A DNA stretch of 64,000 nucleotides, taken from NCBI RefSeq assembly GCF_007855645.1, contig NZ_CP042261.1, positions 2,065,501 through 2,129,500 on the forward strand. Direction: 5' to 3'. The position numbers and the translations under genes were made by a program. Under the pieces are notes generated by a model. That model did not search any database. It was given only the letters and a program-made list of their open reading frames with translations, and was not told where the DNA came from. The DNA comes from Qingshengfaniella alkalisoli (GTDB lineage Bacteria > Pseudomonadota > Alphaproteobacteria > Rhodobacterales > Rhodobacteraceae). This document shows positions 1 to 64,000 of the stretch, piece after piece (position 1 is the stretch's first letter; the number at the start of each line of letters is the position of its first letter).

Positions 1-509
1 GAAAACAATCGCACGCCTTCCGCCTCCAGCATATAGCCACCGACGCAATGACACACCTCGTCCCAGTTTCGTTCGATATAATCGTCGCGGTAAGTGTCAC
101 TGAAAGGTCTCATGGTCAGCCGTGCCACGCCAACATGACGCCACAATGGCTTGCCGTCCTCATAGATTACGGCAGCAGACAGCAAGCTGTGCTGCGTACC
201 GCGCAACCTGTCCAACTGCACGCGCAATTCATCCTTGGAGTCCGGCTTCGCTAGAACCTCGCCCTTAACGTCCAGAACCTGATCACATCCCAACACCAGC
301 GCTCCGGGGTGCTTTTCGCTGACCCGCAACGCTTTCATTTCCGCCAGAGCATCGGCGATATCGCGCGAACTGGCCTGTTCCGCCTGCAAGGATGCGCGGA
401 TCGACGATTCATCAACCCTTGCCGGGATAATTTCCGGATCAAGCCCGGCATTGACCAAGAGGGTTCTTCTGGTTGCAGAATTTGAAGCAAGGATCAGTCG
501 ACCATTCAT
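1..509 (-). CDS. maf: Maf-family nucleotide pyrophosphatase, 3' end cut off by the window
   Basis: About 169 codons are present; the C-terminus lies off the left edge. The protein opens MNGRLILASNSATRRTLL, the Maf signature (LAS-S-RR-LL) that binds the triphosphate. It is followed by an ARVDES segment and a GCDQVL segment matching the usual G-D-V-V loop. Maf proteins hydrolyse non-canonical nucleoside triphosphates to monophosphates, a house-cleaning role; which subfamily (dTTP/UTP or m7GTP type) cannot be told here. The ATG at 509-507 is the first in frame and overlaps a DnaA box. In alphaproteobacteria maf belongs to a conserved cluster beside the replication origin, which fits the next feature. 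Confidence 0.88.
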   Translation of the reverse strand, partial: MNGRLILASNSATRRTLLVNAGLDPEIIPARVDESSIRASLQAEQASSRDIADALAEMKALRVSEKHPGALVLGCDQVLDVKGEVLAKPDSKDELRVQLDRLRGTQHSLLSAAVIYEDGKPLWRHVGVARLTMRPFSDTYRDDYIERNWDEVCHCVGGYMLEAEGVRLF

Positions 510-903
510 GTGGATAACCCTGTGTGACTCTGACGGTATAGCCGGTGTGCGAAGCGTGGGCCATTTATGTGGTAGATCACTGGCTGTGCGGGACTCGGGA
601 GTTTGTCAAGTTTCGTGGGATGAGTCGCTCACCGTGGGTAAGAGTCATCCGGGATCGGTGGAGAAAGGATTCGCTATAAGTTTTCCTGAAACTTATCCAC
701 ATCCAGCGCTTGCAGAAAGACTTGTAAGTAATTGATAAAAATAATTTATTCTTATTATCCCTGCTTGGCATTCTGCGGCGCAATATTTATCCACATGTAA
801 ATATCACTGTGGGTAACTGGAAAATTCAACTTATCCACACCCCCTACAACGTCATCATCTTTTCTTATACTTCTTTTAAAATTGATTACTGGGATCAGAA
901 ATA
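510..903. other. oriC: Candidate chromosome replication origin (oriC) with DnaA boxes
   Basis: This gene-free gap between divergent maf and hemJ holds four perfect DnaA boxes (TTATCCACA or its complement): 509-517 (minus), 693-701, 787-795 and 831-839 (plus). A one-mismatch box, TGTGGGTAA, lies at 808-816 and a weaker one at 633-641. AT-rich stretches at about 729-760 and 855-900 could be unwinding elements. Flanking maf, hemJ, rho, mnmE-mnmG-rsmG and parA-parB match the conserved surroundings of alphaproteobacterial origins, and parS sites follow within 3.5-6 kb. I saw no good CtrA-type TTAA-N7-TTAA site. Origin function is inferred from boxes plus synteny. Confidence 0.8.
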
Positions 904-1356
904 ATGATGGATTTCCTGGCGGCAGCCTATCCGTGGACAAAATCACTTCATGTTATATCGGTGATCGCCTGGATGGCGGGTTTGTTCTATCTGCCTAGGC
1001 TCTTTGTCTATCACGTCGAGCACGCTGATCTCGGACATGCTACAGACAAGATGTTGCAGACGATGGAGTACAAGCTCCTCCGGGCAATCATGAACCCCGC
1101 AATGGCCGCGACGTGGCTCTTTGGTGTTGCTTTGGCCCTGACCCCGGGAATTGTCGATTGGGGCGCTGTGTGGCCCTATACGAAGGCCGCAGCGGTGCTT
1201 GCGATGACTTGGTTCCATCACTGGCTGGCGAAACGGCGTAAGGATTTTATCAGTGGCCAGAACAAGCTCAGTGGGCGCCGCTACCGGATGATGAACGAAG
1301 TTCCCACATTTCTTATGATGATAATTGTGGTGTCGGTGATCGCGCGTCCCTTCTGA
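904..1356 (+). CDS. hemJ: HemJ, protoporphyrinogen IX oxidase
   Basis: A 150-residue integral membrane protein with about four hydrophobic helices. The first helix carries KSLHVISVIAWMAGLFYLPR, with the conserved His and the WMAG/YLPR core of the HemJ/CopD-like family. A second His group (WFHHWLAKRR) follows the third helix, and NEVPTFLMMIIV is the typical C-terminal segment. HemJ oxidises protoporphyrinogen IX to protoporphyrin IX in heme synthesis at the inner membrane. Two adjacent ATG codons occur at the start, with only a weak Shine-Dalgarno (GGGATC). It sits beside the candidate origin and upstream of rho; hemE, often found here in relatives, is absent from the window. Confidence 0.9.
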   Translation: MMDFLAAAYPWTKSLHVISVIAWMAGLFYLPRLFVYHVEHADLGHATDKMLQTMEYKLLRAIMNPAMAATWLFGVALALTPGIVDWGAVWPYTKAAAVLAMTWFHHWLAKRRKDFISGQNKLSGRRYRMMNEVPTFLMMIIVVSVIARPF

Positions 1357-1374
1357 AACGTTGACTCCGGCGAG

Positions 1375-1446
1375 GTGGATCGCTATGTGGACTTTCTGAA
1401 GGGCGTCCGCCCGCTGATTTTCCATTCCATGAGAGAGCACCGCTGA
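1375..1446 (+). other. Short open stretch after hemJ, possible gene remnant or small peptide
   Basis: After the hemJ TGA the same reading frame stays open for another 29 codons and then ends at TGA 1444-1446. A GTG at 1375 could start a 23-residue peptide, MDRYVDFLKGVRPLIFHSMR plus three residues. The composition looks protein-like, but there is no Shine-Dalgarno sequence and the piece is very short. It may be the tail of a lost gene, an extension of hemJ, or chance. I do not recognise the family. Confidence 0.2.
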
Positions 1447-1458
1447 CAACGTTGTCAG
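1443..1458. promoter_or_regulatory. 16-bp perfect palindrome just upstream of rho
   Basis: CTGACAACGTTGTCAG is a perfect inverted repeat ending 3 bp before the first possible rho start. TGACAACGTTGTCA with a central CG has the form of LacI-family operators. No regulator gene is adjacent, so the binding protein and the effect on rho are unknown. Confidence 0.4.
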
Positions 1459-1461
1459 AGT

Positions 1462-2757
1462 GTGTCCCAGTATATGAATATTGCCGTGACCAAAGAATGC
1501 CTTAACCTCGCTGATCTTAAAGCGAAGAGCCCCCAGGATCTTCTCGCGATGGCCGAGGAGCTGGAGATTGAAAACGCCTCTACGATGCGTAAGGGCGAAA
1601 TGATGTTCCAGATCCTCAAAGAACGCGCCGAAGATGGCTGGGAAATTTCCGGCGACGGTGTGCTGGAGGTACTGCAAGACGGCTTCGGCTTCCTGCGTTC
1701 GCCCGAAGCCAACTATCTGCCGGGTCCCGATGACATCTATGTGTCGCCGGACATGATCCGCTTGCATTCGATGCGCACCGGCGACACTGTCGAAGGTGTC
1801 ATCCAGGCGCCGAACGAGAATGAGCGCTACTTCGCGATGACGAAGGTAACCCAGATCAACTTCGAGGATCCGGAGCGCACCCGTCACAAGATTAACTTCG
1901 ACAACCTGACGCCGCTTTATCCCGATGAGCGGCTGACGATGGAAATCGAAGACCCGACCGTCAAGGACCGCTCGGCCCGCGTCATCGATCTGGTTGCCCC
2001 CATCGGTAAAGGCCAGCGTTCTCTGATTGTTGCACCGCCGCGGACGGGTAAAACCGTTCTACTTCAGAATATTGCGCATTCGATCGAAAAAAATCACCCG
2101 GAATGCTACCTGATCGTTCTACTGATCGACGAACGGCCGGAAGAAGTCACCGATATGCAGCGGAACGTAAAGGGAGAGGTCATTTCCTCGACCTTCGACG
2201 AGCCTGCGTCGCGCCACGTTGCCGTGTCCGAAATGGTGATCGAGAAGGCCAAGCGCCTTGTGGAACACAAGCGTGATGTTGTGATCCTGCTCGACTCGAT
2301 TACTCGTCTGGGCCGCGCCTATAACACGACCGTACCGTCTTCGGGTAAAGTGCTGACCGGCGGTGTCGATGCAAACGCGTTGCAGCGTCCGAAGCGTTTC
2401 TTCGGCGCTGCGCGAAACATCGAAGAGGGCGGGTCGCTGACCATCATCGCGACGGCCCTGATCGACACAGGAAGCCGTATGGATGAGGTCATCTTTGAAG
2501 AATTCAAAGGGACTGGTAACTCGGAAATCGTGCTTGATCGGAAGGTTGCCGATAAACGCGTCTTCCCGGCTATGGATATTCTGAAGTCCGGCACGAGGAA
2601 GGAAGATCTGTTGGTCGACAAGGTTGATCTTCAGAAGACCTTCGTTCTTCGCCGGATTCTCAACCCGATGGGCACAACGGACGCGATCGAGTTCCTGCTA
2701 TCCAAGCTGAAACAGACCAAGACGAATTCTGAGTTCTTCGAGTCGATGAACACCTGA
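1462..2757 (+). CDS. rho: Transcription termination factor Rho
   Basis: A 431-residue hexameric RNA-dependent ATPase that releases transcripts at factor-dependent terminators. The N-terminal Rho domain ([20 protein letters not shown]) is followed by the cold-shock-like RNA-binding fold ([20 protein letters not shown]) and the RecA-like domain. The P-loop APPRTGKT lies near residue 190, and [16 protein letters not shown] holds the Walker B and Q-loop region. Length is close to E. coli Rho (419). The start is uncertain: GTG 1462 is the longest, while ATG 1474 would give [15 protein letters not shown]; neither has a clear Shine-Dalgarno sequence. A perfect palindrome precedes it. mnmE follows after 19 bp. 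Confidence 0.96.
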
Positions 2758-2776
2758 TCTGGGGCTCGCTTGAACG

Positions 2777-4063
2777 ATGGATACCATATACGCCCTCGCA
2801 TCAGGGCAGGGGAAAGCCGGGGTCGCGGTCGTTCGCCTGTCTGGTCCGCACGCCCATAGGGCGGTTGCGGACTTAGCAGGGCGTGTGCCGGAGCCGCGTC
2901 GTGCGGCGCTCATGCGCTTGTCTGATGCCGAAGGTGTTCATCTGGATCACGCATTGGTCCTGACCTTTGCTAAGGGCGCAAGCTTTACTGGTGAAGAGGT
3001 AGCTGAACTTCACCTTCACGGAAGCCGCGCGACGGTGGCTGCCGTTCTTAATTCGCTATCTAAAATCAAATGCTTACGATTAGCGGAAGCTGGAGAGTTC
3101 ACGCGGCGCGCGTTGGAAAATGGCCAGTTGGATCTTACCGAAGTCGAAGCGCTTGCAGATCTTATCGATGCTGAAACCGAAGCTCAACGACGCCAGGCGC
3201 TTCGAATCTTTTCGGGCGCGCTGGGTAAGAAGACGGAACAGTGGCGAAGCAGGCTGATCCGTTCCATGGCTTTGATCGAGGCGACGATCGACTTTGCCGA
3301 CGAAGAAGTGCCCGAAGACGTTACCCCGGAAGTATCTGAGCTGCTAAGTTCGGTCAGGCAGGAGATCGAGGCGGAGCTAGACGGATATGAAGCCGCTGAA
3401 CGTATCCGAGATGGCTTCGAGGTCGCGATACTAGGCCGACCGAATATCGGGAAATCAACTCTTCTCAATAGCTTAGCTGGTAGAGAGGCAGCCATCACCT
3501 CTGATATCGCCGGAACAACGCGCGATGTGATTGAAGTGCGCATGGACATTCGGGGGCTGCCGGTAACTTTCCTGGATACCGCCGGTCTGCGCGAGACAAC
3601 TGATGAAATTGAAGCCAAAGGCGTGGACTTGGCGTTGCGCCGAGCACGCAACGCCGATCTCCGCGTGGTTTTGACTGACGGAGCATTGCCTGACGGGATA
3701 GAATTGCTGGCGGACGATCTTGTTCTTCGAGCGAAATCGGATTTGCAACCGACCGACGAGCCAGCGGTGTCTGGGAAGACAGGGCATGGGGTTTCAGAAC
3801 TCCTGACCAACATCGGCGAGATTCTGACTGCACGTTCTGCGGGTGCGGGAACAGCAGTGCGAGAACGACATCGAATTGCTATGCTGTCAGCTAGAGAGAT
3901 TCTTGATATGGCGCAGATGGAACTTGCCCTGGGTTCCGAAAGGGCCGAGTTGGCGGCAGAACAATTGCGGCGTTGCGTAAGGACATTAGATGCTCTTGTA
4001 GGACGGGTAGATACTGAACAAGTCTTGGATGAGATATTCAGTAGTTTCTGCTTGGGAAAATGA
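2777..4063 (+). CDS. mnmE: tRNA uridine-5-carboxymethylaminomethyl modification GTPase MnmE
   Basis: A 428-residue protein with three parts: an N-terminal tetrahydrofolate-binding domain ([20 protein letters not shown], residues 1-120), a helical domain with an inserted G domain, and a C-terminal CLGK. The G domain has GRPNIGKS near residue 219, the TTRD switch and DTAGLRE. The last four residues usually read CIGK and carry the functional Cys; Leu replaces Ile here. MnmE works with MnmG to modify the wobble uridine of tRNAs reading two-codon boxes. mnmG begins 3 bp after the stop, so the two are almost certainly co-transcribed. Confidence 0.96.
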
Positions 4064-4066
4064 TGG

Positions 4067-5944
4067 GTGTTTCACGTGAAACATGGTGAGTTTGATATTG
4101 TCGTAATCGGTGGCGGCCACGCCGGAACCGAAGCAGCACACGCCGCCGCCAGAATCGGTGCATCGGTAGCGCTTGTTACCTTGGATGCGACGAAAATCGG
4201 TGTGATGTCCTGTAACCCGGCCATTGGGGGGCTTGGTAAAGGTCACCTTGTCCGCGAAATAGACGCACTAGATGGTGTTATGGGTCGTGTGGCTGACGCT
4301 TCCGGTATTCAGTTTCGCCTTCTGAACCGCCGCAAAGGCCCGGCAGTCCAAGGTCCGCGCGCGCAGTCCGATCGTAAGATCTATCGCGATACCATGCAGG
4401 AACTTACCTCGCAGCAACAGAATTTGACTGTTGTTGAGGGAGAAGCCGCCGATATTTTGCTCGAGAACGGTGTCGTGTCAGGGATCGAACTTGCCGACGG
4501 CTCGCGTATCTCGACACGCGCAATCGTGGTCACAACAGGTACGTTCCTTCGTGGCGTAATTCATATCGGCGACAAGTCCCATGAAGCTGGTCGGATGGGG
4601 GAGAAACCATCTGTGCGGCTCGCCGACCGGTTCCAAGCCATGAATCTGCCGCTCGGTCGGCTCAAGACGGGCACGCCGCCGCGATTGGATGGTCGTACAA
4701 TCGATTGGGATCGGCTGGAGACACAACCTGGTGATGACGATCCCACCTTTTTCTCATTTCTGACACGTGAAGCATCCGCGCGTCAGATTTCATGTGGTAT
4801 TACGCACACTAATGAACAAACCCATGAAATCATTAGAAAAAATATAGACCGTTCAGCGATGTATGGAGGTCACATCGAAGGTATCGGTCCGAGATACTGC
4901 CCATCCATCGAGGATAAGATTGTCCGTTTTGCCGACAAAACCTCTCACCAGGTGTTCTTGGAGCCTGAGGGGTTGGATGATCACACGGTCTATCCAAATG
5001 GCATTTCAACGTCGTTGCCTGTGGATGTACAGGCCTCATACATCGCCTCTATGGCAGGTTTGGAGAAGGCGGCGATTTTGCAGCCAGGCTACGCCATAGA
5101 ATACGATTACGTGGATCCGCGTGCGCTGAAGCAAACTTTAGAACTAAAGACGCAACCAGGACTATATCTGGCGGGACAGATCAATGGAACCACTGGATAC
5201 GAGGAGGCGGCCGCTCAAGGTATGGTGGCGGGTCTGAACGCTGCGCTACAGGTATTGGGCCGCGAGCCCTACGTATTCAGTCGAACAAACTCCTATATTG
5301 GCGTCATGGTCGATGACCTAACGTCGAGAGGTGTCGCGGAACCTTACCGCATGTTTACCTCTCGAGCGGAGTTCCGTTTGTCGCTAAGGGCAGACAACGC
5401 CGACCAGAGACTGACGCAGATCGGGATTGATCTGGGTTGCGTTGGTGTTTCACGTGAAACGCTGTTTCGTCGCAAGATGGATGAACTGGCCAGGGCCAAG
5501 AGTATGCTCGTCAGCGAGAGCTTTTCTCCGACGAAGCTCAGAGCGCATGGTATCTCGGTTGGAAATGATGGGCGCAAGCGAACGCCCTATGACCTTCTAT
5601 CGTTCCCAGATGTTACGATCGACAGCATTGCGGCTTTTGTTCCAGGGGTTAATGAGCTTGACCATGAAATCAGAAGTCAGGTGGCTAAAGATGCTCTCTA
5701 TGCACAGTACTTGGAACGCCAACAACGTGACGCGGCAGCACTAAAGTCTGAAGAAGACACGGTGATTCCGCCTGACTTTGACTATTCGGCCGTATCAGGG
5801 CTGTCGTCAGAGTTGAAAAATAAGCTTGAGCATGTTCGGCCCCACAATCTTGCTCATGCAGGAAAGATTGAAGGCATTACCCCGGCTGCCCTTACTTTAC
5901 TGCTAGCTAAGCTTCGCAAAAAGCCTTCAAAGAGGTCGGCGTGA
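4067..5944 (+). CDS. mnmG: tRNA uridine-5-carboxymethylaminomethyl modification enzyme MnmG
   Basis: A 625-residue FAD enzyme, partner of MnmE. The Rossmann motif [18 protein letters not shown] starts near residue 13, and [12 protein letters not shown] and [21 protein letters not shown] are family signatures. The C-terminal helical domain (about residues 550-625) is complete. Translation starts at GTG 4067, giving MFHVKHGEF; no ATG is available in frame nearby. FHVKH is encoded by a parS site, so the centromere overlaps the start codon. A second near-perfect parS encodes VSRET around residue 462. The stop overlaps the rsmG start by 4 bp, indicating translational coupling. Confidence 0.96.
4068..4083. 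promoter_or_regulatory. parS: parS centromere site 1 (perfect)
   Basis: TGTTTCACGTGAAACA, the exact 16-bp palindromic ParB nucleation site. It covers the first codons of mnmG. ParB is encoded 3.3 kb downstream. Confidence 0.93.
5446..5461. promoter_or_regulatory. parS: parS centromere site 2 (15 of 16)
   Basis: TGTTTCACGTGAAACG inside mnmG differs from the consensus only in the last base. It is read as codons for Val-Ser-Arg-Glu-Thr. Confidence 0.85.
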
Positions 5945-6567
5945 AAGATGCTCAGAGCGTGTTAGGAGGTGTTTCACGTGAAACAGTTCGGCGGCTGGAA
6001 ATCTATGCAGACCTCCTGGTAAAGTGGAATAAGTCGATAAACTTGGTTTCTCCAAAGACGATCAACGATCTTTGGTCTCGCCACCTACTTGATTCAGCGC
6101 AAATTTTTGATCTTGCCAATGTATTGAGCGGGAAATGGGTGGATTTAGGTAGCGGAGGCGGTTTTCCGGGTCTAGTCGTAGCAATCATCGCTGCCGAGAA
6201 AGCCCCGAGTATAGCTGTGACCTGCATCGAGAGCGATATCAGGAAAGCCACATTCCTCCGAACTGTTTCACGTGAAACGTCCGTCAGCGTGTCCGTGATA
6301 GCAGATCGGATCGAGATGGTACCGCCACAATCGGCAGACGTCGTATCGGCCAGAGCGCTAGCGCCGCTACCAAAGCTTATTCCTTACGCGTACAGGCACC
6401 TTGCCGTGGGAGGCATAGGCATATTTCCGAAAGGTGAGCGGCATAAAGAAGAAATTAATCGACTGAAACAAGATTGGTCGTTCAAACTGGACGTATTCCC
6501 GAGTAGAACAGAGTCAGAGGCAGCTATATTACGGTTCGAGGACCTGTCGAATGGCAAATCGGTGTAA
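5941..6567 (+). CDS. rsmG: 16S rRNA (guanine527-N7)-methyltransferase RsmG
   Basis: A 208-residue class I methyltransferase (GidB) that uses S-adenosylmethionine to methylate G527 of 16S rRNA. The SAM-binding loop [12 protein letters not shown] lies near residue 66. [20 protein letters not shown] is the conserved N-terminal segment and VSARALAPL the later one. The GTG start at 5941 overlaps the mnmG stop. Two parS sites lie in the gene, one near codon 11 and one near codon 109, both read as V-S-R-E-T. The 3' end overlaps parA by 17 bp, so the two genes are coupled. Confidence 0.95.
5970..5985. promoter_or_regulatory. parS: parS centromere site 3 (perfect)
   Basis: TGTTTCACGTGAAACA within the 5' part of rsmG, a full match to the 16-bp ParB site, encoding VSRET. 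Confidence 0.93.
6264..6279. promoter_or_regulatory. parS: parS centromere site 4 (15 of 16)
   Basis: TGTTTCACGTGAAACG in the middle of rsmG, one mismatch at the last base, again read as V-S-R-E-T. Confidence 0.85.
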
Positions 6568-7360
6568 CGCCCGGGTTATCGCGGTTACAAATCAGAAGGG
6601 TGGGGTAGGCAAGACTACCACTACAATCAATCTGGGGGCGTCTCTTGCGTCAAAGGGGCATTCTGTCCTTATCTTGGACTTGGACCCGCAAGGTAATGCG
6701 TCGACAGGTCTTGGTATTGAACCGGATGACCGCAAACTTACAACATATGACCTTCTGGTAGACGGTGCGAAGCTAGCAGATGTGCTTTATCCGACCGGGG
6801 TCGATAACGTAATTATCGCTCCAGCCACGACAGATCTTAGTTCTGCGGATATAGAACTTGTCTCAAACGAACGTCGCAGCTTTCTTTTGCGTGACGCGCT
6901 GCGGGATCAGACGATCAATCAACTGGAAATCGACTATATCTTGATCGATTGTCCGCCGTCTCTCAATCTGTTGACGGTCAACGCTATGGTAGCCGCCGAT
7001 TCCGTACTTATACCTCTGCAGAGCGAATTCTTCGCGCTAGAAGGGCTGTCGCAGCTAATGCTGACAATTCGAGAGATCAGACAGGCGGCAAATCCCGAGC
7101 TGCGGATCGAGGGTGTCCTGCTGACCATGCATGATGCGCGTAACCGGTTAGCACAGCAGGTGGAAACTGATGCGCGGCAAACGCTTGGCGAACTGGTCTT
7201 TAATACGATCGTGCCGCGAAACGTTCGCATTAGCGAAGCGCCCTCATATGCGATGCCGGTAACCGAATACGATCCGATGTCGAAGGGAAGCCTTGCATAT
7301 AAACAACTGGCGGAAGAACTAAGCGCGAGATATGCGCGCAAACCTGAACTACAGCAGTAG
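6551..7360 (+). CDS. parA: Chromosome partitioning ATPase ParA
   Basis: A 269-residue MinD/ParA-family ATPase. The deviant Walker A box KGGVGKTT lies near residue 16, with NQ before it as usual. LDLDPQGNASTGLG is the A' region and LIDCPPSLNLLTVNA the Walker B region. ATP-bound dimers coat the nucleoid and pull ParB-parS complexes, moving newly copied origins apart. It overlaps rsmG and precedes parB by 9 bp. The location near the candidate oriC and four parS sites indicates the chromosomal rather than a plasmid copy. Confidence 0.96.
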   Translation: MANRCNARVIAVTNQKGGVGKTTTTINLGASLASKGHSVLILDLDPQGNASTGLGIEPDDRKLTTYDLLVDGAKLADVLYPTGVDNVIIAPATTDLSSADIELVSNERRSFLLRDALRDQTINQLEIDYILIDCPPSLNLLTVNAMVAADSVLIPLQSEFFALEGLSQLMLTIREIRQAANPELRIEGVLLTMHDARNRLAQQVETDARQTLGELVFNTIVPRNVRISEAPSYAMPVTEYDPMSKGSLAYKQLAEELSARYARKPELQQ

Positions 7361-7369
7361 GGGGCAAAG

Positions 7370-8281
7370 ATGAGCAGTAAGGAAAAACGCGGGTTAGGGC
7401 GCGGTCTCTCGGCGCTTATGGCAGACGTGGAGGTGCATCATTCGCAGCCATCGAATGATCGACCGGCTGTTCTGCGCGCAGATCGCATGATCCCAATCGA
7501 GCAGGTGACGCCGAACCCCGACCAGCCAAGACGCCATTTTAACGAAGATGCACTGTCCGAGTTGGCGTCGTCGGTGAAGGAAAAGGGGATACTTCAACCG
7601 TTGATCGTCCGAGAAATTTCGAACGGCGCGGCGAAGTATCAGATTGTTGCGGGCGAGCGGCGCTGGCGCGCAGCACAGCGCGCGCAGCTGCATGAAGTTC
7701 CTGTAATCGTACGAGAATTTTCCGATACCGAAGTTCTTGAAATTGCGATCATTGAGAACATCCAACGCGCGGATTTGAATGCGGTGGAGGAAGCCGCAGG
7801 CTATCGCCAGTTGATGGAACGCTTTGGGCACACCCAGGAAAAGCTTGCGGAGGCTTTAGGCAAAAGTCGTAGCTACATCGCAAACCTTTTGCGTCTGTTG
7901 CAGCTACCGCCGGAAGTCCAGGCGCATTTGATCGAAGGGCGGATGTCGGCAGGCCACGCGCGGGCGCTGATAACAGCGGACGATCCGGTCGGCTTGGCGC
8001 GGAAGGTCGTCGATGATGATCTATCGGTGCGGGAAACGGAGAAGCTGGCGCGGAAGCTGATGAACGGCTCGGAGGCTCCTCGACGGAAGACCATTACCAA
8101 ACCGGAGAAGGATGCAGATACCCGTGCGCTAGAGGCGGACTTGTCGGCGAATCTCGGATTGAAGGTCCTGGTCGATCATTCTGACGGCGGTCAGTCTGGT
8201 CGCGTGTCGATTGAGTATAAGTCGCTGGATCAACTGGACGAAATTTGCCGAATCCTGACGCCTAGCTTGACGGGCGCGTAA
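7370..8281 (+). CDS. parB: Chromosome partitioning protein ParB, parS-binding CTPase
   Basis: A 303-residue protein. KRGLGRGLSALMAD at the N-terminus is the ParA-interacting segment. The CTP-binding domain carries GERRWRAAQ near residue 95 and ENIQR near residue 128. A helix-turn-helix (EKLAEALGKSRSYIANLLRLLQLP) follows, then a linker and a C-terminal dimerisation domain. ParB loads at parS and spreads as a CTP-dependent clamp; its four sites are in mnmG and rsmG just upstream. A Shine-Dalgarno (GGGG) precedes the ATG. Its last 20 bp overlap the convergent DUF454 gene. Confidence 0.96.
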   Translation: MSSKEKRGLGRGLSALMADVEVHHSQPSNDRPAVLRADRMIPIEQVTPNPDQPRRHFNEDALSELASSVKEKGILQPLIVREISNGAAKYQIVAGERRWRAAQRAQLHEVPVIVREFSDTEVLEIAIIENIQRADLNAVEEAAGYRQLMERFGHTQEKLAEALGKSRSYIANLLRLLQLPPEVQAHLIEGRMSAGHARALITADDPVGLARKVVDDDLSVRETEKLARKLMNGSEAPRRKTITKPEKDADTRALEADLSANLGLKVLVDHSDGGQSGRVSIEYKSLDQLDEICRILTPSLTGA

Positions 8282-8615
8282 GGATAAAGGCGCAGACCGA
8301 AAGCAGAACGACTGCCTGAAGTATAAGCAGGCGGATGGGCAGCCCCAGCAGCAGGGCAATCCCGAATGTCGCGACGCAAGAAGCTACGGCGAGCCGTTTT
8401 GCTCGTCTAGATATAGCGCCCCTTTCTTGCCAGTCGCGTATATGTGGCCCGTAGATTGGGTGCGTCAGAAGCCATTCATGCAGCTTTGGCGACGATCTGG
8501 CGAAACAAAATGCGGCCAGGATCAGAAGCGGAACCGTCGGTAATAGCGGCAGAAATGCCCCGACAAAGCCGATCGCTACGGACAGACAGCCGAAAATGAA
8601 CCACGCGGCCCTCAA
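8262..8615 (-). CDS. DUF454 (YbaN-type) small inner-membrane protein
   Basis: A 117-residue protein with three hydrophobic segments. It has the family pattern: G-FLPLLPT-P-L-LAAFCFARSSP followed by LHEWLLTHPIYGPHIRDWQERGAI. This is DUF454, whose E. coli member is YbaN; the biochemical role is unknown. It is convergent with parB and directly downstream of hemW on the minus strand with no gap, so it is probably the last gene of that transcript. Confidence 0.85.
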   Translation of the reverse strand: MRAAWFIFGCLSVAIGFVGAFLPLLPTVPLLILAAFCFARSSPKLHEWLLTHPIYGPHIRDWQERGAISRRAKRLAVASCVATFGIALLLGLPIRLLILQAVVLLSVCAFILTRPSS

Positions 8616-9779
8616 CTATGCCTCCAGTAATTGACGGAGAACCGCATTGAGAAGTAAACGCCCGTTTGATGTGGTGCTCAGGTGTCTCCCAGCGATGTCG
8701 ATCAAGCCCTCTTGCTGCAACTGTATGAGAGTATCGTCGTCAGGCGAGTAGCCAAGACTGCGCAACCGCGCCAGATCCGTACCTTCGTTCAGCCGCAAGC
8801 TCATCAGCAGGTACTCGGTAGCCTGATCCTCTAGCGACAGAGCCTCGCGCATGGATTCGCCTGAACCGGTCTGTTCGACCTGTTCGAGCCATTTCCCCGG
8901 AGCGAGAGGTGTCTCGGTTGCAAACCGCGCCCGGCTATCGGTGATCCGACCATGGGCACCCGGGCCTATGCCGATGTAATCACCATAGCGCCAGTAAACC
9001 AGATTGTGTCGGCTTTCGGCCCCGTCGCGCGCATGGTTTGAAACCTCGTAGGCGGGCATACCGTATCGGGCACAAACGTCCTGAGTCAGATCAAACATGT
9101 CGGCGGCAAGACTGTCGGCGGGCAAGCCCTTCAAGCCACCCTTGGCATGGCGAGCGCCGAAGGCGGTGCCGGGTTCGATGGTCAACTGATAGAGCGACAG
9201 GTGATCAATTGCCATTTCCAAAGCTTCGGTCAGTTCGGCTTCCCAATCTCGCAGGGATTGGTTCTGGCGGGCGTAAATCAAATCGAAGCTCACACGTTCA
9301 AAGGCCGTCCTTGCGATTTCGAATGCTTTCTTCGCTTCGTCTACGGAATGTAGTCGACCCAGTTGCCGAAGATCATCATCTTTAAGCGACTGTATTCCCA
9401 TCGAGATACGGGATACGCCACCGTCACGAAACGCGCGAAACCGCCCTGCCTCGACCGAGGTGGGGTTTGCTTCCAACGTGACCTCCAGATCATTGGCAAC
9501 GGGCCATAACCTGTGAACTTCAGACAGCACTTCTGCGACGGTGTCGGGATCCATCAGGGATGGGGTGCCGCCGCCGAAGAATACGGATCGCAGGATACGA
9601 CCTTGGGTTTCTTCAGCGGACCGACGTAGTTCGTTCAGATAGGCAGATTTCCAGCGTGTGTGATCAATTGTGTCGGCCACATGGCTGTTGAAGTCGCAAT
9701 AGGGGCATTTGGCGGCGCAGAACGGCCAATGGATATAGAGGCCGAAGCCTCCGTTTTCCCAGTCAGGGCGCTCAGTCAA
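8616..9779 (-). CDS. hemW: HemW, radical SAM heme chaperone (coproporphyrinogen oxidase-like)
   Basis: A 387-residue protein. FGLYIHWPFCAAKCPYCDFN near residues 12-31 has the C-x3-C-x2-C cluster that binds the [4Fe-4S] centre of radical SAM enzymes. SVFFGGGTPSLM is the SAM-contact glycine motif, and a HemN C-terminal domain follows. HemW-type proteins lack the extra Cys of true HemN and are thought to insert heme into proteins. The start I prefer is TTG 9779, which overlaps the rdgB stop by 8 bp; longer readings from 10031 run through rdgB in another frame and look non-native. It lies in an rph-rdgB-hemW run. Confidence 0.9.
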   Translation of the reverse strand: MTERPDWENGGFGLYIHWPFCAAKCPYCDFNSHVADTIDHTRWKSAYLNELRRSAEETQGRILRSVFFGGGTPSLMDPDTVAEVLSEVHRLWPVANDLEVTLEANPTSVEAGRFRAFRDGGVSRISMGIQSLKDDDLRQLGRLHSVDEAKKAFEIARTAFERVSFDLIYARQNQSLRDWEAELTEALEMAIDHLSLYQLTIEPGTAFGARHAKGGLKGLPADSLAADMFDLTQDVCARYGMPAYEVSNHARDGAESRHNLVYWRYGDYIGIGPGAHGRITDSRARFATETPLAPGKWLEQVEQTGSGESMREALSLEDQATEYLLMSLRLNEGTDLARLRSLGYSPDDDTLIQLQQEGLIDIAGRHLSTTSNGRLLLNAVLRQLLEA

Positions 9780-10380
9780 GCGCCCCGGCCTTGAATTTTG
9801 CGAATGCGTCAGCGCGGTGGCTGATTTTTTGTTTTCGCGCCGGGTCCATCTCGCCGAAGGTTTCGTCATGCCCCGCCGGAATGAACATCGGGTCGTAGCC
9901 GAACCCACGCTCGCCCCGCGGGGGCCAGACGAGGTGGCCACTGACTGTACCCGCGAAAATTTCGTCGTGTCCGTCTGGCCAGGCGATGCACAGCGTGCAG
10001 CAGAAGCGACCGAGGCGGGGCTCGGCGGCATTCACCGCGTCCAGCTTGTCCTGGGCCTTTTGCATTGCCATACCAAAGTCGCGCCCGTTGCCGGTTTCTG
10101 CCCAATCAGCCGTGTAAACACCGGGGGCACCGTCGAGCGCGTCGATTTCAAGCCCACTGTCGTCGGACAGGGCGGGCAGGCCACTTTCCTTGGCGGCGTA
10201 GTGGGCCTTGATCCGTGCATTGCCTGCAAAACTGTCCTCGGTTTCGTCCGGTTCTGTCAGGCCAAGTTCACCAGCGGACACCACATCAATGCCAAAGGGT
10301 TCAAGCAGCGCGGATATTTCGCGCAGCTTGCCCTTGTTGTGGGACGCCAAAACAATCTTGGGTTCCGTCAGTTTGCGCAT
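9772..10380 (-). CDS. rdgB: RdgB/HAM1-type dITP/XTP pyrophosphatase
   Basis: A 202-residue enzyme that removes non-canonical purine nucleotides (dITP, XTP) from the pool. LASHNKGKLREI is the N-terminal nucleotide-binding motif. SDDSGLEIDALDGAPGVYTADWA is the central metal-binding segment (written across residues 76-98). GERGFGYDPMFIP and RADAF complete the signature. Its ATG overlaps the stop of rph by one base, and its own end overlaps hemW. Together with maf at the origin end, the window encodes two unrelated nucleotide house-cleaning enzymes. Confidence 0.95.
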   Translation of the reverse strand: MRKLTEPKIVLASHNKGKLREISALLEPFGIDVVSAGELGLTEPDETEDSFAGNARIKAHYAAKESGLPALSDDSGLEIDALDGAPGVYTADWAETGNGRDFGMAMQKAQDKLDAVNAAEPRLGRFCCTLCIAWPDGHDEIFAGTVSGHLVWPPRGERGFGYDPMFIPAGHDETFGEMDPARKQKISHRADAFAKFKAGALD

Positions 10381-11090
10381 CAGGCGGCTGCCGTCTTCTG
10401 TGCTTCGACCAGCTTCGCACGGCCCAGTTCAGCCAAATCAAGTAATTGGCTCATCTGGTCGCGGGAGAAGGTCGCGCCCTCCGCAGACATCTGCACCTCG
10501 ATCAGCCGACCCGAGCCCGTCATGACGAAATTGCCGTCCACGCCCGCTTCACTGTCTTCGGGGTAGTCCAGATCCAGCACAGGTTGACCGGCATAGATGC
10601 CGCAGCTTACGGCGGCAACCGGATCCAGCAATGGGTCGGAAATCACATCGCCTGCCTTCATCAGCTTGTTCACTGCCAGGCGCAGCGCAACCCAACCGCC
10701 GGTGATGGATGCACAGCGCGTGCCGCCATCGGCTTGGATGACGTCGCAGTCGATGGTGATCTGGCGTTCGCCAAGCGCAACACGGTCAACGCCGGCGCGA
10801 AGGCTGCGGCCAATCAGCCGCTGGATCTCCTGAGTGCGACCTGACTGCCCGCGCTTGGCCTCGCGGTTCATGCGTGTGTGCGTAGCGCGCGGCAACATTC
10901 CGTATTCGGCCGTAACCCAGCCAAGACCGCTGTTCTTCATGAAGGGCGGCACTTTCGCGTCGATAGATGCAGTGCAGAGCACATGCGTGTCGCCCATCTT
11001 GATCAGGCAGGAGCCTTCGGCATGACGCGTAACATTGGTTTCGATTGAAATCGGGCGCAGTTCGTTTAACTCTCGGCCTGAAGGGCGCAT
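10380..11090 (-). CDS. rph: Ribonuclease PH
   Basis: A 236-residue phosphate-dependent 3'-to-5' exoribonuclease that trims tRNA 3' ends. The start [14 protein letters not shown] is the usual RNase PH N-terminus; an upstream in-frame ATG would add 11 residues with no family support. [17 protein letters not shown] and [12 protein letters not shown]-type segments form the phosphate and RNA site. [17 protein letters not shown] is the catalytic core region. Length matches E. coli Rph (238). Co-transcribed with rdgB and hemW; divergent from hrcA across a 95-bp gap. Confidence 0.95.
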
Positions 11091-11185
11091 GGCAATTCCT
11101 TTTGTCGGGTTTGCTTGTCCCATATCTGCCGCGCATGGCGCATTTCAACCCTGATTGACGTCGCGGCGAGGCTGGGTGCGCAAGA

Positions 11186-12262
11186 ATGGGTGAACTGGTG
11201 ACGAAGATAACAGACGACAATCTTCTGAATGAGCTGAATGACCGATCGCGCGAGGTATTCCGCAAAGTGGTCGAGGGCTATCTCGAATCAGGTGACCCGG
11301 TGGGGTCGCGCACATTGACGCGCAGCTTAAGTGAAAAGGTCAGCGCCGCGACGATCCGCAATGTAATGCAGGATCTGGAATATCTCGGGCTGCTCGATAG
11401 CCCCCATGTATCTGCGGGGCGTATTCCGACGCAGCTTGGCTTGCGGATGTTCGTTGATGGCTTTCTGGAGGTCAGTGATCTCCAGGGAGATGATCGGCAA
11501 AAACTGGACGCGACCTTGGGGGATAACTCCTCGGATGTTGGCGCGTTGCTTGACGGGGTAGGCGCAGCGCTTTCGGGGGTGACTCATGGGGCGAGCCTTG
11601 TTTTGACGCCTAAACACGAAGCGCCGATCAAACACATCGAATTTGTTAGCCTCGGTCCGGATCGCGCCCTCGTGGTGCTGGTGTTTGCCGATGGCCATGT
11701 GGAAAACCGCGTCTTTTCCCCGTCTCCAGGGCAGACGCCATCGTCCATGCGCGAGGCCGCGAATTTCCTGAACGCGCTGGCCGAAGGGTTAACGCTGTCC
11801 GAATTACGCGGTCGGATTGATGCCGAAATCAAGAACCGCAGGCAAGAGATTGATTCCCTATCCCGGGAACTGGTTGAAAGCGGTCTGGCGGTTTGGGGCG
11901 ACCCGGATGACAATCCCGGCAGGCTGATCGTGCGGGGCCGCGCGAATCTGTTGGACGATCAGGGCGCCGATCTGGAACGCATTCGTGGCCTGTTCGATGA
12001 TCTCGAACGTAAGCGCGACATCGCCGAATTCCTCGAACTGACCGAAGAGGGTGCAGGTGTCCGCATTTTTATCGGGTCTGAGAACAAACTCTTTTCACTT
12101 TCGGGTTCCTCTTTGGTGGTGAGTCCATATATGAACGCTGATCGAAAGATAATTGGCGCGGTGGGCGTCATCGGGCCGACCCGGTTGAATTATGGCCGGA
12201 TCGTACCGATTGTCGATTACACAGCGCAGCTGGTGGGCAAGCTGATTGCCGACCGGTCGTGA
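11186..12262 (+). CDS. hrcA: Heat-inducible transcription repressor HrcA
   Basis: A 358-residue repressor of chaperonin genes, which binds CIRCE operators and is stabilised by GroEL. The N-terminal winged helix (residues 15-80) contains LNDRSREVFRKVVEGYLESG, SRTLTRSL and SAATIRNVMQDLEYLGLL. HVSAGRIPTQLGLRMFVD is the signature after it. The C-terminal GAF-like domain ends in GVIGPTRLNYGRIVPIVDY. I searched the flanks for a CIRCE inverted repeat (TTAGCACTC-N9-GAGTGCTAA) and saw none. grpE follows after 11 bp. Confidence 0.95.
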   Translation: MGELVTKITDDNLLNELNDRSREVFRKVVEGYLESGDPVGSRTLTRSLSEKVSAATIRNVMQDLEYLGLLDSPHVSAGRIPTQLGLRMFVDGFLEVSDLQGDDRQKLDATLGDNSSDVGALLDGVGAALSGVTHGASLVLTPKHEAPIKHIEFVSLGPDRALVVLVFADGHVENRVFSPSPGQTPSSMREAANFLNALAEGLTLSELRGRIDAEIKNRRQEIDSLSRELVESGLAVWGDPDDNPGRLIVRGRANLLDDQGADLERIRGLFDDLERKRDIAEFLELTEEGAGVRIFIGSENKLFSLSGSSLVVSPYMNADRKIIGAVGVIGPTRLNYGRIVPIVDYTAQLVGKLIADRS

Positions 12263-12273
12263 AAGGAGTTGAT

Positions 12274-12891
12274 ATGGCGGAGCCGAAGAAAAAAGACAGC
12301 GTCGATCTGGACGACATTCTGGAACAGGCCGGTGCCGAAGAGCCCATTGATCTGACGGAATACTCGACGGACGGCTTGGCCGAAGATGGCGCAGAATTCG
12401 TGGATGATATAGCGTCCAGCGATGATGAGCTCGAAGCATTGCGCGCGGAGCGTGACGATTACCGTGACCGCTTCATGCGTGCGCTGGCGGATTCTGAAAA
12501 TGTCCGCAAGCGAAGCGAACGAGATCGTCGTGAAGCAGAACAATATGGCGGAACGAAGCTGGCTCGCGACATGCTGCCAGTGTTCGATAACCTGAACCGT
12601 GCACTCGATGCCGCGCGTGAAGATAACGGCGATACCAAGTCTGCCGTGGTCGAAGGTGTTGAACTGACACTGCGCGAGTTGCTGAACATTTTTACGAAGC
12701 ACGGCATCCAGCCGATCGTTCCGGAAGCAGGCGACAAGTTCGATCCGCAGCTTCATCAGGCGATGTTCGAAGCGCCGGTGCCAGATACCAAAGCCGGAGA
12801 CATCATTCAGGTCATGACGCATGGTTTCATGCTGCATGACCGTTTGTTACGTCCCGCGCAGGTCGGTGTGTCCTCGACACCCGCCAGCTGA
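12274..12891 (+). CDS. grpE: GrpE, nucleotide exchange factor for DnaK
   Basis: A 205-residue co-chaperone that speeds ADP release from DnaK. The acidic N-terminus is followed by a long helix (ELEALRAERDDYRDRFMRAL, about residues 52-71) and then NVRKRSERDR. The head domain carries MLPVFDNLNRAL and PQLHQAMF, and the C-terminus VMTHGFMLHDRLLRPAQV is the family signature. ATG 12274 is chosen because AAGGAG lies 6 bp upstream; an earlier in-frame GTG overlaps hrcA. The hrcA-grpE pair ends in an intrinsic terminator. Confidence 0.95.
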   Translation: MAEPKKKDSVDLDDILEQAGAEEPIDLTEYSTDGLAEDGAEFVDDIASSDDELEALRAERDDYRDRFMRALADSENVRKRSERDRREAEQYGGTKLARDMLPVFDNLNRALDAAREDNGDTKSAVVEGVELTLRELLNIFTKHGIQPIVPEAGDKFDPQLHQAMFEAPVPDTKAGDIIQVMTHGFMLHDRLLRPAQVGVSSTPAS

Positions 12892-12913
12892 TCGGACAGC
12901 ATGGAACTTGACC

Positions 12914-12938
12914 GACCCCGCCACTGGCGGGGTCTTTT
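12914..12938 (+). terminator. Intrinsic terminator of hrcA-grpE
   Basis: GACCCCGCC-act-GGCGGGGTC forms a perfect 9-bp GC-rich stem followed by TTTT. It lies 22 bp after the grpE stop. Confidence 0.9.
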
Positions 12939-12950
12939 CGTTTCAGGTTG

Positions 12951-15596
12951 CTAGCTGTCAGAACCTGCCGATTTCAGCTCATAAACCAGCTTTAGCGCAT
13001 CAAGTGGGCTGAGTTGGTCGGGGTGAATGTTGCGGAGCAATTCCTCAACCCTTGACGGCACGGCCGGTCTTGGTGCCGGTTCAGGCTTTGTCGAAAACAA
13101 CGGCAGATCATCGATGATCGCCGGCGCGGACGGCCCGTCGCGATCCTTGCTTTCCAGACGATCCAGAACTTCTCTCGCTCGCGTAACGACGCTGTCGGGC
13201 AGGCCCGCCAGCTTTGCGACCTGTACACCATACGATCTATCCGCTGCACCGGGTCGTACCTCGTGCAGGAAGATCACATCGCCCTCCCATTCCTTTACCG
13301 CGACGGTCGCGTTGCTGGCGCCATCAAGTTTTTCGGCGAGCGCTGTCATTTCGTGATAATGCGTCGCGAACAGGGCGCGACAGCGATTGACCTCGTGCAG
13401 TTGTTCCAGCGTCGCCCATGCAATGGACAGCCCGTCATAGGTCGCCGTGCCGCGTCCGATTTCATCGAGGATCACGAGCGCATGGTCGTCGGCCTGGTTC
13501 AGGATCGCAGCGGTTTCGACCATTTCGACCATGAAAGTGGATCGTCCGCGCGCCAGGTCGTCGGCGGCCCCCACGCGACTGAACAACTGGCTGACCAGCC
13601 CAATATGGGCCGACCTTGCGGGGACAAAGGCACCCGCTTGTGCCAGCAGGGCAATCAGGGCGTTCTGCCGCAACCATGTCGATTTGCCTGCCATGTTGGG
13701 ACCGGTCAGAAGGCAGATCGCGGCTGATGCCCCTTCGGCCGAAAGTTTGCAATCATTGGCGATGAACGGGGTGCCGCCCTGACGTGCCAGCGCGGCCTGG
13801 ACCACCGGATGCCGTCCGGCCTTGATTGAAAATGCGCGACTTTCATCCATTTTCGGGCGGCACCAATCGGCACTTGAGGCGAGGTCGGCAAATGCTGCGG
13901 TCAGGTCGATCTCTGCCAATGCGCGCGCGGCAGTTCCGATGGCCGTTGCGTGAGACAGGCAGGCAGCGCGCAATTCTTCGAACAGGCGCTTTTCGATCTC
14001 CAGCGCCAAAGTGCCAGCATTCATGATCTTGCGTTCGAGCTCGGACAGCTCAACCGTCGTGAAGCGTACAGCGTTGGCAGTTGTCTGGCGATGGATGAAG
14101 GTCTGCGACAGCGGCTCTGCCAGCATCTTGTTGGCGTGGGTGGCGGGCGTTTCGATAAAATAACCCAGCACGTTGTTGTGCTTGATCTTCAGCGCGCCGA
14201 TGCCAGCCTGTTCGGCATAGCTCGCTTGAAGCGAGGCAATCACGCTTCGTCCTTCATCGCGCAGCGTGCGGGCTTCGTCCAGTTCCGCGTTATAGCCTGT
14301 TGCAACGAAGCCACCATCGCGGGTCAGCAGTGGAGGATCGGCCACCAGGGCCGCCTCCAGCATATCACACAGCGCCTCATGGCCCGTCAGGTCGCGCGCC
14401 GCCTGGATCAGACGGTCCGGCGCGTCCGTGTTCCCCAAGTGCTCTGCGATAGCCATCGCTTGGGTCAAGCCGTCGCGGAGGGCTGTCAGGTCGCGTGGAC
14501 CGCCGCGGTCAAGCGCCAGGCGGGCCATGGAGCGGTCCATATCGGGCGCCTTGCGAAGCAGGTCCGCCAGCGTTTCCCGCACGCGCGAATGGTCGAATAA
14601 AAATGCGACTGCATCGTGCCGCGCGCGGATCTCAAACACATCGCGTGAAGGCGCGGAGATGCGGCGTTCGAGCAAACGGGCGCCGGCAGCGGTCACGGTT
14701 CGGTCGATCGCGGCAATCAGCGATCCGTCACGCCCCCCCGACAAGCTGCGCGTCAGTTCCAGATTGCGCCGCGTGGCTGCGTCGATTTGCATGGCGCTGC
14801 CGGATTCTTCACGTTGTGGTGGACGCAGGAGCGGCAGTTTTCCTTTCTGCGTGATTTCCAGATAGTCGACGAGAGCGCCCATAGCGGACAGTTCGGGGCG
14901 CGAAAAGCTGCCGAATGCGTCGAGTGTTCCAACCTCGTAAACCCTGCAAAGCCGCGCTTCTCCTGAGGCGCTGTCGAAGCTCGCACCACCCAAGGGCACT
15001 AGGGCGGCGTCCAGTTCGTCGGCGATCGGTGCCAATGTGTCCTCTGTCGCGTCCGTGCACAGAACCTCGCGTGGCGCCAGGCGGGCCAGTTGCGGGGCCA
15101 GCATCACAGGCGGGCAGGGCATCACCCGTAGCTCGCCAGTTGAAATATCTGCCCAGGCCAGCGCACCGTCGCCCCGAATGTCCGCCCAAGCGGCAAGGAA
15201 ATTGTGGCGCCGTGCGTCCAGCAACCCGTCTTCGGTAAGCGTACCGGGCGTGACCAGCCGTACGACACCGCGCTTTACCACGGATTTGGACCCGCGTTTC
15301 TTGGCTTCGGCCGGATCCTCCAACTGCTCACATATGGCCACGCGAAAGCCTTTACGCGTCAGCGTGTGCAGATAGTTCTCCGAAGAATGCACCGGGACGC
15401 CGCACATCGGGATGTCTTCGCCCTGATGTTTCCCGCGTTTTGTCAGCGCGATGTCCAGCGCCGCTGCCGCGGCAACCGCGTCATCGAAGAACATTTCGTA
15501 AAAGTCGCCCATGCGATAAAACAGAAGCGCGTCCTGATGATCGGCTTTGATTTCCAGAAACTGCGCCATCATGGGCGTGACTGCGTGCGTGTTCAA
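12951..15596 (-). CDS. mutS: DNA mismatch repair protein MutS
   Basis: An 881-residue ATPase that recognises mismatches. The mismatch-binding F-x-E motif appears as [10 protein letters not shown] near residue 32. The connector, lever and clamp domains follow. The P-loop [13 protein letters not shown] is near residue 630, with [12 protein letters not shown] (Walker B) and [10 protein letters not shown] after it. A short C-terminal helix-turn-helix segment ([19 protein letters not shown]) closes the protein. Length and order match bacterial MutS. It stands alone, convergent with grpE and divergent from maeB across about 127 bp. Confidence 0.96.
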
Positions 15597-15723
15597 ACCT
15601 GCCTCCGTAACCGGCCCTTACCCTACAAAGCAGCACCTTCTTGTGAAAGTCGCAAATCGGTCTGTTGAGCGCGCGCAGGCGCTGCCTTAAGAATATCTGA
15701 CCGAATTGGAGGAGAGCGCAGGC

Positions 15724-17982
15724 ATGGCGACCAAAGGCAAGATCACCCGGGAAGAGGCGCTGGCCTTCCACCTGCACCCGCAGCCCGGCAAGTTCGAAAT
15801 TCAGGCGACTGTGCCGATGAGCACTCAGCGCGATCTGTCGCTGGCTTACAGTCCGGGTGTGGCGGTGCCCTGTGAGGTCATTCACGAGAAGCCGGAAACC
15901 GCGTTCGACTACACGACCAAGGGCAACACGGTTGCCGTGATTTCCAACGGGACTGCCGTTCTGGGCCTTGGAAACCTTGGCGCGCTGGCGTCGAAGCCCG
16001 TGATGGAGGGCAAGGCAGTCCTGTTCAAACGCTTCGCGGACGTGAATTCCGTCGATGTGGAACTGGACACTGAAGATCCGGAAGAGTTCATCAAGGCCGT
16101 TAAACTGATGGGGCCGACCTATGGTGGTATAAACCTTGAAGACATCAAGGCACCCGAGTGTTTCATCATCGAGCAGCGGCTCAAGGAAGAGATGGACATT
16201 CCGGTGTTCCACGATGACCAGCACGGCACTGCGGTCATCTGTGCAGCTGGTCTGATCAACGCGCTGCACCTGTCCGGCAAGAAGATCGAGGATGTGAAGA
16301 TCGTTCTCAATGGTGCGGGTGCCGCAGGGATTGCCTGTATCGAATTGCTCAAGTCGATGGGCGCAAAGCATGACAACTGCATCGTCTGCGACACCAAGGG
16401 CGTGATCTACCAGGGCCGCACCGAGGGCATGAATCAGTGGAAATCGGCGCACGCCATCAAGACTGATCTGCGGACGCTTGAAGAGGCGATGGAAGGTGCT
16501 GACGTATTCCTTGGTGTGTCAGTGAAAGGCGCGCTGACTCAGGACATGGTAAAGGCGATGGCCGACAACCCTGTGATCTTCGCGATGGCCAATCCTGACC
16601 CCGAAATCACGCCTGAAGAGGCGCATGAGGTCAGGCTGGATGCGATTGTCGCGACGGGTCGGTCTGATTATGCCAACCAGGTGAACAACGTTCTGGGCTT
16701 TCCATACCTGTTTCGGGGCGCGCTGGATATCCATGCTCGCGCGATCAACGACGAGATGAAAATCGCTTGCGCCGAGGCCTTGGCGAAACTTGCGCGGGAA
16801 GATGTGCCGGACGAGGTTGCCATGGCCTATGGCCGCAAGCTGTCATTCGGGCGCGACTACATCATCCCCACACCGTTTGATCCGAGGCTGATTCACCGCA
16901 TCCCGCCCGCCGTGGCTGAGGCTGGTATGAAGACCGGCGTGGCCCGCCGCCCGATCGAAGATATCGACGCGTATGAATTGACGTTGAAGGCCCGCATGGA
17001 CCCGACCGCTACGATCATCGAAGGTATCTATGCTCGCGCCCGATCTGCGCAGGCGACGATGATTTTCGCTGAAGGTGATGATGTGCGCGTGCTTCGCGCG
17101 GCTGTGGCCTATCAGCGGTCGGGGCTTGGCAAGGCCATTGTCATCGGCCGTGAACCAGAGGTCAAAGCAGCGCTGGAAGCCGAGGGGCTGGGTGATGCAG
17201 TGCGCGAATTGCGCGTAACCAATGCAGCCAATACGGATCACCTGGATGCCTACAAGGACTTCCTCTACAAGCGGCTGCAGCGCAAGGGTTATGACGCGCA
17301 GGACGTGCATCGACTGGCCGCGCGCGACCGCCATGTTTTCGCGTCACTGATGCTGGCACATGGGCATGCGGATGGCATGGTCACCGGGGCCACGCGCAAG
17401 TCCGCTCATGTAATGGAAATGATCAACCTTGTCTTTGATGCCGATGCCGAACATGGCACGGTCGGCGTCACGGCGTTGCTGAACAAGGGGCGTATTGTCT
17501 TCGTAACTGACACGCTGGTGCATGAATGGCCTGACGAGGAAGATCTCGCCACTATCGCGGAGCAAGCTGTGAAGGTCGCGCGCGAAATTGGTGTTGAGCC
17601 ACGCGTAGCGTTTGTCAGTTTTTCGACCTTCGGCCATCCCGCATCTGAGCGCGCTGAAAAGATGTGGCAGGCGCCCAAAGTGCTGGACGCCCGTGGCGCG
17701 GACTTCGAATACGAAGGTGAAATGGCGGTCGATGTAGCCCTGAACATGGAAGCAATGAGCCATTACCCTTTCTCGCGCCTGACGGGTCCGGCAAACATCC
17801 TTGTGGTGCCAGCGCGGCATTCTGCGTCGATCTCCGTCAAGTTGATGCAGCAGATGGGTGGCGCTACGGTCATCGGGCCAATCCTGACGGGCGTCGACAA
17901 GCCGATCCAGATTTGCTCCAGTAGCTCGACTGTGAACGACATCCTGAACATGGCAGTTCTGGCGGCGGCAAAAGTGGGTTAG
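15724..17982 (+). CDS. maeB: NADP-dependent malic enzyme with C-terminal phosphotransacetylase domain
   Basis: A 752-residue fusion. The first 430 residues are malic enzyme: [15 protein letters not shown], then [16 protein letters not shown] and the NADP fold [15 protein letters not shown]. The rest is a phosphotransacetylase-like domain ([38 protein letters not shown]), which in this family is regulatory and binds acetyl-CoA. The enzyme turns malate into pyruvate and NADPH. ATG 15724 is preferred: GGAGGAG lies just upstream, within a longer TTG-started reading. A ribokinase-family gene follows 3 bp later, suggesting one transcript. Confidence 0.95.
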
Positions 17983-17985
17983 CAC

Positions 17986-18864
17986 ATGGCGGTTTTCAAT
18001 CTCGGTTCGATCAATATCGATGACGTATTGCGCGTCCCTCATCTTCCGAAGCCGGGCGAAACTCTAACTGCCACATCTAACATGTCAGGACTGGGTGGCA
18101 AAGGTGCCAACCAGTCCGTTGCCCTTGCCAAGTCGGGTGCGAAAGTCATGCATATCGGTTGTGTGGGGGATGATGGGGAAGCGGTCACTGGGCAGCTCAG
18201 CGCATATGGTGTTGATGTATCGGGCATCTCGCGCGTGCCGGGGCCAACGGGGCGGGCGCAGATCATGGTGGATGACAATGGCGAGAATTGCATCGTCATT
18301 CTGACAGGGGCAAACGGTCAGCATTCCGTCGCATCAATTTCTGATATGCTAGCATGCGCCTTGGAGTCTGACTTTCTGGTTCTGCAGAATGAAACGAATT
18401 GTCAGCCAGAGGCTGCACGCATCGCCAAAAGTAAAGGCATGCGTGTGGTCTATTCGGCCGCACCATTCGACGCAGAAGCCGTCAAGGCGGTTCTGCCTTT
18501 TGTCAGCATCCTGCTATTGAATGAAGTCGAGGCTGCACAGCTTTGTGCAGCCCTTGAATGCGACATTACAGCCCTGCAGGTGGAAGGGGTGGCGGTGACC
18601 AAGGGGGCAAACGGCGCCACCTGGCACGATCTGAAGGCGGGAACAGTGGTGGATCTGCCAAGCCCACAAGTGACGCCGATCGATACCACCGGTGCGGGCG
18701 ACACCTTTGCTGGTTACTTGATCGCGGGCTTGGATCGAGGTGATCTGCCCTTAGACGCCTTGCGCTTTGCCTTGGCAGCGGGCGCGCTGGCGGTCACCAA
18801 GGAAGGTGCGACCGCTGCGATCCCGGAGCTAACAGAGGTCCGGGATCTCATGGCGCAGAACTAA
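17986..18864 (+). CDS. rbsK: Ribokinase-family (PfkB) sugar kinase
   Basis: A 292-residue PfkB-family kinase. [20 protein letters not shown] and [18 protein letters not shown] are the N-terminal substrate-binding motifs typical of ribokinase. [17 protein letters not shown] near residue 230 is the anion-hole signature with the catalytic Asp. Ribokinase phosphorylates D-ribose to ribose-5-phosphate in the cytosol. There are no ribose transport genes nearby, so the exact sugar is not established. It follows maeB by 3 bp and converges on msrA, overlapping its end by 4 bp. Confidence 0.85.
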
Positions 18865-19505
18865 CCACCTACAAACGGCGCGTCATTGCCCCAAAGCTGA
18901 CGAACCCGATCATCACGACCGCATCCTTCGCGATACAGGTTATATGCATCCTCTTTGGATTTTGGGCCGAAGCGCGTGAGGATGAGATCATCCTTTTTGT
19001 AGTAATCCTGATGGTAATCCTCCGCCGGGTAAAATGGTGCGTCATCTAACACGGGTGTCACAACGGGTTGGCCTAGCGCTTGTTGAGCGCGCTCGACAGC
19101 GGCTTGCGCGTCACCTTTTTGCGATGGTGTGGCGAAAATCGCAGTGCGGTAGGTGTCGCCGCGGTCACAGAACTGCCCGCCCGCATCTGTGGGGTCAATT
19201 GATCGCATGAAAAGGTCAAGGATCTGGTTGTAGCTGATAACCGCCGGATCGTAAGTGATCTCGACGGCCTCATAATGGCCCGTCCCACCGCGAACGACTT
19301 GCTTGTAGGTAGGGTTGGCCACGGTTCCGCCCGCGAAGCCAGATACGACCTCTCTGACGCCTTGGACTTTCTCGAAATCAGCCTCTACGCACCAGAAACA
19401 TCCGCCTGCAACGACAGCTGTGTCTGAGCTGGCGGGTGCCGAATGTAATGCTGTCGCGGCCAACATGACGGCGGCTGATAGAATAGATTTGCTGGCGATG
19501 GGCAT
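18861..19505 (-). CDS. msrA: Exported peptide-methionine (S)-S-oxide reductase MsrA
   Basis: A 214-residue MsrA with a signal peptide ([20 protein letters not shown], cut near SAPASS), so it probably acts in the periplasm. [13 protein letters not shown] holds the catalytic Cys, with [15 protein letters not shown] and [12 protein letters not shown] as the other active-site segments. Resolving Cys residues are near the C-terminus (REGCGRDD) and in [12 protein letters not shown]. It repairs the S epimer of methionine sulfoxide in oxidised proteins. No msrB lies beside it. Confidence 0.93.
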
Positions 19506-19613
19506 GCGTTGTCCTCCTGATCATGACGAGCCTGCGCCTGAAATCGTGTTCTGGCAACGGGCTGAAACGTAACATCACGCAGCGGTGACAGGCGGTTACT
19601 CAGCGCCGGACAA

Positions 19614-19643
19614 CGAAAAAGGGCGCCGGAAAACCGACGCCCT
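19614..19643 (-). terminator. Intrinsic terminator after the outer-membrane protein gene
   Basis: On the minus strand AGGGCGTCGG-ttttc-CGGCGCCCT forms a stem with one mismatch, followed by a TTTTTC run. It begins about 21 bp after the stop of the beta-barrel gene. Confidence 0.88.
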
Positions 19644-19663
19644 CACGAGGGAAACGTGAATTC

Positions 19664-20254
19664 TTAGAAGTGGTAGGCCACTTTCGCGGTCAAGGTTGTG
19701 CCGCTCAGGTCTGCACCACTGTCGTCGAAATCGTCGAACTTGTGGTACAGGGCTTCCGCGCCAACCGACCACGCGTCCGTGACCATGTAGTCTACGCCTG
19801 CACCGGCTACCCAGCCCCAGTCGCTGTAGCTGTCGCCGCCGATCTCTGCGTCAGCGTAAGCACCACCAGCGGTTGCGTAAAGCAGCGTACGGCCCAGGTC
19901 GTAACCGGCTTTCGCCTTGATGCGCCCGATGCTGTCCAGGCTGCCCGCATCTCCGAATTCTACATCTGCCCAGTCATAGTCGCCTTCGATACCGTAGACG
20001 AACTTGCCGGAATTCCACAGGTAACCACCGTGCAGACCGCCGATCGGACCTTCGTCGTCGGCATCATCGGCTTCAGCCCAGGCGTAACCTGCTTGGGCAC
20101 CGACATAGCCCCCGGACCAAAGGCTTGACGCGACAACCGGAGCGACCGGTGTGACGGCAACGGGTTCGGGTGTCGGCTGTGGTTCAGTCAGGCCACCGGC
20201 CAAAACCGGTGCTGCGGACAGGGCAAGTGCGGAGGCAGTTGCGATAAGTTTCAT
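19664..20254 (-). CDS. Outer-membrane beta-barrel protein (Omp25/OmpA-like barrel family)
   Basis: A 196-residue protein with a signal peptide (MKLIATASALALSAAPVLAG) and a Pro-rich linker (TEPQPTPEPVAVTPVAPVV). The mature part shows alternating aromatic beta strands: WSGGYVGAQAGYAWAE, GGLHGGYLWNSGKFVYGIEG, LLYATAGGAYA and a terminal TAKVAYHF. The final Phe is the usual barrel-assembly signal. This is the small eight-stranded opacity-type porin-like family common in alphaproteobacteria. AAAGGAG lies 7 bp before the ATG and a strong terminator follows, so it is monocistronic. Its function beyond envelope structure is unknown. Confidence 0.85.
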   Translation of the reverse strand: MKLIATASALALSAAPVLAGGLTEPQPTPEPVAVTPVAPVVASSLWSGGYVGAQAGYAWAEADDADDEGPIGGLHGGYLWNSGKFVYGIEGDYDWADVEFGDAGSLDSIGRIKAKAGYDLGRTLLYATAGGAYADAEIGGDSYSDWGWVAGAGVDYMVTDAWSVGAEALYHKFDDFDDSGADLSGTTLTAKVAYHF

Positions 20255-20469
20255 TGCTCAACTCCTTTAATTGGTCACAGCCCAGCATGGGGCGATGACA
20301 GTCGCGATATAAGGAGGACTCGCGGAGAGGTTTAGTGTTCCACGATGCACGTTTTCGTGACTGATTTGAGCGGTTTTTAGCTTATCTTACATACCGTTAG
20401 GGCATCTTTTGTGCCAGTCGTGATAGCACGGGCAAGGATGCCTGATCGATCCAAGCCGCTGAAATGCTG

Positions 20470-20700
20470 CTAGAAAGAAGGGCCGCCCGATGGGCGACCC
20501 TTCCGAGAAGTTCAGGAGGCCGGGGTCGGTCAGGACCTTTGGCCAACACGGGTTGCGGCACAATGCCGCTAAGATTGCCTAGCGGCTGCCCCTCCGCGCT
20601 GTCCCGACGCCTTTCTCCAATGACTCTCTCAACACTGGATCACCTCCTTTCGATTGTTTCACATGAGTTCAGGCTGCCACCGAAATGAATTTTGTCAAAG
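20470..20700 (-). ncRNA. Unexplained leader-like or small-RNA locus with exclusive hairpins
   Basis: No ordinary gene fits the gap 20255-20750. Reading the minus strand in order: a TTGACA at 20698-20693; a Shine-Dalgarno AAAGGAGGTGATCC at 20650-20637 that pairs with the entire 3' tail of 16S rRNA; an 18-codon ORF; hairpin A (20565-20586, 7-bp perfect stem) whose stem contains the ORF's stop codon; hairpin B (20555-20569, 6-bp perfect stem) that shares five bases with A; and a GC-rich terminator-like hairpin (20477-20503) followed by a T-rich stretch. I could not identify a clear -10 box. The rest of the gap, 20255-20469, holds only the upstream region of the outer-membrane gene. Confidence 0.45.
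20579..20635 (-). CDS. Possible 18-residue leader peptide behind an extended Shine-Dalgarno
   Basis: GTG at 20635 starts MLRESLEKGVGTARRGSR and ends at TAG. AGGAGG lies 7 bp upstream, and the match to the 16S tail extends to AAAGGAGGTGATCC, far longer than normal. Composition gives no obvious amino-acid-specific control signal; Arg is frequent (4 of 18). Whether it is translated is not shown. The alternative is that the plus strand merely resembles the 16S 3' end. Confidence 0.35.
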   Translation of the reverse strand: MLRESLEKGVGTARRGSR

Positions 20701-20750
20701 AATTTTTACATTTTCGGACATGGCGCTGCTCAGATTTGCCTATATTTTAA

Positions 20751-21392
20751 TCATACCGCTTGAGCACGCAAACGATCCACGATCATCCGGAATGGGATCA
20801 GCGCGATGATGGCCAGCGACAGCTTTACCATCCAGTCTGCCACAGCCAGAGATGCCCAAAGCGGCACGATGGGGCCTGCGCCGAGAAGCGGGATCGCTTC
20901 GTTGGCCCAGCTGACATCATTGGCCGGTTCAAGAAAGGTCAGGCTTGCGGCAAACGCGATGGTAAAAAATAGCGTTGTGTCCAGGATCGAACCGACAAGC
21001 GTGGATGCAAGCGGAGCGCGCCACCATGCGCCCTTGCGCAGACGATCAAAGATCGCGACGTCTATCAACTGGGCGACGAGGAAGGCTGTACCGGATGCCA
21101 GCGCGATGCGAAGCGTGACCAGCGGGCCGATTTCGCCATGGATCTGGGTGCCGATGAAGGAACAGATGATGCCGATCACAAAACCCGCAAGCACGACGCG
21201 GCGCGCGGATTTGGGGCCATAGACGCGGTTCATCACGTCCGTGACAAGGAATGCTAGGGGATAGGTGAAAGCGCCCCATGTCAGCCACTGTCCGAAGAGG
21301 AACTGCACGAGGATGTTGGAGGCCACCACGATAGCGGCCATGGCAAGGATGCCAGGTAGAATGCGGGTCATGTATATGGTCCGTTTTATCAA
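20751..21392 (-). CDS. Queuosine precursor transporter (YhhQ/VUT family)
   Basis: A 213-residue membrane protein with about six helices. NILVQFLFGQWLTWGAFTYP, FLVTDVMNRVYGPKSARRVV and LASGTAFLVAQLIDVAIFDR are the conserved blocks of the COG1738 family, which takes up preQ0 or preQ1 for queuosine synthesis. The start is either M1 or M8 (MTRILPGILAM); both are plausible. I looked for a preQ1 riboswitch in the 60 bp upstream and could not support one. It is a single gene on the minus strand. Confidence 0.88.
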   Translation of the reverse strand: MIKRTIYMTRILPGILAMAAIVVASNILVQFLFGQWLTWGAFTYPLAFLVTDVMNRVYGPKSARRVVLAGFVIGIICSFIGTQIHGEIGPLVTLRIALASGTAFLVAQLIDVAIFDRLRKGAWWRAPLASTLVGSILDTTLFFTIAFAASLTFLEPANDVSWANEAIPLLGAGPIVPLWASLAVADWMVKLSLAIIALIPFRMIVDRLRAQAV

Positions 21393-21455
21393 GGTAGCGG
21401 AGACTCGGCCCCTGCATTCAGGGACAGCGCCACCTACACAAAAGAAACCGGTGAA

Positions 21456-22367
21456 TCAAGAGTGGGGCGATTTCGCGGCCAGCCTGTATTCGACGAATTC
21501 GGTGCGCTGTAGCGGAAAGAAGTTGTCGTCTGAGATCAGCGTCAGGCGGATCGCGCCGCCATCATCGCGCCAGACGGAAATGCTTTCCAGGTTGTCGAAC
21601 TTGCCTGTGGGTGTCTCGATCAGCAGTTGCTCATCTGTCAGCGTGTCACCGTGGAAGGCAAAGCTGCGGATGCGCGAGGAGAACCCCAGAATACCGGAAA
21701 ACTTGCGTTCGATGATATAGAGGCGGTTGTCAGGTCCCACATCCGCGCCCACCAGAAGATGTTTACCTCGGCGCGGGATGAAATAAGGCTGTGTCCAACG
21801 ATCGCCTTCCAGACGATATACGGGAAAGGGCTTGTCCCAGTCGCCTGAACGTTCAAGCGAGGCTATAGGTCGCCCTTGTGGATCAATCGCCAGCGCCTCC
21901 ATCGCGGAGTTGTTCTGGAAGCTGTTGAACTCCGCCGGGCGATCAATCCAACCGACAATGTTTTCTTTGTTCTCACCTTCGATCAAGCGGCTGACGCGGT
22001 GAAAGCCCTCGAAGGATATGTAAAGCGTGCCGTCAGCGGCCTGAGCCAGCCCCTCGCTGTCAGACATGTAGCCTTCCAATCGCTCACCCTTGCTATTGAC
22101 GAGTGGTGCGAGTGGCTCGGCGGCGACCGACGCGATACGACCGTCCTCGCGCTGAAATGTACCGCGGGTGATAAAGGAGCGATCAGTGATGACGGTGAAA
22201 CTGTTCCCGTCGTCACTTACCTCCAGACCCGAAAAGCCGCCGAAATGTTCATCGTCGCCGGTCCAGTGATAGCTACCCAGCAACTCCAGCCGTTCAGAAG
22301 GGTCGGCGGCGAGCGCGCAGCCCGCCAGCGCAAAACCGATCAGCGCGCCGCCAAGACCGCGCTGCAT
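21456..22367 (-). CDS. Esterase-like activity of phytase family lipoprotein
   Basis: A 303-residue protein starting MQRGLGGALIGFALAGCALA, with a lipobox (LAGC) suggesting a lipid-anchored envelope protein. The mature part matches the phytase-like esterase domain seen in many alphaproteobacteria: GGFSGLEVSDDGNSFTVITD, SDSEGLAQAADGTLYISFEG and NNSAMEALAIDPQGRPIA, a repeated beta-propeller pattern. The substrate is unknown. A longer reading from 22655 is rejected because it would run backwards through mepA. The start overlaps the 3' end of mepA by 28 bp, so it is expressed with mepA. Confidence 0.8.
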   Translation of the reverse strand: MQRGLGGALIGFALAGCALAADPSERLELLGSYHWTGDDEHFGGFSGLEVSDDGNSFTVITDRSFITRGTFQREDGRIASVAAEPLAPLVNSKGERLEGYMSDSEGLAQAADGTLYISFEGFHRVSRLIEGENKENIVGWIDRPAEFNSFQNNSAMEALAIDPQGRPIASLERSGDWDKPFPVYRLEGDRWTQPYFIPRRGKHLLVGADVGPDNRLYIIERKFSGILGFSSRIRSFAFHGDTLTDEQLLIETPTGKFDNLESISVWRDDGGAIRLTLISDDNFFPLQRTEFVEYRLAAKSPHS

Positions 22368-23233
22368 TGCTGTGGCAGGTCGGCCATCACGAAATCGCGC
22401 GCGCCCTTTTTCTTCGGGGCAGGCTTGGAAGGCTGGGTCTGCTTGGGTGGGTTCAGATAGTCCGTGACCCACCACATCAGCGTTTCGTCGCAGCCACTGC
22501 CGCCATTGGACAGCTCTCTTACGGATGGGGTTTGGGTCTGACACGCGGGCGAATCCTTCGGACATTTCAAACGAACATGGAAGTGATAGTTGTGCCCGTA
22601 AAGAGGCCGGATCTTCTGCAGCCAGTTCTTGTCGCGGGATGTCGCCGATTGACACAGGGCGATCTTGACCGGTGGTGTGACAAAAATACGGTCTACCGCG
22701 GGGTCCATCGCGGCTGACTGAAGAATGACGCGGTGGACTTCTGAGTAGTTGCCATTCACGCTGCGCTGATCGGCCGAGCGGACATTGATCGAGCTGATGT
22801 TTTCCCGCTGCTGGCGACTAAGCTGAAGGTTGTTGGCGGGGCGCATCCAGATGTCGATATCGAGGCCGAGTTGGTGTGACGCGTGACCTGACAGCATCGG
22901 CCCACCCCGTGGCTGGCTGATATCTCCGATATACAGCCCGTTCCAGCCCGGCTGCAGCGCGGCAAACTCGCTCAGGCGCTGAATGAAGCGGATCGCGTCG
23001 GGATGCCCCCAGTTACGGTTGCGCGATAGGCGCATCGCCTGCCATGTTGGGCCGGTTTCGGGCAGCTGAACCAGCCCAGATGCGCAGCCACGTGAATAGC
23101 TGCCGAAAGCGGCGGGTTGGTGTGGCGAAGCCGACCGCGCTGCGCCGAAAAGCTGGTTGGCCTTTTGCTGCGCGAAGGTGGGTGTGGCTAGTGCGGCAAT
23201 GGTTGCTGTCAGGGCGATCAGGCGTCGGATCAT
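22340..23233 (-). CDS. mepA: Penicillin-insensitive murein endopeptidase MepA
   Basis: A 297-residue periplasmic LAS-type metallopeptidase with a signal peptide ending PTFAQQ. Zinc ligands are in GHASHQLGLDIDIW (H-x6-D pattern, about residues 116-129) and YGHNYHFHVRLKCP near residue 214. MepA cleaves D,D peptide cross-links in peptidoglycan and is insensitive to beta-lactams. The C-terminal 40 residues are Pro- and Lys-rich (PPKQTQPSKPAPKKKGARDF) and end in an ADLPQQC segment. It overlaps the MFS gene upstream by 4 bp. Confidence 0.92.
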   Translation of the reverse strand: MIRRLIALTATIAALATPTFAQQKANQLFGAARSASPHQPAAFGSYSRGCASGLVQLPETGPTWQAMRLSRNRNWGHPDAIRFIQRLSEFAALQPGWNGLYIGDISQPRGGPMLSGHASHQLGLDIDIWMRPANNLQLSRQQRENISSINVRSADQRSVNGNYSEVHRVILQSAAMDPAVDRIFVTPPVKIALCQSATSRDKNWLQKIRPLYGHNYHFHVRLKCPKDSPACQTQTPSVRELSNGGSGCDETLMWWVTDYLNPPKQTQPSKPAPKKKGARDFVMADLPQQCSAVLAAR

Positions 23234-24585
23234 GTCGCATCGTCTCCGTCTGGTTTGACCCAGAGTAACAAAACAAGGCCGATAAGGAAGAGGGCAAGCA
23301 AAGGTGTGATGCCCATCTGCTGAGACCCGCTCAGATCAGTGGCCACAGCGACAAGAAAAGGCGCAAGGAATGATGTCGCCTTACCTGCCAGCGCATAGAG
23401 GCCAAAGCCCTGTGTCATCTGCTCGCGGTCGCCCTGACGCACCATCATAGACCGGCTGGCCGCCTGAAGCGTGCCGCCTGCCGCACCGATCGTCATGCCG
23501 AGGATGTAGAATGCGATGTCGGGCATCTTACTGTCTTCGGGCAGGGCAAGGCCGAACAGCCGATCACGCGTAACAAACACGACGGCAAGTGTGACGGTGG
23601 CAAGGATCAGGACGGACAGGACGATCACCGGTTTCGGGCCGAAGCGTGTATCCGCTCTGCCGCCCAGCCACGCAAAGAACGCACCGGATAACACGGCGAG
23701 GATGCCGAAGGTGCCGACATCGACGACGCTCCAATCAAGCACGCCCGCCGCATAGATTCCGCCAAAGAAATAGAGCCCGTTCAAGGCGTCCCGGTAGAAC
23801 ATGGATGCGCCGAGAAATGCGAACAGGCTGGGTCTGGAGGGAAGATGGGCCAGCGATGCTTTCAGATCCGGCCATGCGGTGCGTGCCGCATCAGCAAGGC
23901 GGATCGTATGGCTAGGCCGCGCTTCTCGCACCCACAGGAAGAACGGGATCATGAAGACCACATACCACAGAGCGGTGAGCGGCCCGACAGCGCGGGTGCC
24001 TTCCCGATGCGCCGGATCAAGGCCGAAAGCAGGTTGCGTGCCGATCAGCGTTGTCCCGGTTTCGGAGTTTTCCGCGAAGAACATCAGCACCAGCGCCAAC
24101 GCCGCTAGCCCGCCCGCATAGCCGAACGCCCAGCCGGATCCCGACAGCCGCCCGATCTGGTCGCGCGGCGCAAGGTCGGGCAACATGGCATTGGTGAAAA
24201 TCGTGGCGAACTCCATCCCCAGCAGACCGAGCCCGAAAAGCGCGAGCACCAGCACCACGTTGAAGTCCCCCGGCGCCGCAAGCCACACGCCGCTTGCGCC
24301 GATGACATAGGCAATGGAGAATAGCCAGATAAAGTTCAGACGTGTTCGCGGGCCGGCCCTGTCTGCAATCCCGCCCAGCAGGGGTGCTAGCAGTGCCGTC
24401 AGGATGCCCGCGGCCGAAATCCCGTATCCCCATATGGTCTGCGCGGCGGACCCGTCATTGAGCAGTTCCTTGACATAGGGGCCGAAGATGAAGGTCAGCA
24501 GAAGCGTATTGTAAGGCTGGCTGGCCCAGTCGAAGAAGAACCAACCCCAGATACGCTTGCGCGCCGCCTTGTTCATACTCGTCAC
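23230..24585 (-). CDS. UMF1-family MFS transporter (Atg22-like)
   Basis: A 451-residue major facilitator protein with 12 predicted helices. WGWFFFDWASQPYNTLLLTF is the UMF1/Atg22 signature, and ARTRLNFIWL and GRADTRFGPKPVIVLSVLI are cytoplasmic loop motifs. Eukaryotic Atg22 exports amino acids from the vacuole; the bacterial substrate is unknown. The gene lies upstream of mepA and the phytase-like lipoprotein with 4-bp and 28-bp overlaps, so the three form one operon. Confidence 0.88.
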   Translation of the reverse strand: MTSMNKAARKRIWGWFFFDWASQPYNTLLLTFIFGPYVKELLNDGSAAQTIWGYGISAAGILTALLAPLLGGIADRAGPRTRLNFIWLFSIAYVIGASGVWLAAPGDFNVVLVLALFGLGLLGMEFATIFTNAMLPDLAPRDQIGRLSGSGWAFGYAGGLAALALVLMFFAENSETGTTLIGTQPAFGLDPAHREGTRAVGPLTALWYVVFMIPFFLWVREARPSHTIRLADAARTAWPDLKASLAHLPSRPSLFAFLGASMFYRDALNGLYFFGGIYAAGVLDWSVVDVGTFGILAVLSGAFFAWLGGRADTRFGPKPVIVLSVLILATVTLAVVFVTRDRLFGLALPEDSKMPDIAFYILGMTIGAAGGTLQAASRSMMVRQGDREQMTQGFGLYALAGKATSFLAPFLVAVATDLSGSQQMGITPLLALFLIGLVLLLWVKPDGDDAT

Positions 24586-24637
24586 CCTTGCCCATTTTGC
24601 GGTGACTATGCCCCTGCGTTAAGGGGCTGTCCATGGG

Positions 24638-25198
24638 TCAGGCGGCGTTGCTTTTGTGGTGCTCAGCGTCCTGCATCGGCGGCCAGGGGCGCAACGCTTC
24701 GGCCTCGCTCCACGCCGTCACCCAGTCGGGCAGGGCGGGGATGTCTCCGCTGTGGCCTATCGCCTCGCGGGTTCGATCTGTCCGCACAAGACCGTTCTTG
24801 TCCGTCATAGCCATGCGCAGAAGGATATGCGAGGTACAGTCGTCGCCCTTCCACATTGACTGCTCAAGGTAGAAGAACTTGTCGTCCCAGCCGATGAGGC
24901 GTGTGCGCATTTCAAGCAGGTCGAACAAGCGGACGCGGCGACGGTAGCGCACGGACGATCCGGCCACTGTCAGCGCCCAGCCTTCGCGCTTCAGTGTCTT
25001 CAGCAGCCCCTGCCGTTTGGCCAGGATCATACGACCCAGATCATAAAGCGTCAGCGTGCGCCCGTTGTTCAGCTCCATCATGAAATCCAGATCCCACGGC
25101 CAGCAGCGGTGATGGGAGATGTGCGTGTCGAACAGGCCAAGCGGGCTGGCGTCGCGGAATTTCACGAATTCCTTGATCAGGCGGATGACGGGATACAT
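24638..25198 (-). CDS. Hotdog-fold acyl-CoA thioesterase-like protein (THEM6/4HBT type)
   Basis: A 186-residue protein. WPWDLDFMMELNNGRTLTLYDLGR is the characteristic block of the 4HBT-like, THEM6-related family, where D and N line the thioesterase site; SSVRYRRRVRLFDLLEMRTR is the central strand. It would hydrolyse acyl-CoA thioesters, but the natural substrate is unknown. It is a single minus-strand gene, 52 bp upstream of the MFS gene's start, and divergent from yggT. Confidence 0.8.
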   Translation of the reverse strand: MYPVIRLIKEFVKFRDASPLGLFDTHISHHRCWPWDLDFMMELNNGRTLTLYDLGRMILAKRQGLLKTLKREGWALTVAGSSVRYRRRVRLFDLLEMRTRLIGWDDKFFYLEQSMWKGDDCTSHILLRMAMTDKNGLVRTDRTREAIGHSGDIPALPDWVTAWSEAEALRPWPPMQDAEHHKSNAA

Positions 25199-25328
25199 CG
25201 GCGGACTCCTTTGCCAGACACAGATCGCGCGGAAAACGCGTGGTCAACCACAACGTCGCGGCAGACTTGCCCCCGCACGCTCATGACCTTAGGTGTTGGT
25301 CTGGTTCATTATTCCAAAGGCCCGATAC

Positions 25329-25616
25329 ATGACCTCGTTGCTGCAAATCCTGTTCATGCTCCTTGGCGTGGTGAAGTTCGTCATCTTCGTCCATGTCATC
25401 ATGAGCTGGCTGATCAATTTTAACATTCTGAATCTTGGACAGGATCTGGTGCGGTCCATCTGGTACGGGCTGAACCGCCTGCTGGAGCCGCTGTATCAGC
25501 CCATCCGCCGCATCCTGCCGGATATGGGTGGGCTGGATCTTGCGCCCCTCGTTGCGTTGCTTGCGGTTTATGCGATCGAGATCATCCTGCGGAACAATAT
25601 CGGGCTGTTCTACTAA
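25329..25616 (+). CDS. YggT-family membrane protein
   Basis: A 95-residue protein with two hydrophobic segments flanking the YggT signature: VHVIMSWLINFNI, then GLNRLLEPLYQPIRRILPD and LAPLVALLAVYAI. YggT proteins are found widely next to division or stress genes; the role is unclear. ATG 25329 is preferred over an upstream in-frame start because homologues begin MTSLLQ. It is divergent from the thioesterase gene and 154 bp before recQ. Confidence 0.88.
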   Translation: MTSLLQILFMLLGVVKFVIFVHVIMSWLINFNILNLGQDLVRSIWYGLNRLLEPLYQPIRRILPDMGGLDLAPLVALLAVYAIEIILRNNIGLFY

Positions 25617-25770
25617 GCCACGGGGCGTGCCGCGCCACGCCTGACAACTCTACGCGGTGCATGCGTGCCGCGCGGGGCCATTGCCGCTTGGTTGTGATGT
25701 CTTGGCCTTGTTCTGCGAGTCCGCATCTGGGATAGTCGCGGACAATCGAGCAGTCACAATCGCAGGTCCA

Positions 25771-27825
25771 ATGCCCGACGGGTCCATCACGTCCCCCGAC
25801 AGTCTTTTGTCGTCCATCTTCGGATTCGCCGGTTTCCGACCGGGTCAGGCAGAGATCGTGGAGGCGGTGCGCCATGGGCAGGACACGCTGGCGATCATGC
25901 CGACGGGCGGAGGAAAGTCCCTTTGCTATCAACTGCCCGCGCTGTGCCGCGAGGGGGTGACCGTCGTAATCTCGCCCCTGATCGCCCTGATGCGGGATCA
26001 GGTGCGGTTCTTGCGCGAAGCGGGCGTCGAGGCAGGGGCGCTGACATCCGGAAACACCGACGATGAAACGGAAGAAGTCTTCGTCGCGCTGGACGAAGGG
26101 CGACTGAAGCTTCTGTACATGGCGCCGGAACGGCTTGCGTCTGGTGCTGCGCTCGGACTTCTGCGGCGGATCGGCGTCAGTCTGATCGCGGTGGACGAGG
26201 CGCACTGTGTCAGCCAGTGGGGCCACGATTTCCGACCGGACTATTTGCGGATAGGGGAGTTGCGCGCGGCACTGAACGTGCCTGTTGCTGCCTTCACAGC
26301 GACCGCGGACGCTGAAACCCGGGCCGAGATCACTGCGCGCCTGTTCGCGGGTGCCGCGCCGCGGGTGTTTCTGCGCGGCTTCGATCGCCCGAACATCCAT
26401 CTGGCTTTCGCGCCGAAGAACGGTCCGCGCAAGCAGATCCTTGATTTCGCCGATGCGCGGCGAGGGCAGTCCGGGATTGTCTATTGCGGCACACGCGCCA
26501 AGACAGAAACCCTGGCGCAGGCATTGCGCGAGGCCGGGCACGAGGCGTGTAGCTATCACGGTGGCATGGAACCCGATGACCGTCGTTTGGTCGAAACGCG
26601 GTTTCAGCGCGAAGACGGGCTGATCGTTGCCGCCACCGTGGCCTTTGGAATGGGGATCGACAAGCCGGATATCCGCTGGGTCGCGCATGCTGATCTGCCC
26701 AAATCCATCGAGGCCTATTACCAGGAAATCGGACGGGCTGGCCGTGATGGTGCGCCCGCCGAGACACTGACGCTCTACGGTGCGGATGACATCCGGTTAC
26801 GTCGCGCACAGATCGATGAAGGTCTGGCGCCACCCGAGCGGAAGTCTGCGGATCACGGGCGGCTCAATGCGCTGTTGGGGTTGGCAGAGGCATTGGGATG
26901 CAGACGCCGTGCGTTGCTCGGGTATTTCGGCGAAGAGACGACAGATTGCGGCTATTGCGACCTGTGTGACCGTCCGCCCGAAGTGTTTGACGGAACCGAC
27001 GCTGTCCGCAAGGCATTGTCGGCGATGCTCCGGACGGGGGAGTCTTTCGGCACCGGCCACCTGATTGACGTGCTGACCGGTAACGAAACGGACAAGGTCA
27101 GTGCGCGGGGCCACGACCGTTTGCCGACATACGGGGTTGGTTGTGAATACAATCGGGTGCAGTGGCAGGGTATCTTCCGCCAGATGATGGGGCGTGATCT
27201 GGCGCGGCCCGATGTGGAGCGGCATGGCGCGTTGCGTATGACCGAGGCTGCCGCGCCGATCCTCAAGGGCGAGGAACGCATCGAGTTGCGTCGCAATGTG
27301 ATCGACCGCAGCCAGCGCCGTCCTGCGGTCAAGGCAATGGTGTCGGAGGAAGACGCCCCTTTGCTGTCTGCGCTGAAGGCCAAGCGCCGCGCGTTGGCCG
27401 AGGCGGCACGTGTCCCTGCCTACGTGATCTTTCCTGACCGTACGCTGGTCGAAATGGCCGAAATGCGTCCAGACAGTTTGGACGCGATGGCGCGGGTCAA
27501 CGGGGTGGGCGCGAAGAAGCTTGAACGCTACGGGACGGCATTCCTGCTGGTGATCGCAGGGGATATTCCTCAGATGCATCCGACACGACGCAAGCTGGCA
27601 GGACGGGCTGAGGGGTCGAAATATGACCGGTTGCTTGATGCGCAGGCGCGGTTGGCGCGGGGCGAGGCGGGCATCGACAAGCCGCTGTCCTGCTCCGCGT
27701 CGCAACTGGCGAAACTGGCAGAGGCGCGACCGAATGACATGCGGACATTGACTGCGATCTTGGGCGAAAAGAAGGCCGAACGCTTTGGTGCGGCCTTTCT
27801 GGCCGTGCTGCACGACGACGAATGA
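25771..27825 (+). CDS. recQ: ATP-dependent DNA helicase RecQ
   Basis: A 684-residue 3'-to-5' helicase used in recombination and fork repair. FGFAGFRPGQAEIV precedes the P-loop MPTGGGKSLCYQLPAL near residue 44. VDEAHCVSQWGHDFRPDYLR carries the DEAH box and RecQ-specific loop near residue 140. QEIGRAGRDG is motif VI. A zinc-binding cluster (CGYCDLC) lies near residue 392, then winged-helix and HRDC-type segments (VPAYVIFPDRTLVEMA). ATG 25771 is chosen; the longer upstream reading has no family match. yaaA follows after 7 bp. Confidence 0.95.
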   Translation: MPDGSITSPDSLLSSIFGFAGFRPGQAEIVEAVRHGQDTLAIMPTGGGKSLCYQLPALCREGVTVVISPLIALMRDQVRFLREAGVEAGALTSGNTDDETEEVFVALDEGRLKLLYMAPERLASGAALGLLRRIGVSLIAVDEAHCVSQWGHDFRPDYLRIGELRAALNVPVAAFTATADAETRAEITARLFAGAAPRVFLRGFDRPNIHLAFAPKNGPRKQILDFADARRGQSGIVYCGTRAKTETLAQALREAGHEACSYHGGMEPDDRRLVETRFQREDGLIVAATVAFGMGIDKPDIRWVAHADLPKSIEAYYQEIGRAGRDGAPAETLTLYGADDIRLRRAQIDEGLAPPERKSADHGRLNALLGLAEALGCRRRALLGYFGEETTDCGYCDLCDRPPEVFDGTDAVRKALSAMLRTGESFGTGHLIDVLTGNETDKVSARGHDRLPTYGVGCEYNRVQWQGIFRQMMGRDLARPDVERHGALRMTEAAAPILKGEERIELRRNVIDRSQRRPAVKAMVSEEDAPLLSALKAKRRALAEAARVPAYVIFPDRTLVEMAEMRPDSLDAMARVNGVGAKKLERYGTAFLLVIAGDIPQMHPTRRKLAGRAEGSKYDRLLDAQARLARGEAGIDKPLSCSASQLAKLAEARPNDMRTLTAILGEKKAERFGAAFLAVLHDDE

Positions 27826-27832
27826 GGACGAT

Positions 27833-28621
27833 ATGCTTGTAACGATTTCCCCGGCCAAGAAACTCGACTGGGCTGCGCGAGAAGTGGCAACGACTGACCC
27901 CGTCTTTTCCGAAGAGGCTGCGTATCTTGCATCGGTCGCGCGTCACCTATCGGTGGATGAATTGCGCAAGTTGATGTCGATCAGCGAGGATCTGGCCAAG
28001 TTGAATAAGCAACGCTTTCTGGACTTCGTTGCCAAGCCTTCCGGCGACGTCACTCGTCCGGCAGCATTGGCGTTTGCAGGCGACACCTATCAGGGGTTGG
28101 AAGCCGCGTCGCTCGACGTCGACGAACTGACCTGGGCAGAGGATCATCTGCGCATCCTGTCGGGACTGTATGGGGTCCTGCGGCCGCTCGACGCCATACA
28201 ACCCTACCGGTTGGAAATGGGCAGTCGGCTGAAGACCAAGCGGGGCAAGTCGCTGTATCAGTATTGGGGTAGCCAGATCGCCGAGGCGCTGAATGCTCAG
28301 GCCGATGAGATCGCGACTGATACATTGATCAACTGCGCTTCGACAGAGTACTTCAGCGCCGTCGATCTGAATGTGCTGAAACCGCGCGTAGTGACGCCGG
28401 TGTTCCTTGAAGAAAAGGCGGGTCAAGCCAAGGTCATCAGCTTCTATGCCAAGAAAGCGCGGGGTGCGATGGCACGGTTTATCATCCAGCGTCGGATCAC
28501 GGATTTGGCCGGGCTCAGCGATTTTGACCTCGGCGGCTACGCTTTGGATCGCGGAGAAAGCAGTTCTGATACTCTGGTCTTCCGGCGCGATCTGGATACG
28601 CTTGCAAAAGCCGCAGAGTAG
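27833..28621 (+). CDS. yaaA: YaaA, peroxide-stress DNA-binding protein (UPF0246)
   Basis: A 262-residue YaaA/DUF328 protein. MLVTISPAKKLDW is the universal N-terminus, LSGLYGVLRPLDAIQPYRLEMG the central block and FYAKKARGAMARFIIQ the C-terminal block. In E. coli YaaA limits intracellular iron and oxidative damage. The start at ATG 27833 lies 7 bp after the recQ stop with GAGGA just upstream, so the two genes are co-transcribed. It converges on serA. Confidence 0.93.
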   Translation: MLVTISPAKKLDWAAREVATTDPVFSEEAAYLASVARHLSVDELRKLMSISEDLAKLNKQRFLDFVAKPSGDVTRPAALAFAGDTYQGLEAASLDVDELTWAEDHLRILSGLYGVLRPLDAIQPYRLEMGSRLKTKRGKSLYQYWGSQIAEALNAQADEIATDTLINCASTEYFSAVDLNVLKPRVVTPVFLEEKAGQAKVISFYAKKARGAMARFIIQRRITDLAGLSDFDLGGYALDRGESSSDTLVFRRDLDTLAKAAE

Positions 28622-28629
28622 CCTGCCCG

Positions 28630-28662
28630 AAAAATAAAGACCCCGGCCGAAACCGGGGTCTT
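28630..28662 (-). terminator. Intrinsic terminator of serC-serA
   Basis: AAGACCCCGG and CCGGGGTCTT form a perfect 10-bp stem around a 6-base loop. On the minus strand it is followed by TTTATTTTTC, so it ends serA transcription. It lies between the convergent yaaA and serA and may act weakly for yaaA. Confidence 0.92.
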
Positions 28663-28686
28663 GAGGGAGGAGAGTTTGGAACGTGG

Positions 28687-30282
28687 TTAGTTCACATCGA
28701 ACTTCAAGGGGCGGATCTGTTGGAACTTGCCCAGTTCGTTGAGTTTTGACACGACGTCACGTCCGATCGCATCATCGACATAAAGCAGCGCGATCGCATC
28801 CTCGCCTGCCTTGGTGCGACCCAGCGTGAAATTGGCGATGTTCACGCCGCATTCACCCAGTTTGGACCCCAGCAGACCGATGATGCCGGGCACGTCCTTG
28901 TTGGTGGTGTAGAGCATGTGTTCACCGACCTCGGCGTCGATGTTGATGCCCTTGATCTGGATGAAGCGCGGCTTGCCATCGGAAAAGACGGTGCCGGCAA
29001 TCGTGCGCGTGCGGCTGTCGGTTTCGACGGTCAGCTTGATGTAACCGTCGAAGGCGCCCGATTTTTCCTGTGTGGTCTTGGACAGTTGGATGCCACGTTC
29101 CTTGGCAACCACGGGCGCGGAGACCATGTTCACTTCGGGGTTGGTGGCTTTCATGAATCCCGCCAGCGCAGCGGCGTCCAGCGCGGCGAGGTTCATGCCG
29201 GCTGCAACGCCATCGTAGAGCACGTTGATCGACTTGACGGGTTCGTCTGTCATCTGGCCGACGAACGCACCCAGATGTTCGGCCAGCTTGATCCATGGGC
29301 CCATCACGGCGGCCTCTTCGGCGGTGACGGATGGCATGTTCAGCGCGTTCTGGACAGCACCCGTCAGAAGGTAGTCGGACATCTGTTCGGCCACCTGAAG
29401 TGCCACGTTTTCCTGGGCTTCCGTGGTGGACGCGCCAAGGTGCGGGGTGACGACGACATTCGGCAGGTTGAACAGCGGGTTTTCGGTTGCGGGCTCAGAT
29501 TCGAACACGTCGAAGGCGGCACCGGCGACATGACCCGATTTCAGGGCTTCGGCCAAGGCTTCTTCGTCCACCAGGCCGCCACGGGCGCAGTTGATGATCC
29601 GAACACCCTTCTTGGTCTTGGCGATGTTTTCGCGGGACAGGATGTTGCGGGTCTTGTCCGTAAGCGGCACGTGCATCGTAATGAAATCAGCACGTTGCAG
29701 CAGCTCATCCAGCTCCACCTTGGTGACGCCGAGCTTGGCAGCGCGTTCCTCGGACAGGAACGGATCGAAGGCGATGACCTTCATTTTAAGGCCGACGGCG
29801 CGTTCGCAGACGATGCCGCCAATGTTGCCTGCACCGATGACGCCCAACGTCTTGGCGGTGACTTCGGTGCCCATGAAGCGGGACTTTTCCCACTTGCCTG
29901 CATGGGTCGAGGCGCTGGCTTCGGGCAGTTGGCGGGCCACGGCGAACATCATCGCGATGGCGTGTTCAGCGGTGGTGATGGAGTTACCGAACGGGGTGTT
30001 CATCACGATGACACCCTTCTTGGAAGCTGCTGGAATATCAACGTTATCCACGCCGATACCTGCGCGACCGACGACTTTGAGGTTGGTCGCGGCTTCCAGG
30101 ACCTTGTCGGTGACCTTGGTGGCCGACCGGATGGCGAGGCCGTCATATTTCCCAATGACTTCAAGGAGTTTATCCTTGTCCTTGCCGAGGGACGGCTCGA
30201 AGTCCACCTCGATTCCACGGTCGCGGAAAATCTGGACGGCGGTTTCGGAAAGCTTGTCGGATACGAGAACGCGAGGGGCCAT
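28687..30282 (-). CDS. serA: D-3-phosphoglycerate dehydrogenase
   Basis: A 531-residue enzyme for the first step of serine synthesis, oxidising 3-phosphoglycerate with NAD. APRVLVSDKLSETAVQIFRD opens the substrate domain. GVIGAGNIGGIVCERAVGLK is the NAD-binding loop. INCARGGLVDEEALAEAL and TPHLGASTTEAQENVA carry the catalytic Arg, Glu and His region. The C-terminal half has the intervening (ASB) domain and an ACT domain (VPGIIGLLGSKLGECGVNIA), the long form of the enzyme. MAPRVLV at 30282 is preferred over an upstream ATG. It is downstream of serC and ends at a strong terminator. Confidence 0.95.
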   Translation of the reverse strand: MAPRVLVSDKLSETAVQIFRDRGIEVDFEPSLGKDKDKLLEVIGKYDGLAIRSATKVTDKVLEAATNLKVVGRAGIGVDNVDIPAASKKGVIVMNTPFGNSITTAEHAIAMMFAVARQLPEASASTHAGKWEKSRFMGTEVTAKTLGVIGAGNIGGIVCERAVGLKMKVIAFDPFLSEERAAKLGVTKVELDELLQRADFITMHVPLTDKTRNILSRENIAKTKKGVRIINCARGGLVDEEALAEALKSGHVAGAAFDVFESEPATENPLFNLPNVVVTPHLGASTTEAQENVALQVAEQMSDYLLTGAVQNALNMPSVTAEEAAVMGPWIKLAEHLGAFVGQMTDEPVKSINVLYDGVAAGMNLAALDAAALAGFMKATNPEVNMVSAPVVAKERGIQLSKTTQEKSGAFDGYIKLTVETDSRTRTIAGTVFSDGKPRFIQIKGINIDAEVGEHMLYTTNKDVPGIIGLLGSKLGECGVNIANFTLGRTKAGEDAIALLYVDDAIGRDVVSKLNELGKFQQIRPLKFDVN

Positions 30283-30395
30283 GATGGCGATCCTTTTGCT
30301 GTGCACCGGGCGTACACCGAGCGTACACCGCTATGTGCCGGAATGAGATATCTGGGGAACCGCCCGACAGATGCGCCGGGCGGGCAGTCGCATGA

Positions 30396-31550
30396 TCAGG
30401 CGGCTTCGGTCTGAGCTTCGATTTCGGCGTCGAACGCGAATTCGAGCCAAGGCAGCAGCGCCTCAATGTCAGAGGTCTCGACCGTGCCGCCGCACCAGAT
30501 GCGCAGACCGGCAGGCGCGTCGCGATAGGCGCCGATGTCGAAGGCCACGCCTTCTTTTTCCAGCCGCTTGGCAACGGCCTTGGCGAAGGCGGCACCGTCC
30601 TTGATGCGATCATCCGTGAACTTCAGGCAGACTGAGGTGTTCGACTGCGTCGCGGGATCTTCGGCGAGGTTCGCGATCCACGGTGTTTTCTGCACGAAGG
30701 CGTCGATGGCACCGGCATTGGCGTCGGCGCGGGCGATCAGACCCTTCAGCCCGCCCACGGATTTCGCCCAGTCGAGCGCGACCAGATAATCTTCGACGCA
30801 AAGCATCGACGGGGTGTTGATGGTAGCGCCTTCAAAGATACCGTCGATCAGCTTGCCGCCCTTGGTCAGGCGGAAGATCTTCGGCAGCGGCCATGCTGGG
30901 GTGTAGCTTTCCAGACGCGCGACAGCGCGGGGGCTGAGGATCAGCATGCCGTGTGCGGCTTCGCCACCCAGAACCTTCTGCCAGGAGAAGGTGGTCACAT
31001 CCAGCTTGTCCCATGGCAGGTCCATCGCAAACGCGGCAGAAGTTGCGTCACACAGCGTCAGGCCAGCACGGTCTGCCGGGATCGCGTTGCCATTGGGCAT
31101 ACGCACGCCAGAGGTCGTGCCGTTCCATGTGAAGCAGACGTCATCGTCATAGTTCAGCGCGGCCATATCGACGATCTGGCCGTATTCGGCGGTGTGGGTC
31201 GTGGCCTCGATCTTGAGCTGCTTGACCACATCGGTGACCCAGCCTGCGCCGAAGCTTTCCCATGCGACCATTTCCGCCGGGCGTTCACCCAGAAGCGACC
31301 ACATCGCCATCTCGAACGCGCCGGTATCAGACGCCGGAACGATGCCGATCTTGTAGTCTGCGGGGATGCCGAGGATCTCGCGCGTCGTTTCGATCGCGTC
31401 CTTGAGCTTTGCCTTGCCGATAGCGGCACGGTGCGAACGGCCGGTTGCGGCGTCGCTCAAAGCGTCCAGAGTCCATTTGGGGGGTTTGGCGCAGGGGCCA
31501 GATGAAAAACGCGGATTCGCCGGCCGCGCGGCCGGAGCTTCAATAGCCAT
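30396..31550 (-). CDS. serC: Phosphoserine aminotransferase
   Basis: A 384-residue PLP enzyme that converts 3-phosphohydroxypyruvate to phosphoserine. [13 protein letters not shown] is the N-terminal block and [17 protein letters not shown] carries the PLP-binding Lys (near residue 198). [10 protein letters not shown] is the cofactor-Asp segment. This is the alphaproteobacterial/archaeal-type SerC. serA lies 113 bp downstream on the same strand. The leader is unusual: the left boundary of the integrated element sits 20-90 bp upstream of the ATG, so the original promoter has been moved about 10 kb away. Confidence 0.94.
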
Positions 31551-31571
31551 AATGTGCTACCCTTCCAGATA

Positions 31572-31638
31572 AGCGCCCCTCGTTGGGGAGAGGTGTCCCG
31601 CCGACGCCTCTACGAAAACCCAACAAATAAAGCAATAG
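31572..31638. ncRNA. Conserved structured element in the serC leader
   Basis: The sequence folds as an outer helix GTTGGG/CCCAAC (31582-31587 with 31619-31624) around a 9-bp inner helix (31589-31597 with 31603-31611) and a short loop. The same fold is kept in the right-hand copy at 41605-41670 despite base changes. A structured leader called the serC motif has been described upstream of serC in alphaproteobacteria; I cannot verify that this is that motif. On the plus strand all inner pairs form (one G-U); on the minus strand the same position is an A-C mismatch, so the functional strand is unclear. Confidence 0.5.
31603..31638. repeat. attL: left copy of the 36-bp direct repeat
   Basis: These 36 bp are identical to 41635-41670, 10,032 bp to the right. 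Similarity continues outward over another 30 bp (31572-31602 against 41605-41634) with several substitutions and one length change. Together with an integrase gene next to the right copy, this marks the end of an integrated element. The copy sits 53-88 bp upstream of the serC start codon. Confidence 0.92.
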
Positions 31639-31695
31639 ATAAAGCGTCTTCCCTCGTAGGTTCGTGCAGCATCGTGCAGAACGATGCGGGAACGC

Positions 31696-31734
31696 GCGAC
31701 CGTGTGTGGCACAAAACTGACACACGGCGTTCGG
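31696..31734 (+). pseudogene. Remnant resembling the 3' end of an integrase gene
   Basis: Read as GCG ACC GTG ..., this gives A-T-V-C-G-T-K-L-T-H-G-V-R. The intact integrase ends with A-T-V-T-N-A-L-F-G-T-K-L-T-Q-A-R (41507-41554). The block TGGCACAAAA-C/T-TGACACA is shared in the same orientation, and a further GAAAAGAAAATCC-like stretch follows in both. It lies just inside attL. It may be a scar of an earlier related insertion or an integrase arm site present on both sides. Confidence 0.4.
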
Positions 31735-31749
31735 GTAATGTTCTGAGAA

Positions 31750-31790
31750 GCGCAAAAGAAAATCCCGGTGCGCGGGCGGGCGCAACCGGG
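31750..31790 (-). terminator. Intrinsic terminator facing serC inside the left end of the element
   Basis: CCCGGTGCGC (31764-31773) pairs with GCGCAACCGGG (31780-31790, one bulged A). On the minus strand the stem is followed by ATTTTCTTTT. It would stop minus-strand transcripts coming from the element about 200 bp before serC. The rest of 31639-31869 shows two further inverted repeats (31669-31687 and 31700-31727) and no gene. Confidence 0.65.
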
Positions 31791-31869
31791 ACATACCAAA
31801 CTAAAGCACAAAGGCTTCCGCTTCAGTCTAGCCTAGTGCGCACCGCTTTCGCAAGTGCGGAGGTGCGCT

Positions 31870-32715
31870 ATGTGTAATTGGAACAAGCACCGCTGGAACT
31901 GGAAGCGCGCGGTGAAGCGTGATCCGCGTCTGAGCGACGCTGCGAAGCTTCTGGCCGTGAGTTTGGTCGATGACTTCGCCAACCATCAAACGGCGCGCTG
32001 CACAATGCGTATCGAGACCTTGGCCGAATGCCATGGCAAGTCGAAGCGGTCCATCCAGCGGGCTCTGTCAGAGCTGCGCAATCTGTCATGGATCGAAGTC
32101 AATCATCGTCGCGGACCAGGCGCAAAATCCAAGATCGTGTTTCTCGATGGCGACGGAATTGTCCCCGTGAGCAGCCCCGAAAAGGTGGCAGAACTGGCGG
32201 CTTACAGGGAAAATAAAACGACAGATGTGTCGTTTTACGGGAACGAAAAGGCGACAGATATGACCCAAATAGATGACAACCGTGTCACCCCCTATATAGA
32301 ACCAAATAAAAACCAAAACGGGTACGCGCACGAGGGCGCACCCGCGCGCGAGGACGGCCCACCAGTTTCGCAAGACGCAAGCGATCCATCAACCCGACAT
32401 TCCGTCAACGACGCACCAGCACCTAGCGCGACACCAGCACCGACCGCCCGACCGGCACCACACCTCAGGGCAATCGTCCCGCATGGCAGCGAGCACGAAC
32501 GCCAGTGGAACGATTGGCTGAGAGCAAAGGGATTGCCCGAACTATCAGCGTTCGCCGAGTCTCTGACCGAACAGGGGCTGACAGGTTGGGATATGCCGTG
32601 GAAGCAACCACCGTCTGACGATGGCTATCCCCCGATGCTCGCAAAGCGCTTCGTGGCTTGGCGCATCGAGGCCCGGAGAAAGTTCTATCACCAGCCATTC
32701 CGGAGAACGGCATGA
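31870..32715 (+). CDS. Helix-turn-helix protein of the element, possible replication or regulatory protein
   Basis: A 281-residue soluble protein. KLLAVSLVDDFANHQTARC and RIETLAECHGKSKRSIQRAL-type sequence near residues 45-70 form a winged helix-turn-helix like those in phage and plasmid replication initiators. The middle (residues 135-205) is a low-complexity Pro/Ala-rich linker, and the C-terminus (WNDWLRAKGLPELSAF, FVAWRIEARRKFY) is a second folded part. It is the first gene after attL, with a GAGGTG Shine-Dalgarno before ATG 31870. In satellites this position often holds replication control, but no primase or helicase motif is seen. Overlaps the next gene by 4 bp. Confidence 0.6.
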   Translation: MCNWNKHRWNWKRAVKRDPRLSDAAKLLAVSLVDDFANHQTARCTMRIETLAECHGKSKRSIQRALSELRNLSWIEVNHRRGPGAKSKIVFLDGDGIVPVSSPEKVAELAAYRENKTTDVSFYGNEKATDMTQIDDNRVTPYIEPNKNQNGYAHEGAPAREDGPPVSQDASDPSTRHSVNDAPAPSATPAPTARPAPHLRAIVPHGSEHERQWNDWLRAKGLPELSAFAESLTEQGLTGWDMPWKQPPSDDGYPPMLAKRFVAWRIEARRKFYHQPFRRTA

Positions 32716-32993
32716 CCCAGAACATTGAAAAAATGACGGGCGACGACCGCGCCGCAGACGCTACCGAAGCGGCAAGCGCGTTGCGCACCCTGCGTGACGA
32801 ACTGATCAGCCAAGGTGTGCCGTTGGCTTCGATCCTGTCAGGGTTTCACGCTGAGATCATCGCCGAGATGGTGACGGCTTACGGCCCGGCGGTCACGATT
32901 GACCGCATGGTGAACGCAGCGGATCGCATCGAGGCAATGCCCGCGCTCGAATACGTCGCGGCAGTCGTGGCAGGGCCGACCGGCAGGGCATGA
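32712..32993 (+). CDS. Small hypothetical protein of the element
   Basis: A 93-residue, mostly helical, acidic protein (MTQNIEKMTGDDRAADATE...) with a central ELISQGVPLASILSGFHAEI segment. I do not recognise a family. ATG 32712 overlaps the stop of the HTH gene (ATGA), so the two are translationally coupled. It precedes the terminase genes by 109 bp. Similar small helical proteins before terminases in phages are often of unknown role. Confidence 0.55.
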   Translation: MTQNIEKMTGDDRAADATEAASALRTLRDELISQGVPLASILSGFHAEIIAEMVTAYGPAVTIDRMVNAADRIEAMPALEYVAAVVAGPTGRA

Positions 32994-33102
32994 CGCGGCC
33001 TTATCTCAGCGAAAGCGGGTCCTTCCGGCGCTGACTGTATGCGGGGGGCAGAGGCGCGAAGCATCGGGCGCTGCAAAAAAAATATAAAGGGGTTAAATAC
33101 TT

Positions 33103-33606
33103 ATGAGGATCATGCAGGAGTTGCCGGGACTGGAAGGCGAGCGCGCAGTTGCGCGGATCGGCGGTGCCGACTTGTGCAACCTTCTGCGGATCACGCCTGC
33201 TGCCCTCACAGGCTTGGTAAAACGCGATCTGGCGATAAAGCTGGGTCACGACGCCTACGACCTCCAAGAAACAGTTGGGCGATACACGGAGCACCTGCGC
33301 AGCGTCGCCAGCGGGCGTGGCGGCGAGGAACAGGCGCTGACGCTCACCGGCGAACGCGCCCGACTGGCACGAGCGCAGGCCGACGCACAAGAGACCAAGA
33401 ACGCAGCTTTGCGCGGCGAACTTGTCAAGGCGTCCGAGGTCGAACGGGAATGGGCCGACACGCTGCGGCACCTGCGTTCGCAGCTTCTGGCGGTGCCGTC
33501 GCGCATCCGGCAGACTTTGGGGCACCTGTCTACCGCTGATGTTGAGGCCATAGACCGCGAACTGCGCGATACGCTGACCAGGCTGGGGAACGGCGATGCA
33601 GATTGA
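33103..33606 (+). CDS. Phage terminase small subunit, Nu1 type
   Basis: A 167-residue protein. The N-terminus (GGADLCNLLRITPAALTGLVKRD) is a helix-turn-helix for recognising packaging sites, as in lambda gpNu1. ERARLARAQADAQETKNAALRGELV is the Lys-Asn-rich segment typical of Nu1-like small terminases, followed by LRSQLLAVPSRI. It recognises the element's pac or cos site and brings in the large subunit. AT-rich sequence and a weak Shine-Dalgarno precede ATG 33103. It overlaps the large-subunit gene by 11 bp. Confidence 0.85.
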   Translation: MRIMQELPGLEGERAVARIGGADLCNLLRITPAALTGLVKRDLAIKLGHDAYDLQETVGRYTEHLRSVASGRGGEEQALTLTGERARLARAQADAQETKNAALRGELVKASEVEREWADTLRHLRSQLLAVPSRIRQTLGHLSTADVEAIDRELRDTLTRLGNGDAD

Positions 33607-35371
33607 GGATGTTCGCCGCTCCGCCCTGCGTGCGCTGATCCCGCCGCCACGCCTGCGGTTGTCTGAGTGGATCGAGTCGGAGATCGCCTTACCCGATGGC
33701 GTATCGGCGCAGCCCGGCCCTGTTCGTCTCTGGCCGTTCCAGCGGGAAATTGCGGACGCGATCGGAGATCCGCTTATCGAGCGCGTTACCCTGGTCAAGC
33801 CGGTGCGCGTGGGTTTCACAACGCTACTGACCAGTGCCGTCGCGTCCTTCGTGGCAAACGAGCCCAGCCCCATTCTATGCCTGTTACCGGCTGAAGCGGA
33901 TTGCCGTGACTACGTAGTGAGTGACGTTGAGCCGATATTCGGGGCCTCGCCAGCGGTAGCAGATGCCATGTCAGACGAGCGTGACGAATCCGGGCGCAAC
34001 ACGCTGCTGTCACGGCGCTTTCCCGGCGGCTCACTCAAGGTGGTTGCGGCCAAGGCACCGCGCAACCTGAGGCGGCACAATGTGCGCGTGCTTTTCATAG
34101 ATGAGGCCGACGGAATGGAAGCAACCGCCGAAGGCTCGCCGATCATCCTTGCCGAACGGCGCACGCTGTCATTTCCTGATCGCAAGATCGTCATGGGCAG
34201 CACGCCGGTATTCGAGGAAACCAGTCATGTGCTTCGCGCCTATGCGCGTTCCGATGGGCGGGTGTTCGAAGTGCCATGTCCGGACTGTGGGGCACTGACC
34301 GAAATCGAGTGGCAGCATATCGTCTGGGATGATGGAAAGCCCGAAACAGCCCGGTTCCGCTGCCCGCATTGCGAATCCGAGATCGAGGAACGGCACAAGC
34401 CTCAGATGGTCGCGCAAGGCGCATGGCGGCCCACACGGCCCGAGGTGCAGGGGCATGCCGGGTTCCGCCTCAACGCTCTTGTAAGCCTGCATGCGAACGC
34501 CAGTTGGGCGAAGCTTGCAGCGGAATTCATCGGAGCCAAAGACGACCCGACGACCTTACAGACATTTGTTAACACGATCCTTGGCCAAGGCTGGCGCGGC
34601 GAAGGCGATGAACTGGCCGAAGATGAACTTGCGGCGCGCGCCGAGGAATTCGGGTTGTCCGGGATTCCGGCCGAAGTGCTCGCGCTGACCGTTGGAATCG
34701 ACGTGCAGCATGATCGACTTGAGGCGACGTTTCTGGGCTGGGCCGAAAGCGGCACAATGCTGGTGCTGGGGCATCGCGTCATCTGGGGTCAGTTTGATGA
34801 TGAAGCGACATGGGCGGAGCTTGACGATACGCTACGCACGCGCTTTCCGCACGCTCTGGGCGGCCGCATGGCGATCGACGCGGCAGCGATCGACGCAGGC
34901 GACGGGGCCAGTATGCACCGCGTCACGGCGTTCGCCATGCCGCGCACCCGCAACAAGGTGCTGGCAATCAAGGGTGCATCTGGAAACCGGCCGGTGATCG
35001 AGCGTGCCGGATCGAAGACCAAGACGGGCGCGCGGCTCTGGATCGTCGGGGTTGATACCGTAAAGACCCAGCTATTCGGCCGGTTGTCGCAAGCCGGGTC
35101 AGTTCGGTTCTCTGCCGACCTGCCGCCCGTGTGGTATGAGCAGGCGACCAGCGAACGTGCAGTTATCAAATATCGCCGGGGCCAACCCGTGCGCAGCTTC
35201 GAACGCGTTCCAGGACGCCGCGCGGAGGCGCTTGATTGTCTGGTCTATGCGTTCGCAGCACGACAGATCATCAATCCGGATTGGGAACGGCGGCGGGTGG
35301 AACTCGCGCAGGACCAACCCCTAAGGACAGCGGCGGGACCGATTCTTAGTTCGAAGTGGATGCAGAGATAG
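33596..35371 (+). CDS. Phage terminase large subunit, GpA family
   Basis: A 591-residue packaging motor. RLSEWIESEIALPDG and WPFQREIADAIGDPLIERVT open the ATPase. The P-loop is the degenerate KPVRVGFTTLL type of the GpA family. VLFIDEADGME (near residue 165) is Walker B with the catalytic Glu. CPDCG and CPHCESEIEE form a zinc-binding pair (residues about 227-260). The C-terminal nuclease domain has VGIDVQHDRLEATFLGW, MAIDAAAIDAGDG and a DCLVYAFAA segment. It cuts and packages DNA into the element's own procapsid. Length is usual for the family. Confidence 0.93.
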   Translation: MQIEDVRRSALRALIPPPRLRLSEWIESEIALPDGVSAQPGPVRLWPFQREIADAIGDPLIERVTLVKPVRVGFTTLLTSAVASFVANEPSPILCLLPAEADCRDYVVSDVEPIFGASPAVADAMSDERDESGRNTLLSRRFPGGSLKVVAAKAPRNLRRHNVRVLFIDEADGMEATAEGSPIILAERRTLSFPDRKIVMGSTPVFEETSHVLRAYARSDGRVFEVPCPDCGALTEIEWQHIVWDDGKPETARFRCPHCESEIEERHKPQMVAQGAWRPTRPEVQGHAGFRLNALVSLHANASWAKLAAEFIGAKDDPTTLQTFVNTILGQGWRGEGDELAEDELAARAEEFGLSGIPAEVLALTVGIDVQHDRLEATFLGWAESGTMLVLGHRVIWGQFDDEATWAELDDTLRTRFPHALGGRMAIDAAAIDAGDGASMHRVTAFAMPRTRNKVLAIKGASGNRPVIERAGSKTKTGARLWIVGVDTVKTQLFGRLSQAGSVRFSADLPPVWYEQATSERAVIKYRRGQPVRSFERVPGRRAEALDCLVYAFAARQIINPDWERRRVELAQDQPLRTAAGPILSSKWMQR

Positions 35372-35406
35372 GGCGCGTTTAAGCAGTCCACGCGACTGGC
35401 CTGGAG

Positions 35407-35808
35407 CTATAACTCACCTTGCGCCCAATGCTCTAGAGTGCCTACTAGGCCTCGAACACGACTAGCCGCATTGCTCAAAGCTACCTCCTGATCTTCTTCA
35501 GACCGCGTCGTACCCTGTCTGAGGAAGCGACAAGCTTTATCTATTGAGTGATTCACATAGTGAATCTCGATGTTCGGAAGTAGCGCGATCTCTCCACGCA
35601 AATAGCCGAGGCGGGCTTTCCATTGGTTGAAGGCAGAGTTCATCTCTTGTTGCGACGAATGACCGAGATCGAAAGACCGGATATCTTCCTCAAGCTCTAG
35701 TAGCGCAACGGACAATTTATCTATTGATTTCATGACTACATACTTTCGGCTTAAAGCATATGACTTTCCTTGGGACTTTACGCTGATATACCATTTCGTT
35801 GGAAGCAC
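35407..35808 (-). CDS. Hypothetical protein on the opposite strand within the head module
   Basis: A 133-residue protein with several helical stretches (MKSIDKLSVALLELEEDIRS, EMNSAFNQWKARLGYLRGEI) and no membrane segment. I recognise no family. M26 (35733) is a possible later start. It is the only minus-strand gene in the element and interrupts the terminase-portal order. The gene and its 127-bp upstream region are clearly AT-richer than their neighbours. That pattern is typical of a moron: an independently transcribed cargo gene, in satellites and prophages often a phage-defence or host-fitness gene. Confidence 0.5.
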   Translation of the reverse strand: MLPTKWYISVKSQGKSYALSRKYVVMKSIDKLSVALLELEEDIRSFDLGHSSQQEMNSAFNQWKARLGYLRGEIALLPNIEIHYVNHSIDKACRFLRQGTTRSEEDQEVALSNAASRVRGLVGTLEHWAQGEL

Positions 35809-35935
35809 TAAGGCACGTTTGCTTACGTAAACTGACGCCAGAAAACTTAAGCTAACGTTCTGAACGTATTCAATAAATTACTTTTGTTGAGTGCTGGTTT
35901 GGCTATCCTGTTGTCACCGCAAACAGGGGAAGCCA

Positions 35936-36520
35936 ATGCGAGTAAAGGTGACTAGATACCCGCTGACGATCGGCGCGGCGGCTGTAGCAGAGCTGATCGG
36001 CGTGAGTTCGGGCTATCTGCGCACATTGCGCTTCGATGGTGTTCTTAGCCACCGCCCTGAAGGCAAATCAGCGGCCGCCGAATACGGGCCTACGGACGTT
36101 GCGACATTGGCAGTGTTCCGGTCGCTCACCGAAGCCGGGCTGTCCAGGAAAGGTGCTGCGGTTCTCGCGCGGCTCACAGGGTTTCCGACTGCGCGCTATC
36201 TGGAACACATGCCGGGCGTAAGCGAGCTTCATTCATCTGAGATTGATCTAACGGACGCGGAACGCGCCCAATGCTTCGCGGCATGCGATCGCGAATTACC
36301 GGAATCCCGCTTCTGCTACTACGCTATACCGGAGCTTATCGAAGACGACCCCAGATCATCCGCCGTCTTTCTTGCGAGCCTTGATGAACTGGAGCAAATC
36401 CATCCGCGCGGCCTTCTGCTCGATTTCAAAGGCATTGCCTCAGAGATTGCAATGCGTCTGACCCAACCTCTTGTCACCTACCGCATCGACAGCGTGAGTG
36501 AGATGGAGGCGCAGCAATGA
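35936..36520 (+). CDS. MerR-like helix-turn-helix protein in the head module
   Basis: A 194-residue protein. The N-terminus (TIGAAAVAELIGVSSGYLRT, then RFDGVLSHR and YGPTDVATLAVFRSLTEAG) follows the MerR-type HTH-plus-wing layout and includes residues predicted to contact DNA. The rest (DLTDAERAQCFAACDRELPE onward) is not recognised. ATG 35936 has GGGGAAG upstream. It overlaps the portal gene by 4 bp, so it is expressed with the head genes. It could regulate the packaging module or be a minor head component. Confidence 0.55.
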   Translation: MRVKVTRYPLTIGAAAVAELIGVSSGYLRTLRFDGVLSHRPEGKSAAAEYGPTDVATLAVFRSLTEAGLSRKGAAVLARLTGFPTARYLEHMPGVSELHSSEIDLTDAERAQCFAACDRELPESRFCYYAIPELIEDDPRSSAVFLASLDELEQIHPRGLLLDFKGIASEIAMRLTQPLVTYRIDSVSEMEAQQ

Positions 36521-37863
36521 ACGCGGTGATCCCATATCGTCAAACTGTTCGTGCGGCAGGCCGCAAACTGGCGAAGCTATTCGGCCGCAGCGGAATCGAG
36601 GCCGGTGGCGGTGGCTGGCGGTGGTCCGGATCGCCGACGCTACCGGCACCGCAACAATCCACACTTGCGGCGCGCGGCCCTGCAAAGGCGCGTGCGGCGG
36701 CACTGTCGGTCAACAACCCGACCGCGGCGAGGATAGTAGAAACGTGGTGCGCGGCGCTGATCGGAAAGGGCTGGCAATCGCAAAGTCAGCATCCTGACCG
36801 AAATGTTGCACGCGGTCTGAACGATGAATTCGAAACGCTTGTTGCGCCGCTCCTGCCGCAGATCGCGCGAGCGGTGGTGCGCGACGGCGAAGCCTTTCTG
36901 CGCATCCTGAACGGCCCGGAAGGTATTCGCCTCCTTCAACTTCCGGCCGATCAGATCGACCCGGCCATGACCTCCGACCTTGCGAACGGGTCGAGGATCG
37001 TGGCCGGGATTGAATTTGACCCCACCGAAACGCCGGTGGCGTATCATGTCCTCCCCGATGCACCTGGAACGCCTTTCGCCCGCTACGGTGAAACCATGCG
37101 CATTCCCGCGTCGGAGATCCTGCATATTTTCGATCCGCTCTTTCCGGGGCAAGTGCGCGGCATCACATGGCTTGCGCCCGTCTTGCTCAAGCTGGCTGAC
37201 GCTGACGCCGCTTCTGACGCCATGATGATGAATTTAAAGACACAATCGCTGTTTGCGGCCTTCATCACCGATCCCGATGGTGGCGCGGCCGGGTTCACCG
37301 GAACCGAAAAGGACGGGACAATCAATCTGGCGCTGGAACCCGGCACGACGCGGATTCTGCCTCCCGGTGCCGATGTAAGATTTGCCCAGCCCGGCGGCGG
37401 CCTGTCGCAACAAGTGGAGTTCATCAAAGCCCAGCTTCACGAGATCGCCGCGGGTGCCGGGCTGATGTATGAGCAAATCTCGACCGACCTGTCGTCAACG
37501 AACTATTCGAGCGCGAGGTTCGGACTTCTCGAATTTCGCCGCCGCGCCGAGATGTTGCAACGCCTGTTGATTGAGGGCCAGCTTTTGCGCCCGCTCTGGC
37601 GGCGCTGGATCGACTGGAAGGCGCTTGCCGGTGACGTGCCTTCAGATGGTGCCAGCCTCAGTGACTACCGCGCCGTGCGCTTTGTCCCGCCAGGCTGGCA
37701 ATGGGTCGATCCGCTCAAGGAAGTGAACGCCGACGCCCGCGCGATCGAGGCCGGTTTGAAATCCCGCGCCGAAGTGGTCGCCGGGCGCGGCCGGGACATC
37801 AACGAGCTTGACGAAGAAATAGCCGCCGACCGTCGCACGGCGCGGCAGGAAGGTGACGCATGA
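36517..37863 (+). CDS. Phage portal protein, lambda family
   Basis: A 448-residue protein. VNNPTAARIVETWCAALIG, RDGEAFLRI and RIPASEILHIFDPLFPGQVR are conserved blocks of lambda gpB-type portals. LKTQSLFAAFITDP, FIKAQLHEIAAGAGLMYEQI and SSTNYSSARFGLLEFRRRAE follow in the usual order; the last block is the clip/crown region. The portal forms the dodecameric DNA entry ring of the head. Overlaps of 4 bp on both sides couple it to the HTH gene and to the protease-capsid gene. Confidence 0.93.
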   Translation: MNAVIPYRQTVRAAGRKLAKLFGRSGIEAGGGGWRWSGSPTLPAPQQSTLAARGPAKARAAALSVNNPTAARIVETWCAALIGKGWQSQSQHPDRNVARGLNDEFETLVAPLLPQIARAVVRDGEAFLRILNGPEGIRLLQLPADQIDPAMTSDLANGSRIVAGIEFDPTETPVAYHVLPDAPGTPFARYGETMRIPASEILHIFDPLFPGQVRGITWLAPVLLKLADADAASDAMMMNLKTQSLFAAFITDPDGGAAGFTGTEKDGTINLALEPGTTRILPPGADVRFAQPGGGLSQQVEFIKAQLHEIAAGAGLMYEQISTDLSSTNYSSARFGLLEFRRRAEMLQRLLIEGQLLRPLWRRWIDWKALAGDVPSDGASLSDYRAVRFVPPGWQWVDPLKEVNADARAIEAGLKSRAEVVAGRGRDINELDEEIAADRRTARQEGDA

Positions 37864-39626
37864 CGATCCATCTGCGCAATGCAACTGCGCGTCCTTCTAC
37901 CCTGGACCTGGACGCCCGTACCGTAGAAGCGATCGCTTCTACCGGGGCAGATACCGTACGAGCTGGCTACATTGAACGGCTCGACCTCAAGGGCGCGGAT
38001 CTGTCGCGGCTGATAGGCGGCCCCGTTCTGGATGGACACAGATCAGAGACGACCCGCGATCAGTTGGGCGTGATCGAGGCGGCAGAGCTTCGTGCCGAAG
38101 GGCTGTGGGTAAAACTGAAATTCCGGTCAAATCAGCCATCTCTAGCGGTACTCGCAGATATTGGCGACGGCACCTTAAGGGGCCTCAGTATCGGATACAC
38201 GGTTCAGGAATGGGCCGAAAGCCGAGAAGGCAAGAACCGTGTGCGCACGGCCACCAAACTCACGCCACTAGAAGTTAGTGTCGTACCAATCGCGGCAGAT
38301 CCTACCGCGACTTTCCGAGCAGGAGAATCCCAAATGCAAACGCAGACCACAGAGACGACCGCCCCACCGGCGGCCGGCACGCTCACCCGTGCCGAGATGA
38401 ACCGCGAAATCCGCAGCATTGCGCAACTCGCCAACCTTTCCGACGACTGGACAAACGGCCAGATCGACAATGAGGCAACGCCGGAAGAAGCCCGCGCCGC
38501 TGCGTTCGAGGAAATGGCAACGCGGCAGGACCAGACCCGCACACGCAGCGCCCGCATTGAAATCACGGCGGATCACACCGACCCGCAGGTGATCGCGGAA
38601 CGTGCCGGTGAGGCCCTGTTCGCCCGATCGAACCCGGCCCATGAAATTTCGGCCCCCGCCCGGCAGTATGCCGGCCTTACCATTCCCGAGATGGCACGCC
38701 AGTGCCTCACCCGGTCGGGCATCTCGACCACGGGCGCGGCGACGGAAAGCCTTGTCACGCGGGCGCTGCATTCCACATCCGATTTTCCGCTGATCCTGGG
38801 CGATGCGGTGAACCGGGAACTGCGCCGCGCCTATCAGGCGGCACCGTCCGGCATTCGCCAGATTGCGCGGGTCGCATCGGCGCGCGATTTCCGGGCAAAA
38901 CGGGCACTTCAATTTGGCGAAGCGCCCGAATTGGAGAAGGTGCTGGAAGGTGGTGAATACACCTACGGCACGATTGCCGAAGGTGCGGAATCGTACCGCG
39001 TCGAAACCTTCGGGCGCATCTTTGCCATCACTCGGCAGGCGCTCATCAACGACGATCTAGGCGCATTCACCCGCGTCCCGGCGATGATGGGGCAGGCCGC
39101 CGCAGCCTTCGAGGCCAAGACGCTGGCAGGGTTGATCGACGGTAACCCGGTTATGTCGGACGGTGTGGCGGTCTTCCATGCGGATCACGACAACCTAGAC
39201 TCCGCGTCCGCGATCGACACCACCGGGCTTTCGTCCTCGCGCTTGCTGCTGCGCTCGCAGACCGGGCTGGGGGGCGGCAAGATCAACGCCACGCCGCGCT
39301 TCCTGCTTGTATCACCGGACCGGGAAACCGAAGCGGAACAGGCGCTGGCCGAGATCACCGCGACGAGGACCGACGACGCCAACCCGTTCAGCGGCCTGTC
39401 CCTGATCGTGGACGGCTACCTGACCGACGACTCCGCTTGGTATCTCGCCGCTGACCCTGCCGTGATCGACGGGATCGAGTATGCGTATCTTGAGGGGGCC
39501 GGACCGGGGCCGCAGATCGAAACCAAGGCAGGTTTCGAGGTGGACGGCATGTCTATCAAGGTGAGACTCGATTTTGGAGCTGGTGTAATCGACTACAGGG
39601 GCCTTGTGAAGAATCCGGGTGCGTAA
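37860..39626 (+). CDS. Prohead protease / major capsid protein fusion
   Basis: A 588-residue two-domain protein. Residues 1-160 are an HK97-type prohead protease: VLDGHRSETTRDQLG holds the likely catalytic His and LRGLSIGYTVQEW the Ser, with LTPLEVSVVPIAADP as the strand after it. A Glu/Thr-rich linker (TQTTETTAPPAAG) leads to a scaffold-like stretch and then the major capsid domain (residues about 260-588), related to Mu gpT (FGRIFAITRQALINDDLGAF, ADHDNLDSASAIDTTGL). Self-cleavage would separate the two. Such fusions are known in alphaproteobacterial prophages. Overlaps the portal gene by 4 bp. Confidence 0.9.
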   Translation: MTIHLRNATARPSTLDLDARTVEAIASTGADTVRAGYIERLDLKGADLSRLIGGPVLDGHRSETTRDQLGVIEAAELRAEGLWVKLKFRSNQPSLAVLADIGDGTLRGLSIGYTVQEWAESREGKNRVRTATKLTPLEVSVVPIAADPTATFRAGESQMQTQTTETTAPPAAGTLTRAEMNREIRSIAQLANLSDDWTNGQIDNEATPEEARAAAFEEMATRQDQTRTRSARIEITADHTDPQVIAERAGEALFARSNPAHEISAPARQYAGLTIPEMARQCLTRSGISTTGAATESLVTRALHSTSDFPLILGDAVNRELRRAYQAAPSGIRQIARVASARDFRAKRALQFGEAPELEKVLEGGEYTYGTIAEGAESYRVETFGRIFAITRQALINDDLGAFTRVPAMMGQAAAAFEAKTLAGLIDGNPVMSDGVAVFHADHDNLDSASAIDTTGLSSSRLLLRSQTGLGGGKINATPRFLLVSPDRETEAEQALAEITATRTDDANPFSGLSLIVDGYLTDDSAWYLAADPAVIDGIEYAYLEGAGPGPQIETKAGFEVDGMSIKVRLDFGAGVIDYRGLVKNPGA

Positions 39627-39841
39627 TGGCGGTTGACGTTGCCGAACTGGAAGGACTGAGGGACGAGCTCATTCGAACTCGCGCCCGTGGCGTCCGCGTG
39701 ACGGTCTATGAAGGCCGTCGGCTTGAGTATGGAAGCGATGCCGAAATGGCCGCCGCAATTGCCGATCTCGATCGCCGCATAGCAAACGCATCTCGCGCCC
39801 CGGCTGGCGCGGTGCGATTTCATACCTCGAAAGGGGTATAG
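39626..39841 (+). CDS. gpW-like head-tail connector
   Basis: A 71-residue protein. LEGLRDELIRTRARGVRVTV, RLEYGSDAEMAAAIADLDRR and a Gly-rich end (FHTSKGV) match the lambda gpW head-completion family in length and layout. gpW seals the packaged head and forms the site where a tail docks. Its ATG shares one base with the capsid gene's stop. It is the last structural gene: no tail gene follows, which is what a satellite using helper tails would need. Confidence 0.75.
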   Translation: MAVDVAELEGLRDELIRTRARGVRVTVYEGRRLEYGSDAEMAAAIADLDRRIANASRAPAGAVRFHTSKGV

Positions 39842-40048
39842 GGTAGAACCGCCCTGCGGCCGTCGGCGCGCCGCAAAGGGTTCCCGTTACTGGGTGAGTG
39901 GGCAAACCCCCAGCGCGCGCGGCCTTCTGTCTCCGATGCCTTCTCGGGCGTGGCGCGCATACCGAATCGGTCCTGTCACAGATGGCCGCATGACATAGAA
40001 ACTGGGCTTGCCTGCGATTGGCTGGTTTTTTCGCCTACGGTGCTGGCT

Positions 40049-40101
40049 GGCATTAACCGGCGTAGGGCGGCATAGACCGGCGTGAGCGGGCGCCAACGGG
40101 C
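40049..40101. repeat. Three tandem 20-bp repeats upstream of the excisionase-integrase module
   Basis: GGCATTAACCGGCGT at 40049 and GGCATAGACCGGCGT at 40069 are 20 bp apart; a degenerate GGCGCCAACGGGC follows at 40089. They lie about 80 bp before the first excisionase-like gene. Spacing of two helical turns suggests a protein lined up on one DNA face. The rest of the gap 39842-40181 shows no gene. Confidence 0.55.
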
Positions 40102-40181
40102 AAAAAGTTGCTACCTTTCAATAGTTTAGATCGGATATTCTAATGGTGCATCAGAGCTAAACACTTTCAAGGCAGCGACCG

Positions 40182-40388
40182 ATGAAAGACGATGACGACG
40201 ACGACTATCTCAACAAGGGCCGAACCACACACCAGTGGGCGGAGTTTTTCGCAGAGCGGGATATTCCGATATCCGAACGCAGCATTCGTGAGCGTTCCCG
40301 ACGACAAGGAGTTGGGCATAAGCTAGGGCGGGTTTGGCTGTTAACGCCAGATGAACTGCGAGCAATCTTCTTTCGCGAAGGCGCATAG
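40182..40388 (+). CDS. Small excisionase-like HTH protein
   Basis: A 68-residue protein. After an acidic start (MKDDDDDDYL), TTHQWAEFFAERDIPISERS and IRERSRRQGVGHKLGRVWLL form a compact helix-turn-helix with a basic wing, followed by TPDELRAIFF. This fits small excisionase or AlpA-like regulators next to integrase genes. It precedes a second HTH gene by 3 bp. Direction of excision would be controlled by such a protein; the 20-bp repeats upstream may be its target. Confidence 0.6.
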   Translation: MKDDDDDDYLNKGRTTHQWAEFFAERDIPISERSIRERSRRQGVGHKLGRVWLLTPDELRAIFFREGA

Positions 40389-40391
40389 TTA

Positions 40392-40748
40392 ATGCCTAGC
40401 CTTCCATGTCTCTTGCCTGAATATACTACACCGGATGAACTAGCCGAACATTTTGGCTGGTCGCCTCGTGCAGTCAGATTGAAGGTTCGTGAGCTTCGGG
40501 CCTGCCGTACAGTTGGTAACCGAACTGTTATGCTGCCGGAGGACGTTGACACCTTCTTGGAAGGAATTCGGGAATGCCCCTTAAACTGCACAGGCGAGGA
40601 CAAGTTTGGCACTACTCGGGAACTGTTGCCGGCCGGAGACTTCGAGGCACTACGGGGGCGACTGAAAAAGCCCAAGCCGAAAGGGTCGCGGCGGAAGTCG
40701 AACACCTCGCGTGGCAGCGTCGTTTCGATGGGCCAGGCGCGGGCCTGA
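40392..40748 (+). CDS. Excisionase-type HTH protein overlapping the integrase gene
   Basis: A 118-residue protein. EYTTPDELAEHFGWSPRAVR and VGNRTVMLPEDVDTFLEGI are the winged HTH pattern of MerR-like excisionases. The C-terminus is Lys/Arg-rich (RGRLKKPKPKGSRRKSNTSR). Its last 175 bp overlap the integrase gene in another frame, so translation of the two is linked. It could be an excisionase or a regulator of integrase expression. Confidence 0.6.
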   Translation: MPSLPCLLPEYTTPDELAEHFGWSPRAVRLKVRELRACRTVGNRTVMLPEDVDTFLEGIRECPLNCTGEDKFGTTRELLPAGDFEALRGRLKKPKPKGSRRKSNTSRGSVVSMGQARA

Positions 40749-41602
40749 CAATGGCTCAAGTGTTCAATGCCTATCTGGATGCTGACAAGCCTGAACGGTT
40801 TCTTCTCAAGTTGGCAGAGTATTGGAAGAACACTCCGGTCGAACAGATACGCGCCGAAACGATCCGGCGAGCAGCAAAGAAGATCTACCCGCATGCCTCA
40901 GAACCAACGTGGAATCGGCAGGTGATCAAGCCGACGCAAGCGGCGATAAATTATGCTGCGGAACTTGGTTGGTGCGCGAAAATATCGGTTAAGCGATACC
41001 CTGAAAGTCCTGAAGAAAAGACGCCCGCCACCTTGGAATGGGTGACAGCCTTCGCCGAACAAGCGGTTGAAGATGACTTGCCACACCTTGCGGCGCTTTG
41101 CCTGTTCATGTTTGGCACGGCGGCTCGGGTGGGGGAAAGCTGCCGCCTGGTATGGGATGATGTTGACTTGACCGCCGGAACGGCAACGCTGCGTCTGTTC
41201 AAACCTACACCTTGGACCCGGCTCGCACATTTACCGCCAGAGGTAATCGCGGCGCTGGCAAACATTCCATCGAATCGCAAGCCTGACGAGCTCGTGTTTG
41301 TCTACAGTGGCAGGGGCAGCGTCAGAGGGCCCTGGAACAACGTCTGCAAGCGTGCCGGAATCGAACGCCTGACCCCGCATTGTTGTCGCCATGGCTTCGC
41401 CACGACGATGCTACACCTTGGATTTGATGCGAAGACCGTCGCCGAACGCGGAGGCTGGAAAGATGCGACAACCGTGCTGCGTACCTACGCTCACGCCATG
41501 GCCGACGCGACCGTTACGAACGCCCTTTTTGGCACAAAATTGACACAGGCTCGCAATCCTGCATTATCAAATAACCGAAAGAAAAGGAGAAAATCCGTAT
41601 GA
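40574..41602 (+). CDS. int: Tyrosine-type site-specific integrase
   Basis: A 342-residue tyrosine recombinase. The N-terminus (MPLKLHRRGQVWHYSGTVAG) resembles an arm-binding domain. The catalytic domain has Arg in FGTAARVGESCRL (near residue 182), HCCRHGF (His and Arg near 268-271), Trp in GGWKD where many enzymes have His, and Tyr in LRTYAHA (near 304). It would recombine the 36-bp att core; its 3' end lies 33 bp from attR, the usual place. The start ATG has GGAATTCGGG just upstream. Confidence 0.93.
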   Translation: MPLKLHRRGQVWHYSGTVAGRRLRGTTGATEKAQAERVAAEVEHLAWQRRFDGPGAGLTMAQVFNAYLDADKPERFLLKLAEYWKNTPVEQIRAETIRRAAKKIYPHASEPTWNRQVIKPTQAAINYAAELGWCAKISVKRYPESPEEKTPATLEWVTAFAEQAVEDDLPHLAALCLFMFGTAARVGESCRLVWDDVDLTAGTATLRLFKPTPWTRLAHLPPEVIAALANIPSNRKPDELVFVYSGRGSVRGPWNNVCKRAGIERLTPHCCRHGFATTMLHLGFDAKTVAERGGWKDATTVLRTYAHAMADATVTNALFGTKLTQARNPALSNNRKKRRKSV

Positions 41603-41634
41603 CCAGCGCCCCTCGTTGGGAGGGGTGTCCCAAG

Positions 41635-41670
41635 GACGCCTCTACGAAAACCCAACAAATAAAGCAATAG
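41635..41670. repeat. attR: right copy of the 36-bp direct repeat
   Basis: Identical to 31603-31638. The flanking 30 bp on its left (41605-41634) resemble the serC leader and belong to the element; the sequence on its right is the former upstream region of serC. From 41671 to 41851 no gene is seen. Confidence 0.92.
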
Positions 41671-41851
41671 GGAAAGGACGTGCCCGATAGTTGCGCGGGG
41701 GCCTTGGGTTCGCCGAAGGTGTCCAGATGTTTTGCCAGAGGAATTTCAGTCGCGTTCGTCGTTCCATTGAAATGAAGGCTTTTTCCAAGCTGTTCCAAAG
41801 GCAGCATCAGATCAGTCCGCGCACGATCCGATGGTTTGCAGCGGCGGCGCT

Positions 41852-43240
41852 TTAGCGACCGAGAAGGCGGATAATCCAGTGTGCTAGCGATCCGAAGGGC
41901 GGTCCGAGATGTTCGGAAAGGTTGAGCAGGTGGGGTTTGTAAACAGCGCGCGCATGGCTGAGTCGCCGGAACCCGTCGCGGCCATGGTAGGCACCAATGC
42001 CGCTTTTACCTACACCACCGAATGGCAGGCTGTTCTGTGCGATATGCAGTAAGGTACCGTTCAGGGTCACGCCGCCGGAGATGGCGCCATCGAGGATGAT
42101 GCGTTGGGCATGCCGGTCGTGCGAGAACGCATAGAGCGCCAGTGGACGGGAGCGCCGGTTCACGAAGGCCAGCGCGTCGTCGAGGGTGTTATAGGGCACG
42201 ATGGGAAGGATCGGCCCGAAAATCTCTTCCGTCAGCAATAATGAATCGTCGGGCGCGCCAAGAACGAGGGTCGGGGGTATTTTCGTGCCAAAGTCGGCCT
42301 TAGGCGGCTGAATCATGGTTGCGCCTGCTTGTTCCACTTCTTCCAGAGCATCCATCAGACGCTTGCGATGCCGGTCGGTGATGACATTGGTGAATTGCGA
42401 TGCCGCGCTTTCAGGGGGATAGGATTGTGCGATACGTGCCTGCATGGCCCGTGAGAACGCGTCGACCTTGTCCGTGGGCACGAGAACATAGTCGGGCGCG
42501 ATGCAAGTCTGGCCGGCATTGGTGAACTTGCCCAGGGCAATGGATCGCGCGGCATCTTCGAGCGAATAATCATGGGCGATGATTGCCGGGGATTTGCCAC
42601 CGAGTTCGAGCGTAACCGGCGTCAGGTTTTCCGCCGCCGCCCGCATGACCTTGCGCCCCACATCGGTTGATCCGGTGAACAGCAGGTGGTCGAAGGGCAG
42701 GGCAGCGAATGCCTGCGCGACCTCCACGCCGCCGGTAATCACGCTGACCTCGTCCGTCGCGAAGCTGGCTGCAACAAGGCTTTGCAGCAGGTCGGCGAAT
42801 GCCGGGGTCAATTCGGACGGTTTGATCAGCACGCGATTGCCGGCGGCCAGTGCGTCCACCACGGGCCCCAGGGCCAACAGCAACGGGTAGTTCCAGGGTG
42901 CAACGATCCCCACCACACCCAGCGGTTCATGGCGCACCCAGGCCGAACCTGGCTGGAAGGTCAACGCGACATGCCGCCGTTCGTCGCGCATCCAGCCGCG
43001 CAGGTTGCGTGACGTGTGGTTTATGGCGCTGAGCAAAGGGAGGATTTCCGTCAGTTCCGTTTCTTCGTGCACGCGCCCGCCGAAATCGGCATCGATCGCG
43101 GTCGCGATTTCCTTGCGATTGTCGACCACCATGCTTTTGAGGGTGTCAAGCCGACGGCGGCGTATAGCCAGGTCAGGCAGGCGATCATGGCGAGAGGCCG
43201 CGCGCATGGCGGAAAACATGGGCCGAAGGTCGATGGTCAT
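41852..43240 (-). CDS. Coniferyl-aldehyde-dehydrogenase-type aldehyde dehydrogenase
   Basis: A 462-residue NAD(P)-dependent dehydrogenase. VGIVAPWNYPLLLALGPVVD, LFTGSTDVGRKVM and VTLELGGKSPAI carry cofactor and general-base residues. NAGQTCIAPDYVLV near residue 270 has the catalytic Cys in the C-I-A-P-D-Y form typical of coniferyl aldehyde dehydrogenases. EIFGPILPIVPYN and LPFGGVGKSGIGAYHG close the family pattern. The C-terminus (HWIIRLLGR) is hydrophobic. ATG 43240 is preferred over one 24 bp earlier. Before the element inserted, it lay just upstream of serC on the same strand; whether it shared control is unknown. Confidence 0.85.
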   Translation of the reverse strand: MTIDLRPMFSAMRAASRHDRLPDLAIRRRRLDTLKSMVVDNRKEIATAIDADFGGRVHEETELTEILPLLSAINHTSRNLRGWMRDERRHVALTFQPGSAWVRHEPLGVVGIVAPWNYPLLLALGPVVDALAAGNRVLIKPSELTPAFADLLQSLVAASFATDEVSVITGGVEVAQAFAALPFDHLLFTGSTDVGRKVMRAAAENLTPVTLELGGKSPAIIAHDYSLEDAARSIALGKFTNAGQTCIAPDYVLVPTDKVDAFSRAMQARIAQSYPPESAASQFTNVITDRHRKRLMDALEEVEQAGATMIQPPKADFGTKIPPTLVLGAPDDSLLLTEEIFGPILPIVPYNTLDDALAFVNRRSRPLALYAFSHDRHAQRIILDGAISGGVTLNGTLLHIAQNSLPFGGVGKSGIGAYHGRDGFRRLSHARAVYKPHLLNLSEHLGPPFGSLAHWIIRLLGR

Positions 43241-43502
43241 CTGATGCTCCGTTCTGCCGGACATATGTAGGGGCGACGGGTGTGTTCTGCGATGCTTTCA
43301 ACTGCACGATTTTCGGGCGGAAACAGCAGCCGTTCCAGAAAATTTGATCCCGGCCCGGTGCCGGATCGTAAAAGTTTTGCGACAGAAAGCGATGGTTCAG
43401 AATTGATTAGGTCGTTGATTATGCGTTTCTTCGCGCTTTCACTTGACGTGGGGCTAGGCGTCAAGGCACTTTGATATGGGAAACCTTGAGGAGTAGTTTC
43501 AG

Positions 43503-45080
43503 ATGAGACTCACACACCTTCTTGCGACCGCGGGACTTGCGTTTTGCGCGAGCGGTGCGGCTTTCGCGCAGGACGCCGACCAAGCGGCTGACGTGTCCGA
43601 GAAGCCAAACATCCTGGTGATATGGGGCGACGATATCGGACAGACCAACGTGTCTGCCTACAGCTTCGGGTTGATGGGTTACGAGACGCCAAACATCGAC
43701 CGTATCGCCGATGAAGGCATTCTGTTCACTGACTACTACGCCGAGCAGAGCTGCACGGCGGGCCGGTCGACCTTCATCACCGGTCAGTCGACGTTGCGCA
43801 CGGGTCTGTCCAAGGTCGGTCTGCCGGGCGCGGATGTCGGGCTTCAGGCCGATGACGTGACCATCGCGTCGGCGCTCAAGGACCTCGGCTACGCAACCGG
43901 CCAGTTCGGCAAGAACCACCTTGGCGACAAGGACGAATTCCTGCCCACGAACCACGGCTTCGACGAGTTCTTCGGCAACCTCTATCACCTCAACGCGGAG
44001 GAAGAGCCCGAGAACTTCAACTATCCGCAGGATCCCGAGTTCCGCGAGAATTTCGGCCCGCGCGGCGTGATCCGTTCCTCCGCCGATGGCGAGATCGAGG
44101 ATACCGGTCCGCTGACCAAGAAGCGCATGGAAACGGTTGACGAGGAAACCTCGGCCGCGGCCATCGACTTCATGCAGCGGCAGGTGGATCAGGATACGCC
44201 GTTCTTCGTGTGGATGAACACGACGCGGATGCACTTCCGCACGCACGTCAAGGACGAGAACCGCAGCGAACCCGGCCTGACCGCGCTGACCGAGTACGCC
44301 GATGGCATGATCGAGCATGACATGATCGTCGGCCAGATCCTCGACGCGGTCGACGAGATGGGCATCGCGGACAATACCATCGTGATGTATGCGACCGACA
44401 ACGGCCCGCACCAGAACTCCTGGCCCGATGCCGGCACCACGCCGTTCCGCAGCGAGAAGAACACCAACTGGGAAGGCGCGTTCCGCGTACCAGCCATGAT
44501 CCGCTGGCCCGGCCAGATCGAGCCCGGGACGGTCAAGACCGGCATGTTCTCGGGCCTCGACTGGTTCCCGACGCTGCTGGCCGCCGCCGGCGATACGGAC
44601 ATCAAGGATCGTTTGCTGGAAGGCACCACGATCGACGGCGCGGAGTACAAGGTCCATCTCGACGGCTACAACCAGCTGCCATACCTAACCGGCGAAACCG
44701 ATGAAAGCGCACGGAACGAGTTCTTCTACTTTAACGATGACGGTGCCATCGTCGGCCTGCGCTATGAAAACTGGAAGATCGTCTTTCAGGAGCAGCGCGC
44801 GACCGGAACACTGCTGCTATGGGCCGAACCCTTCACGCCGCTGCGCACCCCGAAAATCTTCGATCTGCGAGCGGACCCTTACGAACGTGCGGACAGGACG
44901 TCGAACACCTACTACGACTGGGTGCTCGACCACGCCTACCTGCTTGTTCCGGCTCAGGCCGAAGTGGCAGAGTTCTTCTCGACCTTCGAGGAGTATCCTC
45001 CATCGCAGCGGGCGGCGAGCTTCTCGGTCGACCAGGTGCAGGAGCAACTTGAGCGGACGCTCAGCGGCGGAATCCAGTAG
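43503..45080 (+). CDS. Secreted sulfatase (arylsulfatase family)
   Basis: A 525-residue enzyme with a cleaved signal peptide (ending AAFAQD). NILVIWGDDIGQTNVSAYSF carries the metal-binding Asp pair. SCTAGRSTFITGQ near residue 81 has the C-x-x-x-R core in which Cys becomes formylglycine; the third residue is Ala rather than Pro, so modification is less certain. YATDNGPHQN holds the second Asp-Asn metal pair. The substrate is a sulfate ester but is not identified. GAGGAG lies before the ATG. A strong hairpin and an HAD phosphatase gene follow. Confidence 0.88.
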   Translation: MRLTHLLATAGLAFCASGAAFAQDADQAADVSEKPNILVIWGDDIGQTNVSAYSFGLMGYETPNIDRIADEGILFTDYYAEQSCTAGRSTFITGQSTLRTGLSKVGLPGADVGLQADDVTIASALKDLGYATGQFGKNHLGDKDEFLPTNHGFDEFFGNLYHLNAEEEPENFNYPQDPEFRENFGPRGVIRSSADGEIEDTGPLTKKRMETVDEETSAAAIDFMQRQVDQDTPFFVWMNTTRMHFRTHVKDENRSEPGLTALTEYADGMIEHDMIVGQILDAVDEMGIADNTIVMYATDNGPHQNSWPDAGTTPFRSEKNTNWEGAFRVPAMIRWPGQIEPGTVKTGMFSGLDWFPTLLAAAGDTDIKDRLLEGTTIDGAEYKVHLDGYNQLPYLTGETDESARNEFFYFNDDGAIVGLRYENWKIVFQEQRATGTLLLWAEPFTPLRTPKIFDLRADPYERADRTSNTYYDWVLDHAYLLVPAQAEVAEFFSTFEEYPPSQRAASFSVDQVQEQLERTLSGGIQ

Positions 45081-45095
45081 CGGATCTGCCGAACG

Positions 45096-45126
45096 GCCCG
45101 CGGGGAGCGCCGTCTCCCGCGGGCCA
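45096..45126. repeat. Strong GC-rich intercistronic hairpin
   Basis: GGCCCGCGGG and CCCGCGGGCC form a perfect 10-bp stem that extends with GAG/CTC. No T-run follows, so it is not a classic terminator. It sits between the sulfatase stop and the HAD gene and could protect mRNA ends or lower downstream expression. Confidence 0.6.
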
Positions 45127-45157
45127 TCGCCATTGACCACGCAGCATGAGGTTCGCC

Positions 45158-46132
45158 ATGCGCAGCACGTTCGTCACGGCGGCACTCGTCGCCATCCCCG
45201 CCTACACCTTGGCCGATCCGCTGCCGTCGTGGAACGACACCGACGCCAAGGCCGCGATCATCGCCTTCGTCGACAGCGTAACGGACCCGGACGCTGACAG
45301 TTTCGTGCCGGTCGAGGACCGCATCGCGACATTCGACAATGACGGCACCCTGTGGGCGGAACAGCCTGTCTATTTCCAAGGTCTTTACGCGCTCGACATC
45401 CTGCGCGAGAAGGCCGAGGCCGATCCCTCGATCCTGTCCTCGGATGTGCTCCAGGCCGCCAATGAGGGTGACATGGAAGGCATCATGGCCGGCGGCATGG
45501 AAGGGCTGATCGAGATCATCAATGTCAGCCACGCGGGCATCACGCCCGAGGATTTCAAGGCCAGCGCCCATGAATGGCTGACTACAGCCACCCATCCGAG
45601 CAGTGGCATGACCTATGCCGACATGACCTATCAACCGATGGTCGAACTGCTGCGCTACCTGCGCGACGAGGATTTCAAGACCTACATCGTGTCCGGCGGC
45701 GGCGTCGATTTCATCCGGGCCATCGCCGACGAGGCCTATGGCATCCCGCCCTGGCAGGTCGTCGGCAGCGAGGGCAACACCAGCTATTCCGTCGAGAGCG
45801 GCACGCCCACCGTGACCAAGGACGGGGGCGTCAGCTTTGTCGACGACAAGGAGGGCAAGCCCGTGGGTATCATGCGCCATATCGGCCAGCGCCCGATCTT
45901 CGTCGCCGGCAATTCGGACGGTGATTTTGCAATGCTGGAATGGGCGACCGCCGGCGATGGCCCGCGTTTCGGCCTGATTGTGCATCATACCGACGGCGAG
46001 CGCGAGTTCGCCTATGACCGCGAGGGCCATATCGGTGTCTTGGATCGTGGACTGGACGAAGCAGAGGATAGAGGTTGGGCGCTGGTGGATATGGCCAATG
46101 ACTGGAGCCGTGTCTGGACGGGTGAGCAGTGA
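45158..46132 (+). CDS. Exported HAD-superfamily phosphatase
   Basis: A 324-residue protein with a signal peptide (MRSTFVTAALVAIPAYTLAD). RIATFDNDGTLWAEQ is motif I with its two Asp residues; TYIVSGGGVDF holds motif II and VAGNSDGDFAML motif IV. It belongs to the periplasmic phosphoserine-phosphatase-like HAD group. Sulfatase-HAD gene pairs recur in marine roseobacters, but the joint role is unclear. ATG 45146 is an alternative start. The 3' end overlaps an in-frame GTG of the next gene. Confidence 0.82.
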   Translation: MRSTFVTAALVAIPAYTLADPLPSWNDTDAKAAIIAFVDSVTDPDADSFVPVEDRIATFDNDGTLWAEQPVYFQGLYALDILREKAEADPSILSSDVLQAANEGDMEGIMAGGMEGLIEIINVSHAGITPEDFKASAHEWLTTATHPSSGMTYADMTYQPMVELLRYLRDEDFKTYIVSGGGVDFIRAIADEAYGIPPWQVVGSEGNTSYSVESGTPTVTKDGGVSFVDDKEGKPVGIMRHIGQRPIFVAGNSDGDFAMLEWATAGDGPRFGLIVHHTDGEREFAYDREGHIGVLDRGLDEAEDRGWALVDMANDWSRVWTGEQ

Positions 46133-46136
46133 CATC

Positions 46137-46946
46137 GTGAAAATAGCGCCCGCCCTGTTCGCGTCTGCGCCGCGTCTGCTTGGCGTCGGGGTGTTCCTGG
46201 TTGTTGGCGCGTCGCAGGGCAACGCCGACGAGTTGCGTGTGGCGATGCTGGATGAAAATCCGCCTTGGGAATACATCGCTGAAGACGGTGCGGCCCATGG
46301 TTTCGAGGTGGAGATCATTCAGGCTGTGGCCGACCGACTTGATGTTGAAGTTTCTTTTCAACCATTGCCTTTCGCGCAGGTGTTGGATGAGGTTCAGGCT
46401 GGCGAGGCTGATCTGGCCATCGGCTCGATCAGCGTGACGGAAGAGCGCATGATGCGTTTCGATTTTTCGCAACCATATTTCCGAACCGATGTCGTCATCG
46501 TCGCACCGGTCGAGGCGGCTCTTGTGACCGAAGGCCAGCTTTTCGGTTGGAGTGTTGGCTATTTGGCGGGGGCCAGCGGCGAAGATCTTGCCTATCAATA
46601 TGCCACAGCACTGGGGTTGGAGCGCGTTCAGCCCTATTCGCAGGCCTCTGCGTTATTCGATGCATTGCAAGCCGGGGAGGTGCGGGCGGTGATATCCGAG
46701 TTCGCCTCTGCCCTGCATTTCGTGCGCATGGAACCGGCCTATGAAATAGCCATGCGCGCCAGCGCCGGGCGCGATGTGGCGCTGGCGATGCGTCTGGGAT
46801 TCGAGTTGAACGAAGAGCTTAATGATATCCTGTCCGATATGAAGCGTGACGGAACGATGGCCGAGATTTATGAACGCTGGTTCGATGAACCGCCAGCGGG
46901 GGATACGGTCACGCTTGTGCCCATGGACATTCCCCGAGCGCAATGA
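46137..46946 (+). CDS. Periplasmic amino-acid-type solute-binding protein
   Basis: A 269-residue family 3 solute-binding protein. The signal segment LLGVGVFLVVGASQGNA is followed by ELRVAMLDENPPWEYIAEDG, FEVEIIQAVADRL, VLDEVQAGEADLAIGSIS and MMRFDFSQPYF, which are conserved through the two lobes. LNDILSDMKRDGTMAEIYER is the C-terminal signature. It would bind a small polar ligand, but there is no permease or ATPase gene nearby. Start choices are GTG 46137 or GTG 46122, the latter overlapping the phosphatase gene. Confidence 0.8.
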   Translation: MKIAPALFASAPRLLGVGVFLVVGASQGNADELRVAMLDENPPWEYIAEDGAAHGFEVEIIQAVADRLDVEVSFQPLPFAQVLDEVQAGEADLAIGSISVTEERMMRFDFSQPYFRTDVVIVAPVEAALVTEGQLFGWSVGYLAGASGEDLAYQYATALGLERVQPYSQASALFDALQAGEVRAVISEFASALHFVRMEPAYEIAMRASAGRDVALAMRLGFELNEELNDILSDMKRDGTMAEIYERWFDEPPAGDTVTLVPMDIPRAQ

Positions 46947-47012
46947 TCGGCACTGGTGTTCGGTTGGCGGGTCGTGCTTAAAGGCCGCAAGCCAATTTCG
47001 CGGAGCCGTCCC

Positions 47013-47888
47013 ATGTTCGTTGCCACCCTTCTGACCAGCCCTGCAAACCCCGCGCTGGAGCGCATGACCGTAGACGCCCTGCGCGACGCCTGGGGTGGGG
47101 GGGATGTACGCTGGTTGGCCGATGGAGAGGCGGCAGAGTTTGCCTTGCCCGCGAAGCCCGGCAATGTTGACTCCGTTTGGGCGGACATGCAGGCGCTTGG
47201 CGTGGACCTGGTTGTTCAGGCAGCCGAGGGGCGGCGCAAGAAACTTCTGCTTGCAGATATGGACAGCACGATGATCCAGCAGGAATGCATCGACGAATTG
47301 GCGGCGGAAGCGGGCATCGGGGCGCATGTGGCGGAAATCACGGCTCGCGCGATGAATGGCGAGTTGGATTTCGAAAGCGCGTTGAAAGAGCGTGTGGGGT
47401 TGCTGAAGGGGTTGAATACTTCTGTGATCGCAAGGGTTCTGGATAGCCGCGTCACATTCACCCCCGGCGGACGCGAACTGATCGCCACCATGAAGGCCGC
47501 TGGCGGCTATGCGGCGTTGGTGTCTGGCGGGTTCACGACCTTCACCGACCATGTGGCACAGTCGCTTGGCTTTGATGAAAGCCGCGCGAATGTGCTGGTC
47601 GAGGCTGACGGAGTTCTGGCCGGAACGGTGGTTGAACCGATACTGGGCCGAGATGCCAAGGTTGCCGCCTTGCGTGACATCAGCGCGCAGCTTGGGATTT
47701 CGACCGATGATGCGATGGCGGTCGGTGATGGCGCCAATGACCTGGGCATGCTGGAACTGGCCGGAACCGGCGTTGCGCTGCACGCCAAGCCGTCTGTTGC
47801 CGCGCAATGCGACGTGCGGATCAACCACGGGGATCTGACGGCACTGCTTTATGTTCAGGGTTATGCGAAGGCTGATTTTGTGATCTGA
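47013..47888 (+). CDS. serB: Phosphoserine phosphatase SerB
   Basis: A 291-residue HAD enzyme for the last step of serine synthesis. KKLLLADMDSTMIQQECIDE near residue 80 is motif I with the nucleophilic Asp. AALVSGGFTTFTDHVAQ and GDGANDLGMLELAGTGVALH are motifs II and IV. An N-terminal extension of about 75 residues, as in gamma-proteobacterial SerB, precedes the catalytic domain. ATG 47013 is chosen; upstream codons lack family similarity. serA and serC are 17 kb away on the other strand, so the pathway is not one operon. Confidence 0.94.
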   Translation: MFVATLLTSPANPALERMTVDALRDAWGGGDVRWLADGEAAEFALPAKPGNVDSVWADMQALGVDLVVQAAEGRRKKLLLADMDSTMIQQECIDELAAEAGIGAHVAEITARAMNGELDFESALKERVGLLKGLNTSVIARVLDSRVTFTPGGRELIATMKAAGGYAALVSGGFTTFTDHVAQSLGFDESRANVLVEADGVLAGTVVEPILGRDAKVAALRDISAQLGISTDDAMAVGDGANDLGMLELAGTGVALHAKPSVAAQCDVRINHGDLTALLYVQGYAKADFVI

Positions 47889-47949
47889 TGTTGCTTGCTA
47901 TCGGTGCCGGGCTGCGATCACATAGAGTGAGCCAAGCGGAGGATCGACG

Positions 47950-48582
47950 ATGCAACGATTGATGATAGTGGCCTTGTTCGTGGTCGCAGCGAGCGGTGTG
48001 CAGGCGCAGGATGCGGGACCGGGTTTCGATTGCGAGAAGGCCAGCCGCGATTCCGAGCGCATGATCTGTGATGATCCGCTACTGTCGGCGTTGGATCACG
48101 AGATGTCGCGTACCTACACCTTGGCGGTTGAAACACCTGACATGGATCCGGACCGGCTGAATGAATTGCAAGCCATGCAGCGCGACTGGATCAAGAGGCG
48201 CGACGCGTGCGATGGCAAGGCGGAGGATCCGCGTGGCTGCATGATCAGTGAATACGGCATGCGTATGTACGACCTTCGGCAGCGTTACGCCAACGCGCGC
48301 TCGGATGATGATGCCGGGATCACGATTGGTCCGCTGCCGCTGGAATGCGGAGGGCTGGACCAGGTGCCGGGCGTGCTGTTCATCAATGGCCCGGAATCGA
48401 TGGCGACCGTCCACCATGACCAGACATGGGCCACGCTGGTTCAGGAACGCGCGGCATCCGGGGTGAAGTACACGGGCTCTGCGTGGAATGGGGATTACCT
48501 GCTCTGGACGAAGGGCGACGCCGCGCAGCTTGCCTTGCCCGACGCCGATCAGGTCGATTGCCTGATTGGCGAGGCCGGCTGA
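47950..48582 (+). CDS. LprI/DUF1311 plus MliC-like lysozyme-inhibitor-type protein
   Basis: A 210-residue exported protein with a signal peptide (MQRLMIVALFVVAASGVQAQ). Residues 28-95 match the LprI N-terminal domain: FDCEKASRDSERMICDDP, LNELQAMQRDWIKRRDACDG and RGCMISEYGMRMYDLRQRY, with paired Cys. The C-terminal part (VKYTGSAWNGDYLLWTKGDA) resembles the MliC domain, which inhibits C-type lysozymes. The combination suggests a periplasmic inhibitor of host or predator lysozyme, but this is by family only. It follows serB by 61 bp. Confidence 0.75.
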   Translation: MQRLMIVALFVVAASGVQAQDAGPGFDCEKASRDSERMICDDPLLSALDHEMSRTYTLAVETPDMDPDRLNELQAMQRDWIKRRDACDGKAEDPRGCMISEYGMRMYDLRQRYANARSDDDAGITIGPLPLECGGLDQVPGVLFINGPESMATVHHDQTWATLVQERAASGVKYTGSAWNGDYLLWTKGDAAQLALPDADQVDCLIGEAG

Positions 48583-48701
48583 GTACCTCGCGCGCCGGCG
48601 AAGCCGGTGCGCGGCCCAACAGGACGCGCGGTTTATGACCGCGCCTGACTGGCGGGAGGCCGCCGTCGCCGCGTGGCGTGTGCGATGTGACCGGGCGGAT
48701 G

Positions 48702-50975
48702 TTATCCTTGGCGCCGCTTGCGTTCCACTTTTCGCTTTGTCTTGGCAGCCTTGGTTTTTGCGCGTGCAGCTTTGCGCGGCCCGGTTTTCCCGCGGCTGCG
48801 GCGGTGACCGGTGCGTGGCCCCTGCGGCATGGCTTTGCCATCGAGTTCCAGCAATTCCAGCCCGATCCCGCCGGTGACGGGCACCGCTTCGGTCAGTTTG
48901 ACGGTGACGCGCTGGCCGATCCCGATTTCCACGCCGGTATCCGATCCCATCAGGGATTGGGCCTCTGCGTCGTAGTGGAAGAATTCATTTCCCAGTGACC
49001 GGATCGGGACCAGCCCGTCAGCGCCGGAATCGTCGAGTTTCACGAACAACCCGAACCGCGTGACGCCGGAGATCCGCCCCGCCATTTCATTGCCGACGCG
49101 TTCGGATAGATAGGCCGCGAGGTAGCGGTCCGTCGTGTCGCGCTCGGCGGTCATCGACCGGCGTTCCGTTTCCGAGATATGCTTGGCCGTTTCGTCCAGG
49201 CGCTCTTCATCCTCGGGCGTCATGCCATCCTCGCCCCAGCCATGGGCCGAGATCAGCGCACGGTGGATGACCAGGTCCGCATAGCGCCGAATGGGCGATG
49301 TGAAATGCGCGTATTGACGCAATGCCAGCCCGAAATGCCCGAAGTTTTCCGGGCTGTAATAGGCCTGTGTCATGGACCGCAGCGTGGACATGTTGATGAG
49401 TTCGGCTTCGTCCGTTCCGTCGGCCTGTTCCAGCAGCCGGTTCAGGTGCTTCGTTTCCAGCACCTGCCCCTTGGCCAGCGTCAGGCCCGATGCCTTTGCG
49501 ACCTCGCGCAGCGCGTCCAACTTTTCGGGCGAGGGTTCTTCATGCACGCGGTACAGCAGCGGGCGGCGCTTCTGCGCGAGCGTTTCTGCCGCGCAGACAT
49601 TGGCCAGCACCATGAATTCCTCGATCAGCCGGTGCGCGTCGAAGCGGTCGCGGAAGGCTACCGACACGACCTTGCCGTCATCGTTGAGGATGATGCGGCG
49701 TTCGGGCAAGTCCAGATCCAGCGGCTGGCGGCGCTCTCGTGCGGTTCTGGCCGCGTCATATGCCGCGTAAAGCGGGCGGATCACATCGGGCAGCAGGGTT
49801 TCGGCCTTGCCCTCGGCCTGTCCGTCGATGGCGGCTTGCGCCTGTTCATAGGTCAGTGAGGCGGCGGAGCGCATCATCGCACGGTGGAACTTGTGGCCGA
49901 TCTTGTTACCGTCACGGTCCAGTACCATGCGCAGCGCGATGCAGGCGCGCGGGACGCCTTCGTGCAGCGAGCACAGATCGCCCGAAAGACGGTCGGGCAG
50001 CATCGGAACGACGCGGTCCGGGAAATAGGTCGAGTTGCCGCGCTTGCGCGCCTCGCGGTCCAGCGCGGAGCCGGGCGTGACGTAATGCGCGACATCGGCA
50101 ATCGCCACCCAGACGACATGCCCGCCTTCATTGTCGGGATCATCATCCGGCTGCGCATAGACCGCGTCGTCATGGTCGCGCGCATCGGCCGGGTCGATGG
50201 TCACCAGCGGCAGATCGCGCAGGTCCAGCCGCTTTCCCATCGGCGCGGGTTTCTGCGCGTCGGCCTCGGCGATCACCTTGTCGGGGAAGGCATCCGGGAT
50301 GCCGTGCTGGTGGATGGCGATGAGCGAGACGGCTCGGGGTGCAGACGGATCGCCCAGACGTGTGACGATACGCGCGGACGGCAAACCCATGCGCGCGCGG
50401 GGGCCGGCCTGTTCGGCTTCGACCAGTTCGCCGTCCTTTGCGCCGTGCGTCGCGCCTTCGGCCACGCGCCATTCGCGGTCCGCGCCCTTGTCGATGGGCA
50501 CGATCCGACCACCTTCCGCCCCCTTGCGGAACACGCCGAGCAACCGCCTTGGATTGGTGCCGATGCGGCGGATCAGGCGGGCTTCATAGGTGTGGTCGTC
50601 TTCATGCACATGCGTCAGGCGCGCGAGAATGCGGTCGCCTTCGCCCATCGCCGGATCGGACCGTCGAGGCAGGAACAGCACACGGGGTTCGGGGCCGTCG
50701 CCATGCCATTCGAGGGGCTTGGCGAAGAGATCGCCATCCTCGGTAGGCGCGAGCATTTGAAGCACCGAGACACGTGGCAGATGATCGGGGTCGCGATAGG
50801 TCTTCTTGCGTTTTTCCAGATGTCCTTCGGCCTCCATTTCGCGCAGGAGGCGTTTCAGGTCGATCCGCGCCGCGCCCTTGATGCCGAAGGCCTTGGCGAT
50901 GTCGCGTTTGGAGGTCTGGGTGGGATGGTCCGCGATCCATGCAAGGACCTCGTCCCGTGTCGGGATTCTGCTCAT
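48702..50975 (-). CDS. rnr: Ribonuclease R
   Basis: A 757-residue 3'-to-5' exoribonuclease. The N-terminal helix-turn-helix (SKRDIAKAFGIKGAARIDLK) and cold-shock domains lead to the RNB domain. TIDPADARDHDDAVYA carries the metal-binding Asp residues. FTSPIRRYADLVIHRAL and RDTTDRYLAAYLSERVG are catalytic-core blocks. An S1 domain (GRISGVTRFGLFVKLDDSG) and a Lys/Arg-rich tail follow. It degrades structured RNA and helps rRNA quality control. The gene is single, with about 250 bp of GC-rich non-coding DNA upstream. Confidence 0.95.
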   Translation of the reverse strand: MSRIPTRDEVLAWIADHPTQTSKRDIAKAFGIKGAARIDLKRLLREMEAEGHLEKRKKTYRDPDHLPRVSVLQMLAPTEDGDLFAKPLEWHGDGPEPRVLFLPRRSDPAMGEGDRILARLTHVHEDDHTYEARLIRRIGTNPRRLLGVFRKGAEGGRIVPIDKGADREWRVAEGATHGAKDGELVEAEQAGPRARMGLPSARIVTRLGDPSAPRAVSLIAIHQHGIPDAFPDKVIAEADAQKPAPMGKRLDLRDLPLVTIDPADARDHDDAVYAQPDDDPDNEGGHVVWVAIADVAHYVTPGSALDREARKRGNSTYFPDRVVPMLPDRLSGDLCSLHEGVPRACIALRMVLDRDGNKIGHKFHRAMMRSAASLTYEQAQAAIDGQAEGKAETLLPDVIRPLYAAYDAARTARERRQPLDLDLPERRIILNDDGKVVSVAFRDRFDAHRLIEEFMVLANVCAAETLAQKRRPLLYRVHEEPSPEKLDALREVAKASGLTLAKGQVLETKHLNRLLEQADGTDEAELINMSTLRSMTQAYYSPENFGHFGLALRQYAHFTSPIRRYADLVIHRALISAHGWGEDGMTPEDEERLDETAKHISETERRSMTAERDTTDRYLAAYLSERVGNEMAGRISGVTRFGLFVKLDDSGADGLVPIRSLGNEFFHYDAEAQSLMGSDTGVEIGIGQRVTVKLTEAVPVTGGIGLELLELDGKAMPQGPRTGHRRSRGKTGPRKAARAKTKAAKTKRKVERKRRQG

Positions 50976-51122
50976 GCCCCAGCCCTATCATGCGGTGCAG
51001 GTGTCGTCATCGGGAAAGGTGGCTCTCCCGCCCCCGGACTGCGCGGCTTGCGCCACTTGTCCGGCGTTGGGCGTGGCGATTCGTGCCTTCGGCCCGAATC
51101 GCGGGGTCTGCTGGGGAGGCGT

Positions 51123-51145
51123 CTGAGGAGCGGGGTGCTCCTCAG
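51123..51145. repeat. Inverted repeat upstream of rnr
   Basis: CTGAGGAGC-ggggt-GCTCCTCAG, a perfect 9-bp stem in the gene-free gap 50976-51230. A second inverted repeat, GTCAAGGG/CCCTTGAC (51177-51184 with 51216-51223), lies closer to the dapE stop. Neither has a T-run. The gap shows no supported gene. Confidence 0.5.
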
Positions 51146-51230
51146 ATCGCCAGTTCGATTATGGGGGGTGGGGCGCGTCAAGGGCCTTCGGCCGCTGCGC
51201 GGGCGCGTGCCGCGCCCCTTGACCCGTAGG

Positions 51231-52370
51231 TCAGGCGAAATAACCCTTCAGGATGCGCGCATAGATCGCCTTGAGCTGGGTGATCTGTTCGACCGGCACC
51301 TGTTCGTCAACCTGATGCATGGTTTTGCCGACCAGCCCGCATTCGACGACGGGACAGTGATCCTTGATGAAGCGTGCATCCGACGTGCCGCCCGAGGTGG
51401 AGAGTTCGGGGGTGACGCCGGTTTCCGCCTCGACCGCGCGGACGACCAGATCGGAGAACGAGCCGGGGGGTGTCAGGAAGCTTTCGCCGGACACCTTGAT
51501 GTCCATATCGAAGCCGACGCCGGTTTCTTCCGTGACCCTGGCGGCCTCGGCGCACAGCCAGTCGGACAGTGCGGCGGAGCTGTGCGCGTCGTTGAAGCGG
51601 ATATTCACCATGGAGCGGCATTGCGCGGGAATGACGTTGTTGGCGGTGTTGCCCGTGTCGAAGCCCGTGGCGGCGAGGGTCGAGGGCTGGAAATGGTCCG
51701 TTCCGTCGTCAAGTGCATGGCTGGACAACCTGTCGATCAGCCGTGCCATGGCCGGGACGGGGTTCTTCGCGCGGTGGGGATAGGCGGAATGGCCCTGCAC
51801 ACCCGTGGCGGTGATCCATGCCGTCATGGAGCCGCGCCGCCCGATCTTGATCATCTCTCCCATCGTGTCGGGGCAGGTGGGTTCGCCGACAAGGCAGACG
51901 GACATGGCTTCGCCCTGCGCGTCCATCCAGTCGAGCAGGGCGCGGGTGCCATGGACCGCGTCGCCTTCTTCATCGCCGGTGATCGCAAGAATGATTGCAC
52001 CATCAGGCGGCGTGTCCCGCACGAAGTCGATCGCGGCGGCGGCAAAGGCGGCGACGCCGGATTTCATGTCGGTTGCGCCGCGCCCGAACATCGCGCCATC
52101 GTGGATTTCTGCGCTGAAGGGAGCGACTGTCCACGCGGCAGGATCGCCCACAGGCACGACATCCGTGTGACCGTTGAAGCCGAATGTCCTTGCGTGGCCC
52201 TTGGCGCCCCAGCGGGCGAACAGGTTGGATATGCCTTCGCGGTCGGCACGGGTGCAGGTGAAATCCGCTTCGGCGAGTATGGTTTCAAGAAGGGTCAGCG
52301 CGCCGCCTTCTTCAGGTGTCACGGAAGGGCACTGGATGAGACGTGCGGTCAGTTCGACGGGGTCGATCAC
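51231..52370 (-). CDS. dapE: Succinyl-diaminopimelate desuccinylase
   Basis: A 379-residue M20-family dizinc hydrolase in lysine and peptidoglycan precursor synthesis; it splits N-succinyl-LL-diaminopimelate. [14 protein letters not shown] (near residue 67) and [14 protein letters not shown] provide zinc ligands. [20 protein letters not shown] has the catalytic Glu pair, and [20 protein letters not shown] starts the dimerisation domain. [20 protein letters not shown] holds the last ligand region. The start overlaps the upstream small gene by 4 bp, so the two are co-translated. Confidence 0.95.
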
Positions 52371-52702
52371 TTGTCGTCCTCGCCGTAGAAAGGCGTCATC
52401 TGCGCGACGATCACGGAGTTTTCGTCAAGTGCGCGCTGCATCAGGTCGCGTTCGTCCTGCGCGATGTCGTGCCCTGCTTTCTCGCGATCTCTGAGCGCGC
52501 CATAGCCGGTGACATCGAGAGGCGCGAGGTCGGCTTGCTTGAGAATGGCTACGGTTTCTCGGACGGCTTCGGCCTCATCCACACCGGATGCGAAACACAT
52601 CAGCGCGGCCCCGGTGGACTCCTCGGGCAAACCATCGCCTGATTTGCGTCCGACCTGCACGACCAGCGTATAGACCTGCTGCTTGTTCTTTTCTTTCGCC
52701 AC
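52367..52702 (-). CDS. Conserved hypothetical protein upstream of dapE
   Basis: A 111-residue soluble protein ([59 protein letters not shown]). I do not recognise a named family. The open frame, normal codon use and 4-bp overlap with dapE support a real gene. Its promoter region lies in the 173-bp gap shared with the divergent metallo-hydrolase gene. Confidence 0.7.
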
Positions 52703-52875
52703 GAGATCATCCTTCCATTTCCGGCGAGACCCTAGTCCAGCAAGGCGCGCTTAGGAAGGCTTCGGGATGTGCGGGGAACGCTTCGCAAGAAAATTAGAAC
52801 TGAACGGTTCATTTTGATTTTTGTTGCACTATGTAACCTTACGTCATTGCAATGATCACAATCGGGAGAGGCGCC

Positions 52876-53835
52876 ATGGGCGGCGTGAGTGACGGACTGA
52901 GGAGCAGGCTGCTGGAGCGACGGGACTTTCTGGTGGGCAGCGCCGCGATAGCGGCAATTTCACCTTTCGTGCCGCGCGTGGTTTGGGGGCATGGGCCGAA
53001 AACACATCGGGAAATGATTGGCGATGTCGAGTTGACGGTCATCAGCGATGGCCATCTGACGATTCCGTCGAATGTGCTGGCTCCGCAAGCGCCTCGCGAT
53101 GAGTTCGAGGCGACCATGATGGAGCGTTTCGGACAGGTGCCGGAAACGGTTCGGGCAGAAACCAACCATGCGATCCTTCGGGTGGGCAATGATCTGATCC
53201 TGGTCGACAACGGGTCGGGCAAGGATTTTCAGCCCAACGCGGGCAAGCTGTTGGAGCATCTTCAGATCAACGGTATCGACCCTGCGGATGTCACCAAGCT
53301 GGTGTTCACGCATGCCCATCCTGATCACGTTTGGGGGACTTTGGGCGCAAATGGCGGGCTGAACTTCCCGAATGCGGACTATTATGTCGCCGGGGCGGAG
53401 TTTGATTTCTGGATGGACCCGGACACCATGACCGCGCTACCTGCGGACTTTCATCCTTTCGTCATCGGCGCACGGCGCGATCTGACGGCGATCGAGGACA
53501 GGATGATCCGAGTTAAGGATGGCGACATGATAGGGGACGGGATCAGCGCGATCAGCACGCCCGGACACACGCCGGGGCATATCTCGGTTTTGGTGGATCA
53601 TGGCGAGGGGCTGATCATCGGCGGTGATGTCGTCGGAAATGACCATGTCCATTTCGCGCACCCCGAATGGGCCTTCGGTTTTGACGCGATACCGGAGCAG
53701 GGTATCGACACCCGCAAGCGTCTGCTCGACCGGTTGGCGACGGACCGGCATCGGTTGCTGGGGTATCATTTCACCTATCCGGGGACCGGCTATGTTGAAC
53801 GGGCCGGGACAGGTTATCGGCTGGTTGCCGGATGA
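52876..53835 (+). CDS. Tat-exported MBL-fold metallo-hydrolase
   Basis: A 319-residue protein. The N-terminus RSRLLERRDFLVGSAAIAAI has the twin-Arg motif followed by a hydrophobic stretch, indicating Tat export as a folded enzyme. VFTHAHPDHVWG near residue 145 is the zinc-binding H-x-H-x-D-H motif; STPGHTPGHISVLVDHGEG and GGDVVGNDHVHF give further ligands. The substrate is unknown; related proteins include lactonases and quorum-quenching enzymes. ATG 52876 has GGGAG upstream; ATG 52852 is an in-frame alternative. An intrinsic terminator follows. Confidence 0.85.
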   Translation: MGGVSDGLRSRLLERRDFLVGSAAIAAISPFVPRVVWGHGPKTHREMIGDVELTVISDGHLTIPSNVLAPQAPRDEFEATMMERFGQVPETVRAETNHAILRVGNDLILVDNGSGKDFQPNAGKLLEHLQINGIDPADVTKLVFTHAHPDHVWGTLGANGGLNFPNADYYVAGAEFDFWMDPDTMTALPADFHPFVIGARRDLTAIEDRMIRVKDGDMIGDGISAISTPGHTPGHISVLVDHGEGLIIGGDVVGNDHVHFAHPEWAFGFDAIPEQGIDTRKRLLDRLATDRHRLLGYHFTYPGTGYVERAGTGYRLVAG

Positions 53836-53841
53836 ACGATG

Positions 53842-53875
53842 AAGGCCCGCGCATCATCGCGGACCTTTTCGTTTT
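53842..53875 (+). terminator. Intrinsic terminator after the MBL-fold gene
   Basis: AAGGCCCGCG and CGCGGACCTT form a 10-bp stem with one mismatch around CATCAT, followed by TTCGTTTT. It separates two convergent genes. Confidence 0.82.
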
Positions 53876-53883
53876 AGCGGGGT

Positions 53884-54129
53884 TTAGCCCTTCACCATTC
53901 GCCAGACCCAGATCAGCAGGCAAGCACCGATCAGGCCGACAATAAGTTGTGGAATCCAAGCGCTGGCGGCGTAAATGCCCAGCAGTTGGAGGATCGCGTT
54001 CAGCACGACGGCGCCGATAATACCAAGAATGATGTTGAGAAAGATTCCGGTATTGGCATTCATGATATTACTGGCGATCCAGCCAGCAAGACCGCCGACG
54101 ATGATAGAGCCGATAATTCCGAGTCCCAT
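53884..54129 (-). CDS. GlsB/YeaQ/YmgE-family small membrane protein
   Basis: An 81-residue, very hydrophobic protein with three membrane segments. GIIGSIIVGGLAGWIAS, ILGIIGAVVLNAIL and LIVGLIGACLLIWVWRMVKG are the Gly-rich helices of the transglycosylase-associated (YeaQ/GlsB) family, linked to envelope stress. GGGAG precedes the ATG. It is a single gene between the terminator of the MBL gene and ilvE. Confidence 0.9.
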   Translation of the reverse strand: MGLGIIGSIIVGGLAGWIASNIMNANTGIFLNIILGIIGAVVLNAILQLLGIYAASAWIPQLIVGLIGACLLIWVWRMVKG

Positions 54130-54243
54130 GGAGTTCTCCCTTCAGGTGACGAAAGAAATCTAGGCCCAGAAATACCTTAGCGTCAATTCTAATGATTGGG
54201 GACCGGGTTGCCCGTCGTCCGCGATCGGGTGACGGGCTGGCGG

Positions 54244-55113
54244 TCAGCTTCTGACCAGCGTTTCGTAGGCGTCGGCGATTTCACGGGTCATTGTCCCGAC
54301 CTCGAAATTGTAGTCGCCGATCCGGCCCACAGGAGTGACCTCGGCGGCGGTGCCGGTCAGCCAGCATTGCTCGAAGCCTTCCAGCTCGGATGGCTCAATA
54401 TGCCGTTCGTTGACCTTGATTTGGCGGTCTTCCAGCATCCCGATCACGGTTTGGCGTGTAATGCCGTTCAGGAAGCAGTCGGGTTTCGGCGTGTGAACCT
54501 CGCCGTCCTTGACGAAGAAGATGTTCGCGCCGGTCGCCTCGGCCACATAGCCGCGATAGTCGAACATCATCGCGTCGGAGCAGCCCTTGGCTTCGGCGGC
54601 GTGTTTGGACATCGTGCAGATCATGTACAGGCCCGCGGCCTTGGCTTGGCATGGGATGGTTTCGGGAGAGGGGCGTTTCCATTTGGATATGTCGAGCCTG
54701 GCCCCCTTGGTCTTGGCGTCGCCGTAGTAGTTGCCCCATTCCCAGCCTGCCACGGCCAGACGGACGGGGTTGCGGTTGGCGGCGACACCCATATCGTCAC
54801 CCGCGCCACGCCAGGCGATGGCGCGAACATAGGCGTTGTCCCAGCCATTCGCCTTGAGCATGTCGTATTTCGCCTGTTCGATTTCCTCGATTGTCCAGGG
54901 GATATCCATGTCCAGAAGTTGGCCGGACTTCTTAAGGCGTTCGGAATGCTTGACGGATTCGAAGATGGTGCCGTTGTAACAGCGTTCCCCCTCGAAAACG
55001 GACGACGCGTAATGCAGGGCGTGCGTCAACAGATGCACGTTTGCGTCGCGCCAGGGCACCAGCTTGCCGTCCATCCAGATTGTGCCGTCACGATCTTCAT
55101 ATCCGCCTGCCAT
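54244..55113 (-). CDS. ilvE: Branched-chain amino acid aminotransferase
   Basis: A 289-residue fold-IV PLP transaminase acting on leucine, isoleucine and valine. MDGKLVPWRDANVHLLTHAL and HYASSVFEGERCYNG form the substrate-side N-terminal domain. QAKAAGLYMICTMSKHAAEA contains the conserved K-A-A-x-L-Y block with the likely PLP Lys, and RGYVAEATGANIFFVKDG is the family signature. FLNGITRQTVIGMLEDR and LTGTAAEVTPVGRI complete the cofactor site. It is divergent from petP across a palindrome-rich 186-bp gap. Confidence 0.92.
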   Translation of the reverse strand: MAGGYEDRDGTIWMDGKLVPWRDANVHLLTHALHYASSVFEGERCYNGTIFESVKHSERLKKSGQLLDMDIPWTIEEIEQAKYDMLKANGWDNAYVRAIAWRGAGDDMGVAANRNPVRLAVAGWEWGNYYGDAKTKGARLDISKWKRPSPETIPCQAKAAGLYMICTMSKHAAEAKGCSDAMMFDYRGYVAEATGANIFFVKDGEVHTPKPDCFLNGITRQTVIGMLEDRQIKVNERHIEPSELEGFEQCWLTGTAAEVTPVGRIGDYNFEVGTMTREIADAYETLVRS

Positions 55114-55136
55114 AGTCTATCCTTCCATGTGAGTGC

Positions 55137-55188
55137 CCTTCAGGGCAGGCAATTTTCAAAAATTGCGATTTTAGGTCCGTATCGGACC
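55137..55188. promoter_or_regulatory. Cluster of palindromes between ilvE and petP
   Basis: Three perfect inverted repeats lie in a row: GCCC-ttca-GGGC (55137-55148), GCAATTT-tcaa-AAATTGC (55149-55166, sharing the boundary) and GGTCCG-tat-CGGACC (55174-55188). They are in the divergent promoter region, close to ilvE. MarR-type regulators bind such palindromes, so autoregulation by PetP is possible but not shown. Confidence 0.4.
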
Positions 55189-55299
55189 GAAAGTTGCGCA
55201 AATTCGGAGGATTCGCTATCAGTTGGCACTTGGAATGTCAACAAAGCTGACTTAAAATGTGATAAGAGAATTTGGTGAAGACTCACAAGGGGTTGCGCG

Positions 55300-55803
55300 A
55301 TGGCTGAAAGTCACATGGGATCGGGGCAACGTGGCGAGTCGTTGCTGTTTTTGACCGACGAACAGCTTCGCAAGGGAATCGAGCTGATGTTCTTCGCTTA
55401 TAAAGGCTTCACATCCGACCCTGACCGTATCCTGGAGGACTATGGCTATGGTCGGGCGCATCACCGGGCGATCCATTTCATCCACCGCGCGCCGGGGACG
55501 ACGGTAAACAATCTGTTGTCGATCCTTGGGGTGACGAAACAATCGTTGAACCGTGTCCTGCGGACGCTGATCGAAGACGGGATGATCGAAAGCCGCGTCG
55601 GCACGCGCGACAAGCGAGAGAGACATTTGTATCTGACGGAAAAGGGTTCAATACTGGAAACCAAACTGTCGGAAGCGCAGCAGCAAAGGATGCGCTCCGC
55701 GTTCCGGGCGGCGGGACCGGAAGCGGTCAGCGGGTTCCGGCAGGTGCTTGAGGAAATGATGGATCCCGAGATGCGCCGGCATTTTCGGTCCACGGGGGAT
55801 TGA
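55300..55803 (+). CDS. petP: MarR-family regulator PetP
   Basis: A 167-residue winged-helix protein. FAYKGFTSDPDRILEDYGYG and RAHHRAIHFIHRAPGTTVNN precede the HTH (LLSILGVTKQSLNRVLRTLI), and DKRERHLYLTEKG is the wing. MarR next to an OmpR-type regulator is the petP-petR arrangement described in Rhodobacter capsulatus, where the pair controls cytochrome bc1 genes. The bc1 genes (petABC) are not nearby here. The stop is 5 bp before the petR start. Confidence 0.82.
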   Translation: MAESHMGSGQRGESLLFLTDEQLRKGIELMFFAYKGFTSDPDRILEDYGYGRAHHRAIHFIHRAPGTTVNNLLSILGVTKQSLNRVLRTLIEDGMIESRVGTRDKRERHLYLTEKGSILETKLSEAQQQRMRSAFRAAGPEAVSGFRQVLEEMMDPEMRRHFRSTGD

Positions 55804-55808
55804 TACGC

Positions 55809-56513
55809 ATGAGCGAACCGAGCGCTGCACATCTTCTGATCGTGGATGACGACGAACGCATCCGCAGCCTGTTGCAGAAGTTCCTGATGCGACAAGGCTT
55901 CCTGGTCAGCGCGGCAAGGGATGCCGCCCATGCACGGCGGCTTCTTGGCGGGTTGGAGTTCGACCTGATCGTTCTCGACGTCATGATGCCGGGTGAAGAC
56001 GGCATGAGCCTGACGCGATCCCTGCGCGAAGATATCACCACGCCCATCCTGTTGCTGACCGCGCGGGGTGAGACTTCGGACAGGATCGAGGGGTTGGAGG
56101 CTGGGGCTGATGACTACCTGCCCAAACCGTTCGAGCCCAAGGAATTGCTGCTGCGGATCAATGCGATCCTGCGCCGAATTCCCGCACGTGTCGATAGTTC
56201 GGGGCTAGCGAAAGTGCTGCACCTGGGCCCTGTGCGTTACGATGTGGAGCGGGGCGAGCTTTGGGAAGGCGAGGAACTGATCCGCCTGACGGCCACCGAA
56301 AGCCAGTTGATGAAGTTGTTTTCCGCCCAGCCTGGAGAGCCGATCAGCCGTACGCGTCTGGTGGAGGATCTGGGTCGTGACCGGGGACAGGCGCAGGAAC
56401 GCGCGGTGGATGTCCAGATTACCCGTCTGCGCCGCAAGATCGAGGCCGACCCTAAACAGCCGCGCTATCTGCAGACGGTGCGTGGCGCCGGATACATGCT
56501 GATTGCCGACTGA
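55809..56513 (+). CDS. petR: OmpR-family response regulator PetR
   Basis: A 234-residue response regulator. LLIVDDDERIRSLLQKFLMR is the acidic pocket, LIVLDVMMPGEDGMS has the phosphoacceptor Asp near residue 57, and DDYLPKPFEPKELL the Lys. The OmpR winged-helix domain (RLTATESQLMKLFSAQPGEP, VDVQITRLRRKIEADPKQPR) follows. ATG 55809 is the start; no histidine kinase gene is adjacent, as in the R. capsulatus petPR pair. Coupled to petP and about 60 bp before the flavoprotein gene. Confidence 0.88.
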   Translation: MSEPSAAHLLIVDDDERIRSLLQKFLMRQGFLVSAARDAAHARRLLGGLEFDLIVLDVMMPGEDGMSLTRSLREDITTPILLLTARGETSDRIEGLEAGADDYLPKPFEPKELLLRINAILRRIPARVDSSGLAKVLHLGPVRYDVERGELWEGEELIRLTATESQLMKLFSAQPGEPISRTRLVEDLGRDRGQAQERAVDVQITRLRRKIEADPKQPRYLQTVRGAGYMLIAD

Positions 56514-56570
56514 ACACGGACGTTTGACAAACCACAAGCAAATACCACGACGAAAAGGACGGAGATTGCC

Positions 56571-57770
56571 ATGTGGTCCAGTAGCGGGACCGAAGCCCTT
56601 GTCATAGGCGCGGGGCCGGCCGGATTGATGGCGGCCGATATCCTGTCGGCGCGGGGTAAGCGCGTGACCCTGGTAGACGCCAAACCATCGCCTGCACGCA
56701 AGTTTCTGATGGCAGGCAAAAGCGGCCTGAATCTGACGCGGGATGAGCCGCACGACAAATTCGTGGCGCGCTTCAGCGATGCGGCGGGCTGGCTCAAACC
56801 GATGATCGACGAATTCGGTCCGGACGCGGTGCAGAGCTGGGCACGCTCGCTTGGGCAGGAAGTATTCGCTGGTTCGACCGGCAAGGTGTTCCCGTTGACT
56901 ATGAAAGCCTCTCCCTTGCTGAGGGCTTGGCTGGCGCGCTTGGGCGAGCAGCGTGTCGAGTTGCGAACGCGCTGGCGGTGGCAGGGCTGGGAAGGCGACC
57001 GGGCTGTTTTCGATACGCCGAAAGGCAAGCGGTGCGTGGCATCTGATGTCACGGTGCTGGCCACCGGCGGCGCAAGCTGGGCGCGACTTGGTTCTGACGG
57101 AGCATGGGTTGAACCGCTTCGGCTGAATGGCGTGCCGCTTGCGCCATTCGCACCCAGCAATGTGGGGGTCGTTGTCCCGTGGTCCGATCACATGCGCACC
57201 CATTTTGGGTCACCCGTCAAGAATGTGGCGTTGATTGCCGGGGATATGGTCTATCGCGGCGAGTTTGTCGTATCCGAGCGGGGCTTCGAGGGGGGCGGGA
57301 TTTACGATGTCAGCCCGGCGGTTCGTGAAGGCAGTGATGTCATCATTGATCTGCTGCCGGATATTCCATTCGAGAAGGTCGCCGACCGCTTGTCTGTCCC
57401 GCGTGGCAAGCTGTCCAGGTCGAACTTCCTGCGGCGAAAGCTTGGGCTTGATCCGGTGAAGATCGCGCTGCTGCATGAATTCGGCGGTCGACACCTCGAC
57501 GGCGAAGACCTGGTTCAAGCGATCAAACGTTTGCCGATGAAGCACTGCGGCTTGGGGCACCTGGATGAGGCGATTTCCGTTGCAGGTGGTGTCACGCGCG
57601 AAGCTGTGGATGGCCGGTTGATGCTGATCGAACGGCCCGGCGTGTATTGCTGCGGCGAGATGCTGGATTGGGATGCACCAACAGGGGGCTATTTGCTGAC
57701 TGCCTGCCTTGCCACGGGGCGCTGGGCGGGCCTTGCCGCAGCTGATCGGTTGGATATGCTGCGCGATTGA
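56571..57770 (+). CDS. TIGR03862-type FAD-dependent oxidoreductase
   Basis: A 399-residue flavoprotein of the HI0933/TIGR03862 family. ALVIGAGPAGLMAADILSAR is the FAD Rossmann motif; KFLMAGKSGLNLTRDEPHDK and VTVLATGGASWARLGSDGAW are conserved. The C-terminal block (GVYCCGEMLDWDAPTGGYLL) holds the last FAD contacts. The reaction is unknown; related proteins have been suggested to act in tRNA or cofactor modification, without proof. It follows petR and precedes the HDAC gene by 46 bp on the same strand. Confidence 0.88.
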   Translation: MWSSSGTEALVIGAGPAGLMAADILSARGKRVTLVDAKPSPARKFLMAGKSGLNLTRDEPHDKFVARFSDAAGWLKPMIDEFGPDAVQSWARSLGQEVFAGSTGKVFPLTMKASPLLRAWLARLGEQRVELRTRWRWQGWEGDRAVFDTPKGKRCVASDVTVLATGGASWARLGSDGAWVEPLRLNGVPLAPFAPSNVGVVVPWSDHMRTHFGSPVKNVALIAGDMVYRGEFVVSERGFEGGGIYDVSPAVREGSDVIIDLLPDIPFEKVADRLSVPRGKLSRSNFLRRKLGLDPVKIALLHEFGGRHLDGEDLVQAIKRLPMKHCGLGHLDEAISVAGGVTREAVDGRLMLIERPGVYCCGEMLDWDAPTGGYLLTACLATGRWAGLAAADRLDMLRD

Positions 57771-57816
57771 ACGGGGAATCGTTGCCCATCGGTCGTGACC
57801 GACCTAGCCTGCGGGC

Positions 57817-58776
57817 ATGACGACTGCACTCTATTCGCATCCGGATTGCCTGACACATGAAACACCTTCGGGGCATCCCGAACAGGTGGCGCGGCTTCAG
57901 GTTGTTCTGGACCGGCTGGAAGGGCCGCCCTTTGACCGGCTGACGAGGTTGGAGGCACCGGTGGCTGCCGAGGATGCGTTGCTGCGCTGTCATCTGCAAT
58001 CTTATCTGGACCTGATTTCTGCATCCATACCGGCATCGGGGAGCATGGCGCTGGACGGGGACACGCATGTCAGCGCGGGGTCGCTGGCTGCGGCGCGGCG
58101 TGCAGCAGGGGCCTGTGTTGCTGCAGTCGACCTGGTGTTGCGCGACGGGGCGGACAATGCATTTGCGGCAGTGCGCCCGCCCGGTCATCATGCGGAACGG
58201 GAAACGGCGATGGGATTTTGCCTGTTCGGCAGTCTCGCCATCGCTGCAAAGCATGCGCTGGATCATCATGGCCTGGACCGCGTCGCCATCGTGGATTTCG
58301 ACGTGCATCACGGCAATGGTACGCAAGACCTGCTTTGGGAAGACGACCGCATACTGTTTGTGTCGATGCACCAAAGCCCGCTATATCCCGGCACCGGAAC
58401 ACGGGATGAAACGGGCGCGTATGGCCAGATCATCAATCTACCGATGGCGCCGGGTACCGCAGGAGACGGTTTCATGGCGGTGTTCGAGGATTACGTCGCA
58501 CCTGCCGTGGATGCGTTTGAACCGGAATTTCTGCTGGTGTCAGCGGGCTTCGACGCGCACCGTGCCGACCCCTTGGCGCAAATGGACTTGGAAACGGATG
58601 ATTTTGTGCAGATCACGGAACGGCTTTGTGATCTCGCCGATGCGCATTGCGGCGGCAGACTGGTCTCGACCTTGGAGGGCGGATATGATCTTGACGCCTT
58701 GGCGGACAGCGTGGCGGCCCATGTGGCGGTGCTGATCGCGCGAGGGGAAGCGACAAAGCAAGGACAAGGGCAATGA
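57817..58776 (+). CDS. Histone deacetylase-family (acetylpolyamine/acetoin-type) deacetylase
   Basis: A 319-residue zinc deacetylase. TPSGHPEQVARLQVVLDRLE is the N-terminal family block. AVRPPGHHAERETAMGFCLF holds the paired catalytic His residues, DFDVHHGNGTQDLLW the zinc Asp and His, and LLVSAGFDAHRADPLAQM the second Asp. Bacterial members deacetylate polyamines, acetoin-linked enzymes or other acylated substrates; the substrate here is not known. The stop overlaps the xseB start by 4 bp, so it heads the isoprenoid operon. Confidence 0.9.
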   Translation: MTTALYSHPDCLTHETPSGHPEQVARLQVVLDRLEGPPFDRLTRLEAPVAAEDALLRCHLQSYLDLISASIPASGSMALDGDTHVSAGSLAAARRAAGACVAAVDLVLRDGADNAFAAVRPPGHHAERETAMGFCLFGSLAIAAKHALDHHGLDRVAIVDFDVHHGNGTQDLLWEDDRILFVSMHQSPLYPGTGTRDETGAYGQIINLPMAPGTAGDGFMAVFEDYVAPAVDAFEPEFLLVSAGFDAHRADPLAQMDLETDDFVQITERLCDLADAHCGGRLVSTLEGGYDLDALADSVAAHVAVLIARGEATKQGQGQ

Positions 58777-59015
58777 CCGACACGCCGATTGAACAGATGA
58801 CATTCGAGCAAGCCATGAAAGAACTGGAAACCGTCGTGGGCCAGCTTGAAAGCGGCGATGTCGAACTGGACAAGTCCATTGCGCTCTACGAGCGCGGTGC
58901 GAAGCTGAAGGCGCATTGCGAAGCCAAGCTGAAAGCGGCGGAAGAAAAGGTCGCGGCGATCACGCTGGATGAAAACGGCCAGCCCAAGGGGACGGCGCCG
59001 GTCGAAGGTCTCTGA
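58773..59015 (+). CDS. xseB: Exodeoxyribonuclease VII small subunit
   Basis: An 80-residue protein. IEQMTFEQAMKELETVVGQL and ESGDVELDKSIALYERGAKL are the XseB signature helices, with a short tail. XseB supports the large subunit XseA in degrading single-stranded DNA; xseA is not in the window. The ATG overlaps the HDAC stop. ispA begins 2 bp after its stop, an arrangement (xseB-ispA-dxs) conserved in many proteobacteria. Confidence 0.94.
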   Translation: MTDTPIEQMTFEQAMKELETVVGQLESGDVELDKSIALYERGAKLKAHCEAKLKAAEEKVAAITLDENGQPKGTAPVEGL

Positions 59016-59017
59016 CC

Positions 59018-59881
59018 TTGTTCGAGGCAGCGTTGGAGGGCGCCTCGGATCGCGTTGCGGGATGTCTGGGCGACGCCATGGCGCAGTTTGCCGGCACGCC
59101 TGTGGGCGACGCGATGGTCTATGCGACGCAGGGCGGCAAGGGGTTGCGGGGCTTTCTGGTGATCGAATCCGCGCGCCTGCATGGGGTGGAGCCCGAGTCA
59201 TCGGTCAAGGCTGCGGCGGCTATTGAAGCGTTGCATGCCTATTCCCTGATCCATGACGACCTGCCCAGCATGGACAATGATGACCTGCGGCGCGGACGGC
59301 CCACTGTTCACGTCAAATGGGACGAGGCGACGGCGGTTCTGGCGGGCGATGCGCTTCAGACGCTGGCGTTCGAGCTTTTGGCGCAGATGGATGTGGATCC
59401 CGCCGTAAGTATTGATCTTGTCGGATCGCTCGCGCGTGCAGCTGGCGCTGGTGGCATGGTGTTGGGACAGGCGCAGGACATCGCGGCGGAAACGGCGGAT
59501 AGCCCGCTGGCGCTGGACCAGATCGTCGCGCTGCAACAGAACAAGACCGGGGCCCTGATTCGCTGGTCGGCAGAGGCTGGTGCAAGGCTGGCGCGTTGTG
59601 ACGTAGCGCCCATGACGCGGTATGCAGATGCGCTGGGCTTGGCGTTTCAGATCGCAGATGACATTCTGGACGTCGAAGGCGACGCCGAAAAGGCAGGGAA
59701 GCGGCTTCAGAAAGACGCGGGTGCGGGCAAGGCGACCTTTGTCGGATTGCTGGGCCTTGATGGAGCCAAATCGCGCGCCGAAGCGTTGGTGCAGGACGCC
59801 GAAGCCGCGCTTGATCCTTACGGCGACGCCGCGCTTGTCTTGAAGCAGGCCGCGCGCTTCGTTATCTCGCGCGAATACTGA
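59018..59881 (+). CDS. ispA: Farnesyl/geranylgeranyl diphosphate synthase (polyprenyl synthetase)
   Basis: A 287-residue trans-prenyltransferase. GGKGLRGFLVIESARLHGVE is the substrate-binding region, HDDLPSMDNDDLRRGRPTVH (near residue 80) the first Asp-rich motif, and QIADDILDVEGDAEKAGK (near 214) the second. It condenses isopentenyl diphosphate with allylic diphosphates. The start is TTG 59018, just after the xseB stop; no ATG is available nearby. It precedes dxs by 22 bp, so precursor and chain-building enzymes are in one transcript. Confidence 0.92.
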   Translation: MFEAALEGASDRVAGCLGDAMAQFAGTPVGDAMVYATQGGKGLRGFLVIESARLHGVEPESSVKAAAAIEALHAYSLIHDDLPSMDNDDLRRGRPTVHVKWDEATAVLAGDALQTLAFELLAQMDVDPAVSIDLVGSLARAAGAGGMVLGQAQDIAAETADSPLALDQIVALQQNKTGALIRWSAEAGARLARCDVAPMTRYADALGLAFQIADDILDVEGDAEKAGKRLQKDAGAGKATFVGLLGLDGAKSRAEALVQDAEAALDPYGDAALVLKQAARFVISREY

Positions 59882-59903
59882 CCGACCTTGAAGGAAGGCA
59901 CAT

Positions 59904-61832
59904 ATGTCTGATCGCCCCGAAACGCCGACGCTGGATCGCGTCACCGTGCCAGCCGATATGAAACGGCTGAGCGACGCTGAACTGAAGCGGCTGGCCGACG
60001 AATTGCGGGCCGAGACGATCAGCGCGGTATCCACAACGGGCGGGCATCTGGGTGCCGGGCTTGGCGTGATCGAACTGACGGTTGCGCTGCATGCTGTGTT
60101 CGATACGCCCAAGGATCGGCTGATCTGGGATGTGAGCCACCAGTGCTATCCGCACAAGATCCTGACGGGGCGTCGCGATCGTATCCGCACATTGCGTCAA
60201 AAAGACGGGTTGAGCGGCTTCACCAAGCGATCGGAAAGCCCTTTTGACCCGTTTGGCGCGGCGCATAGCTCGACCTCGATTTCCGCAGCTTTGGGATTTG
60301 CGGTTGCGCGTGATCTGGGCGGCGCGCCGGAACATGGCATCGGGGATTGCATCGCGGTGATCGGTGACGGGGCGATGTCGGCGGGCATGGCTTATGAGGC
60401 GATGAACAATGCGGGGCACCTGGGCAAGCGACTGATCGTGATCCTGAACGACAACGAAATGTCCATCGCGCCTCCCGTGGGGGCTATGTCGTCATATCTG
60501 TCGCGGCTTTACGCCGGTGCACCGTTTCAGGAATTCAAAGCGGCGGCAAAGGGCGCGGTCAGCCTGTTGCCTGAGCCATTCCAGCAGGGGGCGAAACGCG
60601 CGAAGGATATCCTGAAGCATTCCGTCATGGGTGGCACTCTGTTCGAGGAGCTGGGCTTTTCCTATGTCGGACCCGTGGACGGGCATGATCTGGACCAGCT
60701 TCTGACGCTGCTGAGGACCGTTAAATCCCGCGCGACGGGACCGATCCTGATCCATGCGATCACCCAGAAGGGCAAGGGATACGCACCTGCCGAGGACAGC
60801 GCCGACCGTGGCCATGCCCGCGCGAAGTTCGATGTAGTCACCGGCGAGCAGAAGAAGGCACCCAGCAACGCGCCGAGCTACACCAAGATTTTTGCCAACA
60901 GCCTGATGGCCGAGGCCGCACAGGACGACAAGATCGTAGCCGTGACGGCGGCGATGCCCGACGGCACCGGGCTGGACCTGTTCGCCGAGCGTTACCCGTC
61001 GCGTTGCTTCGATGTAGGCATCGCCGAACAGCATGCGGTGACATTTTCCGCTGGGCTTGCGGCTGGTGGCATGAAGCCCTTCTGCGCGCTGTATTCGACC
61101 TTCCTGCAGCGCGGCTATGATCAGGTCGTACATGATGTCGCGATCCAGCGTTTGCCCGTGCGTTTTCCGATAGATCGTGCAGGGCTGGTCGGCGCGGACG
61201 GGGCAACGCATGCGGGCAGCTTCGATATTGCCTATCTGGCAAACCTACCGGGGTTCGTCGTGATGGCTGCCGCAGACGAAGCCGAACTGGTGCATATGGT
61301 CGCCACGGCGCGTGCAATCGACGATGGCCCGTCGGCATTCCGGTTTCCGCGCGGCGAAGGCGTGGGCGTCGAGATGCCGGAGACGGGCGTCCCGCTGGAA
61401 ATCGGCAAGGGCCGGATGATTCAGGAAGGATCGCGCGTCGCGATCCTGAGTTTCGGTGCGCGTTTGCAGGAAGTGCAGCTGGCCTCTGAAAAGCTAAGTC
61501 AGCGCGGTATAACGCCCACCATCGCCGATGCCCGTTTCGCCAAGCCGCTGGACCGCGACCTGATCTTGCGGCTTGCGGCGGAGCATGAAGCGCTGATCAC
61601 TATCGAGGAAGGCGCCATTGGCGGTTTCGGCAGTCATGTCGCGCAGCTTCTGGCAGATGAAGGGGTGTTCGATCATGGGCTGAAGTTCCGGTCGATGGTC
61701 CTGCCGGACATCTTCATCGACCAGTCCAGCCCGACCGACATGTATGAAACCGCGCGTCTGAGCGCCCCGCATATCGAAGCGAAAGTGCTGGAAGTGCTTG
61801 GCGTGGAAACTCTGGCGGCGCGGCGGGGATAG
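59904..61832 (+). CDS. dxs: 1-deoxy-D-xylulose-5-phosphate synthase
   Basis: A 642-residue thiamine-diphosphate enzyme that condenses pyruvate and glyceraldehyde-3-phosphate, the first step of the MEP isoprenoid pathway. [19 protein letters not shown] and [18 protein letters not shown] hold substrate and cofactor contacts. [20 protein letters not shown] (near residue 154) is the ThDP-binding motif. [20 protein letters not shown] carries the catalytic Glu, and the C-terminal transketolase domain is complete. GAAGG lies before the ATG. It ends the HDAC-xseB-ispA-dxs run. Confidence 0.96.
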
Positions 61833-61861
61833 AGGGTAAACTCCGTTTTGGGAGGTTTCTC

Positions 61862-62524
61862 ATGCCCAAGTGCATCAAGGCATATCGGCTGATCGTTTTC
61901 GGACTAGCGCTGTTCTACTTCGTGGATCGCGGGCTAGCGGCAGATTATGCCAATTTCGGAGCGCAGTTCCGATATATGACGATCTGGGCGCTGACAGGCA
62001 GCGTGATCGCCGCAGGGTTGATGCTGGTGCCTCGCTTCGGTCGGAATGGGCCAGCAGGGGCGAGGTTCGTCTCGCTGGTGGCGGTGATCAATGCGTTGGT
62101 GGTCTTTTCCTACTGGCGATTGTTCTTTTCGGACCCGACCTTGGTAAATGGTCAACGGCAGATCGTCGCGTATCAGGAATATTACCTGCATCTTGTGGGG
62201 CCGGTGCTTCAGTGGATCGACGTGCTGTTCCTGAAACGGGCCTTTCAGCGTGTGCAGGGCGTTGTCTTGTGGTTGGCTGTTCTGGTCATTGCCTATGTGT
62301 CGTGGGCGGAGTTGCTTGTCGCGCCGCGTAATGCGGAACCTGTCGGCAGCGTAACCAGCGGCCTGCCGTACCCGTTCATGAATGATATGGTGATGGGCGA
62401 ACGGCTGGCGTTCTACGTCTCTACCTTCGTGATTGGCTTGATCTTCATCGGGCTGTTCCGCACGCTGCAGGCTGGTGTGAACCATATTGCGCCGTTTCGC
62501 GCCAAGGTCACCCTTGCGGAGTAA
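61862..62524 (+). CDS. Integral membrane protein of unknown function
   Basis: A 220-residue protein with about six membrane segments (LIVFGLALFYFVDRGLAA, TIWALTGSVIAAGLMLVP, LVAVINALVVFSYWRLFF, VLWLAVLVIAYVSWAELL, FYVSTFVIGLIFIGLF). YYLHLVGPVLQWIDVLFLKR includes a His within a helix, a layout that recalls the AIG1/FAR-17a group of membrane hydrolases, but I am not sure of the match. It follows dxs by 29 bp with GGGAGG before the ATG. Its end overlaps the convergent transporter gene by 17 bp. Confidence 0.65.
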   Translation: MPKCIKAYRLIVFGLALFYFVDRGLAADYANFGAQFRYMTIWALTGSVIAAGLMLVPRFGRNGPAGARFVSLVAVINALVVFSYWRLFFSDPTLVNGQRQIVAYQEYYLHLVGPVLQWIDVLFLKRAFQRVQGVVLWLAVLVIAYVSWAELLVAPRNAEPVGSVTSGLPYPFMNDMVMGERLAFYVSTFVIGLIFIGLFRTLQAGVNHIAPFRAKVTLAE

Positions 62525-63431
62525 CCCCGCCCCGTCTTGCGCGTCCGCGTTCGATCTGCAGCTTGTGTTCCCGCCAGATGATCAGGATGCCCGCACCGAT
62601 GATGACTGATGCGCCGGTCAGCATGGTGGGCGTGGGAACCTCGTTGAACAGGAAGTATCCTGCAGCAAGTGCGAGGATCATGGAGGCGTAGTCGAACGGT
62701 GCGATCAGCGAGGCGTCGGCAAATCGATAGGCAGAGGTCAGGAAGATCTGTCCAAGTCCACCGACCAGCCCCATCACGATCAGTATGCCGGCGGTCTTGG
62801 GGTCCGGCACAACCCATCCGAAGGGTATTGTCGCCAATGACAGCACCGTGGCCGTGACAGAGAACCAAAACACGATGGCGGCGGCGTCTTCGGTGCGGAC
62901 CATGTTGCGTACGAAGACCTGTGCCAAGGCTGCGCAGATTGCCCCAAGCAGAGCGACAATCGCTCCAAGGGTTTCGGCGTTGTTCACGCCGGGTTCGAAC
63001 CCTGTCAGCCGCGGCGAGAGCACGATCAGCACCCCCGAAAGGCCCAGCATCACCATCAGGAACCGGAACAGGCCGACATCCTCGCCGAGAAACATGGCCG
63101 CGAACATCACGACCAGAAGTGGTGTAGCGTAGCTGATTGCGGTCACTTCGGGCAGGGGAAGCAGGCCGAGTGCCGCAAAGCCAAGCCCCATCGCACAGGT
63201 TCCGACGACGCCGCGCCAGACATGCGCCATGGGCTTGCGCGTCTTCAACCCTTGCCGAAGCTCATGCCGAAAGGCCAGCCAGACAACGATCACCGGCATT
63301 GCAAAAAGTGATCGAAAGAACATGGATTGACCGGGCGGAATCGTTCCGGATACGGACTTCACCAAGATTTGCATGACGACGAAAATCGACACGGCAGCGA
63401 GTTTGAGGATAATTCCGCGAAAGGGATTCAT
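62508..63431 (-). CDS. EamA/DMT-superfamily transporter
   Basis: A 307-residue protein with ten predicted helices and two EamA repeats. LKLAAVSIFVVMQILVKSVS and FFRSLFAMPVIVVWLAF begin the first repeat, and GLVGGLGQIFLTSAYRFADA with APFDYASMILALAAGYFLF the second. A basic C-terminal tail (REHKLQIERGRARRGGVTPQ) is cytoplasmic. The family exports metabolites or amino acids; the substrate is unknown. MNPFRGIIL at 63431 is preferred over an upstream ATG. It converges on the membrane-protein gene. Confidence 0.88.
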   Translation of the reverse strand: MNPFRGIILKLAAVSIFVVMQILVKSVSGTIPPGQSMFFRSLFAMPVIVVWLAFRHELRQGLKTRKPMAHVWRGVVGTCAMGLGFAALGLLPLPEVTAISYATPLLVVMFAAMFLGEDVGLFRFLMVMLGLSGVLIVLSPRLTGFEPGVNNAETLGAIVALLGAICAALAQVFVRNMVRTEDAAAIVFWFSVTATVLSLATIPFGWVVPDPKTAGILIVMGLVGGLGQIFLTSAYRFADASLIAPFDYASMILALAAGYFLFNEVPTPTMLTGASVIIGAGILIIWREHKLQIERGRARRGGVTPQG

Positions 63432-64000
63432 GTCCAGCCAATCAATGGGGTGATGGAACGACCGATCCATCTGTGCTGCGGGGACGCCTTTGGCAGCAGC
63501 CCTGTTCTGCTAGCATGGACGACGAGACGGTAACAAGCATGAATGCGCCACCTGCGAAGGCGGTACGCCACCGCTTGAGTTCGAGATGTGCGCGCAACTG
63601 TCGAAAAGCCGCTGGCAACCTTTTCAGCGCAGGTTGCGAAGACGTGATCGTCGTATCGCTTTCGACGAGAAACCCGAAGATCGATCCGGCTTGCGTGATC
63701 CAGATGGCGTCGCGATGCTGGCAGATGTGGCTCAGCGCCCGCCGCAAATGACACAGACGGTAGGGTTGACCAACAAGGTAGGGACGAAGGTCAATTCCCA
63801 TGACCAGCGGCCGGGCCTTCGCCTGTTGAAGCATCTCGTCGAAGTTATCTTGGCAAGTTCGGCCTTTTCGAGCAGAGTTTCGGCGCTGTCACTTCAAACT
63901 GGCGTGCTTGTGAACTGTCCGTCACGCGCAACAAAGTTGTTCATGTACCGGTACGTTTCGAAAATCGCCCGGTCGTGCCATTCGCCAAACAGGTGGCCGA
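63432..64000 (-). pseudogene. Broken polysaccharide deacetylase-like gene, running off the window
   Basis: On the minus strand about 63650-63850 reads NFDEMLQQAKARPLVMGIDL, then RPYLVGQPYRLCHLRRALSH and ICQHRDAIWITQAG. This matches the C-terminal part of the polysaccharide deacetylase/PuuE family, where H-P-Y-x-x-G-Q-P-x-R is conserved (Arg replaces His here). Upstream the frame is blocked by a TGA, and another frame (63893-64000) encodes FGEWHDRAIFETYRYMNNFV with its own stop. After ITQAG the family similarity is lost. I read this as a decayed gene; a different upstream gene is possible for the outer piece. Confidence 0.5.

Follow-up and report, generated by a model that had tools for sequence, protein, structure and literature searches.

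An apparent rreR small mRNA with a 17-nucleotide Shine-Dalgarno sequence in Qingshengfaniella alkalisoli

Layout of the locus and its match to the 16S rRNA tail

We analyzed a 64,000-nucleotide stretch of the Qingshengfaniella alkalisoli genome (contig NZ_CP042261.1, positions 2,065,501 to 2,129,500; hereafter the window), in which a short locus on the minus strand follows the gene for a queuosine-precursor transporter (assigned by TIGR00697 and PF02592) and precedes, by about 220 nt, a gene for an outer membrane protein (OMP). The locus begins with a promoter-like region (20698-20671) composed of TTGACA (20698-20693), a 16-nt spacer, and a weak −10 element, CAGCCT (20676-20671), preceded by TG; from the sequence, we infer a transcription start near 20664-20660. 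An extended Shine-Dalgarno (SD) sequence, GAAAGGAGGTGATCCAG, occupies 20651-20635 and includes AAAGGAGGTGATCC (20650-20637). Its last position (20635) is also the first base of the GTG start codon of an 18-codon mini-ORF (VLRESLEKGVGTARRGSR; 20635-20579), which ends with TAG at 20581-20579. The start codon lies in a hairpin, TCCAGTG/CATTGGA (20639-20616), that is part of a predicted SD-masking fold. The stop codon lies in the 5′ arm of a 9-bp hairpin, hairpin A (20586-20565), which is followed by hairpin B (20569-20555). In minimum free energy folds, a 3′ anti-SD element, GCCTCCT (20520-20514), can pair with positions 20648-20642 of the SD, and the adjacent CCGAC (20529-20525) can pair with GTCGG (20608-20604). 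The last feature is a terminator-like hairpin, GAAGGGTCGCCC-ATC-GGGCGGCCCTTC (approximately 20503-20477), which together with its T-rich tail spans 20503-20472. As a whole, 20665-20470 folds more stably than shuffled sequences (z of −3.7). The terminator-like hairpin had been proposed in a preliminary description of this DNA, and folding agrees with it, although a consensus scan of 20200-20900 called neither a terminator nor a promoter.

The 16S rRNA tails used for comparison were those in the records of Rhodobacter sp. CZR27 and Alloyangia pacifica, rather than that of the host's own 16S gene. Both 3′ ends read ...GGCTGGATCACCTCCTTTCT, and positions 20651-20635 are a perfect 17-nt complement of both; the preliminary description was thus accurate in placing a 16S-tail complement ahead of an 18-codon ORF on the minus strand. 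The second-longest match to the tail in the window is 9 nt by word counts, and a 17-nt match is expected by chance about 1e-5 times per window (4^17 estimate). When the genome was searched for AAAGGAGGTGATCCAG with at most one mismatch, this locus was the sole site, the 16S genes lying outside the searched sequence. We rejected a chance match or a stray 16S fragment: the match extends for 17 nt only, after which the sequence departs from 16S, and it is conserved family-wide.

A BLAST match was found in 153 of 198 host-family genomes, a few of the matches covering the terminator part only. Ninety of the 153 loci were examined (the 30 best and 60 taken down the list), and 89 of these, having the SD at no more than four substitutions, form the homologue set used below; L004 was excluded. 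With a model trained on 67 homologues, 170 of 199 host-family genomes gave a match, which is the opposite of the lack of conservation that the preliminary description had named as grounds for abandoning its proposal. Losses and divergent forms are pooled in the 29 genomes that have no model match. Five genomes (G184, G207, G544, G551, and G568) gave two matches each to the model or the pattern, which may be second copies or chance. No match to a 63-nt consensus-like query was found in plasmids, and L002, a second genomic place resembling the terminator part, is a look-alike hairpin only.

Unbroken complementarity to the 16S tail extends for 17 to 18 nt in 60 of the 89 homologues and for just 11 nt in 18, the invariance of the SD being partly due to selection of homologues with a near-SD pattern (≤4 substitutions). 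TTGACA with zero to two mismatches lies upstream in 88 homologues and is exact in 40 (raw counts, with no shuffled control). By a simple terminator rule, a hairpin followed by a T run was found in 71 homologues, and none was detected in the other 18.

Mini-ORF length, stop position, and hairpins

The mini-ORF is exactly 18 codons long in 85 of the 89 homologues and has 17, 20, 22, and 24 codons in the remaining four. It ends in TAG (37 homologues), TGA (35), or TAA (17). At the fixed stop position, letters 2 and 3 are individually often G, and GG at these two positions occurs in 0 of 89 sequences versus 14.1 expected (Fisher test, 1e-11, with related genomes counted as independent). Over codons 2 to 12, the ratio of amino-acid to silent changes is 0.59 in the ORF frame versus 1.15 and 1.06 in the other two frames. 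Over codons 13 to 18, it is 1.13 versus 0.81 and 0.83, and over codons 2 to 18 it is 0.84 versus 0.75 and 0.76, the ORF frame not being the most constrained. The number of codons is under tighter constraint than the C-terminal residues.

Hairpin A, analyzed in 66 of the 89 sequences, has 8 of 9 pairs changed on both sides, with a covariation score of 0.515 versus 0.248 in shuffled sequences and 83.3% paired cells versus 68.2%. Sliding the arms lowers covariation to at most 0.21, and the folding energy is −13.8 versus −8.2 kcal/mol in shuffles. With the stop codon fixed within a covarying hairpin, the position of the ribosome at the stop plausibly matters. Hairpins A and B have 20569-20565 in common and are mutually exclusive in this sequence, as the preliminary description had stated along with the position of the stop in the stem of hairpin A. 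The evidence on the switch between the two that it had built on this exclusion is mixed: hairpin A is conserved and covaries, and the two hairpins clash in 79 of 89 homologues versus 412 of 890 shuffles, whereas hairpin B itself is near the shuffle level (−14.0 versus −13.2 kcal/mol).

The start-codon hairpin has 96.2% paired cells, versus 28 to 58% for slid versions, and no pair in it has changed on both sides; it is conserved yet too invariant for covariation. Farther downstream, Rhodobacterales carry a 3′ element (CACCUCC, CAUCUCC, or CGCCUCC) that is predicted to be able to pair with the SD. The mean score of this pairing is 19.85, versus 14.99 in shuffles and 14.47 with a reversed SD, and 42 of the 89 homologues exceed the 95th percentile of shuffles. 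Outside Rhodobacterales, the SD-masking element does not reach a notable level in any of the peptide types described below (MSHG, 1 of 22; MSS, 0 of 14; MSHC, 1 of 17; SDR, 0 of 3; 14-codon, 0 of 5; others, 1 of 5).

Homologues in other orders

Outside the host family, the family model gave weak matches (23 to 31 bits) in 41 genomes of the class. The block AAGGAGGTG[AG][TC]C was at the right place, with a short ORF, in all 24 extra-family loci inspected. A 21-letter pattern with no more than two mismatches was found in 117 of 387 class genomes, and its reversed control was found in 7 of 387, indicating a small number of chance matches among the 117. In a sample of the phylum, the same pattern was found in 70 of 113 class genomes versus 5 of the 186 other genomes, each of which matched with two mismatches (reversed control, 6 of 299). 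The exact pattern occurred in at least 119 stretches of named genomes, some of which overlap the set of 89. Judging by their titles, we take 115 of these stretches to be alphaproteobacterial, and 4 are titled just Proteobacteria or Pseudomonadota.

Among the 119 matches listed, ORF length follows the type of peptide. The ORF has 18 codons in 17 of 17 loci of the MSR type and in 32 of 35 of the MSHG type, whose titles are mostly Sphingomonadales. It has 14 codons in 7 of 7 loci of the 14-codon type, five of them titled Bradyrhizobium. The MSHC/SHR/SDR type has 19 to 26 codons (32 loci) and the MSS type 21 to 31 codons (24 loci), with three others. The MSHG, MSR, and 14-codon types each use more than one stop codon (MSHG, TAA 17, TGA 17, and TAG 1; 14-codon, TAG 3, TGA 3, and TAA 1). 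The simple terminator rule detected no terminator in 26 of 76 named loci.

Among these matches, each of the 17 MSR-type loci adjoins the transporter gene, which is beside none of the remaining 102; in other orders, the extended-SD RNA has other genes as neighbors. At six Rhizobiales and Acetobacteraceae loci (L162, L171, L180, L205, L214, and L220), the upstream gene on the same strand presumably encodes an acetyl-CoA synthetase, to judge by resemblance. An Inquilinus contig that carries an extended-SD RNA also carries a Whalefall-1 RNA (RF01762; L210, 7753-7804).

Identity, gene neighbors, and mode of action

The locus appears to be rreR, a stand-alone small mRNA with an extended SD. The related rreB of Bradyrhizobium reportedly encodes 14 residues behind a 17-nt SD, binds to 30S subunits, and is weakly translated, and its RNA is said to be stabilized when the start codon is changed to a stop codon. 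The rreR of the Rhodobacter/Roseobacter lineage reportedly encodes 18 residues. We take rreR to be defined by an SD of at least 16 nt of complementarity, which is 17 nt here, and an 18-codon GTG ORF, which is present; the further criterion of conservation in Rhodobacterales has its counterpart in the 170 of 199 host-family genomes. The likeness thus comprises the SD of about 17 nt, the GTG start, and an ORF of 14 codons in Bradyrhizobium and 18 in the Rhodobacter/Roseobacter lineage, and no difference that excludes identity was found. Our 14-codon type agrees with the reported length of RreB. Both lengths, 18 and 14 codons, had emerged from our scans before we came across the reference to rreB and rreR, which supports the identification.

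A covariance-model scan also matched 20659-20479 to RF01867 ("caulobacter sRNA CC2171") along the entire model length (1-159), with 36.7 bits and an E value of 3.2e-6. CC2171 is reportedly a Caulobacter sRNA from work by Landt and colleagues in 2008. Letters 2-28 of the matched stretch, a span that takes in the SD and GUG, conform to the Rfam consensus, and 8 of 18 other-order loci with the same SD and a short ORF score above the cutoff. In contrast, the window is below it (gathering score, 75 bits), and Rfam types the family as an sRNA. No tRNA or other Rfam family exceeded its cutoff at the locus, and matches to sX14, SpF03, and sR5 were at chance level. The sole above-cutoff Rfam match in the window is a serC leader (RF00517; 31552-31603, minus strand, 69.3 bits).

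Relative to rreB/rreR, the present analysis adds the CC2171 link, the Sphingomonadales homologues, the constraint on stop position and hairpin, the SD-masking 3′ element, and the adjacency to the ribosome-rescue gene arfB. To our knowledge, none of these five is in the 2017 description of rreB and rreR. Nor did we find any of them among the open-licence papers listed, where the sole trace of rreB/rreR that we found is the citation of Hahn et al. (2017, RNA Biol 14:1353) in an excerpt of PMC7298713. CC2171/RF01867 appears in the Rfam 15 paper and in a Mesorhizobium sRNA list, both seen as excerpts, and a term search of the available parts of PMC2873474, PMC11005374, PMC12559287, PMC5082802, and PMC4842269 gave no passage on this RNA. 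Two other systems bear comparison, each as far as excerpts describe it. The rnTrpL/peTrpL RNA of Sinorhizobium is a dual-function attenuator RNA (PMC10117765); like the present RNA, it is a short alphaproteobacterial RNA, with a 14-codon ORF and derived from an attenuator, but it is leaderless and precedes trpE, whereas in the present RNA the SD is extreme and the downstream gene is not fixed. The extended SD motifs of Staphylococcus aureus (PMC13009471) likewise involve extended pairing close to the start codon, along with control through small leader ORFs, but they belong to another phylum, and no common RNA family has been shown.

We estimate a probability of roughly three in four that the locus encodes a stand-alone small mRNA, rreR, whose expression and decay are set by ribosome loading. 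The basis for this reading is in the sequence: the complementarity, its conservation, the fixed stop position, the covarying stop hairpin, and the SD-masking element. The predicted transcript would start some 10 nt ahead of the SD, immediately after the transporter gene, and end at its own terminator. Its 17-nt SD would base-pair along the full length of the free 16S rRNA tail, and a 30S subunit so captured would bind very tightly and start slowly at GUG. A ribosome that got past the start would read 18 codons and stop inside hairpin A, which it would have to open. In Rhodobacterales, the CACCUCC-like 3′ element could mask the SD, such that this internal anti-SD and the tails of free 30S subunits would compete for the SD. 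Ribosome loading would in this way set both the expression of the RNA and its decay ("ribosome-regulated expression"). The ribosome-dependent control envisaged in the preliminary description is retained here insofar as it concerns the fixed stop in a covarying hairpin.

An unlikely alternative is that the RNA acts in trans, either as a decoy for 30S subunits or a sensor of free ones, or in the manner of an sRNA, its 3′ CACCUCC element pairing with SDs in other mRNAs after a ribosome has occupied its own SD, the ORF serving to clear or time the ribosome. The SD block is common to orders whose peptides differ (the loci having been found through that block), the CACCUCC element is present in Rhodobacterales, and the 2017 work reportedly observed 30S binding. 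A grip on free 30S subunits, which the preliminary description had offered as its alternative, fits that reported binding of the Bradyrhizobium relative. However, acting as a decoy would take very large amounts of the RNA, and codons 2 to 12 retain some amino-acid constraint.

Alternatively, the 18-residue peptide (MSRxxLE[KR]GVGT...) could be the product that matters, with the SD doing no more than setting its level. Residues 1 to 12 are conserved in Rhodobacterales, codons 2 to 12 have a coding-like pattern, and the other two frames contain stops in 29 and 32 of the 85 fixed-length rows, the ORF frame being open by construction. We nonetheless consider a peptide function doubtful. The peptides of other orders have little in common beyond M-S-x, residues 13 to 18 are free of amino-acid constraint though their number is fixed, the whole ORF is unremarkable next to the other frames, and part of the nucleotide constraint is structural. 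Since the peptide differs between orders while the SD and the ORF length are held, we infer that the function resides in the RNA and in its being translated more than in the peptide.

Control of the OMP gene by attenuation, as the preliminary description had proposed, is rejected: this gene is not a conserved neighbor, the upstream gene belongs to the protein cluster of the window's transporter in 87 of 89 homologues, arfB follows in 74, and other orders have other genes. A broader form of the idea, in which the position of the ribosome in the mini-ORF gates the terminator and so controls the OMP gene here and arfB in most relatives, is very improbable. The mini-ORF, stop hairpin, and terminator are in the right order for it, and the excess of A/B clashes over shuffles is in its favor, as is the arrangement of arfB (identified by NF006718 and PF00472 on the L055 protein), which in those 74 homologues lies on the same strand, starting 169 to 349 nt after the SD (within 120 to 420 nt), with an SD-like 4-mer in front of it in only 17. 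Yet arfB is more distant in 3 of the 89 and was not found in the 1.7 to 2.2 kb downstream in 12, the window included. In the host genome, the RNA persists at C1:2086150 with arfB about 66 kb away at C1:2019320. Hairpin B is near the shuffle level, and the mini-ORF lacks a stretch of codons specifying a single amino acid. The neighbors in other orders differ as well. Among the 119 matches listed, arfB lies nearby at 13 of the 17 MSR-type loci and, outside this type, at L200 alone.

At L200, from a Hyphomonadaceae metagenome-assembled genome and the single such case among 101 named loci outside the Rhodobacterales type, arfB lies upstream on the opposite strand and is divergent, at −589 to −176 from the SD. 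This arrangement may mean that the neighborhood of the RNA and arfB is older than the gene order.

A further point against attenuation comes from the sequence in front of arfB. In the position profile, the dinucleotide TA peaks exactly 12 nt before the ATG (−12; 22 of the 74 homologues, versus 0 to 4 at other offsets), where a −10 element of arfB itself would be expected if its mRNA were leaderless; stringent scanning of the upstream region for −10 sites gave a negative result (8 of 74 versus 6% in shuffles). This pattern suggests that arfB has its own promoter and, in part of the relatives, a leaderless mRNA, in which case read-through from the small RNA may be unneeded. Examples of these loci in relatives are L058 and L043, and the host's own arfB is in L095. 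The ribosome-rescue factor ArfB may often come from leaderless mRNA in Rhodobacterales.

Beyond the stand-alone small mRNA that we favor lies a wider and quite speculative idea, that rre and CC2171 form one class-wide family of translation-gated sensors of free 30S subunits. In Rhodobacterales, the 30S tail would displace the 3′ anti-SD, the freed CACCUCC would pair with the SDs of other mRNAs, and the adjacency to arfB would be held since both serve ribosome supply or rescue.

What Rfam lists as an sRNA is found class-wide and is probably a small mRNA that is translated from the strongest Shine-Dalgarno sequence possible. The fixed ORF length, the free C-terminal residues, and the covarying stop hairpin suggest that the site at which the ribosome stops matters. 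The family would offer a natural test of how an over-long SD affects initiation and of whether cells gauge their free 30S subunits.
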